A stretch of DNA of 64,000 bases, taken from Klebsiella pneumoniae. GTDB lineage: Bacteria; Pseudomonadota; Gammaproteobacteria; Pseudomonadales; Pseudohongiellaceae. The translations under genes and the position numbers were made by a program. Below, piece after piece: positions 1 to 64,000 of this stretch (positions are counted from its first letter, which is position 1; every line of letters begins with the position of its first letter). The notes beneath the pieces were generated by a model. The model worked only from the letters and a program-made list of their open reading frames with translations, did no database searches and was not told the DNA's origin. Location of the stretch: contig CAMBPO010000001.1 of assembly GCA_945869725.1 (NCBI GenBank), forward strand, positions 86,717 to 150,716, written 5' to 3'.

Positions 1-609
1 CTCAACGTGCAGAGCACTGTTTCCGTTGATACCGGCAGCCACCTGATTCATCTTGAATCGCCGCAGGTGGAAGTGTTTGGTGGTGCTGCAAGCACTGACA
101 GTATCCATATCACTTTACCCGAGGAAAACAGCGCTGCAACACCCAGTGAAGTTTTCATAGTTGAAATTAATGGGATTGATCTTGCACAGGTATTGAGCCT
201 GAGCGCTTATCAACAAGTCGGTGCGACCGGCATCATCAGCGGAACACTTCCGGTCAGACTTCAGGGGCTGACCCCTTTGATTGAAGGCGGGCTACTGACG
301 GCATCACAGCAAGGCGGCTCCATCCGCTACGATCAGGGCTCAGCCACGACCGGCAACCAGAGTCTGGACCTTGTGTATCAGGCTCTGGAGTATTACCAGT
401 ACGACACGCTCAGCGCGGGCGTGGATTTTGATGAACTTGGCGAATTGGTACTTTCTCTGCAGATGCAGGGGCAGAGCCCAAACGTAGAACAAGGACAACG
501 CATCAACCTTAACCTGAACATCAGCGATAACATCCCGGCATTGCTGCAAAGCCTCCAGGCAGCAGACAACATCACCGAGCGTTTTCAGGATTTAATTGAA
601 CAACGGTAA
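1..609 (+). CDS. ydbH: YdbH-like intermembrane transport protein, C-terminal part (5' end outside window)
   Basis: The reading frame is open at the left edge (codons from base 1), so only about the last 202 residues are present. The visible part has no motif that identifies it alone; it is rich in beta-strand-like alternation and ends in a short helical tail. The call rests on position: it is followed by clear ynbE and ydbL homologues, the same order as ydbH-ynbE-ydbL in E. coli. There YdbH is a large AsmA-like protein that bridges the inner and outer membranes and moves phospholipids together with the YnbE lipoprotein. Possible internal starts such as the GTG at position 7 are not real starts if the gene extends upstream. 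The function is inferred from context. Confidence 0.7.
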   Translation, partial: LNVQSTVSVDTGSHLIHLESPQVEVFGGAASTDSIHITLPEENSAATPSEVFIVEINGIDLAQVLSLSAYQQVGATGIISGTLPVRLQGLTPLIEGGLLTASQQGGSIRYDQGSATTGNQSLDLVYQALEYYQYDTLSAGVDFDELGELVLSLQMQGQSPNVEQGQRINLNLNISDNIPALLQSLQAADNITERFQDLIEQR

Positions 610-694
610 TTATTTTTAAGTGTTAACAACATTCAGCTGCAATTCAGCATGTCGTGTTACATTAGATTCAGAACAAACACAGGAAGTCTACAAA

Positions 695-928
695 ATGCTG
701 GCAATCAAACAATCAGACGCACGGCCTGTTTCGGCGGGCCTTGGCAAATTGGGCTGCTTACTGGCGCTGAGCGCGCTTTTTACAGCAAGTTGCACGCCCA
801 CGGTACAAGTGGCCATGCCCAGTGAGCCCATAACCATCAACCTGAATGTCCGTATTCAACACGAGATACGGGTACAAGTTGAACGAGAACTGGATGACAT
901 TTTCAGCGCAGACAGCGGACTTTTTTAA
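695..928 (+). CDS. ynbE: YnbE family outer-membrane lipoprotein
   Basis: This is a 77-residue lipoprotein. It has a basic N-terminus, a hydrophobic stretch and a lipobox ending at Cys33 (TASC). The mature part carries the YnbE signature (CTP, then PSEPITINLNV, then IQHEI) and ends in an acidic tail with a terminal LF. I chose the ATG at 695 because AGGAAG lies just upstream and the signal peptide then has normal length; an in-frame ATG at 620 would add 25 residues that do not fit. In E. coli YnbE multimerises and pairs with the C-terminus of YdbH to complete a bridge between the membranes. It lies between ydbH and ydbL, consistent with one operon. Confidence 0.88.
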   Translation: MLAIKQSDARPVSAGLGKLGCLLALSALFTASCTPTVQVAMPSEPITINLNVRIQHEIRVQVERELDDIFSADSGLF

Positions 929-974
929 GGCTTTTGAAAGCACTTACAAACTCTGCCGCCCAAGGAAAAACAAC

Positions 975-1334
975 ATGAGCAAATCATTACACCGCAATAT
1001 AAAAGTATCGTTTTATGCAGCACTGATGTCGCTAATGCTGATTTTTACCCCCGCTGCCGTTGCCCAAAATCTGGAAGAGGCCAAGGCATCTGGCCTGATT
1101 GGTGAACAACGTGATGGCTATATCGGCCTTGTTCAGGGCTCCGCGCCACCAGCCGTTGTCAGTCTTGTGGAAAACATCAATCGTCAGCGCAGAGAACGTT
1201 ATCAGCAAATAGCCAGCGAAAATGGTATCAGTGTCGATCAGGTTGCACAGCTCGCGTTTAACAAAGCTTTAGAGGCCACTCGATCAGGACACTTCCTTGA
1301 AGATGCTAACGGCCGATGGGTCACAAAGCCCTGA
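975..1334 (+). CDS. ydbL: YdbL family periplasmic protein (DUF1318)
   Basis: This is a 119-residue exported protein. The ATG at 975 gives a classic signal peptide that ends near AVAQ; the longer in-frame start at 846 would run back through ynbE and is rejected. The mature region carries the DUF1318 pattern: an EAKASGLIGE segment, GYIGLV, then NIN-RQRRERYQ and a C-terminal NGRWV. In E. coli YdbL acts with YdbH and YnbE and is thought to regulate their assembly. It is the third gene of the cluster and ends one base before the convergent rsmI stop codon, so there is no room for an intergenic terminator. Confidence 0.88.
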   Translation: MSKSLHRNIKVSFYAALMSLMLIFTPAAVAQNLEEAKASGLIGEQRDGYIGLVQGSAPPAVVSLVENINRQRRERYQQIASENGISVDQVAQLAFNKALEATRSGHFLEDANGRWVTKP

Positions 1335-2198
1335 CTATAGTGATACATCCGCCAGCTCAAGGGCACGTTTATACACAGCATTTTTCTTAAGGCCAGTGAT
1401 TTTTGCCACCAGTGCAGCGGCCTGTTTGACCGGCAACTCCTCAAGCAGAATACGCAGCTGACGATCTGCATCAGACAGCTGCGAATCCTGATCAACGACT
1501 GGCGCGCCGTGGATCAGAACCACAAATTCACCGCGTCGGTTGTTGTCGTCAGCCATGATCCACTGACTGAGCCCACCAAGACTGTCGCCGTGAATGGTCT
1601 CCCAGGTTTTGGTCAGTTCCCGGCAGATTACTGCCTGGCGCTGTTCACCAAACGCGTCTCTCATATCAATAACACTGTCGGCAATACGATGGGGCGACTC
1701 GTAGAAAATGACCGTTCTTTGCTCGTCTGCCAATGATTCAAATAACTGTCGACGAGCTCCCTGTTTGTGTGGCGGAAAGCCTTCGAACACAAAACGGTCA
1801 GTTGGCAGGCCAGCGGCGCACAACGCTGCTGTAAGCGCACATGCTCCGGGCACGGGAATCACTGTGATCTGCATCTGACGAGCACGGGCAACCAGACTAT
1901 AGCCGGGGTCGGAAATCAGCGGCGTACCGGCATCACTGATCAGAGCGACGCTGCGACCGGCCGCCAACTCCGCCAAAATGGCATCTTCGCGTCCTGACGA
2001 GCTATAGTCATGATAAGACACAAGGCGGGTAACAATCCCAAAGTGCTGGGTCAGACGACTGCTGTGACGGGTATCCTCAGCAGCAATAACATCAGCACGG
2101 CGAAGAACTTCGATAGCACGATGACTGATATCGCCAAGATTGCCTATGGGGGTCGCAACAATATAAAGCGCCGCCTTGCCTGTCTGTTGATCGGTCAT
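1335..2198 (-). CDS. rsmI: 16S rRNA (cytidine(1402)-2'-O)-methyltransferase
   Basis: This 287-residue protein belongs to the tetrapyrrole-methylase superfamily and 2'-O-methylates C1402 of 16S rRNA using SAM. Visible family motifs are LYIVATPIGNLGDIS at the N-terminus, AAEDTRHS, ALISDAGTPLISDPGY (SAM-binding loop) and FYESPHRI. The length matches the family (about 286 residues). It is divergent from lpoA, an arrangement conserved in E. coli (yraL/yraM), and converges with ydbL with the stop codons almost touching. The C-terminal part ends in a lysine-rich helix typical of RsmI. Confidence 0.95.
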   Translation of the reverse strand: MTDQQTGKAALYIVATPIGNLGDISHRAIEVLRRADVIAAEDTRHSSRLTQHFGIVTRLVSYHDYSSSGREDAILAELAAGRSVALISDAGTPLISDPGYSLVARARQMQITVIPVPGACALTAALCAAGLPTDRFVFEGFPPHKQGARRQLFESLADEQRTVIFYESPHRIADSVIDMRDAFGEQRQAVICRELTKTWETIHGDSLGGLSQWIMADDNNRRGEFVVLIHGAPVVDQDSQLSDADRQLRILLEELPVKQAAALVAKITGLKKNAVYKRALELADVSL

Positions 2199-2355
2199 TT
2201 ATCAAGACTCCAGCAATCGCTGCAAAATAGTCGGGCATGATAGCGGCAGCATCAAGCGATCTACAACCGCCTGACGCCAGAAACCTGGAAAGTCGCCACC
2301 CGGCTCAATGGCCTGCTATGATTGGAAAGAGTTTCAGGAGTATTCAAGATAAACC

Positions 2356-4251
2356 ATGACCAGACACTTCTTACCACACCTGTATATGCCCATCCTGGTG
2401 GCGAGCCTGCTGACACAGTGCTCAAGTGCAGGCGAGCCGCAACTTTCAGCGGTTTCAGCTGACATAAGGTCTGAAAGTCAGCCCGTTGTTGCAGACGAGC
2501 CTGTCAGCGAAATCAACAGGCTTCTGCAGTTAGCGGCAGACTCCCCGTCTCCTTTGGCCGAACAGCTTATCATTCAGGCCGCTGAAATTGCTTTTGGAGA
2601 CGGGGATGTAAACACATCATCGGCAATCCTCGGCAGTCTGGGAGATGACTTGAGCTGGCCAATGACCGTGCGCAGCCAGGCGGCCTTGCTGCGTGCGGAA
2701 CTGGCAATCGCTACGGGGGAATCAGAGCGGGCATTGATTCTGTTAAATGGTACGCCGTTTGAGCGGGTCAACGAACTGAACAACGACGTTCGGCAGAACC
2801 TGATGAGAATACGGGCGCAAGCGTTTTTAAGCATGAATCAATATCTTGCAGCTGCACGCGAGCACACGCGTATGGCTGCATTACTCAGACCTGATCAACA
2901 GGAACAAAATATCGATCAAATCTGGCAGATACTTACGTCAGCGCCACCCGGCAGTTTTCAGACCCAGAACACATTGATTGACTCTTATGAATTGCGAGGC
3001 TGGATAGAGCTGGTCAATCTGGTTAACGGGTCTCGCAGCAATATTGAACAACAGGTCAGGGCGATCAGCGCATGGCAAAGCCGCTGGACGCAACACAGTG
3101 CCGCCGACAGTTTACCGCGGTCCTTGTCATTTACTATGGAAGTGCTCAACACCCGGGCGGAACGTATTGCATTGATGTTGCCGCTATCCGAAGCCGCTGG
3201 TATTGCCGTGAGTGAAGGCTTCCTGGCAGCCTATTTTGAAGCTCTGAACCTGAAGCAACAGGTTCCTGAAGTGCAGATCTTCGATACCAGCGGCGTGACA
3301 GACATTATGCCGCTCTATAATCAGATTGCAGACAGCGGCTTTGACCTGATCATCGGCCCCCTGCTCAAGGATTCAGTTCGTGAATTGCAGTTGCAGACCT
3401 CTTTGCGTGTGCCTACGCTGGCATTAAATTACGGTGATGAAGGATTGCCAGCTCCAGCCAACCTCTACCAGTTCGGCCTGGCTCCGGAAGATGAAATCCG
3501 CCAGACTGTCAGGTTAGCGCGGCAGGCAGGCCATCAGGTTGCGGCCGTTTTGACTCCTTCGGGCAATGACTACCTGAGAATACGCGACACCTTTGCCAGC
3601 GAATGGGAAAAATTGGGTGGTGAGGTGGTTGCGGTGTCCGAGTTTGGCAGCAACAGCAGCTACTCCGACACGATCAGACTGATGCTCGATGTTGATGACA
3701 GCGAAGCTCGAGCAGCTCAATTGCGCAGCATCATTCCACGAAGCAATATGGTTTTTACACCCAGGCGCAGACAGGATGTTGATGTGCTTTTTCTGTTGGC
3801 CAACCCTGCCGAGGGCCGGCAGATCCGACCCACCATGGGTTTCCACTTTGCAGGCGATGTCGCTGTTTATGCTCTTCCCGCCATTTACGACGGCCTCGGT
3901 TACGATGGCGGAATCAGCACCAATGTAAATCGCGACCTGAACGGCATCAATTTTATAGATGCCCCTTGGGTACTGACCAATGACGACCCACTGAAACTCG
4001 CGACTGCCTCAGCATTTGAGCCCGGAGCTGGCCCCGTCGAAAGGTTGCGAGCTATGGGTATTGATACTTATCGCCTGCACAACCGCCTTGCACAACTCGC
4101 CAATTTCCCGGGTGTCAGTCTGCAGGGTGCAACCGGAAATCTGTCTATGAGCAGTGATGGCAGCATTCAGCGCGAATTGCTACCTGCACAGTTTGTGGAA
4201 GGCACTATTGTGCTTCCGGGCATGACAACGGGCAGCACCAACCCTGATTGA
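2356..4251 (+). CDS. lpoA: Penicillin-binding protein activator LpoA (LppC family)
   Basis: This is a 631-residue outer-membrane lipoprotein that activates the bifunctional peptidoglycan synthase PBP1A. The signal sequence ends in a lipobox (LLTQC, Cys22). The N-terminal half is helical and TPR-like. From about residue 270 there is a periplasmic-binding-protein-like domain (IALMLPLSEAAG, then DLIIGPLLKDSVREL, then VLTPSGNDY), as in E. coli LpoA. The start is supported by a typical lipoprotein signal and by CAGGAG about 15 bases upstream. It is the first gene of an lpoA-yraN-diaA-dolP run and is divergent from rsmI. Partner and site of action are taken from the E. coli homologue. Confidence 0.93.
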   Translation: MTRHFLPHLYMPILVASLLTQCSSAGEPQLSAVSADIRSESQPVVADEPVSEINRLLQLAADSPSPLAEQLIIQAAEIAFGDGDVNTSSAILGSLGDDLSWPMTVRSQAALLRAELAIATGESERALILLNGTPFERVNELNNDVRQNLMRIRAQAFLSMNQYLAAAREHTRMAALLRPDQQEQNIDQIWQILTSAPPGSFQTQNTLIDSYELRGWIELVNLVNGSRSNIEQQVRAISAWQSRWTQHSAADSLPRSLSFTMEVLNTRAERIALMLPLSEAAGIAVSEGFLAAYFEALNLKQQVPEVQIFDTSGVTDIMPLYNQIADSGFDLIIGPLLKDSVRELQLQTSLRVPTLALNYGDEGLPAPANLYQFGLAPEDEIRQTVRLARQAGHQVAAVLTPSGNDYLRIRDTFASEWEKLGGEVVAVSEFGSNSSYSDTIRLMLDVDDSEARAAQLRSIIPRSNMVFTPRRRQDVDVLFLLANPAEGRQIRPTMGFHFAGDVAVYALPAIYDGLGYDGGISTNVNRDLNGINFIDAPWVLTNDDPLKLATASAFEPGAGPVERLRAMGIDTYRLHNRLAQLANFPGVSLQGATGNLSMSSDGSIQRELLPAQFVEGTIVLPGMTTGSTNPD

Positions 4252-4292
4252 CTTTCACCAGTACACAATAAACAGCAAACATGGAGACAAGG

Positions 4293-4718
4293 ATGTCCCA
4301 AAAAATAATCTCGACTTATCGAAGTGCAGGATCTGCGACCGCTCCAAAACACAGGCGCAGCATTGGCAATTGGTATGAACAGCTGGCAGCCGAGCATCTC
4401 GAAAAACAGGGCTTACAACTGATCAGAAGCAACTACCATTGCCGACTGGGAGAAATTGATCTGATTATGCAGGACCAGAACACTCTGGTTTTTGTTGAAG
4501 TTCGCTATCGTTTGAGAAATGACTTTGTCAGCGCCGTGGTCAGCATTAACCCCACAAAACAACAAAAAATACTGAGGACTGCGATGGTATACCTGAAACA
4601 GCACAAGCTTAACGACAAGGTACCTTGTCGGATCGACCTGATCGGCCTCACTCGCTGCAGATCGACAGGCGAACTGATAGTCGAGTGGATAAAAAATGCC
4701 ATTATGTCAAACGTATAA
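4293..4718 (+). CDS. yraN: YraN/UPF0102 family endonuclease-like protein
   Basis: This 141-residue protein has the UPF0102 core: GNWYEQLAAEHLEKQG, then NYHCRLGEIDLI, then LVFVEVRYR. The E, D and E-x-R residues match the restriction-endonuclease-like (PD-(D/E)XK) active-site pattern. The physiological role is not settled. I prefer the ATG at 4293 over the in-frame ATG at 4281, because GGAGA lies at a good distance before 4293 and would itself overlap the earlier start. It sits between lpoA and diaA as in E. coli. Confidence 0.9.
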   Translation: MSQKIISTYRSAGSATAPKHRRSIGNWYEQLAAEHLEKQGLQLIRSNYHCRLGEIDLIMQDQNTLVFVEVRYRLRNDFVSAVVSINPTKQQKILRTAMVYLKQHKLNDKVPCRIDLIGLTRCRSTGELIVEWIKNAIMSNV

Positions 4719-4820
4719 ACGTATCCCTATAAAAACCACATGACAGCCGGTCTGGCTTAGTCAACGGTTTAAAGTAAAATGCGGTCCGAGTCGCAACTTT
4801 TCTGTCCACGGCAGGTTTCA

Positions 4821-5414
4821 ATGACACCCGAACAACACATACAGAACCACTTCCGGCAGAGCATCAACGGGCTAAGCACCACTTTGAACACACAAACACA
4901 CTTGATCAATTCCGCTGCAGATCGCATTGCGCACGCCTTGCTGCAAGGGGGGAAAGTGCTGGTCTGTGGCAATGGAGGGTCGGCAGCCATGGCCCTTTAC
5001 TTCAGCTCCCTTTTATTAAACCGGTTTGATCGGGAGCGACCGGCTCTGCCAGCTATTGCATTGTCGGCTGACCCGGTCGCCATGACGGCAATAGCCACGG
5101 ATTTGCAGTACAAGTCGGTCTATGCTCAGCAAATCAGGGCACTTGGGCAACACACAGACATCCTGCTAGTGTTTACATCTGGTCGTAATAGCGCAAATCT
5201 ACGCGAAGCTGTCAGTGCTGCCTATGACCGTGAAATGCCGGTCATTGTTATCAGTTGTGAAGACAGTGGTAACGTATCAGAGATGTTACAATCGGATGAT
5301 ATGGAGTTAAGGGTACCCGCTCCTGCCGGTCATCGAAGCCAGGAGATTCAACTGACGGTCATGCATTGCTTGTGTGATTTGATAGACATACAAATTTTTG
5401 GAGAAGAGCTATGA
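4821..5414 (+). CDS. diaA: DnaA initiator-associating SIS-domain protein
   Basis: This 197-residue single SIS-domain protein has CGNGGSAAMA near residue 60 and LVFTSGRNSANL near residue 115. It could be DiaA, a tetrameric protein that binds DnaA and promotes replication initiation, or the closely related GmhA sedoheptulose-7-phosphate isomerase. The neighbours (lpoA-yraN before, dolP after, overlapping by 4 bases) match the diaA locus of E. coli, which favours DiaA. The ATG at 4821 gives the usual length of about 196 residues; an in-frame ATG at 4779 adds 14 residues with no family match. Confidence 0.87.
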   Translation: MTPEQHIQNHFRQSINGLSTTLNTQTHLINSAADRIAHALLQGGKVLVCGNGGSAAMALYFSSLLLNRFDRERPALPAIALSADPVAMTAIATDLQYKSVYAQQIRALGQHTDILLVFTSGRNSANLREAVSAAYDREMPVIVISCEDSGNVSEMLQSDDMELRVPAPAGHRSQEIQLTVMHCLCDLIDIQIFGEEL

Positions 5415-5983
5415 GCATAAAACACATTGTTTTGGTCGGATTTCTGCTGAGCAGCTCGGCATGTACTACCATTCTGACCGGCACAGCCGGGTCTGAAGGT
5501 ATTCAGGAAGACCGATACCTTCGCACCGCAGGCACTATCGTAGAAGATGAGTCGATAGAGACCAAAGTCACCGTAAACATGAGAACACAGCAGGAGCAAT
5601 TCAGAGACTCAAGCTTTGATGTGATCAGCCATAACGGCGTTGTTCTTCTGGTCGGTCAAGTGCAGTCAGAGGACCTGAAACAACAGGCTACCCTCATCGC
5701 ATCAGAAGCGAGTGTCCATGTGCGACGAGTTCATAATGAAATGGAGGTCGCCGGGCCTCGCAGTCTGTTGTCCCGCAGCAACGATACATGGCTGGCGACT
5801 AAGGTGCGTACTCAGCTGGCAGCCAGTGACCAGATCAACTCCAATAGAATGCGGGTGATTGCAAACAATGGCACAGTCTATCTGATGGGAATTGTTGACA
5901 GTACTGAAGGAGAGCGAGCAAGTAACCTTGCACGCAGCGTTGGCGGGGTATTGCGCGTTGTAAACGTATTCGAATTCATTTGA
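5411..5983 (+). CDS. dolP: Dual-BON-domain outer-membrane lipoprotein DolP
   Basis: This 190-residue lipoprotein has a lipobox ending at Cys18 (SSAC). Two BON domains follow at about residues 45-115 and 120-190 (first NGVVLLVGQV, second NGTVYLMGIVDS). DolP binds anionic phospholipids at the outer membrane and the division site, and supports outer-membrane integrity and BAM function in E. coli. The start overlaps the diaA stop (ATGA), which indicates translational coupling. A weak hairpin with a short T tract follows at 5993-6020, before the convergent sspB gene. Confidence 0.92.
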   Translation: MSIKHIVLVGFLLSSSACTTILTGTAGSEGIQEDRYLRTAGTIVEDESIETKVTVNMRTQQEQFRDSSFDVISHNGVVLLVGQVQSEDLKQQATLIASEASVHVRRVHNEMEVAGPRSLLSRSNDTWLATKVRTQLAASDQINSNRMRVIANNGTVYLMGIVDSTEGERASNLARSVGGVLRVVNVFEFI

Positions 5984-5992
5984 AATGCAGTC

Positions 5993-6020
5993 ATCGCCTC
6001 ATACTGTAAGGCGATTATTT
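5993..6020 (+). terminator. Weak intrinsic terminator after dolP
   Basis: ATCGCCT (5993-5999) and AGGCGAT (6009-6015) form a perfect 7-bp stem with a 9-base loop, followed by TATTT. It lies 10 bases after the dolP stop codon. The T tract is short, so efficiency may be modest. The stem touches the sspB stop codon of the opposite strand. Confidence 0.5.
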
Positions 6021-6443
6021 CACCACACGTAACGAAGCACGCCCCAGGGTTTTCTTCTCAGACTGGGATGTCTTTACTGAAGTAAGCGACGCGGGCGGTT
6101 TTGGTGGGACAGGAGGAGTTGGCCCAGGTTTTTCTGCATCAAATACCATTCCCTGACCATTTTCCTTGGCGTAGATTCCCATTACAGCCATCACTGGCAC
6201 AAAAACCGGTGTTGGAATTCCTGCAAAACGACCGTTAAACTCCACTGCATCATTGGTCATGTGCAACGCATGCACCGCTACAGGGGAAATATTGAGAATA
6301 ATCTGACCGTCTTTGACGTAGTCCTGAGGAACCTGCACATCCTGAGCATAGGCATTGACCACGATGTAGGGCGTGCAGTTGTTTTCGAGTATCCATTCGT
6401 AGAGTGCGCGAAGCAGATAAGGCCGGCTCGAGTTCATGCTCAT
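6015..6443 (-). CDS. sspB: ClpXP protease specificity-enhancing factor SspB
   Basis: This 142-residue adaptor delivers ssrA-tagged and other substrates to ClpXP. Visible family features are SSRPYLLRALYEWI at the N-terminus, TPYIVVNA, ILNISP-AV and FNGRF-GIP in the substrate-binding domain. A proline-rich flexible linker follows, and the C-terminus is a short ClpX-binding tail (ending LRVVK, like the LRVVK tail of E. coli SspB). The start could be the first ATG or the second two codons later. It follows sspA with 10 bases between them, the usual order. Confidence 0.94.
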   Translation of the reverse strand: MSMNSSRPYLLRALYEWILENNCTPYIVVNAYAQDVQVPQDYVKDGQIILNISPVAVHALHMTNDAVEFNGRFAGIPTPVFVPVMAVMGIYAKENGQGMVFDAEKPGPTPPVPPKPPASLTSVKTSQSEKKTLGRASLRVVK

Positions 6444-6453
6444 CAGCAGGTGC

Positions 6454-7086
6454 CTATACCATTTCCTTTTCCTGATCGGACAAACTCATTCGCACAGAGT
6501 CGCGCGCGAATAACCTGGCCCGGTATTCAAGAAGAGGCTGAACAGACTTATGATTACCCAGATGTATGCCAAGTGATGGCAATCGCCACAGAATTGCGGT
6601 GACGCAGCAATCCACGACGCTGAATTCATCGCTCATGAAGTAAGGTTTTTCGGCAAAAATAGGAGCTATGGATACCAGACTTTCGCGTAACTCCCCGCGC
6701 ATTTTGTCTTGCTGACCCGCGGAGCCTTTTCCAGCACTAAGGTCATCGACTGTTGAGCACCAGTCTCGTTGAATGCGGTACATCCACAAACGGCTTTGCG
6801 CCCTTGCTACCGGGTAAACCGGAAACAAGGGCGGATGCGGAAAACGCTCATCCAGATACTCCATCATGATATTGGCTTCATAGAGCACAAGATCACGATC
6901 AACCAGCGTTGGCAGACTGTTATATGGATTTAATGATGTAAGGTCTTCGGGGGTATTAGCCGGGTCTACGTTAACTGTCTCGACGGTAACCCCTTTCTCG
7001 GCCAGCACAATTCTCACCCGATGGCTGTATTGACTACGGCCATCGGAGTAAAAAATCATGGAAGAGCGTTTAGCGACTACACCCAT
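6454..7086 (-). CDS. sspA: Stringent starvation protein A (GST-fold)
   Basis: This 210-residue protein has a glutathione-S-transferase fold: thioredoxin-like N-terminal domain (FYSDGRSQYSHRVRIVLAEKG), NPYNSLPTLVDRDLVLYEAN-type segment near residue 55, and a helical C-terminal domain. SspA binds RNA polymerase and alters transcription in stress and stationary phase. The ATG at 7086 is preceded by GAGGA at proper distance. It lies 52 bases downstream of the cytochrome b/c1 gene on the same strand, as in many gammaproteobacteria where petABC-sspAB form one unit. Confidence 0.94.
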   Translation of the reverse strand: MGVVAKRSSMIFYSDGRSQYSHRVRIVLAEKGVTVETVNVDPANTPEDLTSLNPYNSLPTLVDRDLVLYEANIMMEYLDERFPHPPLFPVYPVARAQSRLWMYRIQRDWCSTVDDLSAGKGSAGQQDKMRGELRESLVSIAPIFAEKPYFMSDEFSVVDCCVTAILWRLPSLGIHLGNHKSVQPLLEYRARLFARDSVRMSLSDQEKEMV

Positions 7087-7138
7087 ACTGCTGTCCTCAA
7101 TAAATCATCTCAGTCAGATTTGACTGGTGGAGAACGTA

Positions 7139-9154
7139 TCAGTGGATACGTCTCCAGTATTCGCGATTCAGCAGCGTTACCAGAATCAGCAGTATCGCTA
7201 GGAAACCGAGCACATAGACACCAATCTCTTGACGTCTGAGGTTTATTGGCTCGCCGACGTAGTAGAGGAAATTTACCAAGTCATAAATCATGGCGTCGAA
7301 CGCTTCGGGAGACAGTTGTCCTGTTCCATTAATATGTGTCAGTTCACAGTCTTCAGGCGCTGACGCATTGTTGCTGCAGATTACATCACCCTGCAGTTTG
7401 TACAGCACATTAGGCATCCCTACGTTGGGGAATATAGTGTTGTTTACTCCCCATACTCGAGCATCATCCTCGTAGAACGAACGCAGGTAGGTGTACAACC
7501 ACTCAGGACCACGGACACGTGAAATCAGTGTCAAGTCTGGAGGAACAACACCGAACCAGGCATTTCCATGCTCAGGCCGCATGGTGTTCTCCATCAGATC
7601 ACCGAAACCCGCCTCACCAAAGGATAAATTTTCCATCATCAGATTTTCAGGAATGCCCAGGTCAGTAGCAGTACGCTCATAACGGGCATACTTCAGTGAG
7701 TGACAGGAATGGCAGTAGTTCATGTAGGTTGCCAATCCACGCTGCTGCGAGGCCTGATCACGAAGATCCATCTCTACATGGTCAAGCTCTACTGTCACTT
7801 CCGCACCAACCGCTCGCAATGGCAACAGAACCAACGCAGCCAACAGGACAAGTGTCAGCACTACCTGCTTGTTACTGATCCATCGGCCTGTTACACGCAA
7901 TGGCTCCGGGAAAGTCTGTTCTTTCTTCGTATACCAAGGCATCAGGAAAAAGAACAAGAAATAAAGCACTGTGCATATCTGCGCCAGCGCTATTCGGCTG
8001 GGGCTAGTGCCTAAAGTACCCAGGTAACCCAAAATCAGGAAACTTGCAGTAAAGATCAGCAGAGCAATCCGGCTGTACCAGCCTTTGTAGCGCATGGATC
8101 TCACAGGACTGCGATCAAGCCACGGCACAACAAACAGAATAGCAATCGCGCCAAACATTACCAGCATGCCCCAGAATTTGGCATCAAGACCCAGCAATGG
8201 AACGGTTACAGCACGAAGCATCGAATAGAATGGCGTGAAGTACCATACCGGTGGAACATGCGCAGGCGTAACCAGCGGGTTTGCTTCCTGGAAATTCGGC
8301 GGCTCAAGGAAATAGCCTCCCATCTCTGGAGCAAAGAAAAGAATAAAGCAGAACACAAACAGGAAGACGGTGATGCCAACCAAATCGTGAACGGTGTAGA
8401 AAGGGTGGAACGGGATGCCATCCAACGGCACGCCATTGGCGTCTTTGTTTTTCTTAATTTCAATACCGTCAGGGTTATTCGAACCAACCTCATGCAGTGC
8501 CAACAAGTGCAGTACTACTAACGCGAGAAGGATGATTGGCAAAGCAACAACATGCAGCGCAAAGAATCGATTAAGAGTCGCATTTGAAATCAGGAAGTCG
8601 CCACGGACCCAGATCAGCAGGTCTTCACCAATAACCGGTATAGCACCGACCAGCGACACTATTACGTTAGCGCCCCAGTATGACATCTGACCCCAGGGCA
8701 GTACGTAGCCCATAAAACCTTCCATCATCAGCACCAGGTAGATGGCCATACCAAATACCCAGATCAGCTCCCTAGGCTTTTTATACGAACCGTACATGAG
8801 ACCACGGAACATATGCAGGTAAACCACCACAAAAAAAGCCGAAGCACCTGTGGAATGGATATATCGAATCAGCCAGCCAAACTCCACATCACGCATGATG
8901 TATTCAACTGAAGCAAAGGCTGCTTCAGCGCTATTGGTATAGTGCATGGTCAGGAAGACACCAGATACCAACTGGATAACCAGTACAACAAGAGACAATA
9001 CGCCAAAGAAATACCAGAAATTGAAGTTCTTGGGCGCGTAATACTTGCTCATGTGCTTTTCCCAAGCATTCACTATAGGCAAGCGTTCATTAGTCCAGTC
9101 CCGAAGACTCACTAAGGAGGACACTACAAAACCCTGTTTTTTTGAATCACTCAT
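7139..9154 (-). CDS. petBC: Fused cytochrome b / cytochrome c1 of the cytochrome bc1 complex
   Basis: One uninterrupted 671-residue frame holds cytochrome b (about residues 1-415) and cytochrome c1 (about 450-671). The b part shows the multi-helix membrane pattern, heme-ligand helices (IRYIHSTGAS, YVLPWGQMSYWGA) and the PEWY-like loop as PVWYFTPFYSMLRA. The c1 part has the heme motif CHSCH at residues 481-485 and a C-terminal membrane anchor. Between them, about residues 425-451, is a hydrophobic segment ending AVGA/E, resembling a signal peptide. Bradyrhizobium fbcH has the same fusion and is cleaved after translation. The start overlaps the petA stop by one base (TAATG). Electrons pass from ubiquinol through petA and c1 to soluble cytochromes. 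Confidence 0.93.
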   Translation of the reverse strand: MSDSKKQGFVVSSLVSLRDWTNERLPIVNAWEKHMSKYYAPKNFNFWYFFGVLSLVVLVIQLVSGVFLTMHYTNSAEAAFASVEYIMRDVEFGWLIRYIHSTGASAFFVVVYLHMFRGLMYGSYKKPRELIWVFGMAIYLVLMMEGFMGYVLPWGQMSYWGANVIVSLVGAIPVIGEDLLIWVRGDFLISNATLNRFFALHVVALPIILLALVVLHLLALHEVGSNNPDGIEIKKNKDANGVPLDGIPFHPFYTVHDLVGITVFLFVFCFILFFAPEMGGYFLEPPNFQEANPLVTPAHVPPVWYFTPFYSMLRAVTVPLLGLDAKFWGMLVMFGAIAILFVVPWLDRSPVRSMRYKGWYSRIALLIFTASFLILGYLGTLGTSPSRIALAQICTVLYFLFFFLMPWYTKKEQTFPEPLRVTGRWISNKQVVLTLVLLAALVLLPLRAVGAEVTVELDHVEMDLRDQASQQRGLATYMNYCHSCHSLKYARYERTATDLGIPENLMMENLSFGEAGFGDLMENTMRPEHGNAWFGVVPPDLTLISRVRGPEWLYTYLRSFYEDDARVWGVNNTIFPNVGMPNVLYKLQGDVICSNNASAPEDCELTHINGTGQLSPEAFDAMIYDLVNFLYYVGEPINLRRQEIGVYVLGFLAILLILVTLLNREYWRRIH

Positions 9155-9753
9155 TATGCGGCCTCCCCGTCTTCACCAATCACAAGAATACTGTCGGTCT
9201 CGTAGAAATAAGAAGGGACTTCCATGTTTCTTGATGATGGAGAACCGTTGTATACGCGACCAGCCATATCAAATTTGGAACCATGGCACGGACAGTAAAA
9301 ACCACCCTTCCAGTTTTCCTCAAACGGCTCCGCCCGAATGGAGAGACGGGGTGTAGGAGAACAAAACAAGTGAGGGCAGAGACCCACTAGCACCAGAATT
9401 TCAGGCTCGCGTGAGCGGTGCGCATTAGTTGCATAGTCAGGCTGCTCCGGCTGCGCAGAAGCAGGATCCTGCAGATCACCGTCGATGGTCGGCAATGCAG
9501 CCAGCGACTCGGCTGTGCGACGCACGACAAATATTGGACGACCACGCCATGCAGGGATGGGTCCGAGAATTGCACCTTCTTCGATGCGACTGATATCAAC
9601 CCGAACTGCAGCACCCGCAGCACGTGCTTTAGCACTGGGATTCCAGGAACCGACGAAGGGAACAACTGCCCCTACGACACCTGCCACCCCAACAACCGAG
9701 GTTGACCCCAATAAAAACCGCCTGCGGCCAGAATCAGTATCGTCTTCACTCAC
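9154..9753 (-). CDS. petA: Ubiquinol-cytochrome c reductase Rieske iron-sulfur subunit
   Basis: This 199-residue Rieske protein has a twin-arginine-like N-terminus (GRRRFLLGS) and one membrane helix, then the 2Fe-2S domain. I chose the GTG at 9753: it is preceded by AGGAGA at 7 bases and gives the family length, while the ATG at 9858 would add 35 unrelated residues. The cluster motifs are CPHLFC and CPCHGS. The usual first motif is CTHLGC, so Thr is replaced by Pro and Gly by Phe, while both cysteines and the histidine are kept. It is the first gene of petA-petBC-sspA-sspB, with a good promoter about 150 bases upstream. Confidence 0.93.
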   Translation of the reverse strand: MSEDDTDSGRRRFLLGSTSVVGVAGVVGAVVPFVGSWNPSAKARAAGAAVRVDISRIEEGAILGPIPAWRGRPIFVVRRTAESLAALPTIDGDLQDPASAQPEQPDYATNAHRSREPEILVLVGLCPHLFCSPTPRLSIRAEPFEENWKGGFYCPCHGSKFDMAGRVYNGSPSSRNMEVPSYFYETDSILVIGEDGEAA

Positions 9754-9908
9754 CGTGTAATCTCCTGAGCATTGTCGTCTGTCAAAAAGAAACTGGTTCT
9801 CCCGTAGTTTTGCCGGGAGATCAAAAACCTGCTTTTGCTGCACATCTGCGCGAATCAAGGCTGGAGGCTAATATCTAGATGAATTACGCAAACCGGCAAC
9901 CGGGCCGA

Positions 9909-9937
9909 ATTTTAGTAAATTTGGCGTATTTTTTCAA
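9909..9937 (-). promoter_or_regulatory. Sigma-70-type promoter for petA-petBC-sspAB
   Basis: On the minus strand TTGAAA (9932-9937) and TAAAAT (9909-9914) are 17 bases apart, a near-consensus pair. Transcription would start near 9902, leaving a leader of about 150 bases before the petA GTG. I see no ORF or clear structure in that leader. Confidence 0.6.
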
Positions 9938-10002
9938 GCTTACCAACCATCAAAACCATGACAACTCATTGAAATAATTGCGATTTTATTTTTTTTCAAA
10001 AC

Positions 10003-10039
10003 AAAAAAGCGCTGCCCCAGTCCGGAACAACGCTTTTTT
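10003..10039 (-). terminator. Intrinsic terminator after rplM-rpsI
   Basis: AAAAAAGCG (10003-10011) and CGCTTTTTT (10031-10039) are perfect 9-base inverted arms, giving a U-rich end in both directions; more A/T lies beyond on the minus-strand exit side. It lies about 50 bases after the rpsI stop codon and ahead of the petA promoter, so it separates the two units. Confidence 0.7.
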
Positions 10040-10089
10040 ACCAGACAATCCCTTCAATTCCGAAGATTTGACGGAGAGGCCAAAGAGTA

Positions 10090-10482
10090 TTAACGCTTGG
10101 AGTACTGAGGACGCTTGCGCGCTTTCCGAAGACCCACTTTTTTCCGCTCGACCGCACGAGCATCACGCGTCACAAAACCAGCTTTACGCAGAGGGGATCG
10201 CAGTTCTTCGTCGTACGCAATCAATGCGCGGGTTAAACCGTGACGAATAGCGCCTGCCTGACCAAAACTTCCACCGCCACTTACGGTCACTTTCAGATCA
10301 AACTTTCCAACCATTTCAACCAATTCCAAGGGCTGCTGTACGATCATTCGCGCAACTTCACGGCCGAAAAAATTATCCAGCGTGCGGTTGTTGATGCTGA
10401 TGGTGCCAGTCCCCTTGCTGATAAAAACCCGCGCGGTTGCTGTCTTTCGTCGGCCGGTGCCGTAATATTGTGTTGTAGCCAT
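10090..10482 (-). CDS. rpsI: 30S ribosomal protein S9
   Basis: This 130-residue protein is a textbook S9: [15 protein letters not shown] at the N-terminus, [23 protein letters not shown] and the C-terminal [22 protein letters not shown] tail that reaches the decoding site of the 30S subunit. It follows rplM by 27 bases in the universal rplM-rpsI order, so the two are co-transcribed. An intrinsic terminator follows the gene. Confidence 0.98.
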
Positions 10483-10509
10483 AAGGACTCAGTGAACCTC
10501 GTCGAAAAC

Positions 10510-10938
10510 TTACAGTTGCAGTGCCTGCGGTTGTTGTGCCGCATGCGGATGCTCGTTACCCGCATACACTTTGAGCTTTTTGAGCATAGCACGACCTAAC
10601 GGAGTGCGGGGCAACATACCCTTGATCGCAAGCTTCAAAACGCGATCAGGAGCTCTGTCGATCAACTTTTCAAAGCTGAAAGACTTGAGGCCACCAGGAA
10701 AACCGGTGTGGTGATGATACATTTTATCTTTTGCTTTGTTGCCGGTGACACGCACTTTTTCTGCATTGATCACGACCACAAAATCACCTGTATCTACGTG
10801 TGGAGTGTATTCAGGCTTGTGCTTGCCGCGTAAGCGGGTAGCGATTTCGGTCGCGATACGACCGAGGGTCTGGCCTTCTGCATCCACGAGCAGCCAGTTG
10901 TGTTCTACATTCTGTGGTTTGGCACTAAAAGTCTTCAT
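10510..10938 (-). CDS. rplM: 50S ribosomal protein L13
   Basis: This 142-residue protein has the L13 pattern: [20 protein letters not shown] at the start, [22 protein letters not shown], then [14 protein letters not shown] and [13 protein letters not shown], and the terminal [13 protein letters not shown]. It binds 23S rRNA early in 50S assembly. A likely promoter lies about 40 bases upstream (10978-11006), giving a short leader. In E. coli L13 represses its own mRNA through the leader; I cannot see whether that is conserved. Confidence 0.98.
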
Positions 10939-10977
10939 GAAACGTCACCGAACGGGCATTATCTTCAGGGAGCGCGA

Positions 10978-11006
10978 ATACTACCGAAGCATGTTGGAAA
11001 CTTCAA
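10978..11006 (-). promoter_or_regulatory. Likely sigma-70 promoter for rplM-rpsI
   Basis: On the minus strand TTGAAG (11001-11006) and TAGTAT (10978-10983) are separated by 17 bases, followed by a G/C-rich start region as is common for stringently controlled ribosomal promoters. Transcription would start about 33 bases before the rplM ATG. Confidence 0.5.
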
Positions 11007-11038
11007 GCACTTTGTTCTCAATTACTGCAGATGCCAAC

Positions 11039-12148
11039 CTAAGGCCTGTGCTCAAGCCCCAGGTAGTTCTCAGACTGCATCTCGAGCAAACGACTGCGCG
11101 TCCGCTCAAAAACAAACGTCAATGAAGTACCTGTATACAGTTCAGTCAAGGGTACCGACGCAGACAGCAAGAGCTTCACCTGCCGGTCGTAAAGCTCATC
11201 AATCAGACTCACAAACCGACGCGCCAGATCATCCTGAGCAGCGGTCATCTGTGATACGTTACTTAACACAATCGAATGGAACTGCCTTGCCAGCTCAATA
11301 TAGTCGAAAGCGCTTCTTGCACCTCCACACAACTGAGCAAAATCAAACCAGGCAACACCATCGCAGACCATGCGCGCAGGTACAGCCCTGCCAAGAATCT
11401 CGATAGGGGAATCATTCATTCGCTCCGAATGCCCATAAACCAGGCTATTAAAGCCCTCCAGCAAAGCTGCATCGGCCTCCACACCCAGTGGCGTAAAGTA
11501 CAGACACGCCTGTTTAAGGGCGCGCAAACGATAGTCAATGCCTCCATCCAACTCAAACACCCGGGTGTGCTTGTGCAGCAATTCTATGGTCGGCAGAAAA
11601 CGGGAGCGCTGGAGACCGTTGGCATACAAGCCATCAGGATGAATATTGGAGGTTGCAACCAACACCACTCCTTCTTTCATCAGATGTTCCAGCAGGCCGC
11701 CCAGAATCATGGCGTCGCCGATATCTGAAACAAAAAATTCGTCGAAACACAGTACGCCCGCACGACCGGCGATGTTCGCAGCAATAACTTCCAAAGGATT
11801 CTTCTGTAATTTCAGCGCAGCCAGCTCAGAATGCACTTGTTGCATAAATCGATGAAAGTGAGTCCGCTGTTTGCTGGCGAATGGCAGGCAATCAAAAAAT
11901 GTATCCATCAGGTATGTTTTGCCCCGCCCTACCCCTCCATATATGTAGAGACCTTTGATCGGAGCAGGCTGACGAGAGGTACCGATCATGGCAGCCAGCG
12001 ATGCCAGCAAGCCCGATGGCTTTTCCCTGGCCTGCAACAACTCATCAAACAAACGCTGCAGCTCATTGACCGCCAATGCCTGCGCTGCATCAGGCTTGAT
12101 GATTCCTTTCGCCAGATCGTCACGATAACATTGAAGAGGATAAGGCAT
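11039..12148 (-). CDS. zapE: Cell division protein ZapE (AFG1-like ATPase)
   Basis: This 369-residue P-loop ATPase belongs to the AFG1/ZapE family. The Walker A loop is GGVGRGKT near residues 71-78, preceded by IKGLYIYG; Walker B is VLCFDEFFVSD; an ATSN sensor follows. ZapE associates with the Z-ring under stress in E. coli. The gene lies upstream of rplM on the same strand and divergent from zapG, as in E. coli, where the order sspB-sspA-rpsI-rplM-zapE/zapG-degQ-degS is known. Here the pet genes are inserted between sspA and rpsI, as in pseudomonads. Confidence 0.94.
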   Translation of the reverse strand: MPYPLQCYRDDLAKGIIKPDAAQALAVNELQRLFDELLQAREKPSGLLASLAAMIGTSRQPAPIKGLYIYGGVGRGKTYLMDTFFDCLPFASKQRTHFHRFMQQVHSELAALKLQKNPLEVIAANIAGRAGVLCFDEFFVSDIGDAMILGGLLEHLMKEGVVLVATSNIHPDGLYANGLQRSRFLPTIELLHKHTRVFELDGGIDYRLRALKQACLYFTPLGVEADAALLEGFNSLVYGHSERMNDSPIEILGRAVPARMVCDGVAWFDFAQLCGGARSAFDYIELARQFHSIVLSNVSQMTAAQDDLARRFVSLIDELYDRQVKLLLSASVPLTELYTGTSLTFVFERTRSRLLEMQSENYLGLEHRP

Positions 12149-12319
12149 TTCGTCTGTGACCTGGTGGAAAGGCGCGCATTTTAAGTCATCTTGACACTGG
12201 ACACCAACCCGAAACCCGACAGTCCACTAACAATCGCTCACCTTCGTGTTAGAATTCCGATGGGTTAAACTGACATATACGCGTTATACTCGCGGCATTT
12301 CTCTGAGGGATAGCAGCCA

Positions 12320-12757
12320 ATGATATGGTTAACTGGCATTGTATGCCTTGTGGTCGGAGTAGTGGCTGGTCTCTTTGCAGCGCCTCGCCTGAGCAACAGC
12401 AGCCCTTCAAAAATTGAGGAACTTGAAGCAAAGATTCAGGAGCTTCAGAAACATCATGCCAATTACAGAGAGCATGTTAGCGATCATTTCAGTGCTACTG
12501 CTGATCTGGTTCACAACATGACGGAAAGCTATCGGGATGTGTATCAACATCTATCCAGAGGCGCCCAAGATCTTTGTAATGAAGAAGTCGCCATCAAGCT
12601 GTTACCTCCCGCAGATCAGTCGATGTTCTCGGGCGCTGATGGTGACACCATGGAACCGCCCAAGGATTATGCGCCACGACGTGATGGCAACCAGAGCGGC
12701 GCACTGTCGGAGAGATTTGGCCTTGAGCGACAAAAACCCATGGATGACGGTCGCTGA
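12320..12757 (+). CDS. zapG: ZapG/YhcB family inner-membrane protein (DUF1043)
   Basis: This 145-residue protein has one N-terminal membrane helix ([19 protein letters not shown]), then a coiled coil (about residues 32-60: [20 protein letters not shown]) and the DUF1043 block [22 protein letters not shown]. The C-terminal part is charged and likely disordered. In E. coli YhcB/ZapG links cell elongation, division and envelope growth. Its place next to and divergent from zapE is conserved. The ATG is preceded by GAGGGA at a suitable distance. Confidence 0.93.
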
Positions 12758-12864
12758 GTAATGGATTTACCGCTAGATCCTGTTCCATAACCAACCAGAC
12801 AACCCGGCAACTGCTCCAGAGAACTTATCTCTGGGCGTTGCTGCGCCACACAGAAGGCAAAATC

Positions 12865-13770
12865 ATGGCTGATTACAACCTTACTCATTTGAAGCAACTG
12901 GAAGCGGAAAGCATCCATATTATTCGCGAAGTCGCTGCGGAATTTGACAACCCGGTCATGCTTTATTCGATAGGCAAAGATTCTTCAGTGATGCTGCATC
13001 TGGCGTTAAAGGCGTTTTATCCCGGCAGGCTGCCTTTTCCACTGATGCATGTGGACACCACGTGGAAATTTCGCGAGATGATTGAGTTCCGCGACACGCA
13101 GATGAAGAAACTTGGATTGGATTTGATTGTGAATATCAATCAGGAAGGAGTCGCTGCAGGTATAGGTCCATTCACTCACGGCAGTGAAAAACACACAGAC
13201 GTGATGAAAACCCAAAGTCTGCGCCAGGCGCTCGACAAACATAAATTTGATGCAGCATTTGGTGGCGGACGCCGGGATGAAGAAAAATCACGAGCCAAAG
13301 AGCGTGTGTTTTCGTTCCGCGACAAAAATCACCGATGGGACCCAAAAAATCAGCGCCCCGAACTCTGGAATATATACAACTGCAAGGTCAACAAAGGCGA
13401 AAGTATACGTGTGTTCCCTCTGTCTAACTGGACTGAACTGGATATCTGGCAATACATTTATCTTAACAACATAGAAATCGTACCGTTGTATTTTGCTAAA
13501 GAGCGCCCAGTCGTCAACATAGATGGTGTAGACATCATGGTCGATGATGACCGCATGCCTCTTGAAGGCAAAACAGTTGAGCACAAAATGGTGCGCTTCC
13601 GCACGCTAGGCTGCTATCCGCTTACCGGAGCTGTTGAGTCTGCCGCCACCACTCTGCCTGACATTATTCAGGAAATGTTGTTGACCACAAGCTCCGAACG
13701 TCAAGGGCGCTTGATTGATTCAGATCAGGCAGGTTCTATGGAAGAGAAAAAGCGCAAAGGATATTTCTGA
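12865..13770 (+). CDS. cysD: Sulfate adenylyltransferase subunit 2
   Basis: This 301-residue PAPS-reductase-like ATP pyrophosphatase is the catalytic half of ATP sulfurylase, making APS from ATP and sulfate. Motifs include the PP-loop ([22 protein letters not shown]), [29 protein letters not shown] and the C-terminal [20 protein letters not shown] ending. The ATG at 12865 ([13 protein letters not shown]) matches family starts; an in-frame ATG nine codons earlier is less likely. The cysNC ATG follows after a single base, so the two are co-translated and their products form a complex. Confidence 0.97.
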
Positions 13771-13771
13771 C

Positions 13772-15685
13772 ATGTCACATCAATCCGATCTTATCAGCAC
13801 CGACATAACGGCCTACCTTGCGCAACACGAACGCAAGAAACTTCTGCGCCTGCTGACCTGCGGCAGCGTGGACGATGGAAAGAGTACCCTTATCGGGCGA
13901 CTGCTGCATGACTCCAAAATGATTTATGAAGATCAGCTGGCTGCCATCACCAAAGACAGCATCAAATCAGGCACCACCGGTGGCAATGTCGACCTGGCAC
14001 TGCTGGTTGATGGTCTGCAGGCCGAGCGCGAGCAAGGTATTACCATTGACGTAGCGTATCGCTATTTCTCGACCTCAAAACGTAAATTTATCATTGCCGA
14101 CACACCCGGCCACGAGCAGTACACCCGCAATATGGCAACAGGGGCATCAACCTGTGATCTGGCAATCATATTGATCGACGCTCGTTATGGTGTTCAGGTA
14201 CAGACCCGAAGGCACAGTTTTATAACCTCGCTGCTTGGCATCAAGCATATCGTTGTCGCAGTCAATAAAATGGATCTGGTTGGCTACAGTCAGGATGTCT
14301 TTGAAAAAATCAAAGCAGACTTCACAGCTTTCAGCAAAAATCTGCGTAAAGCAGAATTTCACTTCATTCCCATGTCGGCACTGGACGGCGACAATGTGGT
14401 TAATCCGAGCGCATCGATGAGCTGGCATCAAGGCCCTGCGCTGATGTCGCTGCTTGAGAATGTTGAAATAGCAGAAGACCGAAACTTTTTTGATTTCCGT
14501 TATCCCGTGCAATACGTGAATCGCCCCAATCTTAATTTCCGGGGCTTCTGTGGCACGGTAGCGTCAGGCGTGGTGCGCAAAGGTGATGAAATTGCGGTGC
14601 TGCCATCCGGCAAAAAGAGTCGCGTTAAATCCATAGTGACCTACGACGAAGAGCTGGAAATGGCATTCGCCGATATGGCAATCACCCTGACACTTGAAGA
14701 TGAAATTGATGTGAGTCGCGGTGACATGATTGTGCACCGCGACAATTTGCCCGTGATTGCAGTGGAGTTTGATGCCACTGTAGTCTGGATGACTGAAGCG
14801 GCACTGCTCCCAGGTAAACTGTACGACTTTAAACTGGGCGGCAAAACTGTCAGCGGCCGCGTGGCCGCCATCAAACACAGAATCGACGTCAATACGTTGC
14901 AGGAAATGCCTGCACCGGGGCTGGAACTCAATGAAATTGGATTGTGTGAAATCAGCGTTGACCAACCGGTATGTATAGACAGTTATGAAAAAAACCGTGC
15001 CACCGGCGGCTTTATTGTCATCGACCGCCTGACCAACGTGACTGTTGGCGCCGGCATGATCAACCTGGAAATTGCTGCCGCCAATCGACAGGTTAAGCGC
15101 AGCAGCACTATTCATGTCACCAAAGAAGAGCGCTCTGCCCGTTACGGCCAAAAACCCGCCACCATCATGTTTATTGGTGTCTCAGGGTCAGGAAAATCAA
15201 CCTTGGCTCATGGACTTGAACGGCGCTTGTTTGATATGGGCCGCGTGAGTACCGTACTGGATGGCAAAGCCATGCGCCTCGGCATCAGTAAAGACTTGCA
15301 GCACGATGCTCAGGGTCGCGCGGAAAATCTTCGACGCAGCGCGCACATAGCGCGTCTTCTCAATGATTCAGGACTGATCTGCTGTGCAGCCTTTGTCGCG
15401 CCTAACCCGGATTCACGAGAACATGCGCTCAGCGTCATTGGCAAAGACAATTGTGTGGTGATTTACCTGAATCCACCCATGGATGTCTGCAAACAACGTG
15501 ACCCCAGCGGCATCTACGCGGCGGCAGAGGCTACTGGCTCTGCCGATGTACCAGGCCTGTCATTCCCGTATCCCAGGCCGGAATACATGGATATTGAACT
15601 CGATACCAGTGTTTTGACTGTTGAAGACTGTCTGGATGAGGTCATCGGCCTGATGCAATCCAAAGCATTTATCGCTGCTCGCTGA
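13772..15685 (+). CDS. cysNC: Bifunctional sulfate adenylyltransferase subunit 1 / adenylylsulfate kinase
   Basis: This 637-residue fusion joins CysN, an EF-Tu-like GTPase that drives APS synthesis, to CysC, which phosphorylates APS to PAPS. CysN motifs are [12 protein letters not shown] (G1), [12 protein letters not shown] (G3) and VNKMDLV (G4). The kinase part starts near residue 460 with Walker [10 protein letters not shown], then AFVAP and a late SFPYPRP, as in the Pseudomonas-type fusion. The usual DGxN-R-H segment after the P-loop reads DGKAMRLG here, so the conserved Asn is Ala and the His is Leu. I chose the ATG at 13772 directly after cysD rather than the overlapping 13715. Sulfate assimilation is complete to PAPS in this pair. 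Confidence 0.95.
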
Positions 15686-15706
15686 CAGGAAACGGATCCC
15701 GGTCTT

Positions 15707-16468
15707 TCAAACCGGGTTATCGATATCAATAAAGGTGTGTTGTATGTTGAAGCGCTGAGCGGCCCAATCGCCTAGCGCCTTAATACCATATCGCTCAGAC
15801 GCATGGTGACCTGCCGCAAAGTAATGCAGGCCATGTTCACGCGCACTATGCACGGTCTGTTCTGAAATCTCGCCAGATATATACACATCCGCACCCGCTG
15901 CGGCCGCTTGGTCTATGTATTGCTGTGCAGCACCTGTGCACAGGGCAATACGGCTGACCAAACTTTCACCACCTTCGATATGCAGGGGTTGACGATTCAA
16001 CGCCAGCGCAATGCGTTGCTTCAGTGTTTGCGCACTGATCTGTTCACTCAAATCACACACCAGCCCCATCACATGATTGTTCTGACGCATCAACTCCCCC
16101 GTTGGTGTCAGACCCAGCAACTGCGCAAGCTGAACATTATTTCCAAGCTCTGAATGCGCATCGAGAGGGAGATGATAGGCTAGCAGACTGACATCTGCAT
16201 CCAGCAGAGTTTTAAGTCTGCGGCGTTTGAGCCCGGTAATGGCAGGGTCTTCTCCGCGCCAGAAGTAACCATGATGCACAATGATGGCATCCGCACCCTG
16301 TTCGATCGCGGCATCCAACAAGCGTTGACTTGCGGTTACGCCGGAAACCAGGTGTCTTACAACAGCCTTACCCTCAACCTGCAACCCATTAGGGCAATAG
16401 TCGCTAAAGAGCTCCGGCCGCAGTGCCTTGTTGATTTCTGCCAGCATTTTTTTCAATTCAATCGCCAT
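15707..16468 (-). CDS. Nif3-like dinuclear metal centre hexameric protein
   Basis: This 253-residue protein belongs to the Nif3/YbgI family (E. coli YbgI is 247 residues). Visible metal-site features are VHHGYFWRGEDP near residue 65, LLAYHLPLDAH near residue 95, and the late HHASERYG. The family forms toroidal hexamers with two metals per subunit; cellular function is uncertain, with GTP cyclohydrolase-like or hydrolase roles proposed. It is convergent with cysNC; its stop codon lies inside a short G/C hairpin. It is divergent from degS. Confidence 0.9.
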   Translation of the reverse strand: MAIELKKMLAEINKALRPELFSDYCPNGLQVEGKAVVRHLVSGVTASQRLLDAAIEQGADAIIVHHGYFWRGEDPAITGLKRRRLKTLLDADVSLLAYHLPLDAHSELGNNVQLAQLLGLTPTGELMRQNNHVMGLVCDLSEQISAQTLKQRIALALNRQPLHIEGGESLVSRIALCTGAAQQYIDQAAAAGADVYISGEISEQTVHSAREHGLHYFAAGHHASERYGIKALGDWAAQRFNIQHTFIDIDNPV

Positions 16469-16627
16469 CAGCGCCTTACCTTTGGATAACTGCTATTTGC
16501 CTTCACTTACAGCACAAATCTTCGCATAATGCGCCGAGTATCAGTGATGTAAGTTGCTACCGCAAGTTAGCAGATATCAACGCGCATTCACCAAAAGTAA
16601 TCACAACCGGGTTGTACTGATTTATTC

Positions 16628-17821
16628 ATGAAAAAAGTTCTTCAATTTATAGGCTGGCCCGTTATCAGCGGCGTGCTTCTGGCATTGGTACTTGCGCAGT
16701 ACCAACAAATGCAGCAAGTACGTCAACTGCTGGCAGAAAGGGAACCGCTTGCTTTTTCAGCAATGCCATCTTCTCAAGTTAACACCGCGCCAGCGGATTC
16801 TTTCGCAGACGCCATCACCAGGGCCGCTCCATCAGTAGTCAGCATACACTCGACGATCCGCGAACAAATCCAGTTACCACCCGCTGAGGAGATTCCGGCG
16901 GGGTTGCGCGATCTGCTGCAAAACATACCTTCCGAACGTCTGTGGGAAAGCCTGGGATCGGGTGTAGCGGTCAGCGATGAAGGGCATATTCTGACAGCAC
17001 TTCATGTCATTGAAGGCGCGGAGGATATTGAAGTTCACTTCTATAATTCACAACAGGCCAGTGTTACAGCACGGGCAACTCTCATCGGATCTGACCCAAG
17101 TACGGATCTCGCATTGCTGAAAGTCGACAGCGGAATGTTGCCGCCACCAGTACCTATCGGTTCTTCCGATAGCGTGCGCGTCGGTGATTCAGTGCTGACG
17201 ATCGGTTATCCGCGCAGAGATCTGATGACTCAAAAGTCAGTTTCCAGCGGTATTGTCAGCGCATTGGGTATCCCGCGTGATGGGCTGCCCATTGTTGAAT
17301 ACATACAGACAGATGCTGCCATGAACTATGGAAACTCAGGCGGGGCACTCATTAACACCCGTGGAGAACTCATTGGCATTAACTCGTTTATCTATTCCGA
17401 GACCGGAAACTCTGACGGCATTGGTTTTGCCGTACCTGTCAATAAAGCGATGATTGTTGTTGAGCAACTCATCGCACGAGGTGAAGTAACACCTGGTTAT
17501 CTCGGGGTAATCACGGGAGAAATGTTGAACGCGCAATCAAGTGCCAGTTTTTTCGGAACCTCGGATATTAATGGTCTGTTGATCGAACAGGTGACCGAGG
17601 GAAGCCCCGCAGAAATTGCAGGTGTGCGCGCCGGCGACGTGATGGCTGCAATCGATAATCAGGATATTCGCAGTGTCATTAGCGCTATTGAACAGATTAA
17701 TCGCAAAGCGCCTGGAGAAAGTGTTGATCTACGGATTTTCCGCTCCGGCAGTTATCAGACGATCTCAGTGGTGCTGGGTACAGGCACAGCGCAATATCGT
17801 ACCCAGTCTCAAGAAGATTAA
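16628..17821 (+). CDS. degS: Membrane-anchored HtrA-type serine protease (DegS/AlgW)
   Basis: This 397-residue protein has one N-terminal membrane anchor (about residues 8-24), a trypsin-like domain with triad His126 (TALHV), Asp160 (STDLALL) and Ser237 (GNSGGA), and a single PDZ domain from about residue 285. One PDZ plus a membrane anchor fits DegS/AlgW, the site-1 protease that senses misfolded outer-membrane proteins and cuts the anti-sigma factor RseA/MucA. Soluble two-PDZ DegP/DegQ is excluded. Its position near zapEG matches degS in E. coli, although degQ is absent here. It is convergent with hisD. Confidence 0.92.
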   Translation: MKKVLQFIGWPVISGVLLALVLAQYQQMQQVRQLLAEREPLAFSAMPSSQVNTAPADSFADAITRAAPSVVSIHSTIREQIQLPPAEEIPAGLRDLLQNIPSERLWESLGSGVAVSDEGHILTALHVIEGAEDIEVHFYNSQQASVTARATLIGSDPSTDLALLKVDSGMLPPPVPIGSSDSVRVGDSVLTIGYPRRDLMTQKSVSSGIVSALGIPRDGLPIVEYIQTDAAMNYGNSGGALINTRGELIGINSFIYSETGNSDGIGFAVPVNKAMIVVEQLIARGEVTPGYLGVITGEMLNAQSSASFFGTSDINGLLIEQVTEGSPAEIAGVRAGDVMAAIDNQDIRSVISAIEQINRKAPGESVDLRIFRSGSYQTISVVLGTGTAQYRTQSQED

Positions 17822-17840
17822 GGCCAACCGATAGTATTTC

Positions 17841-19184
17841 TCATGCCTTTCCCGGTGTATGACGGCCCGGAATCCGCCAGGCAGCCGACAAAGCATGTGC
17901 CTGCAAATGTTCGTTTAGCGCCAGAGTTTCCGCCACAGGAGCCAGTGTGGCCGCACCTGCCGGCGAACAATTTATGATGGAGCTGCGTTTCTGAAAATCA
18001 TAAACACCCAAAGGCGAAAAAAACCGTGCCGTGCCAGACGTCGGCAAGACGTGACAAGGGCCTGCGCAATAATCACCCAACGCCTCAGGTGTATGTCTGC
18101 CCATGAATATTGCGCCGGCATGACGCACGCCGTGCAACCATGACTGTGGGTCAGCTACCGAGAGTTCCAGGTGCTCCGGCGCAATCAGGTTACAAACTCT
18201 CAGTGCCTCGGCCTTGTCGGCCGCAAAAATAAGTGCTCCACGCTCGCTCAAGGAGGTACGGATAATTGCCTCTCGGCTCATTTGCGGCAGCAATTGATTG
18301 ATGCTGTTTTGAACGGCATCCAGAAATGCACGATCGGTGCTGATCAGAATAGACTGAGCCTGCTCATCATGCTCGGCCTGTGAAAACAGATCCATGGCGA
18401 TCCAGTCAGGATCGGTCTTTCCATCACATACAATCGTGAGCTCAGATGGGCCAGCCACCATGTCGATACCCACCTCGCCAAAAACCTGCTTTTTAGCAGC
18501 AGCGACATAGACATTGCCAGGACCGGTGATCTTATCTACACGAGGAATCGTCTGCGTCCCAAAGGCCAGGGCAGCAATTGCCTGCGCACCGCCAATGGTA
18601 AAGAGTCTGTCCACGCCGGCAACGGCCGCCGCTGCAAAAATCAACCGGCCTGCGCCGCCTGCATCCTCGCCATAAGGCGTCGGGACGACTGCAATTACTT
18701 CCTCAACACCGGCAACGCGGGCAGGAATGGCATTCATTAACACCGAAGATGGATAATTGGCCTTGCCGCCGGGCACATATAAACCCACGCGTTGCAGAGG
18801 AATAACAAGCTGGCCATAGACTGAACCGTCCTCCTCCTCATACTGCCAGGATGGTTGCAGCTGACGCTGGTGATAAAGGCGAATCCGCTCAGCAGCCTTC
18901 AACAGCGCGTCACGCTGTTCGACGGTCAGATGGTCCAGCGCAGCCTGCATTTGAGCTTTGCTGACTTCCAGTTGGGACATGCTGCTGACATCACGTTTAT
19001 CAAACTGACGCGTGTACTCAAGCACCGCCTCATCGCCGCGCTGTCTTACATCGGCGAGAATACCGGAGACAACCTTGTTGATCTTTTCATCTTCAATCAT
19101 GCGCCGGTCAAGCAGGGTAGCAAGCTCAGTGTCAAAATCCACATTCTCCGACATCATTCTGCGCATCATGATATTGGCGCTCAT
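17841..19184 (-). CDS. hisD: Histidinol dehydrogenase
   Basis: This 447-residue zinc enzyme carries out the last two steps of histidine synthesis (histidinol to histidine, NAD-dependent). Family motifs are [52 protein letters not shown] and APEHLEL, plus the metal-binding [23 protein letters not shown] segment. The start codon overlaps the hisG stop (ATGA), so hisG and hisD are translationally coupled. The other his genes are not in the window. Confidence 0.96.
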
Positions 19185-19837
19185 GACTCACTCCGGTTGG
19201 CCACAACGTCCCCGAGTTCTTTCAACAAAGCACTGACGGCTTTGTGTTTCATCTTCATGGAGGCTTTATTAACAATGACCCGCGAGCTGATGTGAGCAAT
19301 GGTCTGCAGAGGTTCCAGTCCGTTGGCGCGCAATGTGTTGCCACTATCAACAATATCAACGATCCAGTCAGCTAAGCCCATAGAAGGTGCCAGTTCAAGA
19401 GCGCCATTGAGCTTTATGATATCGGTCTGCAGACCTTGCTCGGCAAAATAACGCCGTGCAATGTTGACAAATTTGCTGGCCACTTTGACCCGTCCTCGCG
19501 GTGCCGGAGCGCCAACAGGCGCAGCGGTCATGAGCCGACAACGCGCAATACCAAGATCCAGTGGCTCGTAAAAGGCATCTTCTCCGTACTCCATCAACAG
19601 ATCCTTGCCCACAACACCAATATCCGCACTGCCAAACTCAACATAGGTGGGCACGTCCGAACCGCGCACGATCATGATGCGCAGACCTGCCACGTTGGTA
19701 TCAAAAATCAACTTACGGCTTTTTTTGTGATCTTCAAGCAGATGGATACCGGTTTCTGCCAGCAAAGGCATAACCTCTTCCAGGATTCGACCTTTGGTCA
19801 GCGCCATTACAATAGGCTGCCCTGTCATGTCCATCAT
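19181..19837 (-). CDS. hisG: ATP phosphoribosyltransferase, short catalytic form
   Basis: This 218-residue enzyme catalyses the first step of histidine synthesis. Motifs are [10 protein letters not shown] at the start, [19 protein letters not shown], and [15 protein letters not shown]. It lacks the C-terminal regulatory domain of long HisG, so it should need a HisZ partner, which is not in this window. I chose the ATG at 19837, which has AAGGAAA 7 bases upstream; the longer frame to 19924 runs into murA and adds 29 unmatched residues. It lies directly after murA and before hisD, as in Pseudomonas. Confidence 0.95.
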
Positions 19838-19866
19838 ACTGCGGTTTCCTTGACTTACGCCCGTTC

Positions 19867-21213
<1,347 letters not shown>

Positions 21214-21453
21214 TCAGCTGACGGCTTCCTCTGGCGTGTGCAGTTTCATGCTGATGGCATGGATTGCGCCAGATGCAATGTACTCATTCAAATACTGATA
21301 AATCAGCTGTTGCCGCTTGACCTGACCGAGACCTGAAAAAACGGTTCCGATGGCGGCCAGTTGAAACTTGCCACCCCCACCCTCAACATTAATCTGACAA
21401 TCAGGCAAAGCGGCAACGAGCAATTCATTTATTTCCTGCGCATCAATACTCAT
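21214..21453 (-). CDS. ibaG: BolA-family protein IbaG
   Basis: This 79-residue BolA-like protein has the class II-type helix-turn fold and the conserved IHAISMKLHTPEE end. Its place next to murA matches ibaG (yrbA) of E. coli. BolA proteins bind monothiol glutaredoxins and Fe-S clusters; IbaG is linked to acid stress. The conserved metal-binding histidine in IHA is present. It lies between mlaC and murA, but mlaB, which normally separates mlaC from ibaG, is missing. Confidence 0.92.
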   Translation of the reverse strand: MSIDAQEINELLVAALPDCQINVEGGGGKFQLAAIGTVFSGLGQVKRQQLIYQYLNEYIASGAIHAISMKLHTPEEAVS

Positions 21454-21492
21454 CTGTCACTCACTCTCCAACTGTGCAACATCTGTTGCTAA

Positions 21493-22113
21493 TCACTGCC
21501 AAGCTGCAATCACCTGATCGATATCATTGTTACTGCGCGTCATCAATGCCGCAAATTGGGTATGGTACTGCCGACGCAGATTGATGCCGCCAACAAAAAC
21601 ATTGCGCAGCTTCCACTCGTTCTCAGCATTCCTGAAAAGCGCATACTGCAGCTCTATGCGGGCCCCCTCCGATACGATCTGCATGCGCACATTGGTGCCA
21701 GCAGAAGCATCAGCAGGCTCATCAGTGGCCGGCAGAAAATTCAGTTGCTGACCGCCATACTCCACCAATGCCGAACCATAAAATCGGGTTAAGGTGGAAC
21801 GCAATTTCTCACCAAAAGCAGCGATCTGCTCTTCGGTTGCCTGTTCAGAGAAACGCGCCATCACACCCACTGCAACTTCGCGAAAATCAACAAACTTGGC
21901 CACTTCGGCTTCAACACCGGCATAGTACCTGTCTTTGTCTGTATCAAAATACGGTCGCAACTCCTGCACTGTTTGCAGCAGTTGACTAACTGACTGTTCA
22001 GCAGCCTCAACAGCCGTCAGACCTGCTGTCGATGAAGTTGCGGCTTGCGACAGCGCCACAGATGATGCAAACAAGGTAAAGCACCAAAAAAAGATCGAAA
22101 CTAAAATTTTCAT
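21493..22113 (-). CDS. mlaC: Phospholipid-binding protein MlaC
   Basis: This 206-residue periplasmic protein (MlaC/Ttg2D family) carries phospholipid between the outer-membrane MlaA complex and the inner-membrane MlaFEDB transporter. The ATG at 22113 has GAGGGA upstream and opens a good signal peptide (to about residue 25); the frame to 22299 is rejected. Family features include FRE-AVGVMARF, FGEKLRSTLTRFYGSALVEY and the late WKLRNVFVGGINL. Unlike the E. coli and Pseudomonas loci, mlaF, mlaE and mlaD are not upstream: the next gene is kdsD, on the other strand. mlaB is also absent. Confidence 0.92.
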   Translation of the reverse strand: MKILVSIFFWCFTLFASSVALSQAATSSTAGLTAVEAAEQSVSQLLQTVQELRPYFDTDKDRYYAGVEAEVAKFVDFREVAVGVMARFSEQATEEQIAAFGEKLRSTLTRFYGSALVEYGGQQLNFLPATDEPADASAGTNVRMQIVSEGARIELQYALFRNAENEWKLRNVFVGGINLRRQYHTQFAALMTRSNNDIDQVIAAWQ

Positions 22114-22345
22114 GCAGAATCCCTCAATTCGGGTAATGAACGCGACGCAGTGTACCTTAATTGGGCTGGCCAATAAATTACTGTTTGCAGTCTCAAGTAT
22201 GACGATTTTCTGATAAATGCTGGCTGAATTAACGCAGATTACCCGACAAGCCAGAGTCGGTTTATATTTTATGCTGCGCAGCGCGAGCCGCTTGGGCATA
22301 ATAGCCTTTCAGCCAAGTTGCCGTCACTGGCAGGATAATCAGGGT

Positions 22346-23320
22346 ATGGACAGAACGCAGCAACTTATTGCGAGCGCGCAGCGCACTATTCGCATTGAAT
22401 ACGATGCTATCGGCGCCTTAATCGGTCGCATCGACAGCAGTTTCGTCAAGGCTTGTGAACTGATGCTTGCCTGTGAAAGCCGGATTATTGTCACAGGCAT
22501 GGGCAAATCCGGTCATATCGCCCGCAAAATTGCTGCAACGTTGTCCAGCACAGGCAGCCCTGCTGTTTTTGTCCATCCCGCCGAAGCCAGTCATGGTGAT
22601 CTCGGTATGATCACCAACAAAGATGTTGTACTTGCCCTGTCAAACTCTGGCACAACAGAGGAACTGCTCACTATCCTGCCACTGTTCAAGCGTAAAGGTG
22701 TTTCGCTGATTTGTATGACCGGGAATGCGGATTCGCTGTTGGCGCGCAGTGCTGATGCTCACATCAACGCCAGTGTGCTGGAGGAAGCCTGCCCGCTGGG
22801 CCAGGCACCAACGGCCAGCACCACTGTCGCGCTAGTACTTGGTGATGCGCTTGCAATGGCCATGCTGGAGGCCAAAGGTTTCACTCACGAAGATTTTGCC
22901 TTTTCACACCCGGGCGGACGCCTGGGTCGTCGTCTGTTGCTCAAGATCAAAGACATCATGCACAGCGACCAGCACGTGCCGCGGGTGAATTCAAACATAC
23001 TGCTGAAAGATGCTCTCTATGAAATCAGTAGCAAAGGCCTCGGAATGACTACCGTGCTGGGCAACGATGGTTCTTTGGCAGGTGTTTTTACTGATGGGGA
23101 TCTGCGTCGTGCGCTGGACGCTGGCTGCAACATAATGGAAACTCGTATACATCAGGTAATGTCCATAAACAGTAAAACCATCAGGGAGAGCGCACTGGCG
23201 ACCGAAGCGGCGAGATTGATGGAAGAAAACCGCATCTACACCCTAGTGGTTGTAGACGCCAACGATCAGCTGAGCGGAATCATCCGCATGCACGACCTGC
23301 TGCAGGCCAATGTGATCTGA
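22346..23320 (+). CDS. kdsD: Arabinose-5-phosphate isomerase
   Basis: This 324-residue enzyme converts ribulose-5-phosphate to arabinose-5-phosphate for Kdo synthesis. It has an N-terminal SIS domain (TGMGKSGHIARKIAATLSSTG-type core, HGDLGMI, ALSNSGTTEE) and two C-terminal CBS domains, as in E. coli KdsD. I chose the ATG at 22346, which gives the family length and matches the MDRTQQLIASAQRTI start; the frame from 22217 is longer by 43 unmatched residues. It begins the conserved kdsD-kdsC-lptC-lptA-lptB-rpoN run and diverges from mlaC. Confidence 0.95.
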   Translation: MDRTQQLIASAQRTIRIEYDAIGALIGRIDSSFVKACELMLACESRIIVTGMGKSGHIARKIAATLSSTGSPAVFVHPAEASHGDLGMITNKDVVLALSNSGTTEELLTILPLFKRKGVSLICMTGNADSLLARSADAHINASVLEEACPLGQAPTASTTVALVLGDALAMAMLEAKGFTHEDFAFSHPGGRLGRRLLLKIKDIMHSDQHVPRVNSNILLKDALYEISSKGLGMTTVLGNDGSLAGVFTDGDLRRALDAGCNIMETRIHQVMSINSKTIRESALATEAARLMEENRIYTLVVVDANDQLSGIIRMHDLLQANVI

Positions 23321-23324
23321 CAAT

Positions 23325-23912
23325 ATGATGCACACCATCGAGAAGTTTGAGCCACTGAGGTTTTACCACCCCCCTGCGCTTGTTAAACAAGCGGCAGCCA
23401 ACATACGTTTGCTGCTGCTGGATGTGGACGGCGTGCTGACAGACGGTCAGCTGTATTTTGGCGAGCATGGCGAGTTTCTCAAGTCGTTTAATACCCTTGA
23501 TGGCCAAGGCATCAAGTCGCTGCAACAACAAGGCATTTGTGTTGGCATCATCAGTGGGCGCAAATCTGCTGCCCTGAGCCTACGTGCACAGGCATTGGGA
23601 ATTACGTTGATAGCCCAGGGCCGGGAGGACAAATTCCAGGCAATGCAAGAAATACTCTCTGAACAGCCATTCCAGCTTCATGAAATTGCCTATCTCGGCG
23701 ATGATCTTCCAGACCTGCTGGTGATGCGGCATATTGGTCTGCCGGTCGCTGTTCCTGATGCACATCATGAGGTGCACCGCCATGCCCATGCGAGCACCAC
23801 CCGGCGCGGCGGCCAAGGGGCCGTGCGCGACCTGTGCGACTTTCTACTGATCAGCCAGCAACGCTATCAATCAGCTTTGTCTGCGTATGTTGATGAAGGG
23901 AGCACCCGCTAG
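23325..23912 (+). CDS. kdsC: 3-deoxy-D-manno-octulosonate 8-phosphate phosphatase
   Basis: This 195-residue HAD-superfamily phosphatase releases Kdo from Kdo-8-phosphate. Catalytic Asp33 and Asp35 lie in LLLLDVDGVLTDGQL; IISGRKSAAL and AYLGDDLPDLLVM are the other HAD motifs. The C0-type small size matches tetrameric KdsC. It starts 4 bases after kdsD and its stop overlaps the lptC GTG by one base (TAGTG). Confidence 0.95.
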   Translation: MMHTIEKFEPLRFYHPPALVKQAAANIRLLLLDVDGVLTDGQLYFGEHGEFLKSFNTLDGQGIKSLQQQGICVGIISGRKSAALSLRAQALGITLIAQGREDKFQAMQEILSEQPFQLHEIAYLGDDLPDLLVMRHIGLPVAVPDAHHEVHRHAHASTTRRGGQGAVRDLCDFLLISQQRYQSALSAYVDEGSTR

Positions 23913-24508
23913 TGCAGGTCAGAGCGCCAAACAGACGCTGGTTTCTCGCGCTGGGCCCTGCGGCGCTGACTATCTGGCTGCTTACCGGGCAGGAAGAAAA
24001 TGTCATCTCTGAAACAGAAAACCGGGCGCAGCAACTGCCTGTACAGGAGCAGTATGAAGGGTTTGGCAGAGGCATCAGCAGCGTCATTTATGCGGAAAAT
24101 GGCTTACAGGCATACACGTTAAATGCCAGCGAGCAACGACAGTTTCCTAACCAGCTGACCGAACTGGACCAGCCGCAGCTGCAGATGTTTGACGGACTGA
24201 GTGAGCGCTGGAATATATCAGCCGCTTCAGGCAGAATTCGAGGCTCGACGGGAGGGGACATCCTCTTGCTGGATCTGGAAGAGAACGTTGAGGTGTTGCA
24301 TCAACCCTCCGCAGATAATCTGATTCGGCTGACCACCCGGAGTATGACTATCGAACCGCCCACACAGACGCTGTTTACCAGTGCCCCGGTGGAGGTTGTC
24401 GGCAATGGTGTTAATTTGACCGCTAACGGTATGTTTGCTGATCTGACGTCAAACCTGCTCAACTTCAATTCAGAAATCCAAGGCCGCTACTACCGTGCAC
24501 GTGACTGA
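23912..24508 (+). CDS. lptC: LPS export ABC transporter periplasmic protein LptC
   Basis: This 198-residue bitopic protein links the LptB2FG transporter to LptA. It has a short cytoplasmic N-terminus, one membrane helix (residues about 10-28) and a beta-jellyroll domain. The pattern GLQAYTLNASEQRQFP and later TRSMTIEPPTQTLFTSAPVEV are typical. The start is a GTG that overlaps the kdsC stop by one base. Sequence conservation in LptC is always low, so the call rests largely on position between kdsC and lptA and on the domain pattern. Confidence 0.92.
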   Translation: MQVRAPNRRWFLALGPAALTIWLLTGQEENVISETENRAQQLPVQEQYEGFGRGISSVIYAENGLQAYTLNASEQRQFPNQLTELDQPQLQMFDGLSERWNISAASGRIRGSTGGDILLLDLEENVEVLHQPSADNLIRLTTRSMTIEPPTQTLFTSAPVEVVGNGVNLTANGMFADLTSNLLNFNSEIQGRYYRARD

Positions 24509-25079
24509 AAAACAAACATACAGGCCTTGGCGACCGATCATACTCAGCGTACTTCTGACAGTATTTGTACCTTCTGGCGTATTTGCGGCAGCGCTCACCG
24601 ACGTCACCGAAGAGCTGATTGTCAACACCGATGGCGGGGGCAGTATAGAAACGGTTGGCAACACACAAATCACTACTTTTCGCGTAAATGTCCGTATTCA
24701 GCAAGGCCTTGTGACCATTGTGGGCGATACCGCCAGGCTGGAACGGGACACGGTGACCGGGGATCTGATCAGGGTCGTCGTTGAAGGCTCGCCGGCTCGG
24801 TTTGTCCGCCAGGCAGAGATCGGTACCGAAGTGATAAATGGCAGCAGCCTGCAGATTGTTTATTACAATCAGGCGCCTTCTGCAGACAGCGGCAGCGAAC
24901 AGCTGTTGTCCGTTGTCGAATTTGTAGGCGAGGCCAATTTCGCCCGTGGCCGCACAACGCTGGAATGTGTTGAGATAAAACACATTGTAGAAACCGGCGC
25001 TACTGATTCACCCGGCCCCTGTGTTGGTGTTTTTGCCCCGCCAGCAGCTGCGGAGTCATCAGCAGATGCCGCTCAATGA
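24495..25079 (+). CDS. lptA: Lipopolysaccharide transport periplasmic protein LptA
   Basis: This 194-residue periplasmic protein forms the beta-jellyroll bridge that carries LPS across the periplasm. It has a signal peptide (cleavage near VFAAAL) and a jellyroll domain with [20 protein letters not shown] and the later [13 protein letters not shown]. The start is a GTG at 24495 or 24501, overlapping the lptC end by 14 or 8 bases. The C-terminus is Ala- and Ser-rich. lptB follows with an ATGATG overlap. Confidence 0.92.
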
Positions 25080-25804
25080 TGGATACTCTTCACGCGCATC
25101 ATCTGGCAAAAAGCTACAAGGGCCGGCAGGTTGTCAGAGACGTCTCCCTGACCGTCAACAGTGGGCAGATAGTTGGACTGCTGGGCCCTAACGGCGCCGG
25201 CAAAACCACCTGCTTTTATATGATTGTCGGGCTGGTCAACGCGGAAGGCGGTCAAATTCTGGTTAATGACATCGATATGACCCACTTGCCCATCTATGCG
25301 CGCGCGAGGCTGGGAATCGGCTACCTACCTCAGGACTCATCAATCTTCCGCAATCTCAGTGTTGAAGATAACATTATGGCGATACTGCAGACTCGCAAAG
25401 ATCTGGATCGCACTCAACGCAAACAGAAAATGGAAAGTCTGCTGACAGAGTTCCACATAAACCATATCCGCAGCAATAAAGGTATGAGCCTGTCAGGAGG
25501 CGAACGCAGACGCACAGAGATTGCGCGCGCCCTCGCCAATGATCCGCATTTTATTCTGCTGGACGAACCCTTTGCGGGCGTAGATCCAATCTCGGTCAGC
25601 GATATCAAATCCATCATCGAACATCTCAGCGCGCGGGGCATTGGCGTGCTGCTGACTGACCACAACGTTCGTGAAACACTGGATATCTGCGAGAAGGCCT
25701 ATATCGTCAGTGAAGGCGGCATCATCGCCGAAGGCACATCTGAGCAAATACTCGCCAACCAGAAAGTACGTGAAGTTTACCTGGGTAAAAACTTCCATAT
25801 CTAG
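25076..25804 (+). CDS. lptB: LPS export ABC transporter ATP-binding protein LptB
   Basis: This 242-residue ABC ATPase powers LPS extraction together with LptF and LptG (not in this window). Walker A GPNGAGKT is at residues 37-44, the Q-loop is in [10 protein letters not shown], the signature is LSGGERRR and Walker B is [11 protein letters not shown]. The start overlaps the lptA stop. The 126 bases to rpoN contain no ORF and may hold a promoter. Confidence 0.97.
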
Positions 25805-25929
25805 ACGAATTCTGCCTGATTTTTTGGTGTTGCAAAAAATTATGAAGATCGGCATGATGATTGCTAGCAGTTCGCCAGCCCATACTTGGCTCAACAAAGA
25901 ATTCTCGACAACATGATCGATAGTCCGCT

Positions 25930-27489
25930 ATGAAAATCTCGCTACAGCTAAAGCTGGGTCAGCAACTGACCATGACGCCACAGCTGCAGCAGGCAATCCG
26001 GCTACTGCAGCTGTCTACACTGGATCTGCAACAAGAGATCCACCAGGCACTTGAGTCCAATCCGATGCTGGAAGTGGACGAGAGTTTTGAAAGTGGCAGC
26101 AGTGCGGATGCTGATTTCGACAGTGAAGGCGGTGAGTTTTTCGAGAAACCCGTCAGCACCTCCCAGGAAACGGATCAGCCCGACTACGAGCAGGCTCAGG
26201 AACTTTACCGGGAACTGCCTTCTACGGATAATTCCTATGAAAGCTCAGAGGACAGCGCAAGCTGGGACGAAAGCATCCCTGATCAGCTACCTGTGGACAC
26301 CAACTGGGATGACGTTTACCAGAATTCTTACTCTACAGGCAGCCCATCACAAGATTCAGACAGCGATTTTGAATCGCGTGACTCGGCATCCGAAACACTT
26401 CAGGATCACCTCAACTGGCAGCTGAATCTGACCAACATGTCCGATACCGATCGCCTGATTGCGATGTCGATTATTGATGCTGTGGATGCTGACGGCCGAC
26501 TGTCTGCAAGTCTGGAATCCATTGTTGAAGGCCTTCAGGAACATCTGGATATTGATGAAGATGAGGTGGTTGCGGTACTTCACAGGATCCAGCAATTTGA
26601 TCCGGTTGGAGTCGCTTATCGGGATCTGTCCGAGTGCCTGATGATTCAACTGAATCAAATTCCGCCAGAGTTATGCTCCAGCGCCATTAAAAATGCTCGC
26701 ATACTGGTAAAGGACTATCTTAACCTGCTGGGTAACCGTGACTACGCGCAGATTATCCGCCTGGCGCGTATCAAAGAGCATGACCTGCGTGACGCTATCA
26801 GCATCATCGAAAAACTCAACCCAAGGCCTGGTGCTGATATCGCGCCGACCTCCACGACCTACATCGTCCCGGATGTTTTTGTCATGAAAGATCAGCGTAA
26901 CGGGCGCTGGCGGGTAGAATTGAATCCCGACATTGCGCCGCGGCTGCGCATAAACCCAGATTATGCTGCACTTGTAAAACGCTCCGAGAACAGCACTGAC
27001 AATAACTATCTCAGGGATAATCTGCAGGAAGCGCGCTGGTTTCTGAAGAGCTTGCAAAGCCGAAATGAAACTTTGCTGAAAGTAGCAAGTCGCATTGTTG
27101 AGCATCAGCAAGGTTTTCTGGAGTACGGCGATGAGTCCATGAAACCCCTTGTGCTGCATGATATTGCCGAAGCCGTTGAAATGCATGAATCAACGATTTC
27201 GCGGGTGACAACACAAAAGTACATGCACACACCGCGTGGAATCTTTGAACTGAAGTATTTTTTCTCAAGCCATGTCAGTACCAGTGCCGGTGGTGAATGC
27301 TCATCAACGGCGATCAGGGCGTTAATCAAAAAGCTGGTGACTGCAGAAAACACCAAAAAACCCCTCAGTGACAGCCGTATTGCTGAGTTACTGGATGAAC
27401 AAGGGATCAACGTTGCGCGCCGTACCATAGCAAAATATCGCGAATCGCTTAATATTCCTCCATCCAACGAACGGAAACGACTGGTCTGA
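25930..27489 (+). CDS. rpoN: RNA polymerase sigma-54 factor
   Basis: This 519-residue protein is RpoN. Region I is the Gln/Leu-rich activator-interaction segment ([20 protein letters not shown]); region II is an acidic linker (about residues 50-150); the core-binding and HTH domains follow. The RpoN box [11 protein letters not shown], which reads the -24 element, lies near the C-terminus. It is relevant here because cbrB and the crcZ-like promoter in this window depend on sigma-54. The usual next gene hpf is missing and ptsN follows directly. Confidence 0.97.
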
Positions 27490-27560
27490 CAGGCCTGGCT
27501 TGATTGCCAGCGTCAGCCTCAGGTCCTAGAATAACCAGCACTACAAGACGGGATAACCCC

Positions 27561-28028
27561 ATGCAACTTAGCAGCATTCTCGCGCCGGAACGGACACTGT
27601 GTAATCTGCCGGGCGTCAGCAAAAAGCGGTTTCTGACGACTGTCAGCGAACATATTTCCAAAACCACACCCGGCATGAGTGCTGATGCCATCTATACTGC
27701 GCTACTGGCCAGGGAGCAACTGGGCAGCACAGGAATTGGAAACGGCATAGGCATTCCGCACTGCAGAGTTGCCGAATGCCACCAGACAACCGGAGCGCTG
27801 ATCACTTTAAACGAGGGTATCGATTTTGATGCCATCGATTCTCAACAAGTGGATTTGCTGTTTGTATTGATTGTGCCGGCTGAAGAAACGACAGAACATC
27901 TTAAGGTACTTGGCGCCCTGGCCAGACTCTTCCATCAGGAAGCTTTTTGCCAGGCACTGCGTGCCTGCAAGAGTGACGATGAACTTTATCGCACGGCCAT
28001 TTACTTTGATAAAAAAGTTAACAACTGA
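27561..28028 (+). CDS. ptsN: Nitrogen PTS enzyme IIA
   Basis: This 155-residue EIIA-Ntr protein receives phosphate from NPr and regulates potassium uptake and nitrogen/carbon signalling. The phospho-acceptor is His67 in GIGIPHCRV. The ATG at 27561 starts at MQLSSILAPE, the family start; the ATG at 27504 adds 19 unmatched residues. Its place after rpoN and before rapZ and ptsO is conserved, except that hpf is absent between rpoN and ptsN. Confidence 0.95.
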   Translation: MQLSSILAPERTLCNLPGVSKKRFLTTVSEHISKTTPGMSADAIYTALLAREQLGSTGIGNGIGIPHCRVAECHQTTGALITLNEGIDFDAIDSQQVDLLFVLIVPAEETTEHLKVLGALARLFHQEAFCQALRACKSDDELYRTAIYFDKKVNN

Positions 28029-28043
28029 GACGGATGATACCTG

Positions 28044-28922
28044 GTGAGACTCCTAATAATCAGTGGCCGCTCCGGCTCGGGCAAAAGTACCGCACTGAAC
28101 ATGCTTGAAGACCATGGTTATTATTGCATCGACAATCTTCCGGCCAGTCTCTTGCCTGCGTTTGTGGCACGCATCTCTCGTGAAGAACCAGCACTGCCCA
28201 GAGTGGCTGTAAGTATTGACGCGCGCAATTTGCCGGACGACCTCAAAAAAGTGCCCAGCATTATTGCGTACCTTCAGGACTCCTCTTTGCACACAGAAAT
28301 CATTTTTCTGGATGCCAGCGGCCCGACATTGATCAAACGCTTCAGTGAAAGCCGCCGCAAACATCCGCTCACCACCGAGAATATCGGTCTGCGCGAAGCG
28401 ATCAATCGAGAGCGCGAGCTTCTGGAGCCCATCGCCGCGCTGGCCGGGTTATCGATAGATACCAGCGCCTTGTCCGTGCACCAGTTGCGAGAGATTGTGC
28501 GCAGTCGCGTGGTGGAAAAGAAAGACTCCTCCCTCGCGCTGATGTTTGAGTCATTTGGCTTCAAAAATGGCGTGCCGGTTGATGCGGACTTTGTTTTTGA
28601 TGCACGCTGCCTACCCAACCCTTACTGGGATGACAATCTTAAGTCGCTGACCGGCCTTGATCAGGCTGTTATCGATTTTTTGGTAACACAAGACGACGCC
28701 ACGGCAATGCAAACTGATATTGCTGATTTTCTCGCCAAGTGGTTGCCACGGTTCGAAGCCAGCAACCGCAGTTACATGACCGTTGCTATTGGTTGCACGG
28801 GCGGGCAGCACCGCTCTGTTTTCCTTTGTGAGCAACTAAAGCAGCTTTTCTCAGGGCAAATCTCCAATGTTCAGGTGTTACATCGTGAACTGAGCCGGCC
28901 AGAGGCACTTAAAAAATCGTGA
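28044..28922 (+). CDS. rapZ: RNase adapter protein RapZ
   Basis: This 292-residue P-loop protein binds small RNAs and metabolites; in E. coli it directs RNase E to GlmZ and so controls glucosamine-6-phosphate synthase. Walker A is GRSGSGKST (residues 8-16), followed by YYCIDNLPASLLP. The C-terminal domain contains FVFDARCLPNPYW and AIGCTGGQHRSVF, both diagnostic. The start is a GTG at 28044. The stop overlaps the ptsO GTG by 4 bases. Confidence 0.95.
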   Translation: MRLLIISGRSGSGKSTALNMLEDHGYYCIDNLPASLLPAFVARISREEPALPRVAVSIDARNLPDDLKKVPSIIAYLQDSSLHTEIIFLDASGPTLIKRFSESRRKHPLTTENIGLREAINRERELLEPIAALAGLSIDTSALSVHQLREIVRSRVVEKKDSSLALMFESFGFKNGVPVDADFVFDARCLPNPYWDDNLKSLTGLDQAVIDFLVTQDDATAMQTDIADFLAKWLPRFEASNRSYMTVAIGCTGGQHRSVFLCEQLKQLFSGQISNVQVLHRELSRPEALKKS

Positions 28923-29185
28923 TCGAATCCAGTATTACCATCTGCAACAAAGCAGGACTCCACGCGCGAGCGGCCTCAAAGCTAGTGGGCGTAGCCGCAC
29001 AATTCCAGAGCTCTGTAAAAATTGGCAATGAAAAGCTGGTGGATGGCCGTAGCATTCTGTCTTTGATGATGCTGGCAGCAGGCAACGGCACCACACTGAG
29101 GATTGTTGTTGACGGTGAGGACGAACAATATGCTCTGGACGCTATCCAGTTTCTGGTAAAAAACCGATTTGACGAAGGCGAGTAA
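28919..29185 (+). CDS. ptsO: Nitrogen PTS phosphocarrier protein NPr
   Basis: This 88-residue HPr-like protein has the phosphorylated His15 in NKAGLHARAASKL and the conserved DGRSILSLMMLAA helix region, which lacks the HPr-type regulatory Ser context of Firmicutes. It transfers phosphate from EI-Ntr to PtsN. It starts at a GTG overlapping the rapZ stop, so the two are coupled. Confidence 0.95.
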   Translation: MIESSITICNKAGLHARAASKLVGVAAQFQSSVKIGNEKLVDGRSILSLMMLAAGNGTTLRIVVDGEDEQYALDAIQFLVKNRFDEGE

Positions 29186-29200
29186 ATCTCGACAACTGCT

Positions 29201-29761
29201 ATGAAAAACCCTACCGATGCACTTTATGAAGAAGCAGAACCTTCTTCTGGCGAGGACATCAGCAAGACCCGACGTAAAAAGAACAGCACTGAACTGCAGA
29301 AAATGGGTGAGGAACTGCTGAGTCTGAACAAAAAGCAACTGGAACAGATTGAAGTCTCAGAACCGCTACTGGCGGCGCTGCGCGAGTACCAGCGAATTCC
29401 GCCAAGACATGAAGCCCGTCGTCGACAGCTCCAGTATATTGGCAAACTCATGCGCGCAAGTGACCATGAACTGATTCGCGCGGCACTCGAGAAACTGCAT
29501 ACTCCAGATCGACAACAGGTACGCCGCAGCCAGGAAATTGAACGCTGGGGCGAGCAACTTAGCCAAGGCGACACCAACGATATTGAAGCCTTTGTTGATG
29601 CCTTTCCGCTCGCTGAGCGCCAGGAACTCAGACAACTACTGCGCCGCTTCCAGCAACTGTCGGTTAAGGAATCCACAAGCGATGAGTTTTCCGCCGATAA
29701 TGAACAGGCCAGAGCCGCTCGCAGGCGTATCTTCGATTATGTGAAGAGCTGCATGCCTTAG
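29201..29761 (+). CDS. darP: Ribosome biogenesis factor DarP (YjgA, DUF615)
   Basis: This 186-residue, highly charged helical protein fits the DUF615/YjgA family: KKNSTELQKMGEELLSLNKKQL, then LPL-like ELLAALREY, and the late ARAARRRIFDYVK. E. coli DarP helps late maturation of the 50S subunit. It follows ptsO by 15 bases on the same strand. The N-terminal 25 residues are acidic and variable. Confidence 0.9.
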   Translation: MKNPTDALYEEAEPSSGEDISKTRRKKNSTELQKMGEELLSLNKKQLEQIEVSEPLLAALREYQRIPPRHEARRRQLQYIGKLMRASDHELIRAALEKLHTPDRQQVRRSQEIERWGEQLSQGDTNDIEAFVDAFPLAERQELRQLLRRFQQLSVKESTSDEFSADNEQARAARRRIFDYVKSCMP

Positions 29762-29805
29762 CCATCGTTACCTGACTTGCAATTACCCGGCAACGGTTAC
29801 GCTGA

Positions 29806-30744
29806 TCACTGCCGGAACAGGGTCAGCAGACTCTCTCGCAGCCAACGGTGGGATGGATCGCTGTCAGACTGACGATGCCAGTACAAATGCAGATCCAGTG
29901 GCGGGACTTCAAAAGGCAATGGCCGCAGGCTCAGGGAATATTGTGAGGCGAGAAATCTGGGCACCGTCAGCACCAGATCTGTTCCACTGACTACCTCAGC
30001 CGCAACGCGGTAATGCTGTACTCTCAGCTGTATTCGACGCTCACCCTGCACTTTCAATAAAGACATGTCGACCTGCCCCAAGCCTTTACGACGGCTGGAA
30101 ACATGAATATGTCTCATCGCCAGATAAGAATCCAGCGTCAGAGGTTCACTCGCCAAGGGATGATCCGGGCGCATGGCACAGACATAATCGTCACGTATCA
30201 ATGACTGGTGCGACACCTGTGTATCCTCGATCAACGGCACATCGATGGCAAAATCCAGCTCCCCCCGAGACAAATGCCTGATCAGTTCATGGCGCTTTGT
30301 GTAGTAACTCTGTAACGCCAGGTGCGGAGCCTGTTGCTCAAAGTAAGGAAACAAACGCGGCAGAATAAGTGCCTCAGCAAGATCTGTCATGCTGAAATGG
30401 TAGGTGCGCTGCGCAGAGGCAGGACTGAATTCCTCACGCTCAAGCACGCTGGCATTTAACATTCCCAACGCTGCGGAAATATTCTGCGCGATACCGTCTG
30501 CAATGGGTGTTGGCAACATGCCTTTTGAGGTCCTGACAAACAACTCATCATTAAACATGCGTCGCAGTCTGCTCAATGCGTTACTGACCGCAGGCTGCGT
30601 AATCGCCAGCGACTTGGCAGCCTGGGTAAGATTGCGCTCCGTGTAGATGGTATCGAAGACCAGAAACAGATTAAGATCCAGTTTTTTCAGAAAAGTCGCC
30701 TCGCCATGTTTTTCAGTTGTATTCGTATCATGAATGAAAATCAA
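29806..30744 (-). CDS. LysR-family transcriptional regulator
   Basis: This 312-residue regulator has an N-terminal winged HTH (about residues 20-85: LDLNLFLVFDTIYTERNLTQ, AAKSLAITQPAVSNALSRLR) and a C-terminal periplasmic-binding-like effector domain. The HTH resembles the NodD/LeuO-like group. It diverges from the histidine phosphatase gene with about 90 bases between them, so that pair or operon is the likely target. The effector is unknown. The start could also be about 18 codons later. Confidence 0.9.
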   Translation of the reverse strand: MIFIHDTNTTEKHGEATFLKKLDLNLFLVFDTIYTERNLTQAAKSLAITQPAVSNALSRLRRMFNDELFVRTSKGMLPTPIADGIAQNISAALGMLNASVLEREEFSPASAQRTYHFSMTDLAEALILPRLFPYFEQQAPHLALQSYYTKRHELIRHLSRGELDFAIDVPLIEDTQVSHQSLIRDDYVCAMRPDHPLASEPLTLDSYLAMRHIHVSSRRKGLGQVDMSLLKVQGERRIQLRVQHYRVAAEVVSGTDLVLTVPRFLASQYSLSLRPLPFEVPPLDLHLYWHRQSDSDPSHRWLRESLLTLFRQ

Positions 30745-30833
30745 AACCTAACATAAGGCTAATCGATAACACCGGTCTCATCAGGGCGGTTAGTGGTCGC
30801 AAAAAGTCGGCGAGTGTCAAAGGATTTTAGTTA

Positions 30834-31547
30834 ATGAGTCAGTTGTTTTTGGTCAGACACGGACAAGCTTCATTCGGGGCTGCAAATTACGACCAGCTCT
30901 CTGCGCTGGGATACCAGCAGTCTGCATGGTTGGGTGAACATTTTGCTGAGCTGGACATTCAGTTCAGCCGCGTAGTGACCGGCTCGTTGGCAAGACAGCA
31001 GCAGACGGCTGCCAGTATTCTGCAGGCCAGCGGTCAATCACTGCCTGTTGCGACAGACGCAGGATTTAATGAGTTTGATTTTCATACCTTGGTCAGAGTG
31101 TATTGTCACAGCTGCGGCATCGACATACCGGATACACGTGATGGGGGCCGGGTGTTCTTCCAGATGCTGCGAAAAGCCATACACGCCTGGTCGCAGGACG
31201 AGCTCTATGTGCGCAGCGTTGAGCTGACCGCCGCAAAACCGGAAGAACAGCCCGCACTGGAGAACTGGTCTGAATTTCACCAGCGGGTCTCCAGTGCCAT
31301 GCAGGCATTGTGTGCTCATGAGGTGGAGCATAACGTGCTGGTGGTCAGCTCCGGCGGTGCGATGGCCATGGCCCTCAGCCAGATTCTTGATTGCAGTGTA
31401 GAAACACTGATCAACCTCAATATGCAGACGCGCAACACCGGCATTCATCACCTGTTCTTTAATCAGCGCGGTTTCCAGTTGGCGGCCTTTAACAGCCAGC
31501 CGCACCTGCAAAAGAAAGGCCGTTTGCACGCGCTGACCTACACCTGA
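30834..31547 (+). CDS. Histidine phosphatase family protein
   Basis: This 237-residue protein has the phosphoglycerate-mutase-like RHG motif (residues 8-10 in LVRHGQASFG) and the late VVSSGGAMA, where the usual second catalytic His is replaced in the visible pattern by Ser-Gly; catalytic completeness is therefore unclear. An SLARQQQTA block near residue 50 is typical. It is followed after 33 bases by the phosphotransferase gene. In related bacteria this pair often accompanies acyl-CoA metabolism genes, but the substrate is unknown. Confidence 0.85.
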   Translation: MSQLFLVRHGQASFGAANYDQLSALGYQQSAWLGEHFAELDIQFSRVVTGSLARQQQTAASILQASGQSLPVATDAGFNEFDFHTLVRVYCHSCGIDIPDTRDGGRVFFQMLRKAIHAWSQDELYVRSVELTAAKPEEQPALENWSEFHQRVSSAMQALCAHEVEHNVLVVSSGGAMAMALSQILDCSVETLINLNMQTRNTGIHHLFFNQRGFQLAAFNSQPHLQKKGRLHALTYT

Positions 31548-31579
31548 CACAACAAGGAAAGCAAAAGGACTTTACGCGC

Positions 31580-32602
31580 ATGAACACAGACGCCGATCAA
31601 ACAATGTTAAAGGCACTCACGCAGTGGATCGCTGACCATGCGCCACAACTGGGTAACGCAATCAGCATGCGCAAATTCGCGGCCGGCCAGTCCAACCCCA
31701 GTTTTCTGCTGGAGTGCAGCCACAGGTCAGTAGTGCTGCGCCGGAAACCGGCCGGCGAACTGCTGGCATCAGCACACGCTGTTGACAGGGAATACCGGCT
31801 GATCAAAGCACTGAAAGACAGCGCCGTGCCGGTGCCCGAGGCCATTGCGTTATGCGCCGACGACTCGGTAATTGGCAGTATGTTTTATCTGATGAGCTAT
31901 GAGCCAGGAGATATCTTCTGGGACCCTGCATTGCCAGAAACAGTCCACAATTGTCGGGCTGATTATTACTTTGCCCTGGTCGGTACCTTGGCACAATTAC
32001 ACAAGGTAGACTACAAGGCACTCGGGTTATCAGACTTCGGCAAACCAGGCAATTATTACGCACGCCAATTGTCGCGCTGGAGCGCTCAGTACCAGGCCTC
32101 ATCAACAGACGTCATTCCTGAAATGAATGAGTTGATTCAGTGGCTGGATGACAATTTGCCCGAAGATGATGGCGAAAGTTGCATCATCCATGGTGACTAC
32201 CGGCTTGATAACGTCATTTTTAACAGCGGAAAGTCTGAAATTCGCGCAGTTCTCGACTGGGAGTTGGCTACGCTGGGCCATCCGATGGCTGATCTTGCCT
32301 ACTATCTGATGGCCTTACGTTTGCCTCGGCACGGTGAAATCAAGGGCCTGCGTGACGACGATATCAAGGCACTGGGTATTCCTGCTGAATCAGCACTGAT
32401 CGCCCACTACTGCGAGGTGCGTGGCGTAACCGCCCCCGGAAACTGGTCATTTTATCTGGCATTCAGTTTTTTCAGACTGGCCGCCATTCTGCAAGGTGTT
32501 TACAAACGCGGACTTGATGGCAACGCTTCGAATGAGCGAGCAACCCGAATGGGCAGACTGGTGCAGCCACTGGCAGAAATGGGGAGGGCTTTGACCGTCT
32601 GA
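31580..32602 (+). CDS. Phosphotransferase family protein (ACAD10/11-like APH domain)
   Basis: This 340-residue protein has an aminoglycoside-phosphotransferase-like kinase fold: the nucleotide-loop region GQSNPSFLLE (residues 36-45), catalytic loop HGDYRLDN (204-211) and metal-binding LDWE (Asp226). The closest group by pattern is that found next to or fused with acyl-CoA dehydrogenases (ACAD10/11), where it phosphorylates 4-hydroxy acyl-CoAs. No dehydrogenase is nearby, so the substrate is inferred only by family. It likely forms an operon with the upstream histidine phosphatase. Confidence 0.85.
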   Translation: MNTDADQTMLKALTQWIADHAPQLGNAISMRKFAAGQSNPSFLLECSHRSVVLRRKPAGELLASAHAVDREYRLIKALKDSAVPVPEAIALCADDSVIGSMFYLMSYEPGDIFWDPALPETVHNCRADYYFALVGTLAQLHKVDYKALGLSDFGKPGNYYARQLSRWSAQYQASSTDVIPEMNELIQWLDDNLPEDDGESCIIHGDYRLDNVIFNSGKSEIRAVLDWELATLGHPMADLAYYLMALRLPRHGEIKGLRDDDIKALGIPAESALIAHYCEVRGVTAPGNWSFYLAFSFFRLAAILQGVYKRGLDGNASNERATRMGRLVQPLAEMGRALTV

Positions 32603-32693
32603 AAGCGACCGGTATGCAAGCTAGGCACTCACATTTTTTAGTGCTACTATCCTTTACATGTCAGAAAACCATAATAAAAACCGAGGGTAACGA

Positions 32694-33008
32694 ATGCGCG
32701 ACGAACACGCCCGAGCCTACTGGAAAGCAAACGTCCGAATTCTGACGACCTTGCTCAGCATCTGGTTCTTTGTTTCTTTTGTTTGCGGCATTTTATTAGC
32801 CGACTTCCTTGATAACTTTCGCTTCGCCGGGTTCAAACTCGGGTTCTGGATTGCACAGCAAGGCTCCATTTACGTGTTTATGGTGCTGATCATTGTCTAC
32901 GTGTTCTGGATGGATAAACTTGATTCGCGTTACCAGGCCAACACCAAAGCCGCCAATCTGAAAGCAGCCGATAGCCAATCCGCATCTGCTGAGGACTCGC
33001 AGTCATGA
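32694..33008 (+). CDS. DUF4212 small subunit of a sodium:solute symporter
   Basis: This 104-residue protein has two membrane helices (about residues 20-42 and 58-80) and the DUF4212 pattern: YWKANVR at the start, GF-LGFWIAQQGSIYVFMVLIIVYV-type second helix and a YVFWMD loop. It is always paired with an SSS-family symporter, and here the symporter ATG overlaps its stop by 4 bases. The pair acts as one transporter, probably of short carboxylates such as acetate or lactate. Confidence 0.9.
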   Translation: MRDEHARAYWKANVRILTTLLSIWFFVSFVCGILLADFLDNFRFAGFKLGFWIAQQGSIYVFMVLIIVYVFWMDKLDSRYQANTKAANLKAADSQSASAEDSQS

Positions 33009-34684
33009 GTAGTGTACAACTGTGGACCTATCTGTTTATCGGGCTATCGTTTGGCCTGTACATCGCGATTGCAGTCTGGACTCGCGCCGGCTCAACACAC
33101 GAATTTTATGTCGCAGGCGGCGGTGTGCATCCGGTAACAAATGGCATGGCAACAGCGGCAGACTGGATGTCGGCAGCCTCGTTTATATCAATGGCCGGAC
33201 TCATTTCGTTTCTGGGCAGAGATGGCACTTTTTACCTGATGGGCTGGACGGGCGGATACGTGCTGCTGGCGTTGCTGCTGGCGCCCTATCTGCGGAAATT
33301 CGGTAAATTCACAGTGCCGGATTTTATCGGTGACCGTTATTATTCGCGTAGTGCGCGCCTAGTGGCAATTTTCTGCGCCATCTCCATCTCGTTTGTCTAT
33401 GTCTGCGGACAAATGCAGGGGGCAGGTATCGTTTTTTCACGCTTCCTCGAAGTGGATATCACAACCGGTGTGATTATCGGCATGACCGTTGTGTTTTTCT
33501 ATGCGGTTCTGGGCGGCATGAAGGGCATAACGTACACACAGGTAGCACAGTACTGCGTGCTGATTTTTGCCTACATGGTTCCTGCTATTTTTATCTCAAT
33601 CATGATGACCGGTAATCCGATTCCGCAAATCGGTTTTGGATCAGAGCTGACACCCGAGTATGGCGGCGGTTACCTGCTGGACCGGCTCGACAACCTGAGT
33701 GTAGAGCTTGGTTTTGCGCCCTACACTGAAGGGCAGCGCAGCACTCAGGACGTATTTTTTATCACGGCTGCGCTGATGTTTGGCACCGCCGGCCTGCCGC
33801 ATGTGATTATCCGGTTTTTTACAGTGCCCAGCGTTCGCGCTGCGCGCGTATCGGCGGCTTATGCGCTGTTGTTTATCGGTGTGCTTTACACGACTGCGCC
33901 AGCGGTAGCGGCATTTGCCAAAACCAACCTGATGAATACTGTCAACAACGCCGTCTATGAGGAATTGCCTGAGTGGTTCCGCACCTGGGAGGAGACCCGG
34001 CTGATCAGTTTTGAAGATCGTAACGGAGATGGACGTGTGCAGTATGTGGCTGATCCGGCCGTCAACGAACTGACCGTCAACCGTGACATCATGGTACTGG
34101 CCAACCCGGAGATTGCTGGTCTTCCTGACTGGGTTGTTGCACTGGTAGCTGCCGGCGCGCTGGCTGCTGCATTATCAACAGCGGCTGGATTGCTGCTGGT
34201 GATCTCAACAGCAGTGTCACATGATTTACTCAAGCGCAGCCTGATGCCGCAAATTACTGAGAAGCAGGAACTGCGTTACGCCCGAATTGCCATCTTTGTT
34301 GCCATTCTGGTGGCAGGTTATTTTGGCATCAATCCGCCCGGCTTTGTCGCAGAGGTCGTAGCATTTGCGTTTGGTCTGGCAGCCGCATCATTTTTTCCGG
34401 CTATCGTATTGGGAATATTCTACAAGCGCATGAACCGTCAGGGCGCCATTGCAGGCATGGTTGCCGGTTTCAGTTTTACGGCGCTGTACATCATCTATTT
34501 CAAATTCATCGCGCCTGAACTAAGCACACCGGCGCACTGGCTTTTTGGAATATCACCTGAAGGTATTGGCACCGTTGGCACAATCATCAATACAGCCGTT
34601 GCATTGACCATCTGCCGCTTTACCGCAGCTCCTCCGCGCGATATCCAGCAAATGGTTGAAGAAATTCGCCTGCCGGGACATTAA
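33005..34684 (+). CDS. Sodium:solute symporter (acetate-permease-like, VC_2705 type)
   Basis: This 559-residue SSS-family transporter has about 13 membrane helices. The first conserved blocks are EFYVAGGGVHPVTNGMATAA and DWMSAASFISMAGLI; a cytoplasmic insertion (about residues 325-350) is typical of the VC_2705 subfamily. It is close to ActP, so acetate or another small carboxylate is the likely substrate; acs at 52 kb would use acetate. It overlaps the DUF4212 gene by 4 bases and the convergent apbC stop by 4 bases. Confidence 0.9.
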   Translation: MSSVQLWTYLFIGLSFGLYIAIAVWTRAGSTHEFYVAGGGVHPVTNGMATAADWMSAASFISMAGLISFLGRDGTFYLMGWTGGYVLLALLLAPYLRKFGKFTVPDFIGDRYYSRSARLVAIFCAISISFVYVCGQMQGAGIVFSRFLEVDITTGVIIGMTVVFFYAVLGGMKGITYTQVAQYCVLIFAYMVPAIFISIMMTGNPIPQIGFGSELTPEYGGGYLLDRLDNLSVELGFAPYTEGQRSTQDVFFITAALMFGTAGLPHVIIRFFTVPSVRAARVSAAYALLFIGVLYTTAPAVAAFAKTNLMNTVNNAVYEELPEWFRTWEETRLISFEDRNGDGRVQYVADPAVNELTVNRDIMVLANPEIAGLPDWVVALVAAGALAAALSTAAGLLLVISTAVSHDLLKRSLMPQITEKQELRYARIAIFVAILVAGYFGINPPGFVAEVVAFAFGLAAASFFPAIVLGIFYKRMNRQGAIAGMVAGFSFTALYIIYFKFIAPELSTPAHWLFGISPEGIGTVGTIINTAVALTICRFTAAPPRDIQQMVEEIRLPGH

Positions 34685-35502
34685 TCATCTGATACTTGAA
34701 TGACCGGGACTGGGATCTTGGTTTCTGCCAACGCATCCAGTTCGGTCAGCATGTTTCTGGCCAGTTGATGATAGGCGGCAGCCACTGCACTTTCTGGCTG
34801 CGAAATCAGTATGGGCATGCCGGCATCGGTGTGCTGGCGAATCGACAGGTCCAGAGGCAAAGAGCCAATCACCGTGACCTTATAATCCTGCGCCAACTTC
34901 TCGCCTCCACCCTCGCCGAATATGGCTTCTGCATGTCCACAATTTGAGCAGATGTGAACAGCCATGTTTTCCACAACCCCCAGTAATGGGACATTAACCT
35001 TGCGAAACATCTCTATTCCCTTGCGGGCGTCCAGCAACGCAATGTCCTGCGGTGTTGTCACAATGACTGAGCCTGAAAGTCTGAGCGCCTGCGTGAGGCT
35101 GAGCTGAATATCGCCGGTACCTGGCGGCATATCAACAATCAGAAAATCCAGATCACCCCACAGGGTAAACTTCAGCATCTGATTAAACGCACCAACAATC
35201 ATCGGCGCGCGCCAGGCCATTGCGGTATTGGCATCCACAAGGTATCCGATAGAATTGCTGGCCAGCCCATGCGCCATCACCGGCTTCATGTACTGCTTGT
35301 CTACAATCTCTGGGCGCGTGCCGGCAGCTACTCCAAGCATCATAGGTTGGCTGGGGCCATAGATATCTGCATCCAGCAGGCCGGTTTTATATCCCAGCTG
35401 CAACAGGGAAATGGCCAGATTTAGTGCGGTAGTGGACTTGCCTACACCACCTTTTCCTGATGCTACACAAATGACGTGTTTGATACCGGATAAGTTATCC
35501 AT
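34681..35502 (-). CDS. apbC: Iron-sulfur cluster carrier protein ApbC (Mrp/NBP35 family)
   Basis: This 273-residue P-loop ATPase carries and transfers Fe-S clusters. The deviant Walker A GKGGVGKST lies at residues 16-24, DADIYGPSQPMM and IVDMPPGTGD follow, and the cluster-binding CxxC is in HICSNCGH. I chose the ATG at 35502, which has AGAGGG upstream; it yields the form without the N-terminal DUF59/MIP18 domain that many Mrp proteins carry. It is convergent with the symporter gene and divergent from the exported-protein gene. Confidence 0.93.
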   Translation of the reverse strand: MDNLSGIKHVICVASGKGGVGKSTTALNLAISLLQLGYKTGLLDADIYGPSQPMMLGVAAGTRPEIVDKQYMKPVMAHGLASNSIGYLVDANTAMAWRAPMIVGAFNQMLKFTLWGDLDFLIVDMPPGTGDIQLSLTQALRLSGSVIVTTPQDIALLDARKGIEMFRKVNVPLLGVVENMAVHICSNCGHAEAIFGEGGGEKLAQDYKVTVIGSLPLDLSIRQHTDAGMPILISQPESAVAAAYHQLARNMLTELDALAETKIPVPVIQVSDD

Positions 35503-35590
35503 GGAAATCCCTCTGAGAATTGACGCTGCATTATGCTGATTCAGCGCTTGCCTGCATACCAGATTTGATGTGACATGCGGCACGATTTGA

Positions 35591-35605
35591 CACAGTTCAA
35601 CTGTG
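35591..35605. promoter_or_regulatory. 15-bp palindrome in the apbC / exported-protein intergenic region
   Basis: CACAGTT-C-AACTGTG is a perfect odd-length palindrome overlapping a TTGACA-like hexamer at 35588-35593. It could be an operator, but no regulator is linked to it. The rest of the intergenic region holds no other clear signal. Confidence 0.25.
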
Positions 35606-35680
35606 ATTTCAGGCTTGATCTATTGACGGAAACGGTGTTCTATTGCACCTGCAGTTTCTGCATTATTCTGGTCAGATTTT

Positions 35681-36313
35681 ATGATAGTCAAAAATTTATT
35701 GGCATCACGCCGCCTGTTCCGGTGCCCGACTACATCTTCAGGGGCGGCAAAGCCTCGCCTGTACACAGCATTCATGCTGAGTGTTTTGGGAGCATTAAGC
35801 TCCGGTGCAGCGTCAGCGCAGTCAAGCGACCCTTTAACTGTAGCGCAAGAAGGATTCGATCATCCGGTCAAGTATGCGATTTATTCAGCCGCCTGGCATC
35901 TCAGCAGTAACGCCGGCCTGCGTGTGGTTGCACAAAACCAGAGTGATGCTCCCGTTGAACTGCGTAGCATCGTGTTCCGCGATGAAATAGGCAATGTAGG
36001 AGATTCCGAGTTAAGCCTGAATTTACTGATTGAACCCGGCAAATGGGCTGAGATGCAGCTGCCGTTTAAAGATATCCTTGCCGGTAACGAGTGTGTCAAG
36101 CGCACGATGGAAGACGATTGGAAACTGGTCGAAATTTCAAACTACACACTGAATCCCTCTGTGCGCGGCCTGATTATTGAAAACACCGGCTCCTTCCGTA
36201 TTTACCAATGTGTGCGTTCTGTCCGAACAACCTGGGTCAATCCCGAAAACAACAACGAACAGGTTGATAACCAGTGGTTGATGTATCACTTTGAGCGACT
36301 GCCCCTGGAATAA
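35681..36313 (+). CDS. Exported protein of unknown function
   Basis: I do not recognise this 210-residue protein. It has a long basic N-terminal region, then a hydrophobic stretch (about residues 31-46) ending SAQ, a good signal-peptidase site. The mature part (about 163 residues) is beta-rich with two cysteines (in GNECVKR and IYQCVRS) that may form a disulfide, and ends WLMYHFERLPLE. The start is uncertain: the ATG at 35681 gives a signal peptide with a basic n-region, while the ATG at 35774 gives a hydrophobic start without charge. Neither has a strong ribosome-binding site. Confidence 0.7.
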   Translation: MIVKNLLASRRLFRCPTTSSGAAKPRLYTAFMLSVLGALSSGAASAQSSDPLTVAQEGFDHPVKYAIYSAAWHLSSNAGLRVVAQNQSDAPVELRSIVFRDEIGNVGDSELSLNLLIEPGKWAEMQLPFKDILAGNECVKRTMEDDWKLVEISNYTLNPSVRGLIIENTGSFRIYQCVRSVRTTWVNPENNNEQVDNQWLMYHFERLPLE

Positions 36314-36322
36314 CATTCCCGG

Positions 36323-36928
36323 CTAGTTGCCCAGCGCTTGCGCTTCCCTGACTAATGCGTTTTTGCGCGCTTCCAGTTCTGAAATCAAAGCCTTTTGTAA
36401 TGGCTCAACGGTATTGCCGCCGGCATCAACATTGTTGTACTTCAGCTGTTCACTTGCCAGCATCTGCAGCAGTTCCTCAGCAGCAGTGATCGCTTGTATC
36501 AAACGAGCATTGGCCTGTTCGCGCCGGCTGGCTGTCTCTTCAGTGGCTGCCAGTTGTCGCTCCAGTTCTGCAATTCTACCTTGCTGCTGTTGTTCCAACT
36601 GGGCCACTTCCGTCTGTTGCTGCTGACGCTGCAATTCAGCGGCTTCCCGCGCTCGCTGTTCAGCTTCAAGTTCAGCAGCAGCACGCGCAACAGCCATCGC
36701 CTCGTTTTCAAGGCGAACTCGCTCGAGCTCCGCACGCACAGCTTGTTCATTCCGCTCGGCTTCCAGACGCGCCATGTCGGCAAGCTCAGCCAATGCTACT
36801 GCCTGCGCCGCAGCCTCCTGTTGCGCCAGCAGTGCTTCCTGTTCCCCACGCTGCCCGGCACACGCCGCCAACCCCAGCAAAGCTGCCAGCGACATCACTT
36901 TTAGGGATTTATGTGCATTAATGACCAT
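36323..36928 (-). CDS. Coiled-coil lipoprotein of unknown function
   Basis: This 201-residue protein has a lipobox (LAAC, Cys23) and then a long Ala/Glu/Gln/Arg-rich helix (about residues 28-150) with heptad-like spacing, including a run of glutamines. The C-terminal 50 residues are a more ordinary helical segment. No family is clear; periplasmic coiled-coil lipoproteins of this kind often tether envelope layers or act as spacers. It is convergent with the exported-protein gene (9 bases between stops). Confidence 0.75.
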   Translation of the reverse strand: MVINAHKSLKVMSLAALLGLAACAGQRGEQEALLAQQEAAAQAVALAELADMARLEAERNEQAVRAELERVRLENEAMAVARAAAELEAEQRAREAAELQRQQQQTEVAQLEQQQQGRIAELERQLAATEETASRREQANARLIQAITAAEELLQMLASEQLKYNNVDAGGNTVEPLQKALISELEARKNALVREAQALGN

Positions 36929-37047
36929 GGTATTCCTGTTCTGTCTGATGATTTTATGTTGCCTACTTTATAATGACTTGACGGTCTGTGACCAGCACCA
37001 GACCCGATTGGCGTCACTGATTGGGTCGAACCTACTAAAAGATGGAA

Positions 37048-37077
37048 CTGACCGCACTTGTGCGGATACCGTATAAT
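37048..37077 (+). promoter_or_regulatory. Likely sigma-70 promoter for the 37153-39758 gene pair
   Basis: CTGACC (37048-37053) and a perfect TATAAT (37072-37077) are separated by 18 bases. Transcription from about 37084 would exclude the upstream ATG at 37042 and supports the start at 37153. Confidence 0.5.
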
Positions 37078-37152
37078 CGGGCATCGACATCGTACTCTAC
37101 AACCCGGGACAGGCCCGGCCAGGCAACCTATGCAGCACTCGGCACAGTAATC

Positions 37153-38517
37153 ATGAACAAACGCCAGCGCAGGATTTTGATATTGTGCAGCCCATTGCTA
37201 CTGCTGGCGGTGGCGTTTTTGGTATTGGCAATACTCACTCTCAGCGTTAACCCTGTCATCCCTCACCGCGGCGCTCTGACTAACGAAGACTATCGCAATG
37301 TTGAGCAGCTGATCGTTGACAACAGCCCTGAACGCTTTCAGCAACAAGATGAGCGCCAACTCAGCCTTGACGCCCAACAGCTGAACCTGTTGTCTGCGTT
37401 TGCCTTGTCAAATGTGCCTCAGCTGCGAAATTTGGCTCTGTCATTCAACATCGATGGCAATCAGGCAACCGCGCTGATGAGCATCCCGCAGACGCTGGGG
37501 CCACTGACACTTTACCTTAATCTAGAGGCGCAATTTGCGCAGGAACAAGGCCGCGCTAGATTGATAGAGCTGCGCGCCGGACGCCTATTTATTCCGCGCT
37601 TCGTCATGCGCTCAGCTGAGCGCATCGCTGGGTATCGACTTGAAACTGCCAGCGTTGCCAGTCAGGAACTTGCTGCCGCACGTCACAGTGTGCTCACTTA
37701 CCGTCTGGGGGAAAACCAGCTGCATTTGACTCTGGCCTGGCAAGCCAACGTGTTGTCTCAACTGCGGTCACAGGCGCAGCAGATTTTTGTCTCACCGGAG
37801 GACCAGCAGCGCATCCGTGCCTATCACCAGCTGATTGCCGCAATCGCCATCGATGCTAACGAGGTACGCCGCCAGGTGCCGCTGCAGAATTTTTTGCCCG
37901 CATTGTTCGAACTGGGCAATCAGCGCTCCTTACTACCCGGTGGTGATGCGATTGCGGAAAATCGGGCGCTGCTGCAGACCTTGTCATTTTTTGTCAACAA
38001 CCTGCCGATCCGTCAGCTGATTGGTGAGGACCGCGTTGCTGAGTCAACAGGCGAAGCCTTGCCGGCAATACCATCCATGGTTGTGATGCTGCATCAACGA
38101 AACGATCTTGCCCTGCACTTTATCAGTGCGGCAGCGATCGCAGCCTCTGCAGGAGTGACGATGGCGGAAGTGCTGTCCAACAGCAAAGAAGTTTATGATG
38201 CCCGTTACGGAACCGGTTTCAGTTTCAGTGACATGACTGCCAATGCTGCGGGTGTGGCGCTTGGTGAGTATTCAACTTACAGCCAGCACAGCGCCCTGCA
38301 GATACAAAGGCTGCTCATGCAAACTGAAATGGAAACCGCCTATATGCCGATTCCGTTGACGGATGCTGACGGCCTTGACGAGGCTAGCTTTATAGAAAAA
38401 TTTGGCACCCGTGACAGCCCTCAGTACCTTCAGAGGTTGCAGGAGATCAACGAGGCGGTGCAGGCACTGCAACTGTATAATACCGCTCTACACACAGAGA
38501 GCATGGCAACGGAATAG
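37153..38517 (+). CDS. Membrane-anchored protein of unknown function
   Basis: I do not recognise this 454-residue protein. It has a basic start (MNKRQRR), one membrane helix (about residues 9-32) and a large probably periplasmic part. This has a beta-rich segment (residues about 80-190) and a helical region with VMLHQRNDLALHFISAAAIAAS and GYSFSDM-like GTGFSFSDMTANAAGVALGE. Near the end PIPLTDADGLDEASFIEKFG is followed by a short helix. The ATG at 37153 is favoured by the promoter just upstream. The next gene, a PLP-dependent sulfur-amino-acid enzyme, starts 2 bases after its stop, so they are co-transcribed, which is an unexpected pairing. Confidence 0.75.
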   Translation: MNKRQRRILILCSPLLLLAVAFLVLAILTLSVNPVIPHRGALTNEDYRNVEQLIVDNSPERFQQQDERQLSLDAQQLNLLSAFALSNVPQLRNLALSFNIDGNQATALMSIPQTLGPLTLYLNLEAQFAQEQGRARLIELRAGRLFIPRFVMRSAERIAGYRLETASVASQELAAARHSVLTYRLGENQLHLTLAWQANVLSQLRSQAQQIFVSPEDQQRIRAYHQLIAAIAIDANEVRRQVPLQNFLPALFELGNQRSLLPGGDAIAENRALLQTLSFFVNNLPIRQLIGEDRVAESTGEALPAIPSMVVMLHQRNDLALHFISAAAIAASAGVTMAEVLSNSKEVYDARYGTGFSFSDMTANAAGVALGEYSTYSQHSALQIQRLLMQTEMETAYMPIPLTDADGLDEASFIEKFGTRDSPQYLQRLQEINEAVQALQLYNTALHTESMATE

Positions 38518-38519
38518 GC

Positions 38520-39758
38520 ATGAGTAAATCAGACAAAGACGGCTTCACCACTGCTAATCTGCACAACGACAGACGCGACAAACCCGAACACGGCGTATTG
38601 CACAAGGCTATTCACACCTCGGTAGCCTACAGTTACGATGATGCGCGTGATCTTGCCAAGGTCTTTCAGGGGAAAATGCCCGGATACAACTATGGCCGCC
38701 AGCAAAATCCGACCGTCAACGCACTACAAAGCCGCATTACCCGGATGGAAGGTGGTCTGACCAGTACCGCATTTGCCACCGGTATGGCGGCGGTAGGCTC
38801 AGTATTATTTGCCTTGCTGCGAGCCGGAGATCATGTGATCTGCAGCGCCTTCCTGTTTGGCAACACCAACAGCCTGATGAATACCTTCCGGAATTTCGGC
38901 ATTGAGGTCAGTTTTGTTGACACCACCAACGCTGAGAACGTCAACGCGGCTATACAGGACAACACCCGACTGGTCTTTACAGAAACCATCGCCAATCCGG
39001 TGACTCAGGTGGCTGATCTGGAGGGCATCGGTGAACTTTGCAAACAACACAAGCTGATTTATGTTGTTGATAACACCATGACATCGCCTTGGCTTTTTCA
39101 GCCCAAAACTGTTCACGCCAGTTTTGTCGTGAACTCGCTCACCAAATATATCGGCGGGCACGGTAATGCGCTGGGCGGCATGTTGACCGACACGGGCCTC
39201 TTCGACTGGACGGATTTCCCCAATATTCTTGATCTCTATAAACAAGGCGACCCCGCCATGTGGGGCAGCACACAAGTGCGCAAAAAGGGCTTGCGCGACT
39301 TTGGTGCAACGCTGGGCCCTGAAGCGGCTCATCATCTGGCGGTAGGCTCCGAGACACTGCCAATGCGCATGGACAGAGCCAGCCAGAACGCACAACAGCT
39401 GGCTGAGTTTTGTCAGGCGCATCCTCATGTCAAACGCGTGTTTTTCCCGGGGCTGAGCACTCATCCGCAATATGACCGTGCTAAACGTCTGTTTAAAAAA
39501 CCGGGCGCTATCATGAGCATTGAGCTCGCTGATGATGTTGATTGTTTTGATTTTCTTAACAAGCTGCGCTGCGTTGTCACCTCCAGCAACCTCGGAGACA
39601 CCCGTACACTGGCTATTCCGGTGGCACATACCATCTTTTTCGAAATGGGGGCTGAGCGCAGGGCCTCGATGGGTATTGGTGACAATCTGATCCGATTGTC
39701 AGTTGGCATCGAAGACATCGAAGATCTGCTGGCAGATTTTGCTCAGGCATTGGCATAG
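38520..39758 (+). CDS. Cys/Met-metabolism PLP-dependent enzyme (cystathionine gamma-synthase family)
   Basis: This 412-residue fold-type I PLP enzyme belongs to the trans-sulfuration family. The N-terminal YNYGRQQNPTVNALQSRITRMEGG block, VVDNTMTSPWLFQP, and the PLP lysine in NSLTKYIGGHGN are visible, followed by SNLGDTRTLAIPVAHT. It could be a cystathionine gamma-synthase, O-acyl-homoserine sulfhydrylase or methionine gamma-lyase; sequence alone does not settle this. It starts 2 bases after the preceding membrane protein and precedes the small Rieske protein. Confidence 0.87.
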   Translation: MSKSDKDGFTTANLHNDRRDKPEHGVLHKAIHTSVAYSYDDARDLAKVFQGKMPGYNYGRQQNPTVNALQSRITRMEGGLTSTAFATGMAAVGSVLFALLRAGDHVICSAFLFGNTNSLMNTFRNFGIEVSFVDTTNAENVNAAIQDNTRLVFTETIANPVTQVADLEGIGELCKQHKLIYVVDNTMTSPWLFQPKTVHASFVVNSLTKYIGGHGNALGGMLTDTGLFDWTDFPNILDLYKQGDPAMWGSTQVRKKGLRDFGATLGPEAAHHLAVGSETLPMRMDRASQNAQQLAEFCQAHPHVKRVFFPGLSTHPQYDRAKRLFKKPGAIMSIELADDVDCFDFLNKLRCVVTSSNLGDTRTLAIPVAHTIFFEMGAERRASMGIGDNLIRLSVGIEDIEDLLADFAQALA

Positions 39759-39792
39759 TCCGGGGTCATGCAGGCAAAAGGATGAACGTGAA

Positions 39793-40137
39793 ATGAAAAC
39801 ACTATGCCACCTCAATGATATCGAGGAAGGTCGCGCTAAAGGCTTTGAGCTCAATGGCAAGCACTTGTTTGCAGTGAAAAAAGACAATCAATTGCACCTG
39901 TATTACAACTACTGCCCTCATCTGGGCACGCCACTGGAATGGCTTGAAGATCAGTTTCTTGATCCTGACGGCACCTTTATTCAATGTGCCACGCATGGCG
40001 CACTCTTTGTGATTGAAAGTGGGCAATGTATTCAAGGACCATGCCGCGGCAAAGCACTGCGGGCAATTCCGTTTGTCATGGGAAATGGTTTTATGATGCT
40101 GGACGAGTCTAGCGTCGCACAACTTGGCAGGATTTAA
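39793..40137 (+). CDS. Small Rieske 2Fe-2S ferredoxin-like protein
   Basis: This 114-residue protein is a single Rieske domain with C-P-H at YCPHLGTPLEW and C-x2-H at CATHGALF, giving the two Cys and two His cluster ligands (CxH...CxxH). There is no disulfide pair, as in Rieske ferredoxins of the NirD/biphenyl-dioxygenase type. The ATG at 39793 has AAAGGA upstream. It lies 34 bases after the PLP enzyme gene and overlaps the convergent aminotransferase stop by 4 bases. The partner is unknown. Confidence 0.88.
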   Translation: MKTLCHLNDIEEGRAKGFELNGKHLFAVKKDNQLHLYYNYCPHLGTPLEWLEDQFLDPDGTFIQCATHGALFVIESGQCIQGPCRGKALRAIPFVMGNGFMMLDESSVAQLGRI

Positions 40138-41330
40138 GCTAATGCCTTGGCCATTCGCTCAATGGCCAGTTCCAGCCGCGGCAGCGCACTGGTATATGCA
40201 AATCGCACAAACCGGCGCGCCTGATAATCACCAAAGTCCGTACCGGGCGTTGCTGCAATGCCATGATCTTCCAGCAATCGGTGGCAGAACTGCTCACAGT
40301 CATCACTGAATCGGCTGATATCGGCATAACAATAGAATGCGCCCTGTGGCTGCCAGGGCAGCTCAAATCCCAACGATGTTAGTGCCGATGACAGGTAGTC
40401 CCGGCGCTGTCTAAACGCTGCGCGACGCTGCTCGAGAATTTCAACAACATCTGCATCAAACGCCCTCAAGGCCGCAATCTGCGAAATCGTCGGCGCAGAG
40501 ATAAACAGATTCTGGGCAAGAATGTTGGCGGTGGTGATCAGATACTCCGGCACAACAATCCAGCCGAGACGCCATCCCGTCATACCAAAGTATTTAGAAA
40601 AGCTGTTAATCACAATTGTATTGCCCCCCAGAGCCAATGCGCTGGGTAAATCGCCCATCGCACGACTGACTGCAGAGGGCGAACTGAAATCCAGACCTTG
40701 ATAGATTTCATCAACCATCAGATGCACTTGACGGGAGTCACACCACTGACCCAATGCTATCAGGCGGGTATGCGGAATAACCGCTCCTGTAGGGTTAGCC
40801 GGAGAAGCCAGCCATAAACCCTTCACCGTCTCATCATACGCCGCCTCAAGCTGCACGATGTCCGGTGCAGCATCGCCGACAGTTTGCGGAGCAATCAGCC
40901 GCGCCCTGGCACCGGCCAGGTGAACATAATTGCGATTACAAGGATAGGCGGGGTCTGGCATCAATACGGTGTCGCCCGGATTGAGCAACAAATTAGACAG
41001 CAGTACCAATGCCCCGCTGGCCCCCGGGGTCACCAGAATACGTGACGGATTCAGGTTGATACCATGATGCTGCTGGTAAAACGCCGCGATGCGCTCACGC
41101 AACTCCGGCAATCCTGCTGCAGGGGTGTACGCAGTATTACCTGCTCTCAAAGCCGACATGCCGGCATCAGCGATGGGTTGGGCCGTGGGGAAATCAGGCT
41201 CCCCCACCTCCAGGTGAATGATATCTCTGCCGCTTGCCTGCAACTGACGGGCACGTTCCATCACATTCATGACCCTGAAGGGATTGACGAGTCGGGTTCT
41301 GTCTGCGGGGGGGAGTCTGAATTCTGTCAT
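40134..41330 (-). CDS. PLP-dependent class I/II aminotransferase
   Basis: This 398-residue fold-type I aminotransferase has the expected blocks: VGEPDFPTAQPI, AYTPAAGLPELRERIA, SPANPTGAVI, DEIYQGLDF and the PLP lysine in NSFSKYFGMTGWRLGW, plus the late RFVRFAYTSALPRL. The substrate cannot be inferred. I chose the ATG at 41330 (MTEFRLPP); the longer frame to 41411 adds unmatched residues. It diverges from dksA with about 215 bases between them. Confidence 0.9.
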   Translation of the reverse strand: MTEFRLPPADRTRLVNPFRVMNVMERARQLQASGRDIIHLEVGEPDFPTAQPIADAGMSALRAGNTAYTPAAGLPELRERIAAFYQQHHGINLNPSRILVTPGASGALVLLSNLLLNPGDTVLMPDPAYPCNRNYVHLAGARARLIAPQTVGDAAPDIVQLEAAYDETVKGLWLASPANPTGAVIPHTRLIALGQWCDSRQVHLMVDEIYQGLDFSSPSAVSRAMGDLPSALALGGNTIVINSFSKYFGMTGWRLGWIVVPEYLITTANILAQNLFISAPTISQIAALRAFDADVVEILEQRRAAFRQRRDYLSSALTSLGFELPWQPQGAFYCYADISRFSDDCEQFCHRLLEDHGIAATPGTDFGDYQARRFVRFAYTSALPRLELAIERMAKALA

Positions 41331-41484
41331 AGTTATGCGGTATGGTATGTGAATTGACTGCCAGCACGGAATAAGCAGGCGTCTGCCGGGCAAGATGGGC
41401 GACCTTAACATTATTTCTGGTCTGGGCGGTAATAATCTGGTAGCTTACCGCGCTTGCCAAAATCCGTGACCGCCCAATAGTCAG

Positions 41485-41513
41485 TTGGCAAGTGTGCCGG
41501 ATCGCGCTACTGT
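41485..41513 (+). promoter_or_regulatory. Possible sigma-70 promoter for dksA
   Basis: TTGGCA (41485-41490) and TACTGT (41508-41513) are 17 bases apart; transcription would start about 28 bases before the dksA ATG at 41548. The -10 hexamer is only moderate. Confidence 0.4.
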
Positions 41514-41547
41514 TAAGCGTCTAATAGGGTATGAGGCCTTGTTAACC

Positions 41548-41994
41548 ATGTCCAAAAAACAATCTGCTGCAGAACAATCGTCCTTACTAAAAACGTTCAC
41601 GCCCTACACACCAAAAAAGGGCGAAGAATATATGAGCGAAGCACAGCGAGAGCACTTCAAGTTCATCCTGCGCGATTGGCGCAGCCAGCTCATGGAAGAA
41701 GTTGACCGCACAGTTCACCATTTACAGGACGATGCTGCCAATTATCCAGACCCCGCGGACAGGGCGACTCAGGAAGAGGAATTCAGCCTTGAATTGCGTA
41801 CCCGTGACCGTGAGCGCAAACTGATTAAAAAAATTGACTCAACCATCGAGAAAATCGTTCAGAACGATTATGGCTACTGCGAGTCCTGTGGTATCGAAAT
41901 TGGCATCCGCCGTCTCGAGGCTCGTCCGACAGCTGACAAGTGCATAGACTGCAAAACACTGGATGAAATCCGCGAAAAACAGTGGGGCGCCTGA
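41548..41994 (+). CDS. dksA: RNA polymerase-binding transcription factor DksA
   Basis: This 148-residue protein works with ppGpp at RNA polymerase. The coiled-coil tip keeps Asp68 and Asp71 ([12 protein letters not shown]), the residues needed for activity. The zinc finger has all four cysteines (Cys111, Cys114, Cys132, Cys135). The ATG at 41548 gives the family length; an in-frame ATG at 41485 coincides with the promoter and is rejected. It is followed by gluQ and cbrXAB, as in Pseudomonas. Confidence 0.96.
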
Positions 41995-42046
41995 GTCGCC
42001 AGCGGCCTGCTCCTTGAGACCGTCCTCGCCCGGTAAAAGCACTCTT

Positions 42047-42967
42047 GTGGAACCGGGTCAGTCCTCATGGACTGATGCGAAACCTGGCTACGTTGGTCGT
42101 TTTGCCCCCTCGCCTACCGGCACTTTACATTTTGGTTCTCTGCTCTCCGCACTGGCATCTTTTCTGGATGCACGCGCTCATCACGGCCGCTGGCTATTGC
42201 GCATGGAAGATCTTGATCCCAGCCGTGAACCGGCGGGTGCTGCACAACAGATACTGGAGACTCTTGACGCATTTGCCTTGCATTGGGATGGAGACGTGCT
42301 CTATCAGAGCGATCGGCTGACTGAGTACCACAATAGCCTGACCTTTTTGAATGACCAGAACATGACCTACGGTTGTGATTGCTCCAGGCAGCGTAGCCGC
42401 AGCAATGAGGGCGTTTACGATAATTTATGCCGTAACCGCGCCAGCCCGCCCATTGATGACTTTGCTATCCGGCTGCGCTTGCCCGATACCAACATCCAGT
42501 TTGAGGATAGAATCCAGGGGATCTATCAACAGAATCTGCCATCACAATGTGGAGACGTTGTCCTGCGCCGTCGCGATGGACTGATTGCGTACCAGTTGGC
42601 CGTGGTGGTGGATGATGCATGGCAGGGAGTAACCGATGTTGTGCGCGGATACGACCTGATAGATTCCACACCAAGACAGATCGCCCTGCAGCAAATTCTG
42701 GGCTATCAGACACCTCGTTATGCTCATATCCCAGTCGCCTGCAACGCCATGGGACAGAAGCTCAGCAAACAACACTTTGCCAAAGCTCTGGAGCCGTCTA
42801 GCAGCCGCGTCTACCTCAGAGAGGCACTGCGTTTTCTCGGGCAGGACCTCAGCGGCAACCCGCAGACTGAAACTCCTCAAAGCCTTCTGCAACGGGCAAT
42901 TGAACGCTGGGATATACAGCGTGTGCCCAAGTTGGCTAATATCCCGGTCGGACATCAACTAGGCTAG
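42047..42967 (+). CDS. gluQ: Glutamyl-Q tRNA(Asp) synthetase
   Basis: This 306-residue truncated GluRS-like enzyme attaches glutamate to queuosine in tRNA(Asp). Motifs are GRFAPSPTGTLHFGSL (HIGH-type) and QKLSKQ (KMSKS-type); a zinc-binding region with CDCSRQRSRS and CRNRA is visible. It lacks an anticodon-binding domain. The start is uncertain: an ATG at 41963 lies within dksA, so the GTG at 42047 is my choice; a TTG one codon earlier is also possible. It follows dksA and precedes cbrX by 11 bases. Confidence 0.9.
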   Translation: MEPGQSSWTDAKPGYVGRFAPSPTGTLHFGSLLSALASFLDARAHHGRWLLRMEDLDPSREPAGAAQQILETLDAFALHWDGDVLYQSDRLTEYHNSLTFLNDQNMTYGCDCSRQRSRSNEGVYDNLCRNRASPPIDDFAIRLRLPDTNIQFEDRIQGIYQQNLPSQCGDVVLRRRDGLIAYQLAVVVDDAWQGVTDVVRGYDLIDSTPRQIALQQILGYQTPRYAHIPVACNAMGQKLSKQHFAKALEPSSSRVYLREALRFLGQDLSGNPQTETPQSLLQRAIERWDIQRVPKLANIPVGHQLG

Positions 42968-42978
42968 GCCTCAGACGT

Positions 42979-43155
42979 ATGTATATTCCGCCATCCACAC
43001 TGATTTTTCTGGTTTTCAGCTACCTGCTGTTCCTGCTCAGCGTGGAATGGTCGATGCAGCCCCATGGGGCATGGTATCGCCCACTGCTGATCTGTTTTGT
43101 TGTCATCGCCCTGGCCGCCTGGTCATTCCGGGAACAAAACGCCGATGACCTTTGA
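42979..43155 (+). CDS. cbrX: CbrX-like small membrane protein
   Basis: This 58-residue ORF has two predicted membrane helices (about residues 7-22 and 34-49) and a charged tail (REQNADDL). In Pseudomonas a small membrane ORF called cbrX lies between gluQ and cbrA and is translationally coupled to cbrA. Here the position, size and topology match, and the cbrA ATG at 43145 lies inside its last codons, overlapping by 11 bases. Its function is not known. Confidence 0.75.
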   Translation: MYIPPSTLIFLVFSYLLFLLSVEWSMQPHGAWYRPLLICFVVIALAAWSFREQNADDL

Positions 43156-46072
43156 GTTAAGTACATTATTTGCGTTGGGAGTGGGTTACCTGATCATTCT
43201 TTTCGGGATCGCCTACATTACCGAGCGCGGTTGGATACCCGAACGTGTTGTCAGACATCCTGTGGTTTACGTACTGTCACTGGGCGTGTTTGCCAGTGTG
43301 TGGTCGTATTACGCGTCAACCGGCAACGCATTCCGTGATGGTTATGGATATCTGGCGCCCTTTATTGGCATATCCATGGCGTTTTTGTTATCACCGTTGT
43401 TACTGCGGCCTATCCTGAATCTCACCAAAACTTACCAACTCAGCTCCCTCGCTGACTTGTTATCCTTCAGGTATCGCAGTCCATGGGCGGGCACACTGAC
43501 CACCTTGGTCATGTTACTGGTGGTGATGCCGCTGTTGTCCTTGCAGATTCAGGCGGTTGCCACCACCGTCAGCCTGCTGTCACCCGACGCTTCAGAGACA
43601 ACACTGGCGATCACGTTTTGCCTGTTGATTACGCTGTTTTCAATCTTTTTCGGAACCGGCAAAGGCTCCGGCAGAGAACGTCATGAAGGACTGGTTATGA
43701 CCATCGCATTTGAGTCCCTGGTCAAATTGGTGGCGCTGCTGGCCGTGGGCTTTTTTGCAATCTACAAAGGCTTCGGCAGTTTTGATCTCATGGAGCAATG
43801 GGTCAGAGAACAACCGGAACTGCTGCGAAGAATCAAAGAGCCTGCGCCTCCTGGGACCTTCCAGATCATGGTACTGGTTTTTTTCAGCGCCGCCGTCGCG
43901 ACCCCGCAGATGTTTTATATGACCTTCCATGAAAACAACCACCCCCGCGCGCTCAGCGTCGCCAGCTGGGGCCTGCCGTTGTATTTCCTGCTGTTAAGCC
44001 TGCCAGTGTTACCTATCCTCTGGGCCGGTTTACGCTCTGGGGCTCTGTCACCCATGGAGTATTATCCGGTCACTCTGGGTACATACTATGATTCTGAGCT
44101 GTTTACCCTTATTGGTTTTATCGGCGGCATGTCTGCAGCCAGTGGCCTGATCATCGTGATAACACTGGCACTGTCTACGATGTGCCTGAACCACCTGATT
44201 CTGCCGGTGTGGCAACCCAGTGCGCGCCAGGATATCTATCGCTGGTTATTGTGGAAACGTCGGGCACTGATCGCCGCATTGATCTGGGGTGGCTTTCTGT
44301 TTTATTACATGCCTTCCGACGACCAGAGCATCAGAGCCGTCAGCAGTATTGGTCTGATCGGCAGCCTGCAGTTCCTGCCGGCCATTGTTGCGTTACTGTA
44401 CTGGCCCAAAGGTAACAAGAAAGGATTCATGGCCGGCCTCGCCGCAGGAACGGCCGTCTGGTTTGTCTTTCTGGTACTGCCCGTGGCATCAGGCACCAAT
44501 TTCTTTACCCTGGGTAACATGAATACCCGCGAAATTGTTGTGCTGTCGCTGATCTGCAATATTGCCCTATTTATGCTGGTTTCGCTGTTGACACGTAGCT
44601 CGACTGAGGAACGGATATCTGCCGATATCTGCTCGGTTGACAACCTCCGACGCCAGCGACGGGCAGGACTCACAGCAAGTTCACCGCAGGAGTTTATTGC
44701 CCAGCTGACCAAACCTTTGGGGGAGCGCACTGCTACACGAGAGGTCATGCAGGCACTTCGTGATCTCAATATGGATAAACAGGACAACCGGCCACAGGCC
44801 CTGCGCCAGCTGCGCAGTCGCCTAGAAGCAAACCTGTCCGGATTGCTGGGGCCAGCAATCGCACATGATTTGATTGACAGATTTCTGCCATTTACCTCCA
44901 CCAAGGAAAGTGTCTCGGCAGACGTGACGGCTATCGAAAGCCGTATCGAAGCGTACCGAAGCAATTTGTCAGGCATGGCCGCTGATCTGGACAACCTGCG
45001 GCGTTATCATCGGCAGATATTGATGGATCTGCCGCTGGGCGTCTGCTCTCTGGGCCCCGACGACCAGATCATTATGTGGAACCATGCCATGGAGACGCTG
45101 ACGGGCATTACGACCGAGGAAGCTGTTGGTATGCATCTGAGTGAAATCGGCAACCCCTGGTACAAACTCTTGAACCAGTTTTTACACGGTGAAACGGCAC
45201 ATCAGCACAAACTGACAATCAACGTGAATGGCGGAAAACGTTACATCAGTCTGCATAAAGCGGTGATTGAAAAATCCACCAGCCGACGTATTGAGCAGGA
45301 CGGCATCATTGTCCTCCTGGAAGATCTGACAGAAACCGAGTTGCTGGAAGAAGAACTGGCACACAGCGAGCGCCTGGCATCCATTGGCCGGCTTGCGGCC
45401 GGGGTAGCCCACGAGATTGGTAATCCCATCACTGGCATTGCCTGCCTGGCCCAGAATATCAGAGATGAAACATCCAACGACGAGTTGCGCAGCATGGCAA
45501 AACAGATCATTGAACAGACCGACCGTACCTCCCGCATTGTGCAGTCACTGGTCAATTTTGCCCACAGCGGCAGCCACAACAAAGCTGACCAGCGGCATGA
45601 AGTTGTGCTGGCCGCAGCGTGTATTGATGAAGCAATTGCACTGATCTCTCTCAACAAGAAGGGCAAACACATGCACTTTGATGTGCACTCTGAGCCAAAT
45701 GCCCGCATACTCGGGGACTCACAGCAGTTGCTGCAGGTGTTGGTGAATCTGATAAACAACGCACGCGACGCCAGCCCTGCAGAGAGCACTATTCGTATCG
45801 ACTGTGAACGCATCGCCGCGTCGATACAGATCAGTGTCGCCGATGAAGGCAGTGGTATCCCCGAGGCCATTCGTGACCGGGTATTTGAGCCGTTTTTTAC
45901 CACCAAGGAACCCGGCGAAGGCACCGGTCTTGGTCTGGCACTGGTATACAGCCTGGTTGAAAACCTCGGAGGACATATTGATATAATGAATGCCACTGCT
46001 AAGCGGAATAACCCGGGCGCAAAAGTAGTGCTGAGTTTTCCTTGTTATGATGAGACACTAAACAAAAGCTGA
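43145..46072 (+). CDS. cbrA: Sensor histidine kinase CbrA (transporter-like sensor)
   Basis: This 975-residue kinase has an SSS/SLC5-type transporter domain of about 13 membrane helices (residues 1 to about 490), a linker with a STAC-like region, a PAS domain (about 615-735) and HisKA/HATPase. The phospho-acceptor is His756 in [14 protein letters not shown]-binding boxes are [16 protein letters not shown] and [12 protein letters not shown]. This architecture and the position before an NtrC-type regulator match CbrA of Pseudomonas, which senses carbon/nitrogen state and transports histidine in some strains. The ATG at 43145 overlaps cbrX; the frame start at 43097 is inside cbrX and rejected. 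Confidence 0.93.
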
Positions 46073-46121
46073 GCCAGCCTCTTCAGACTGTTCTCAAACA
46101 AACAGCAAATCGAGTAATTGA

Positions 46122-47513
46122 ATGACTGCACATTACAAAGTTCTGGTTGTAGAGGATGAACCGGTCATCCGCACTGCATTGCGCCGCCTGCTTGAACGCC
46201 ACGGCTATATCGTCAGTGAAGCCGGGTCCGTGAAGGAAGCTGTCGCAGTACTGGCCGAGAACAGCTTCAATATAGTCATCAGCGATCTGCGACTGCCGGG
46301 CGCCCCTGGCACCGATCTGATCAAAGCAACACGCACTCCGGTGCTGATTATGACCAGTTACTCCAGTTTGCGATCCGCCATTGACTCCATGAAACTGGGC
46401 GCGGTGGACTATATCCCCAAGCCGTTTGAACACGAAGAGATGCTGCAAACCGTCGAGCGCATTATCAAAGACAATGCCGGCAAAAATGTTGCACCAAAAT
46501 CGGTAGAACCACCGCCAGAGCCGCCGGTTCCCGGCATGATCGGCAGCTGTCCGCAAATGATGGAATTGTTCCGTCGCATACGCAAAGTCGCACAGACCAG
46601 CTCAACCGTGCTGATTAATGGTGAATCGGGTACCGGTAAAGAACTGGTGGCGCGCGCCATTCATCAGTTAAGCGATCGCAAAGACTCGGAAATGATTTCG
46701 GTCAACTGTGCAGCTATTCCTGAAAATCTCATCGAATCCGAGCTATTCGGACATGAAAAAGGCGCCTTCACGGGTGCAACTGCCAACCGCACCGGGCTGG
46801 TGGAAGCCGCAAACAGCAGCACCTTGTTTCTGGATGAAATTGGCGAGTTGCCATTGGATGCTCAGGCTAGGCTGCTGCGTGTTCTGCAGGAAAGCGAAAT
46901 ACGAAAAGTGGGTTCTGTGCAATCCCGCAAAGTTGATGTAAGACTGGTGGTTGCCACCCACCGCGATCTCAAACAATTGGTGATTGATGGTGAATTCCGC
47001 GAAGATCTGTATTACCGCATTAACGTCATGGCGCTGCTGATACCGCCACTGAAAGAACGCGGTAACGACATCCTTGAGCTCGCGGATGCCATTCTGGAGC
47101 GCACCTGCAAACGGCTCAAGTCACCGCTGCTGTATTTCACCAATGATGCCACACAAGCGATTTCCACCTATCCATGGCCGGGGAACGTGCGCGAACTAGA
47201 AAACGCGATTGAACGGGCAGTGGTATTGGCGGAATCCGAAGAGATCGGGGCAGAATTGCTGGCCATCGACCTGACGGGTAATAAACGCACCATACGGCCA
47301 TTGATCGAGCGATCCATGATTGATCAGCACAGCGCGGATGAGACTGACGCTGCGGAAGAGCTGTCTCTCGAAGACTATTTTCAGAAGTTTGTCCTTGAAC
47401 ATCAGGACCAGATGAATGAAACCCAGTTGGCCAAAAAACTGGGCATCAGCCGCAAATGCCTGTGGGAGCGCCGCCAGCGATTCGGCCTGCCCCGCAAAAA
47501 GAAACACGCTTAA
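46122..47513 (+). CDS. cbrB: Sigma-54-dependent response regulator CbrB (NtrC family)
   Basis: This 463-residue regulator has a receiver domain (phospho-acceptor Asp55, acidic pocket Glu11/Asp12), an AAA+ domain with Walker A GESGTGKE and the sigma-54 contact GAFTGA, and a C-terminal Fis-type HTH (NETQLAKKLGISRKCLWERR). It lies 49 bases after cbrA. In Pseudomonas CbrB activates crcZ from a sigma-54 promoter immediately downstream. The same arrangement is visible here, with half-sites and a -24/-12 promoter in the following gap. Confidence 0.95.
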   Translation: MTAHYKVLVVEDEPVIRTALRRLLERHGYIVSEAGSVKEAVAVLAENSFNIVISDLRLPGAPGTDLIKATRTPVLIMTSYSSLRSAIDSMKLGAVDYIPKPFEHEEMLQTVERIIKDNAGKNVAPKSVEPPPEPPVPGMIGSCPQMMELFRRIRKVAQTSSTVLINGESGTGKELVARAIHQLSDRKDSEMISVNCAAIPENLIESELFGHEKGAFTGATANRTGLVEAANSSTLFLDEIGELPLDAQARLLRVLQESEIRKVGSVQSRKVDVRLVVATHRDLKQLVIDGEFREDLYYRINVMALLIPPLKERGNDILELADAILERTCKRLKSPLLYFTNDATQAISTYPWPGNVRELENAIERAVVLAESEEIGAELLAIDLTGNKRTIRPLIERSMIDQHSADETDAAEELSLEDYFQKFVLEHQDQMNETQLAKKLGISRKCLWERRQRFGLPRKKKHA

Positions 47514-47516
47514 AAC

Positions 47517-47563
47517 TGTTACCGATACCCATCTACTCATTTTGTAAGAGTGTTTTAGTAACA
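47517..47563 (+). promoter_or_regulatory. Candidate CbrB-binding half-sites upstream of the crcZ-like promoter
   Basis: TGTTAC (47517-47522) and its exact reverse complement GTAACA (47558-47563) lie 100-146 bases before the predicted start at about 47663, the usual distance for an NtrC-type enhancer. The second half-site is also part of a GTGTT-N5-AACAC inverted repeat (47550-47564). As I recall, CbrB sites in Pseudomonas use this TGTTAC/GTAACA type of half-site; I could not check this. Confidence 0.5.
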
Positions 47564-47636
47564 CTTGCTACTCAAACACAGATTTCCGCCCCCCCATAAA
47601 ATCATATCTTGTTGTTATATATATGCTTTGTCATTG

Positions 47637-47652
47637 TGGCACGCTAAATGCT
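47637..47652 (+). promoter_or_regulatory. Sigma-54 (-24/-12) promoter of the crcZ-like RNA
   Basis: TGGCACG-N4-ATGCT matches the sigma-54 consensus TGGCACG-N4-TTGCW with the invariant GG (47638-47639) and GC (47650-47651) exactly 10 bases apart. Only one base of the -12 element differs. It sits 124 bases after cbrB and faces the A-rich non-coding region; transcription should start near 47663. Confidence 0.82.
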
Positions 47653-47662
47653 TTAGTCGTCT

Positions 47663-47911
47663 TACAATAAGAAAAAGAAATAATAAAAATAACGACGCAT
47701 AACAAAAAAAATAGCATCAAAAATTGGTGCTCAAAAATAATAAAAATAATCAGATCGGGCGAGCAGACAAAAATAAGCGTATTGCGTAATTACTGCTGGT
47801 ACTGATGAACAAACTAGCGCACTTGACTTGAGTGCCTACTTAAGAAGAACAAAAAAAACAATAATAACAATAAAACATACCTTCCTTGCGGGGGGGTCAA
47901 GTCACCCCCCA
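47663..47911 (+). ncRNA. crcZ: CrcZ-like small RNA (predicted Hfq/Crc decoy)
   Basis: This non-coding stretch of about 250 bases lies between cbrB and pcnB, the position of crcZ in Pseudomonas. It starts at a sigma-54 promoter and holds five A-rich tracts of the A-R-N or AAnAAnAA type: 47664-47692, 47701-47713, 47733-47750, 47767-47776 and 47842-47877. The last contains AACAATAATAACAATAAAA, a near-perfect catabolite-activity motif. Small hairpins lie between tracts, for example AGCATC/GGTGCT (47713-47731). CrcZ in Pseudomonas is longer (about 400 bases) and binds Hfq and Crc to relieve repression. The 3' end is uncertain: a G/C hairpin ends at 47910 but no U tract follows, so the RNA may extend towards pcnB. 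Sequence identity with known crcZ was not tested. Confidence 0.72.
47890..47910 (+). terminator. G/C hairpin at the possible 3' end of the crcZ-like RNA
   Basis: GGGGGGT (47891-47897) and ACCCCCC (47904-47910) form a 7-bp stem with a 6-base loop. There is no run of T after it, so it is not a standard intrinsic terminator; it may be a pause, a processing or stability hairpin. The remaining gap (47911-48057) before pcnB shows no ORF or clear promoter. Confidence 0.35.
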
Positions 47912-48057
47912 GAGCATTTCCCCTGCACACATTCCATACTTCAGTGTATTATTGCCGCCTCTGTCGCTGACGATGTCTGCGTCAACAACAAGCTGTTATG
48001 TCTGTATCCAATTGAGCTTGTGTCCATCAACAGAAGTGACCTTGAGCTAGACACCTG

Positions 48058-49653
48058 ATGATTAAGAAGCTGGTAAAAATGCTTTTTGGCAAGTCCGGCC
48101 AAAGCGGCAGCGGTGTCACTGAAAAACCTGACGCCAAAAAAGCAGAACCACGCCAGAAGCCATTACCGGCAGAGCCAAAACGCCGGTCACCACGCAACCC
48201 GCACAACACCCGTATTGAGCAGCCCTCCGCGCAGCCCGCCAGAACAGGCAATCTTGGCGCAGCGCATGGACGCAGTGAGCTGCCCGCCGCGCTGCGCAAA
48301 CTGGATCTGAGTAACGTTCAGGTGGTAGCACGCGAAGATCACAACATTTCACGTCGCGATATTTCCCCCAATGCGCTTAAAGTGCTTTATCGCCTCAATG
48401 AAGCGGGGTTTCAGGCTTTTCTGGTTGGTGGCGGAGTCCGTGACCTGTTACTGGGCGGCCACCCCAAGGACTTCGATATCTCCACGGATGCAACGCCAGA
48501 AGATGTCAGAGAGGTGTTTCGCAACTCACGTATTATCGGCCGGCGGTTCAAGATCACCCATGTGCGCTTCGGCCAGGAAATCATCGAAGTCACTACCTTC
48601 CGCGCCCATCATGAAATTGAAACCGAAGTCGAGGAAGGCGAATCGCGCCGCCACATCAGGGATCTGGATTCCGCACACTCAAGCACCGGTATGATCCTGC
48701 GCGACAATGTATATGGCAGCATCAATGAAGATGCCGTGCGCCGTGACTTTACCGTCAACGCGCTTTATTACACCGCTAATGGTTTCTGGTTACTGGATTT
48801 TGTGAATGGACTCAGTGACATCGAAGACCGGCTGATCCGTATGATCGGTGATCCGGAAACCCGATACAAAGAAGATCCGGTGCGCATACTACGTGCCATC
48901 CGGCTGGCAGCCAAACTGGATTTCCGCATTCACAAAGACACTGAGGCCCCGATCGCCCGACTGGCCATTCTGTTGGAGTCAATTTCCCCGGCGCGTCTGT
49001 TTGATGAAACAGTGAAACTGTTTACCGGGGGCCAGGCCGAAGCAACCTTCGAACTGCTGCGCCGTTACAAGGTGGCCGATTACCTGTTCAAACCCACACT
49101 ACGCTGCCTGGGCGATAAAAACTCCACCGACAGCAGACTGGTACAACTGGCACTGCAAAACACCGACAAACGTCTGGCAGACGGCAAATCCGTGACACCG
49201 GCTTTTTTGTACGCGGCCTTGCTGTGGCCAGCCATGCAGGCGATCTTGCGTGAACAGTTCCAGGATCGCCTGGCACCGTTAGCGGCCATGCAGGATGCGG
49301 CCACTGACACGATTCTTGAGCAGCTGAGATTTACCGCCATCCCCAAACGCTTCACCGCCGTGATGCGCGAGATATGGGAATTACAATGGCGTATGCAACC
49401 TCAAAGTCGCAAACAGGTTGAAAGCGTGATTGCACATCCACGCTTCAGAGCAGCTTACGATTTTCTATTGTTGCGCGAAGAATCCGGTGAGCAATTGGAC
49501 AATGCCGGCGACTGGTGGACGCAATACCAGCTGGCCGATCGCGCTGGGCAGGAAGTCATGATCGAAGCATTGAGCAACATCAAACCACCGCGCAAACGCC
49601 GTCGCAAACCCAGATCATCATCGGCACCGAGGGTGGAGCAGGCCAGTGATTAA
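48058..49653 (+). CDS. pcnB: Poly(A) polymerase I
   Basis: This 531-residue enzyme adds poly(A) tails to RNA and promotes decay. The nucleotidyltransferase core has LVGGGVRDLLLGGHPKDFDI (split by the catalytic D-x-D), then RRFKITHVRFG, and RRDFTVNALYY. The N-terminal 90 residues are basic and disordered, as is the Arg/Lys-rich C-terminus, both typical. The ATG at 48058 follows the crcZ-like region, and the stop overlaps the kinase gene start by 8 bases. In Pseudomonas pcnB is also next to crcZ. Confidence 0.95.
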   Translation: MIKKLVKMLFGKSGQSGSGVTEKPDAKKAEPRQKPLPAEPKRRSPRNPHNTRIEQPSAQPARTGNLGAAHGRSELPAALRKLDLSNVQVVAREDHNISRRDISPNALKVLYRLNEAGFQAFLVGGGVRDLLLGGHPKDFDISTDATPEDVREVFRNSRIIGRRFKITHVRFGQEIIEVTTFRAHHEIETEVEEGESRRHIRDLDSAHSSTGMILRDNVYGSINEDAVRRDFTVNALYYTANGFWLLDFVNGLSDIEDRLIRMIGDPETRYKEDPVRILRAIRLAAKLDFRIHKDTEAPIARLAILLESISPARLFDETVKLFTGGQAEATFELLRRYKVADYLFKPTLRCLGDKNSTDSRLVQLALQNTDKRLADGKSVTPAFLYAALLWPAMQAILREQFQDRLAPLAAMQDAATDTILEQLRFTAIPKRFTAVMREIWELQWRMQPQSRKQVESVIAHPRFRAAYDFLLLREESGEQLDNAGDWWTQYQLADRAGQEVMIEALSNIKPPRKRRRKPRSSSAPRVEQASD

Positions 49654-50296
49654 ACCATTACCACGTTACATCGCGGTGGAAGGCCCGATTGGTGTTGGTA
49701 AGACCAGCCTGGCCAAGCGCTTGGCACAAACGTTCAATTACGACGTTGTTCTCGAAAAACCAGAAGAAAACCCCTTTCTCGAGCGGTTTTATCGCAATCC
49801 CAAACAGTATGCGCTGTCCACTCAATTGTTTTTTTTGTTCCAGCGCGCGCAGCAATTGCAGGACCTGAAACAGGACGATTTGTTTGAGCCCGTGCGCGTG
49901 GCAGACTTCCTGATCGACAAAGACCGTTTGTTTGCCTTTCAGAATCTTGACCCAGATGAATTTGGTTTGTATGAAAACGTTTACCGGCATCTGACCGTAC
50001 ACGCACCGGTTCCTGATCTGGTGATTTATTTGCAGGCGCCGACCCATGTGCTGCTCAGTCGCATACACAAGCGTGGCATCCCTGCAGAGCAGGCCATCGA
50101 AGCGGACTATCTCAACAGACTGAACGACGCCTACACGTCGTTTTTTCATTATTACGACAAGTCACCACTCTTGATTGTCAACAGCACCGATATCGATCTT
50201 GTTGGCCGCGATGAGCACTACCAACAACTGGTTGATCGTATCCTGCAGGCACCACAAGGTATCCATTATTTCAATCCCAGTCTGGCCTTGCTGTGA
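49646..50296 (+). CDS. Deoxynucleoside kinase
   Basis: This 216-residue P-loop kinase belongs to the dNK/dGK family: Walker A GPIGVGKTS, then EKPEENPFLERFY, the DRLFAFQNL region, and a lid with RIHKRGIPAEQ. It phosphorylates deoxynucleosides for salvage; which base is preferred cannot be read. The start is a GTG inside the pcnB end, so translation is coupled. folK, which often sits between pcnB and panB, is not present here. Confidence 0.87.
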   Translation: MIKPLPRYIAVEGPIGVGKTSLAKRLAQTFNYDVVLEKPEENPFLERFYRNPKQYALSTQLFFLFQRAQQLQDLKQDDLFEPVRVADFLIDKDRLFAFQNLDPDEFGLYENVYRHLTVHAPVPDLVIYLQAPTHVLLSRIHKRGIPAEQAIEADYLNRLNDAYTSFFHYYDKSPLLIVNSTDIDLVGRDEHYQQLVDRILQAPQGIHYFNPSLALL

Positions 50297-50318
50297 TTGC
50301 CGCCCGGAGGAAATTGTC

Positions 50319-51131
50319 ATGAGCACACAATCAGCGACACAACACATCACTCTGAACTCGCTCAATAAAATACGGGCAAGCGGCCAGAAATTTTCCTGCC
50401 TGACCGCCTACGACTCATGCTTTTCCGGATTGCTGAACGATGCCGGGATCGACGTTATTCTGGTCGGCGATTCGCTGGGCATGGTGCTACAGGGTCATGA
50501 CAGCACCTTGCCGGTGACCATGGCCGACATGGTTTATCACGTGCAATGTGTAAAACGCGCCAACAAACGCGCCTTCCTGATGGCAGACATGCCATTTATG
50601 AGTTACTCGTCCGATACTGAAACACTTGAAAACGCCGCGGCACTGATGCGTGCCGGCGCTGAGATGGTCAAACTTGAAGGTGGTGCGTGGCTGGAGAGCT
50701 CAACACGGCTGCTGGCTGAGCGGGGCATTCCTGTGTGCGTGCACATGGGTCTGACGCCCCAGTCCATCAATCGCATCGGGGGTTATCTGGTACAGGGAAG
50801 AGATCCTGTTCAAGCGGAAAACATGGTCAAGGAAGCCTTGTTGCTGCAAGAGGCAGGCGCCAGTATTTTGTTGCTGGAGTGTGTTCCCACGGCGCTGGCC
50901 AAACGTATTACGGAGGCGCTGCAGATCCCGGTGATAGGCATAGGCGCAGGCCCGCATACCACCGGACAAGTGCTGGTGTTGCATGACCTGCTGGGAATAT
51001 CACCCATCAAACCCAAATTTGTTAAGAACTTTTTGCCTGAATCGGACAATGGTATCGCTGGCGCAATCAAAGCCTATGCCGATGCCGTCAAGTCTGGCCA
51101 GTTCCCTGCGCCAGAACACTGTTTCGATTAA
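50319..51131 (+). CDS. panB: 3-methyl-2-oxobutanoate hydroxymethyltransferase
   Basis: This 270-residue enzyme makes ketopantoate for pantothenate synthesis. Motifs are LTAYDSCFSGLL, VILVGDSLGMVLQGHDSTLPVT, FLMADMPFMSY, VKLEGG, CVHMGLTPQS and GIGAGPHTTGQVLVLHD. The ATG at 50319 has a strong CGGAGGA before it; the frame from 50175 overlaps the kinase gene and is rejected. panC follows after 32 bases. Confidence 0.97.
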   Translation: MSTQSATQHITLNSLNKIRASGQKFSCLTAYDSCFSGLLNDAGIDVILVGDSLGMVLQGHDSTLPVTMADMVYHVQCVKRANKRAFLMADMPFMSYSSDTETLENAAALMRAGAEMVKLEGGAWLESSTRLLAERGIPVCVHMGLTPQSINRIGGYLVQGRDPVQAENMVKEALLLQEAGASILLLECVPTALAKRITEALQIPVIGIGAGPHTTGQVLVLHDLLGISPIKPKFVKNFLPESDNGIAGAIKAYADAVKSGQFPAPEHCFD

Positions 51132-51163
51132 ACGTCAGGTAATCACGCCACGGAATTCAGCTC

Positions 51164-52012
51164 ATGATAATTTGCCATCAGGCCAGTGAACTGCACCAAC
51201 TGTTAAACACTTACCGGCGCGAAGGCAAATCAATTGCACTGGTGCCGACCATGGGTAACCTGCACCGGGGCCATGTGCGTCTGGTCGAAAAAGCCGTGGA
51301 ACTGGCCGATGTAGTTGTCAGCACGATTTTTGTGAACCCCATGCAGTTTGGCCGCCACGAGGATCTCGACAAATACCCGCGTACACCTGACGCTGATATC
51401 GAGAAACTCACTGCTGCGGGCTGCGCCGTTTTGTTTGCCCCATCAGTCAAGGAAATGTATCCCTTGGGTCTGGACGAACACACGGTTGTGTCTGTGCCCG
51501 CCATTTCAGCGAGACATTGTGGTGCCAGCAGGCCCGGACATTTTGATGGTGTGGCCACGGTGGTCAGCAAACTCTTTAATCTGGTAAAACCGGATCATGC
51601 CGTGTTTGGCCTCAAGGACTACCAGCAGTTTAAAGTCATCCGCAAAATGAACGCAGATCTGTGTTTTGGTATCCAACTGACCGGCGTGGCCACCGAGCGC
51701 GATGAAAACGGCCTGGCCCTGAGCTCGCGTAATGGTTATCTCAACGCGGAGCAAAAACTCACCGCGCTGACGATCATTCAGACGCTGCGTGACACCGCTG
51801 CACAGATCAAGAACGGGGCGCGTGATTTTGCTGCGCTGGAACAAGCAGCAAAGTCTGTGTTTGAATCCAGACAGATGCGGCCGGATTATTTGTCAATCTG
51901 CAGGGCAGATACACTGGAGCCGGCCAGTGCTGACGACAAACAACTGGTGATACTGGCGGCCGCATATGTGGGTACAACACGCCTGATCGACAATATTGAA
52001 GTCAACCTGTAG
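51164..52012 (+). CDS. panC: Pantothenate synthetase
   Basis: This 282-residue ATP-dependent ligase joins pantoate and beta-alanine. The nucleotide-binding PTMGNLHRGHVRLVEKA (H-x-G-H), FVNPMQFG, FGLKDYQQF and LSSRNGYL blocks are all present. It follows panB; panD is not nearby. Confidence 0.97.
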   Translation: MIICHQASELHQLLNTYRREGKSIALVPTMGNLHRGHVRLVEKAVELADVVVSTIFVNPMQFGRHEDLDKYPRTPDADIEKLTAAGCAVLFAPSVKEMYPLGLDEHTVVSVPAISARHCGASRPGHFDGVATVVSKLFNLVKPDHAVFGLKDYQQFKVIRKMNADLCFGIQLTGVATERDENGLALSSRNGYLNAEQKLTALTIIQTLRDTAAQIKNGARDFAALEQAAKSVFESRQMRPDYLSICRADTLEPASADDKQLVILAAAYVGTTRLIDNIEVNL

Positions 52013-52066
52013 CACCGCGCGCACCACCTGACGGGGCAAGAGTTAATAACCAACAAGGAGCACAAC

Positions 52067-54004
52067 ATGTCGCAAGAAAAAATCTACCCGGCCAGCGGTT
52101 TCTCCAGCCAGCACACCTTGATAGATCAGGCGGGTTACTCGCGCATGTATGAACACTCCATTACTGATCCAGAGTCCTTCTGGGGGGAACAAGCCAATCA
52201 GTATCTCAGCTTCTTTTCCCCGTACAGCAAAGTCTACGAAGGCGACTTCAGCAAGGGTTCAGTGACCTGGTTTAAAGACGCCAAACTCAACGTCAGCTGG
52301 AACTGTATTGACCGTCACCTGCCGCAGCGCGCCTCTCAGACCGCGTTTATCTGGGAAGGCGATGATCCCACCGACAGCAAACACATCACTTACGCTGAGT
52401 TACATGAGGCAGTCAGCAGACTTGCCAACGTCATAAAACAACGTGGTGTAAAAAAAGGTGATCGGGTGTGTATTTACATGCCAATGATCCCGGAAGCTGC
52501 TTACGCCATGCTGGCCTGTGCACGAATCGGCGCCATACATTCCGTGGTGTTTGGAGGCTTTTCACCCGACGCCATTCGTGACCGCATTCAGGACTCCGAC
52601 TGCCAGACCGTCATCACCGCTGATCAAGGTGTACGGGGCGGCAAATTCATACCCTTAAAAGCTAACGTCGATAAAGCCCTGGCGCAGTGCCCCAATGTGC
52701 ACAGCGTGATTGTGGTCAAACACACCGGCAATGCAATTGACTGGCACACCGGCCGCGATGTCTGGTATCACGACGCAGCAGCCCATGTCAGCGCTGTGTG
52801 TGAACCTGAAATCATGGACGCCGAAGATCCTCTGTTTATTCTCTACACCTCCGGCTCTACCGGCAAACCCAAAGGTGTGTTGCACACCACAGCCGGTTAT
52901 CTGCTGCAGGCTGCCATGACCCACCGTTATGTGTTCGACTACCGTGAAGGTGAAGTGTACTGGTGCACCGCGGACGTGGGCTGGGTGACCGGCCACAGTT
53001 ACATTGTGTACGGCCCGCTGTGCAATGGTGCCACCTCACTCATTTTTGAAGGCGTGCCCACGTATCCCGATGCCTCGCGTTTCTGGCAGGTGATAGACAA
53101 ACATAAAGTGAATATTTTTTACACCGCACCAACCGCGCTCAGAGCACTGATGAGTCTGGGTGATGATCTGGTCAACACCAGCTCACGTGCATCGTTGCGG
53201 CTGTTGGGTTCGGTGGGTGAACCCATCAATCCGGAAGCCTGGGAGTGGTACTACCGTGTTGTTGGTGAAAACCGCCGCCCCATTGTGGATACCTGGTGGC
53301 AGACCGAAACCGGCTCCACCATGATCAGCCCGCTGGCCGGTGTCACCGACCTGAAACCAGGCTCTGCATCACTGCCGTTTTTTGGGGTCAAACCTGCGTT
53401 GCTGGACTCCCACGGCAAAATCATTGAGGGCGCAGGCAAAGGTAATCTGGTGATTACCGGCAGTTGGCCTGCACAGATCCGCACCGTGTTTGGCGACCAT
53501 CAACGTTGTGTGGACACCTATTTCAAAGCCTATCCTGGTTACTACTTTACCGGCGACAGCGCTCGTCGTGATGAAGACGGTTATTATTGGATCATTGGCC
53601 GCGTGGACGACGTCATCAACGTATCCGGCCACCGCCTTGGCACTGCTGAGCTGGAAAGCGCACTGGTATTACACCCAAAAGTCGCGGAAGCGGCGGTGGT
53701 GGGTTATCCGCACGACATCAAAGGCAACGCCGTTTATGCGTATGTCACGCTGATGACCGGCATCCCTGAGTCCGAAGAACTGCGCAAAGAGTTAATCAAA
53801 TTTGTAGCAGATGAAATTGGTGCGTTTGCCAAACCGGAGATTATCCAGTTTGCACCCGGCTTGCCCAAAACCCGCTCCGGCAAAATCATGCGTCGCATTC
53901 TGCGCAAGATTGCCGCCAATGAAATTGAGCATCTGGGTGACACCAGCACACTGGCCGATCCGTCTGTTGTTGAACAGTTGATTAACCATCGCGTTAATCG
54001 TTAA
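52067..54004 (+). CDS. acs: Acetyl-CoA synthetase
   Basis: This 645-residue AMP-forming ligase activates acetate to acetyl-CoA. Motifs include [14 protein letters not shown] near residue 265, [23 protein letters not shown] and the C-terminal [11 protein letters not shown] with the catalytic Lys that is controlled by acetylation in homologues. The length and start (AAGGAG before the ATG) fit Acs. The thiolase gene starts 10 bases after it, so acetate could flow to acetoacetyl-CoA. The symporter at 33 kb is a likely acetate importer. A propionyl-CoA synthetase is possible but less likely. Confidence 0.93.
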
Positions 54005-54014
54005 CGAGGTTTTT

Positions 54015-55193
54015 ATGCAGGAAGTTGTGATTGTTGCCGCCGGCCGCAGTGCCATTGGTACGTTTCAGGGCGAGCTGTCAGCTGTCCCAGCCACAGAACT
54101 AGGCAGTCAGATTATCAAGGCATTGATTGCACGCCACGGCATCAATCCCAGCGATGTTAACGAAGTCATTATGGGCCATGTACTGACCGCCGGGTGCGGT
54201 CAGAATACCGCCAGGCAAACCAGCATCCGCGCAGGTCTGGGTATAGAAACACCCGCCATGACCATCAATAAAGTCTGCGGCTCCGGACTCAAGGCGGTGC
54301 ATCTTGCCGCACAGGCCATTGTAGCCGGCGATGCAGAAATGATTGTGGCCGGTGGCATGGAGAATATGAGCCTGTCCGCCCATGTGCTGCCCAATTCTCG
54401 CAGCGGCCAGAAAATGGGCCATTGGCAAGCGATTGATACCATGCTGCACGACGGCTTGTGGGACGCCTTTAACAATTACCATATGGGAATCACGGCAGAA
54501 AATTTGGCCGACAAGTATCAGATCAGCCGCGAGCAACAGGATGTGTTTGCACTGAGCTCACAGCAAAAAGCGCTGGCCGCCATGGAATCCGGTCGCTTCA
54601 GCAGTGAAATTATTCCCATCAGCATCCCGCAGAAAAAAGGCGTAGTGACGCTGTTTGATAAAGACCAAGGCCCTCGCGCCGGCACCACCTTGGAAGGCCT
54701 GGCACGACTGACGGCTGCGTTTAAAGCGGGTGGCAGTGTCACTGCCGGCAATGCCTCGGGTCTGAATGACGGTGCCGCGGCGGTGATTGTATGCAGCAAA
54801 GCCCGCGCCGACGAACTTGGTCTCACACCACTGGTCACCATCAAGGCCTGGGCCAATGCCGGTGTTGATCCCGCGATTATGGGCATCGGCCCGGTATCAG
54901 CCACCCGACGAGTACTGGCCAACGCTGGCTGGACACTGGATGAGGTGGATCTGATTGAGGCTAACGAAGCGTTTGCCGCGCAATCATTGGCTGTCGCGCG
55001 CGAGCTGCAGTGGGACATGGATAAAGTTAATGTGAATGGCGGTGCGATTGCGCTTGGTCACCCGATCGGCGCCTCGGGTTGCCGCGTGCTGGTCACACTG
55101 ATTCACGAAATGATCCGGCGGGATGTACACAAAGGCATTGCAACCTTGTGTATTGGTGGCGGACAGGGCGTGGCGATTGCCGTGGAGCGCTGA
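54015..55193 (+). CDS. Acetyl-CoA C-acetyltransferase (thiolase)
   Basis: This 392-residue thiolase has the nucleophilic Cys88 in [10 protein letters not shown], the catalytic His in [10 protein letters not shown] and the second Cys in CIGGGQG. Its length and start ([15 protein letters not shown]) match biosynthetic acetyl-CoA acetyltransferases of the AtoB/PhaA type. It condenses two acetyl-CoA or splits acetoacetyl-CoA. It lies 10 bases after acs, indicating an operon. No phaB or ketoreductase is near. Confidence 0.92.
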
Positions 55194-55294
55194 GCTTCAG
55201 TATGCACTTGCCCGCTTTAAGGATAAGCATCACGCCATTAATAGTTTGATTTTTCCGCGCCATGTGGCGCACTTTTTAACTGATTGAGGTTTTT

Positions 55295-55810
55295 ATGTCG
55301 CAGTCCATGTACAACAACTCTGTGCCCGTTTTTATCCACGTGTTAAAAAACCTGTCTGCCATTATGGAAAAGGCTGAGGCCTCGGCTACCAGCAGAAACA
55401 TTGACCCGTCGGTGCTGATCAATGGCCGCCTGGCACCGGATATGTTCCCCCTCTCCCGCCAGATTCAGATTGCCAGCGACATGGTCAAAGGCGGCGGCGC
55501 CCGCCTGGCGAGTGTCGACAATCCCAAATTCGATGACACCGAGAGCACCTTTGAAGAACTGCAAGCACGTATCGCCAAGACCATCGCTTTTCTGGAAACG
55601 CTGACTGCCGCGCAGATCGACGGCTCAGAAGACAAGCACATCAAAATTCAGGCAGGGCCCAGTGAGTTTGAATTCAAAGGGCTGCAGTACCTGAACCACT
55701 GGGTATTCCCCAATCTGTATTTCCATGTCACCACGGCTTACAACATTTTGCGACACAACGGCGTGGCACTGGGTAAGCGCGACTTTTTGTCGGGTGGCAG
55801 TAGTTTGTAG
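55295..55810 (+). CDS. DUF1993 family protein
   Basis: This 171-residue protein belongs to DUF1993 (DinB-like four-helix fold): FPLSRQIQIASDMVKGGGARLA, FEELQARIAKTIAFLE, LNHWVFPNLYFHVTTAYNIL-type end. A pair of histidines in the last helices could bind metal, as in DinB-fold enzymes. The function is unknown. It lies 100 bases after the thiolase gene and converges with the SulP gene. Confidence 0.85.
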   Translation: MSQSMYNNSVPVFIHVLKNLSAIMEKAEASATSRNIDPSVLINGRLAPDMFPLSRQIQIASDMVKGGGARLASVDNPKFDDTESTFEELQARIAKTIAFLETLTAAQIDGSEDKHIKIQAGPSEFEFKGLQYLNHWVFPNLYFHVTTAYNILRHNGVALGKRDFLSGGSSL

Positions 55811-55817
55811 GATAAAA

Positions 55818-57560
55818 CTATTCAGCCAGCAGAATATCCGTCACCGCCTGATGCTGGCTCATGTACACCTTGCCGGTGATGTCATGCAGAAAGTGGCTGC
55901 GCCTGAGCGCATCCATCACTGGGCCTTTCACTTCAGACAGATGCAGTTTGATGCCCAGATCACCGAGGCGGCTGTTGATGGCCTCCAGTGATTCCAGTGC
56001 GCTCAGGTCAATTTCATTCACGGCGCTGCACATCAGAATGATGTGTTTCAGCGCTGGTCGCTCAGACACTTCTTTATAAACCAGATCTTCCAGAAAGCGT
56101 GTATTAGCAAAATACAGGCTTTCATCCACGCGCAGCGACAGAATATGGGGATGAGTCACCACTTGGTGGCGTTGCACATTGCGGAAGTGTTCGGTGCCGG
56201 GAACCTCGCCGACAATGGCCACATGCGGGCGTGAACTTTTATACAGATGCACAAGAATGGACACCAACACGCCCGCGCCAACACCCGCTTCAACCCCCAT
56301 CGCCAGTGTCATCACAATGGTGCTCAATACCGCCAGAAAATCGGCGCGAGAGTAATTCCAGGCCTTTTTCAGAATGCTGAAATCCACCAGTGACCAGACT
56401 GCCACAATGATGGTTGCCGCGAGTGTGGCGCGGGGTAACCAGGCCAGCATTGGCATTAACACAAACGTTGCCACACCGATCAGCACAGCCGCGTAAAAAC
56501 CGGCCGCCGGTGTCGCCGCGCCCGCATCAAAATTCACCACTGAGCGGGAAAAGCCGCCAGCAACCGGAAATCCACCGGCAAATGACGAAGCAATGTTGGC
56601 GCCGCCCAGCGCAACCAATTCCTGATCCGGGTGGATACGTTCACGCTTTTTGGCCGCCAGTCCCTGTGCAACAGACACAGACTCAACAAAACCCAATATG
56701 CCAATCATCACTGCCGGTGCTGCCAACGCCTGCAACATGGTGAAAGAGACATCCGGCACCGTCAGTCCGGGCAATCCGGCGGGCACCGTGCCCACCAGGG
56801 CCAAGCCTTTAGCGCCCAGATCGAGATACCACGCCGCAAAACCACTGCCGACCACCGCCAGGATCGGGCTTAAGCGCGCCATCATGGTCGAGCCACGCTC
56901 TGACATGCCTGCTTTACGCAACAACGGCGCCAGCGCACTACGCGACCAGAACAGATACAGCAGTGTGATCAGACCGACCGTTTTGGTGGGCCAATTGGGC
57001 GCATTTACAGTCTCCAGCAAACTCAGCCCTAACGAGTGCAAGAGCTCAATCAAGGTATGCCCACCGCCCTGAATTCCCAGCAACGCAGGTACCTGACCCA
57101 GTGCAATCAGAATGCCCGATGCCGTTATGAATCCCGCGATCACCGGATGCGACAGAAAATTGGCCACAAAACCAAGACGCAAGATTCCCATCAGCAGCAG
57201 AAAGACACCTGACATCAGCGCCAGCAACATCGCTGCACTGATCATTTGCGCGGGGTCCGTAAGCGCCAGACGACTGATTGCCGCCGCAGTCAGCAGCGAG
57301 ATTACCGCCACCGGCCCGACCGACAAGGCACGGCTGGTACCAAACACGGTATAGGCGATCAGTGGCAGAACACTGGCATACAAACCCATTTCCGGCGGCA
57401 AGCCTGCGAGCATGGCATAGGCCAGCGACTGCGGGATCAGCATCACCATCACAATGACGGCAGCCAGCATATCGTCGGCAAACTGCTGGCCGCGGTACTG
57501 CCGGCCCCACTGCAGAATGGGGAACCAGCGCTGCAGACCTTTGGGGGCGAGTCCTATCAT
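55818..57560 (-). CDS. SulP-family sulfate permease with STAS domain
   Basis: This 580-residue anion transporter has about 11-12 membrane helices (to about residue 430), with MVMLIPQSLAYAMLAGLPPEMGLYAS in the first conserved block, and a C-terminal STAS domain (about 450-570; LKHIILMCSAVNEID). The substrate may be sulfate or another anion. It is third in a minus-strand set after the sqr and DUF442 genes, which suggests it exports or imports an oxidised sulfur anion. Confidence 0.9.
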   Translation of the reverse strand: MIGLAPKGLQRWFPILQWGRQYRGQQFADDMLAAVIVMVMLIPQSLAYAMLAGLPPEMGLYASVLPLIAYTVFGTSRALSVGPVAVISLLTAAAISRLALTDPAQMISAAMLLALMSGVFLLLMGILRLGFVANFLSHPVIAGFITASGILIALGQVPALLGIQGGGHTLIELLHSLGLSLLETVNAPNWPTKTVGLITLLYLFWSRSALAPLLRKAGMSERGSTMMARLSPILAVVGSGFAAWYLDLGAKGLALVGTVPAGLPGLTVPDVSFTMLQALAAPAVMIGILGFVESVSVAQGLAAKKRERIHPDQELVALGGANIASSFAGGFPVAGGFSRSVVNFDAGAATPAAGFYAAVLIGVATFVLMPMLAWLPRATLAATIIVAVWSLVDFSILKKAWNYSRADFLAVLSTIVMTLAMGVEAGVGAGVLVSILVHLYKSSRPHVAIVGEVPGTEHFRNVQRHQVVTHPHILSLRVDESLYFANTRFLEDLVYKEVSERPALKHIILMCSAVNEIDLSALESLEAINSRLGDLGIKLHLSEVKGPVMDALRRSHFLHDITGKVYMSQHQAVTDILLAE

Positions 57561-57590
57561 CGGAGTGTGTCGCTTAAGGCGAACTATCGT

Positions 57591-58019
57591 TTAATGTTGT
57601 TGGGCTAACCAGCCAGCAACGCCAGAAAGGTCATAACCCGCGGCGGCACCGGCAGCAACAATGGCCTCCGGCGGCATGCCTTTGACACCGGATGCCAGGC
57701 CCCACAACTGTATAGAGCGCGTACCACTACGGCAGTAGGCCAGGATAGGTGTGGGCAACTCGTCCAGCGCAGCACTCATGGCGGCGATATCTTCCATGGT
57801 CAGCTGGCCGGATATCACCGGGATATAGCTGAACTTGATGTCATGTTCTGCGGCAACCGCCTCCACTTCATGACGCGGCGGTTGGCCGTAACTTTCACCG
57901 TCTGGTCGATTGCAGATGATGGATTTGAAACCCGAAGCTGCTAGCGCATCGACATCGGCGGCGGTGATTTGTTCAGCGACGGCGAGGTCGTCGGTTACCC
58001 ATTTTGGTGTGGTCATCAT
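57591..58019 (-). CDS. TIGR01244/DUF442 sulfurtransferase (BLH-type phosphatase fold)
   Basis: This 142-residue protein has a dual-specificity-phosphatase-like fold with the active-site loop AYCRSGTRS (Cys96). It matches the beta-lactamase-hydrolase-like (BLH/DUF442) group, members of which act as sulfurtransferases and are often fused to an ETHE1-type persulfide dioxygenase. Here it stands alone, between sqr and the SulP gene. A role in moving sulfane sulfur from SQR is inferred. Confidence 0.88.
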   Translation of the reverse strand: MMTTPKWVTDDLAVAEQITAADVDALAASGFKSIICNRPDGESYGQPPRHEVEAVAAEHDIKFSYIPVISGQLTMEDIAAMSAALDELPTPILAYCRSGTRSIQLWGLASGVKGMPPEAIVAAGAAAGYDLSGVAGWLAQQH

Positions 58020-58031
58020 TATTCTCTTGTG

Positions 58032-58154
58032 GCATTGGGGACGGAGCTCTCAGCGGCTTTTGCATTGGGGACGGAGCTGTCAGCGGCTTCGTTCCGGGTT
58101 TTTGTGTGGATACCTTCTCTCTTGGCATTGGGGACGGAGCTGTAGCTCCGTCCC
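58032..58154. repeat. Short repeats and palindrome between sqr and the DUF442 gene
   Basis: The unit GCATTGGGGACGGAGCT occurs three times (starts 58032, 58062, 58125). The first two copies extend over 28 bases with a single difference. The third runs into a perfect inverted repeat, GGGACGGAGCT-GT-AGCTCCGTCCC (58131-58154). This resembles a REP-type extragenic element. The hairpin could act as an mRNA stabiliser or terminator after sqr. Confidence 0.7.
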
Positions 58155-58163
58155 GGTTTGGTG

Positions 58164-59405
58164 TCAGGACTTTGTAGTGGGGGTCACCATCCATTCTCTT
58201 CCTTTGAGCATGCCGTTCCAGTACATCCACGGCAACACGTCTTTTTTGAGTATCCAGGCGGCGCGGGTTGGTTGTTTGCCGTTGATGATCCAGTCGGGAA
58301 AACTGTGCAGCAACTTGCCACCGAAACCAAATTCAGCCAAAACAATCTTGCCTCTTTCGACCGTCAATGGGCAGGAACCGTAGCCGTCGTACTCAGCCAG
58401 GCCGGTCATCACGCCCATATCGGACAGAATATTCACCGCCACAATGGGGGCCTGCTTACGCGCCGCCGCCATGGTTTTGGCATTGGGCGCATTCATCACA
58501 TCGCCCAATGACCAGATGTTATTGTATTTCTTGTGCTTGAGAGTTGCCTGATCTACATCAACCCAACCGGCTGCATCCGCCAGCGCACTGCTGCGCACAA
58601 AGTCTGGCGCCTGCTGCGGTGGACACACGTGAATCATGTCAAACTGCGTTTCGACTGTTTCCTTGCTGCCATCGGCACTGGTTTTTACAAACCAGGCAGT
58701 TTTGCTGTCGCCATCAATCTTGACCAGATTGTGGGTAAAGTTCAGTTTGATCTGGTACTTCTTCACGTATTCCATCAGCGCAGGCACATAGTCAGCGACG
58801 CCAAACAGCACCGCGCCCGCGTTGTACATTTCCACATTGATCTTATTGCCCAGCAGACCTTGTTTGTACCAATGATCTGATGACAGGTACATGGCCTTTT
58901 GTGGCGCGCCTGCGCACTTGATCGGCATGGGCGGCTGTGTAAACACGGCTTTGCCTGATTTGAGTCCCTGCACCAGTTTCCAGGTGTAAGGCGCCAGATC
59001 AAAACGATAGTTGGAAGTGACTCCGTTTTTGCCCAATGCGTCGGTCAGGCCTTCGACACCCGCCCAGTTCAGCTTCAGTCCCGGCGCAACAATCAGGCGG
59101 TCGTAGCCAATCCGGCTACCATCATCCAGCTCAAGCTGATTGTTGTCAGGGTCAAAGCCTGCTACTGCAGACTTGATCCACGTTGTGCCTTTGGGAATCA
59201 GTGGTGCCATCGGGCGCTCGGTAGCGGCTATGTCAAAGGCTCCGCCTCCGACCAGCGTCCAACCAGGCTGGTAGTAGTTTTTATCAGCTTTATCAATCAG
59301 GGCTATCTGTAGATCCGGCTTGCGCTTCAACAAACTGGCGGCGACTGAAATGCCGCCGGCGCCAGCGCCAACAATCACGATGCTGAAATGTTTGTGCCCG
59401 CTCAT
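58164..59405 (-). CDS. sqr: Sulfide:quinone oxidoreductase (SQOR-like, type II)
   Basis: This 413-residue flavoprotein oxidises sulfide and passes electrons to quinone. The FAD-binding GAGAGGISVAASLLKR is at the N-terminus. The redox cysteines are in IKCAGAPQKAMYL and YGSCPLTV; NIWSLGDVMNAPNAKT binds FAD. The CAGAPQK segment and the YDGY-SCPL block closely resemble mitochondrial SQOR, so this is the type II group. I chose the ATG at 59405; the frame to 59468 adds 21 unmatched residues. It heads a minus-strand set with the DUF442 and SulP genes. Confidence 0.92.
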   Translation of the reverse strand: MSGHKHFSIVIVGAGAGGISVAASLLKRKPDLQIALIDKADKNYYQPGWTLVGGGAFDIAATERPMAPLIPKGTTWIKSAVAGFDPDNNQLELDDGSRIGYDRLIVAPGLKLNWAGVEGLTDALGKNGVTSNYRFDLAPYTWKLVQGLKSGKAVFTQPPMPIKCAGAPQKAMYLSSDHWYKQGLLGNKINVEMYNAGAVLFGVADYVPALMEYVKKYQIKLNFTHNLVKIDGDSKTAWFVKTSADGSKETVETQFDMIHVCPPQQAPDFVRSSALADAAGWVDVDQATLKHKKYNNIWSLGDVMNAPNAKTMAAARKQAPIVAVNILSDMGVMTGLAEYDGYGSCPLTVERGKIVLAEFGFGGKLLHSFPDWIINGKQPTRAAWILKKDVLPWMYWNGMLKGREWMVTPTTKS

Positions 59406-59529
59406 ATCTATCACTCCGTGTACTTTCTTTATGGTGGCTACTGTGCCACTTGCAAGGGGAAGGTGCAATCATAGGGGTGTGACGGATTGTCGCGGGGTGG
59501 GGATGCTACTGTTGTTTCAAAGAAACTAG

Positions 59530-59555
59530 TGAGTATGGCTATTTAGCAATACTCA
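59530..59555. promoter_or_regulatory. 26-bp palindrome upstream of brnT (candidate BrnA operator)
   Basis: TGAGTAT (59530-59536) and ATACTCA (59549-59555) are perfect inverted arms; inside them GCT and AGC are also symmetric around ATTT, with a single mismatched pair. It ends 15 bases before the brnT ATG and overlaps a TATA-rich -10-like region. BrnA antitoxins repress their own operon by binding such a site. Confidence 0.6.
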
Positions 59556-59570
59556 ATATATAGTCCAGTC

Positions 59571-59867
59571 ATGAGTAAATCGACATTCGAGTGGGATGAA
59601 GCCAAAAACCTCGATAATCAGGAAAAGCATGGCGTGTCGTTTGAAGCTGCACAATATGCATTCCTCGATGAGAATCGAGTTATTGCTGCAGATTTAGATC
59701 ACAGTATTGATGAGCCACGTTATTACTGTTTTGGACTTAACTGCGCCCAAACCGGTATTTTGACGGTTCGTTTTACATACAGGACATCAAAAATACGCAT
59801 TTCCGGTGCTGGATACTGGCGGAAAGGCAGGAGGATTTATGAAGAATCAAATCAAATACACAAATGA
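59571..59867 (+). CDS. brnT: BrnT family toxin
   Basis: This 98-residue protein matches the BrnT ribonuclease toxin (RelE-like fold): FEWDEAKNLDNQEKHGVSFE at the start, then DEPRYYCFGLN and TVRFTYRTSKIRISGA. The toxin cleaves RNA and is bound by BrnA. No ribosome-binding site precedes the ATG, and a -10-like TATAGT sits about 7 bases before it, so the transcript may be leaderless. The antitoxin gene follows with a 29-base overlap. Confidence 0.9.
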   Translation: MSKSTFEWDEAKNLDNQEKHGVSFEAAQYAFLDENRVIAADLDHSIDEPRYYCFGLNCAQTGILTVRFTYRTSKIRISGAGYWRKGRRIYEESNQIHK

Positions 59868-60075
59868 ACCCATTGGAGCTGTAAGAGTTGTCACTGATTT
59901 TTTGCCTTCGCCGGCAGAATTAGCGCTGAAAAATCAGAATGTCAAAGTAACTATTTCCTTAAGCTCTGACAGTGTTGAGTATTTTAAGAGTGAAGCTGAA
60001 AAACATGACATGCAATATCAGAGAATGATTCGGCAGTTGCTTGATGAGTATGTCATTCATCAGAAAGGACGTTAA
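59839..60075 (+). CDS. brnA: BrnA-like antitoxin
   Basis: This 78-residue protein is the probable antitoxin. The N-terminal half is likely flexible and toxin-binding; the C-terminal half (VKVTISLSSDSVEYFKSEAE, then MIRQLLDEYV) is a ribbon-helix-helix DNA-binding fold. I chose the ATG at 59839, with GGAGGA just upstream, rather than the frame start at 59806. It overlaps brnT, so the two are coupled, toxin first as in other brnTA loci. Confidence 0.85.
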   Translation: MKNQIKYTNEPIGAVRVVTDFLPSPAELALKNQNVKVTISLSSDSVEYFKSEAEKHDMQYQRMIRQLLDEYVIHQKGR

Positions 60076-60147
60076 CAACGCCAGAATGTTTCTGGCAAAA
60101 CGATTTAAGAATATTTAAAAACCAGTCACTAATTTATTGAGCCCCCT

Positions 60148-61281
60148 ATGTCCAAAAACACCACCTTTTTACAAATGTTCTCCACCATCAACGCATCCGG
60201 CGAACTGCGCCTGGAGCTGATCGAAAAACCCATACCAACACCCGGCCCGGATCAGGTGCTGGTCAAAATTGAAGCAACACCCATAAACCCGTCAGATCAG
60301 GGCGTGATGTTTGGCCGCGCGGATATCAGCGCCGCTCACACATCCGGTGCTGGCAATCAGCGCGTGCTGATTGCGCCGGTTCCCGCACAGGCCATGCCCG
60401 CCATGAAGGCGCGTGTCGGGCAGGCACTGGCCGTGGGTAACGAAGGCGCAGGCACGGTGGTGGCCACTGGCAGTTCCGCACTGGCCCAAAGCCTGGCCGG
60501 CAAACGGGTGGCGGTGATGGGCGGCAGCATGTATGCGCAGTATCGTTGTGTGGATGCAGCTGCGTGTCTGCCGCTGCTGGAAGGCCATACCGCTAAAGAT
60601 GGCGCCTCGTGTTTTGTGAACCCGCTGACTGCACTGTCAATGATTGAAACCATGAAAATGGAAGGTCACACCGCGCTGGTGCATACCGCCGCCGCATCAA
60701 ATCTGGGCCAGATGCTGGTGCGCATCTGCAAAGACGACGGTGTTGAGTTGGTCAACATTGTGCGCAAAGAAGAGCAGGCTGCCTTGCTGCGCAACATGGG
60801 CGCCAAACACGTGATCAATACCAGCTCAGATAATTTTATGGCGGAGCTGACCGATGCCATTCACGCCACTGGCGCGACCCTGGCCTTTGATGCCACTGGT
60901 GGTGGCACATTGGCGTCTGACATTCTGACCTGTATGGAAGCCGCCGCAGCGCGCACACCCGGCGCCTACAGCATTTATGGTTCCGTCAAACACAAGCAGG
61001 TGTATCTGTACGGCAATCTCGACGTGTCCGCTACCAAGCTGCAACGCGCATACGGTATGGCGTGGGGCGTTGGCGGCTGGTTATTGCCCAACTTCCTCGC
61101 CAAAGCCGGCATGGAAGTCGCTGTACGTTTGCGGGCACGCGTGGCGCGTGAGCTGACCACGACTTTTGCCAGCCATTACACCAATGAATTGTCGCTGGCG
61201 GAGGCTTTGGATGCGGATACCGTGCGGCAGTATTACGCCAAACACACCGGTGAAAAGTTTTTGATTTGCCCGCAAAAGTAA
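60148..61281 (+). CDS. Zinc-independent MDR-superfamily oxidoreductase (quinone reductase-like)
   Basis: This 377-residue protein has the medium-chain dehydrogenase/reductase pattern: EKPIPTPGPDQVLVKIEATPINPSD at the start, VGNEGAGTVVATG, and the NAD(P) fold with HTAAASNLGQMLVRI. The canonical zinc-binding Cys and His residues are missing, so it is likely a zinc-independent quinone or enoyl reductase. No operon partner is clear; the cysteine-cluster gene follows after 30 bases. Confidence 0.85.
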   Translation: MSKNTTFLQMFSTINASGELRLELIEKPIPTPGPDQVLVKIEATPINPSDQGVMFGRADISAAHTSGAGNQRVLIAPVPAQAMPAMKARVGQALAVGNEGAGTVVATGSSALAQSLAGKRVAVMGGSMYAQYRCVDAAACLPLLEGHTAKDGASCFVNPLTALSMIETMKMEGHTALVHTAAASNLGQMLVRICKDDGVELVNIVRKEEQAALLRNMGAKHVINTSSDNFMAELTDAIHATGATLAFDATGGGTLASDILTCMEAAAARTPGAYSIYGSVKHKQVYLYGNLDVSATKLQRAYGMAWGVGGWLLPNFLAKAGMEVAVRLRARVARELTTTFASHYTNELSLAEALDADTVRQYYAKHTGEKFLICPQK

Positions 61282-61311
61282 TCCTGACTCATCACGCCCG
61301 GGCACTTGCAC

Positions 61312-62004
61312 ATGGTACAAAACACAAGCCAACATCCTAACCCGTTTACCGAAATCACCCGTCGTGAACACGCTATCACACAAGCGGATATTAAATCGCA
61401 CGGTTGGAAACCCGCGCTGGTTGCCAGCCAGAAACGTCAGGATGCTATTGCTAATGTGATTGTATCCAGTGTCTCGGGCGGCATCGCGTGCCAGGCCGGC
61501 TGTTGGTATTGCTGTTACTTCAAAGTGGACGTGCATGCAGAGGAAGTGTTCCGGATTGTTGATTACGTGCGGGCAAAATTTAGTCCGGCGCGGGTTGCGC
61601 GACTTCAGGAAGACCTTGCCGCCAATACAAAAACCCTGCAGGCGCTTTCAACACAAGGGCAGCTCACCGCCAATCTGAAGTGCGCTTTTCTGGATAACGG
61701 CCAGTGCTCTATTTACGAGGTGCGTCCTGCGCGTTGCAAAACCTTTCACGCCAAAGATGTTGAGGGTTGCAAAAAGTCATATGAAGACCCAAACGACCTG
61801 AGCATTCCAAGTTCTTTTATTCCGGAACTACTACATGCCGGCGAGGCACACTTAAAGGGCTTCCGGCAGGCGCTGGCAGATGCGGATTACGACACCAACG
61901 CATATGAATTAAACGCCGCGATGGCCATGGCGCTGGCAGACTCAACGCCCAAGCGGCGTTTTGAGAAGCACAAAAAGGCGTTTGTGGGGATGGTGAAAGG
62001 CTGA
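61312..62004 (+). CDS. YkgJ-family cysteine cluster protein
   Basis: This 230-residue protein has the YkgJ-type metal-binding cysteines: ACQAGCWYCCYFKVDV near residue 60, then CAFLDNGQCSIYEVRPARCKTFH and the later GCKK. The family binds zinc or iron and is of unknown function. The ATG at 61312 is preferred over a TTG two codons before. Confidence 0.87.
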   Translation: MVQNTSQHPNPFTEITRREHAITQADIKSHGWKPALVASQKRQDAIANVIVSSVSGGIACQAGCWYCCYFKVDVHAEEVFRIVDYVRAKFSPARVARLQEDLAANTKTLQALSTQGQLTANLKCAFLDNGQCSIYEVRPARCKTFHAKDVEGCKKSYEDPNDLSIPSSFIPELLHAGEAHLKGFRQALADADYDTNAYELNAAMAMALADSTPKRRFEKHKKAFVGMVKG

Positions 62005-62102
62005 AGAACAATTTGGTTTACTCGGGGTTAGCGGTCAAGGACTTGACCCGACACCAAAGTAGCAGGCTGAACAAATAATCGTGAAATCATGGATCCGCAT
62101 CG

Positions 62103-62573
62103 TCACCGCGACGCATCCAGCAACACCCGCAGCTTACGCAGCAGCGGCAACACGGCTTCAGCGTCGTCCCTGTTGAACTCGGGGATCATGGCGATCACAT
62201 CGGGCATGATATTGCTGATAGCGCTGTTACGGAGCGCACGTCCGGCATCAGTGAGCCAGATCAGTTTGCCACGCCCGTCCTGTGGATTGGGTTCCATACG
62301 GATCAGCCCACGTTTTTCCAGTCCGGCCAGTGTGTGCGACATGCTGGTTTTGGGGACTTGAAAGGCGCGCGCCATCTCCAGAGGGGTGCGGCCATCACCC
62401 AGTCTGACCAGATGGTTTAACGCACCAAAATGATGTTGTGTCAGACCATCATTCAGGCGCGATTCCAACTTGGCACGACTGAGCTGGGAAATAATGCCAA
62501 TCTCATTCAGTACGTCGAACATCAACTGTGCATCATTGATCTCGAGTAACTCAGGTGATGCTGATTTTTTCAT
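62103..62573 (-). CDS. MarR-family transcriptional regulator
   Basis: This 156-residue winged-helix regulator has RLGDGRTPLEMARAFQVPKTSMSHTLAGLEKRGLI (shown here as a block spanning about residues 55-90: PLEMARAF, then TSMSHTLAGLEKRGLI) and the wing DGRGKLIWLTDAG. The ATG at 62573 lies inside the end of the nitroreductase gene (overlap 23 bases), so the two are translated together. A palindrome at 63752-63788 upstream of the operon is the natural candidate for its operator, so autoregulation is likely. The inducing ligand is unknown. Confidence 0.9.
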   Translation of the reverse strand: MKKSASPELLEINDAQLMFDVLNEIGIISQLSRAKLESRLNDGLTQHHFGALNHLVRLGDGRTPLEMARAFQVPKTSMSHTLAGLEKRGLIRMEPNPQDGRGKLIWLTDAGRALRNSAISNIMPDVIAMIPEFNRDDAEAVLPLLRKLRVLLDASR

Positions 62574-63711
62574 CCAATCTCCAGCGCGGGGTCGGTGCCA
62601 CGGCTGCAGCATACCCCAAACGCCCGAGCATCTGCACCGTTTCCCCTGACTGCGCCAACAGCATATGCGCTTGACGGTAATGTGTCTGCATTTCCTCATA
62701 TTCCTGTAGGCACTGGCTGACCGGGTGCAGCGCCATGCCGTGTTGGGTGGTCAACAAATTTAACCGCAACCACGCTTGACCGGCCGCAATCTGATCTTCG
62801 CGGCTGTTACCAGCTGTTGTTAAGCAGACAAAAGCCGGCGTTGCTGCAAACATCGTTTCATACATATCCAGGCCGGTTTGATAAGCAACCGTGCCGGGCG
62901 TCTGTAAACCAGCTTTGGTGATTAAACCCAGTGCCAGCATGCCCTCCAGCGGCATACCGCCAATATCAATGCCATCCGGCGTCGCATTGATGGCCGCCTT
63001 ACCCATACGCATGACATCAATACTTTCCTGCAGCTTGGGGCGTGTTAAGTACTCCACCTGATAGGCATTCCAGATCAGCGCCCGCAACACCTCAACTTGC
63101 CCGGGTTCACGCGTCCCGGAAAATCTCACCCGCTCATTCGCCGGGTTCAGCGCAGCGATGTGTATATCGTCAACCTGTTGCCCCATATCAAACGGCTCTT
63201 TGGTCGAGCGGCGCTGCAGAATACTGTTGAACAGCGGGTCTGCAGGCAAACCTGCCTGAGTAAAACGCACGCTGGCAACCGGCCGCGACGCTATCAACGC
63301 CTGATCTGCGCCGTGGGGAAACAGCGTGATATCCAACTGATAGCCCTGCACCGATGCCGCGATGCGCATCAACTCAAGGAAACAGCCAAGCCCTATGGTC
63401 AACTGCCGGTCATAAGGATCTGTCTCCGGCAAGCGACGATCAGGATCCGCCAGCAACGTCACCACATCTGGCTGCGACAGATCAACAAGCCAAGGCTGGA
63501 GGTTATGTGGGTTAGGAGCCAGTATTGCGTAGGACAATGCAAAACGGCGGGGCTCCTCATATTGGCCTGCTTCCTGCCAGGGCGCCAGAGCTTCATGCGG
63601 CGTGCGTGTCAGTGAAAAGGCCGTCACACCTGATCCGGCAGCAACGATAAATCCGCCGCCAAGCATGGCAATAAACTTTCTGCGGGGCATGGGTTGTGCG
63701 TGAGTATTCAT
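62551..63711 (-). CDS. Tat-exported nitroreductase-like protein
   Basis: This 386-residue protein has a twin-arginine signal (PRRKFIAMLGGGF) and a large domain resembling the nitroreductase fold of Acg type: SYAILAPNPHNLQPWLV near residue 60 (FMN-phosphate contact pattern), then ILQRRSTKEPF and the late GRLGYAAAVAPTPRW. Cofactor is probably FMN; the Tat signal suggests folding with cofactor before export. It is co-transcribed with the downstream marR gene. The substrate is unknown. Confidence 0.85.
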   Translation of the reverse strand: MNTHAQPMPRRKFIAMLGGGFIVAAGSGVTAFSLTRTPHEALAPWQEAGQYEEPRRFALSYAILAPNPHNLQPWLVDLSQPDVVTLLADPDRRLPETDPYDRQLTIGLGCFLELMRIAASVQGYQLDITLFPHGADQALIASRPVASVRFTQAGLPADPLFNSILQRRSTKEPFDMGQQVDDIHIAALNPANERVRFSGTREPGQVEVLRALIWNAYQVEYLTRPKLQESIDVMRMGKAAINATPDGIDIGGMPLEGMLALGLITKAGLQTPGTVAYQTGLDMYETMFAATPAFVCLTTAGNSREDQIAAGQAWLRLNLLTTQHGMALHPVSQCLQEYEEMQTHYRQAHMLLAQSGETVQMLGRLGYAAAVAPTPRWRLDEKISIT

Positions 63712-63751
63712 GAATGACGACCTTGGTAAATGAGTCCAGGCTTTATCATAT

Positions 63752-63788
63752 GGTGCGACATCGAACTATACAAGTACGAAGTCGCACC
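63752..63788. promoter_or_regulatory. 37-bp palindrome upstream of the nitroreductase-marR operon
   Basis: GGTGCGAC (63752-63759) and GTCGCACC (63781-63788) are perfect 8-base arms. Inside them TCG/CGA and ACT/AGT pairs continue the symmetry, giving 14 matching pairs of 18 around position 63770. It lies 41-77 bases before the nitroreductase ATG and is a good operator candidate for the MarR protein. Confidence 0.6.
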
Positions 63789-63903
63789 AAAATACCAAGT
63801 CATTTTGACCCACCGAGAAGGCCGAAGCGTCCTGCGCAGTTTTGTAATCAGATAATCCATGCACGAATATTAATGCCACTGAGCAAACTCTTTTTTTATT
63901 CAT
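63766..63903 (-). CDS. Possible 45-residue leader peptide or gene remnant
   Basis: A short minus-strand ORF starts at ATG 63903 with AAGGAG 8 bases before it, a near-ideal ribosome-binding site, and ends at a TAG inside the palindrome. The start MNKKRVCSVALIFVHG looks like the beginning of a signal peptide. It lies upstream of the nitroreductase gene on the same strand. It may be a leader peptide, a remnant of an exported protein, or chance. Beyond it (63904-64000) I see no gene. Confidence 0.35.
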   Translation of the reverse strand: MNKKRVCSVALIFVHGLSDYKTAQDASAFSVGQNDLVFWCDFVLV

Positions 63904-64000
63904 GGTACATACTCCTTGTCATTTGAGGTGATGGGTTATCTCAGTACCATACACCTGTCGGCTTTCTAACCTTGTCACAACACTTAACCAGAGCATTCAC

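Follow-up and report, generated by a model that had tools for sequence, protein, structure and literature searches.

In the 64-kb window, by which we mean the whole stretch of DNA that was analysed, a gap of 544 nt separates the end of a cbrB-like gene at 47513 from the start of pcnB at 48058, both genes being on the plus strand. The cbrB-like gene (46122..47513) encodes a response regulator and sigma-54 activator with receiver and AAA+ domains (Pfam Response_reg, Sigma54_activat). The pcnB product (48058..49653), a poly(A) polymerase, matches TIGR01942 (NCBIfam) with 499 bits, above the cut-off. Upstream, at 43097..46072 on the same strand, a cbrA-like gene encodes a sensor kinase with a transporter-like N-terminus followed by PAS, HisKA and HATPase domains (Pfam), of which residues 16-601 match PDB 10ed_A with 642 bits. 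The code 10ed occurs once in the accessible part of a preprint on the structure of Pseudomonas CbrA (PMC13022988), and we take 10ed_A to be that CbrA structure. The domain and NCBIfam matches of both neighbours of the gap confirmed the crcZ-like place between cbrB and pcnB that a sequence-only reading of the window had assigned to it. Farther downstream a deoxynucleoside kinase gene (PF01712, 49646-50296) sits between pcnB and panB, in the place that folK occupies in Pseudomonas. In family f8, an ORF that is folK-like by eye follows pcnB.

The gap contains no ORF of at least 80 aa wholly inside it, as had been noted before, and the longest ORF on the RNA strand has 44 codons with a TTG start; a protein-coding reading of the gap is thereby ruled out. 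Two minus-strand ORFs (47196-47564 and 48027-48299) overlap its ends. The lineage was assessed by scanning named genomes with CbrB, which is 99% identical to that of the nearest genome, a Gammaproteobacteria MAG; several Pseudohongiella records are among the next matches. CbrB counterparts in the other families listed share 53-67% identity with it. By this identity scan the lineage is Pseudohongiella-like, in line with the earlier statement that the rest of the window does not look like Pseudomonas. Families are referred to by codes, f1 being that of the window and the codes of the order sample running to f47; the sampled order probably corresponds to the Pseudomonadales of GTDB.

A sigma-54 promoter, TGGCAC-N5-ATGCT (TGGCACGCTAAATGCT), is predicted at 47637..47652 on the plus strand. 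With a score of 10 out of 11 it is the sole -24/-12 site in the window to reach that value, 16 other sites (7 plus, 9 minus) scoring 9. Thus the promoter proposed in the sequence-only reading is the best of the whole window, and its geometry agrees with the +1 at 47663 that was predicted with it. Upstream of the promoter, motif matching identified two putative CbrB half-sites on the plus strand, one of the F type (TGTTAC, 47517..47522) and one of the R type (GTAACA, 47558..47563), the latter ca. 80 nt before the -24 element. According to the accessible part of PMC6296734, the subsites bound by P. putida CbrB at the crcZ and crcY promoters are TGTTAC (F) and GTAACA (R). The placing of the two half-sites was nearly constant in the Pseudohongiella group: counted from the -24 box, 34 of 36 rows have TGTTAC at -119 to -121 together with GTAACA at either -79 or -80, the deviating rows being L079 and L082. 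Six loci of f21 that occupy the crcZ position have the F site at -124 or -125, except L174 with -113; R1 falls between -102 and -104 and R2 between -80 and -82 in all six. The middle half-site R1 of Pseudomonas is not recognisable upstream of the window RNA, where F and one R stand at the conserved distance. The R site near -80 was found again across many families, not in all.

The promoter pattern was present in 37 of 40 distinct cbrB-pcnB gaps, of which 36 are tabulated as rows; the remaining one, L083, lacks the stem pattern. It was absent from L081 and L084 (Parendozoicomonas) and from L098 (Halomonas litopenaei) among the 40. In L098 a variant, AGGCAC-N5-CTGC, precedes A-rich sequence.

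Behind the predicted +1 the plus strand is rich in A-tracts of the Hfq type. Five of the seven plus-strand (AAN)4+ runs of the window fall in 47666-47874, while the three minus-strand runs all lie elsewhere. They form four tracts on the plus strand: tract 1 at 47666..47693, composed of two adjoining runs (47666-47680 and 47682-47693), tract 2 at 47701..47715, tract 3 at 47733..47750, and tract 4, the longest, at 47842..47874. In 47663-47890, (AAN)4+ runs cover 90 bases as compared to 9.7 ± 9.9 in dinucleotide shuffles, none of 2000 reaching 90, and (ARN)4+ runs cover 93 bases as compared to 17.7 ± 12.6 (0/2000). With five (ARN)4+ runs in 47666-47874, within ca. 250 nt, the number and the Hfq character of the five Hfq/Crc-type tracts announced earlier stand; the Crc part of that label does not, since no Crc-clade protein was found in the 59 genomes of the family.

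The tracts would belong to a CrcZ-like decoy RNA of ca. 250 nt, predicted at 47663..47910 on the plus strand from the family alignment and from a match to the Rfam CrcZ family RF01675. From the predicted +1 to the end of a GC stem it measures 248 nt, close to the 'shorter, about 250 bases' expected beforehand, and in the other family rows it measures 238-268 nt, except for L082 (353 nt). Three plus-strand hairpins and a closing stem are predicted: hairpin 1 (GCAUC...GGUGC) at 47713..47731, whose helix has 98.7% of cells paired; hairpin 2 at 47754..47806; hairpin 3 at 47815..47838, predicted in the window and outside the covariation count; and a closing G/C stem at 47890..47910. The folding z-score of 47663-47922 was -3.5.

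Covariation was examined in an alignment of 33 family sequences. Not included were L072, which nearly duplicates L030, and three more distant sequences (L079, L082 and L083). Over the 33 sequences 94.9% of the cells of the predicted helices were paired. Two-sided changes numbered 59, as compared to 20.3 ± 4.7 in shuffled alignments (0/500), and these values together with the z-score bear out the earlier claim of hairpins between the tracts. The measure 'further pair types' gave no excess over shuffles (212/500). Relatedness alone may lift sequences above shuffles even where there is no structure, and most weight is therefore given to a control with slid partners, which reached at most 0.115 against 0.327 for the predicted helices. 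It is helix 2, with the strongest covariation and two-sided changes in five of its seven pairs, that carries the case for the predicted structure.

Mean column identity in the family alignment was 59%. The invariant columns are mostly A or belong to the GC stem, and the segments between the tracts diverge while tracts and helices persist. This pattern bears on whether the RNA could instead be a base-pairing sRNA acting in trans, with the A-tracts as mere landing sites for Hfq and antisense action on mRNAs. Hfq-bound sRNAs usually act by pairing, and hairpins and inter-tract segments that could serve this are at hand. Divergence of those segments is, however, the opposite of what a conserved seed would give, and we regard antisense action as improbable.

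The 3' end deserves separate treatment. In the window no T-run follows the C-rich final stem, so no classical terminator marks the end of the RNA. A conserved AGAGCATTTC, not a T-run, follows the closing G/C stem (window 47890-47925) in most aligned family members. The lack of a T-run, together with a downstream pcnB of the same orientation at 28 of 30 family loci and at most of the order loci examined, would fit a sigma-54-driven A-rich 5' leader of pcnB, in which the GC stem is read through and Hfq regulates pcnB in cis. Against such a leader, the RNA of the 33 aligned members ends in a G/C stem that has 99.4% of its cells paired, and T-tails follow the stem in L016 and L029. Between the RNA and pcnB there is also a sigma-70-like site, TGCACA-17-TATTAT, at 47924..47952 on the plus strand, a possible pcnB promoter that by number is no more than chance (1 found, 1.4 expected); its TGTATTATT recurs in the cbrB-pcnB gaps of many relatives. 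The order-wide loci described below include four extra copies, in f14 and f45, whose fetched stretches lack both cbrB and pcnB, and in f39 (L147) the pcnB match begins only 1339 nt downstream. We consider a cis-acting pcnB leader unlikely and retain the separate decoy RNA as the preferred reading.

A search with the Rfam CrcZ covariance model had been suggested as a check, and its outcome was divided. At the Rfam gathering threshold RF01675 has no match in the window. With permissive filters on 1 kb, RF01675 was the top Rfam family, with 33.1 bits and an E-value of 6.9e-7 over the full model length at 47680-47946; the bias was 10.6 bits. The score is 62 bits under the cut-off of 95, and the RNA is hence called CrcZ-like and not a formal member of RF01675. 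Taken alone the match is weak; its place is the decisive test.

At E<=10, RF01675 matched 38 of the 59 family genomes, always below the cut-off, and had no match in the other 21. Weak matches at this setting also occurred in 4 of 14 control genomes. For the family loci that were fetched, 28 of 30 matches lie between cbrB and pcnB with pcnB on the same strand, the exceptions being L036 and L038; absence from close relatives, which had been named as a refuting result, is thus not what was found. In 31 of the 59 genomes, genera g2 and g3 among them, no RF01675 match was shown in the gap. Synteny was checked for five of these genomes (G009, G015, G024, G034 and G035), and all five pass.

When the search was extended to the order at E<=1e-3, 72 of 390 genomes and none of the 14 controls had a match. 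Only 19 of the 72 exceeded the cut-off, 16 in f21 and 3 in f2, which indicates that many such RNAs escape the model and its cut-off; f21 is taken as Pseudomonadaceae because of its best scores (268-368 bits). Among the 82 matches listed, 54 loci were scored. A -24/-12 site with a score of at least 8 was present within 150 nt at 53 of them, L168 having none in the searched stretch, and cbrB upstream and/or pcnB downstream was found in the fetched stretch at 47. The other seven comprise two second copies of Pseudomonas (f21), the four f14 and f45 loci, and L146. The four loci L150 and L153 (f14) and L156 and L157 (f45) carry extra CrcZ-like copies with -24/-12 promoters. In f8 (L143-L145) the promoter, a CrcZ-like RNA and pcnB are present and no cbrB was found in ca. 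3 kb upstream; the genomes of these loci have a CbrB match at another place. Across 369 genomes of the class there were six RF01675 matches, two of them being the order genomes G001 and G079 and four being weak (20.7-29.7 bits). None of these four has cbrB or pcnB in the stretch as fetched, and no case outside the order was therefore accepted.

A second survey started from CbrB and is independent of Rfam. CbrB was found at E<=1e-130 in 285 of 390 order genomes, and 40 further loci were chosen for CbrB and family spread; L327 was dropped at a contig end, leaving 39 gaps, none of which has an RF01675 match among those listed at E<=1e-3. To pass, a gap needed a -24/-12 site with a score of at least 9 and, in the 330 nt behind it, (AAN)4+ runs covering 24 nt or more. 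By this rule 36 of the 39 gaps passed, the failures being L316, L326 and L330, and in 27 of the 36 GTAAC[AG] occurs 77-83 nt before the promoter. Controls for the same rule gave no passes, either in shuffled gaps (0/1950, 39 x 50) or in cbrB coding sequences (0/39). When RF01675 loci and CbrB-chosen gaps were combined, CrcZ-like anatomy was present in 28 of the 29 coded families examined in the order, with f9 failing. The suggestion of a diverged CrcZ in another lineage is accordingly upheld as to the CrcZ-like RNA gene, but the window is no lone outlier.

These surveys also bear on whether the gap could be an AT-rich spacer without an RNA gene, its Rfam match reflecting composition. The score under the cut-off, the high bias and the weak matches in 4 of 14 controls at lax settings are what such a spacer would give. 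At E<=1e-3, however, the controls are empty and the matches fall at one syntenic place, the (AAN) phasing beats all 2000 shuffles, the helices covary and shuffled gaps never pass. A composition-only null reading is rejected by the shuffles, synteny and covariation, and we give a spacer without an RNA gene hardly any credence. A CrcZ-like RNA gene is instead well supported by the predicted promoter, half-sites, tracts and hairpins, by synteny, and by the hfq and rpoN genes of relatives.

The presence of hfq, rpoN and crc was examined in genomes of relatives, the nearest of which, G001, shares 30% of sampled words with the window. Of the 59 family genomes, 57 have an Hfq match above the cut-off and all have RpoN. 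The Hfq proteins of G001, G042, G012 and G025 keep Y25, I30, L32, Q33 and Q52, which the accessible part of PMC6422490 gives as residues of the A- and R-sites on the distal side of Hfq. Residue 49 is Ala in the family members L382-L385 and L189 and Thr in L186-L188; in P. aeruginosa Hfq, Thr49 touches Crc in one assembly, according to the same part of that source (PMC6422490).

Results for Crc, the usual partner protein in this type of repression, were different. Four proteins with the PF03372 domain were found in each of four family genomes, and the likeliest Crc candidate in G001 matches the exodeoxyribonuclease PDB 2jc5 with 309 bits as compared to 238 bits for Crc (4jg3). Tree building placed the Crc-like proteins of ten families in a single clade (19 rows, support 100/99), whose members have changed active-site residues and carry a basic patch of the KRRKRR type at residues 135-141, which are RNA contacts of Crc according to the portion of PMC6422490 available. 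Proteins of the window family fall outside this clade and have all five catalytic residues intact. A search with a Crc alignment gave 68 matches in 56 of the 59 family genomes. The best match scored 250-356 bits in 31 of these, and all 31 proteins lie outside the Crc clade and are intact ExoIII enzymes (EDNDH). For the other 25 genomes the best score was in the xth-type range (110-184 bits); one of these proteins, from G009, was read. No Crc-clade protein was thus found in the 59 family genomes, for which the 31 best candidates and that of G009 were read. As regards the earlier proposal to check for both genes, hfq is present in nearly all relatives but a Crc-clade protein was not found. Four of the 25 low-scoring genomes (G019, G036, G040 and G056) nevertheless have the RNA in the gap. 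An order-wide Crc search matched 315 of 390 genomes at E<=1e-30 and was left out of the counts because the E-values of long-branch Crc and intact ExoIII overlap. The f24 genome G321 has both Crc-clade and intact-enzyme kinds. According to the part of PMC9788540 available, Alcanivorax is without a Crc homologue.

The basic patch itself is not confined to the Crc clade. In genus g1 it is absent from all fetched proteins, and in genus g4 (G013, G030, G035 and G043; L220, L221, L222 and L225) an RRKRRE patch occurs on an intact ExoIII paralogue. One intact enzyme of f13 (L194) and one of f22 (L195) carry a like patch (RRKRRE/KRKRRD). Such intact paralogues with a Crc-type patch are possible evolutionary intermediates.

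Candidate mRNA targets were sought in G042, a genome of the Pseudohongiella group. Searching for AAYAAYAAYAAY yielded 27 sites, including several within the RNA, as compared to 19 for the reversed control. Candidate targets are not clearly in excess by this pattern in G042; some sites overlap start codons. At L357, L361, L364 and L379, AAY tracts lie right at start codons and the proteins begin with MNNNN or VNNNN. These four may be Hfq targets.

Taken together, we assign a probability of about 0.87 to the reading that the gap holds a CbrB/sigma-54-induced, CrcZ-like small RNA that serves as a decoy for Hfq, probably Crc-free. Poor carbon supply would be sensed by CbrA, which would activate CbrB. 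CbrB could then bind the TGTTAC and GTAACA half-sites, which lie ca. 120 and ca. 80 nt before the -24 box, and fire the promoter together with RpoN. In the resulting RNA of ca. 250 nt, hairpins between the ARN-repeat tracts would keep the tracts single-stranded and available to the distal face of several Hfq hexamers. Hfq would in this way be drawn off the A-rich leaders of catabolic mRNAs and repression would be relieved, just as CrcZ of Pseudomonas lifts carbon catabolite repression by sequestering Hfq. From the analogy to CrcZ we infer that the RNA is transcribed in dependence on CbrB and RpoN, binds and titrates Hfq, and has this physiological role. Since no Crc-clade protein was found in the family, the decoy of Pseudohongiella would most likely target Hfq by itself or together with some other partner.

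A more tentative proposal concerns the origin of the system. CbrAB-CrcZ could be ancestral to the whole order with Hfq alone as its first target, Crc having arisen later when an active ExoIII paralogue gained the RNA-contacting patch, as in g4, f13 and f22, and lost catalysis; Pseudohongiella would then be a living Crc-free form. This scenario is possible and we hold it to be doubtful. If the RNA is transcribed, what appeared as a Pseudomonas speciality becomes an old and widespread control of carbon use. A lineage without Crc would also permit a direct test of Hfq titration by CrcZ in the absence of Crc.

CbrAB and the cbrA-cbrB-crcZ arrangement have been called exclusive to Pseudomonadaceae (PMC6296734 and PMC8871633, accessible parts). 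No description of a CrcZ outside this family was found, as judged by titles and the beginnings of abstracts, subscription journals being mostly outside the scope, and the portion of PMC5073097 available describes none. What is new here is a recognisable, predicted decoy RNA of the CbrB and Hfq type in a Pseudohongiella-like lineage and in the 28 of 29 coded families. Like CrcZ of P. aeruginosa and P. putida, it would be encoded between cbrB and pcnB behind a sigma-54 promoter, with TGTTAC and GTAACA half-sites at similar distances, several tracts of at least four ARN repeats between hairpins, and a GC-rich final stem. CrcZ of P. aeruginosa PAO1 is 407 nt long, has six (ARN)n tracts with n of at least 4 and titrates Hfq (PMC4063720, accessible part). 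Unlike CrcZ, the window RNA has ca. 250 instead of ca. 400 nt and is thus ca. 150 nt shorter, scores 33 bits with RF01675 against a cut-off of 95, has two recognisable CbrB half-sites instead of three (F1, R1 and R2), and ends without a T-run terminator in a family in which no Crc-clade protein was found. CrcY and CrcX of Pseudomonas and Azotobacter are likewise activated by CbrB and bind Hfq/Crc as CrcZ does, according to the available parts of PMC6296734 and PMC8871633. They lie elsewhere in the genome, as the second copies in f21 do, whereas here one copy is known, at the cbrB-pcnB place; the extra copies of f14 and f45 with their sigma-54 promoters resemble CrcY and CrcX. RsmY/RsmZ and CsrB/CsrC have been compared with CrcZ as protein-titrating RNAs (PMC4063720, accessible part). 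The window RNA, as predicted here, would share this titrating logic with them. RsmY/RsmZ and CsrB/CsrC bind RsmA/CsrA via GGA loops, not Hfq via ARN tracts.
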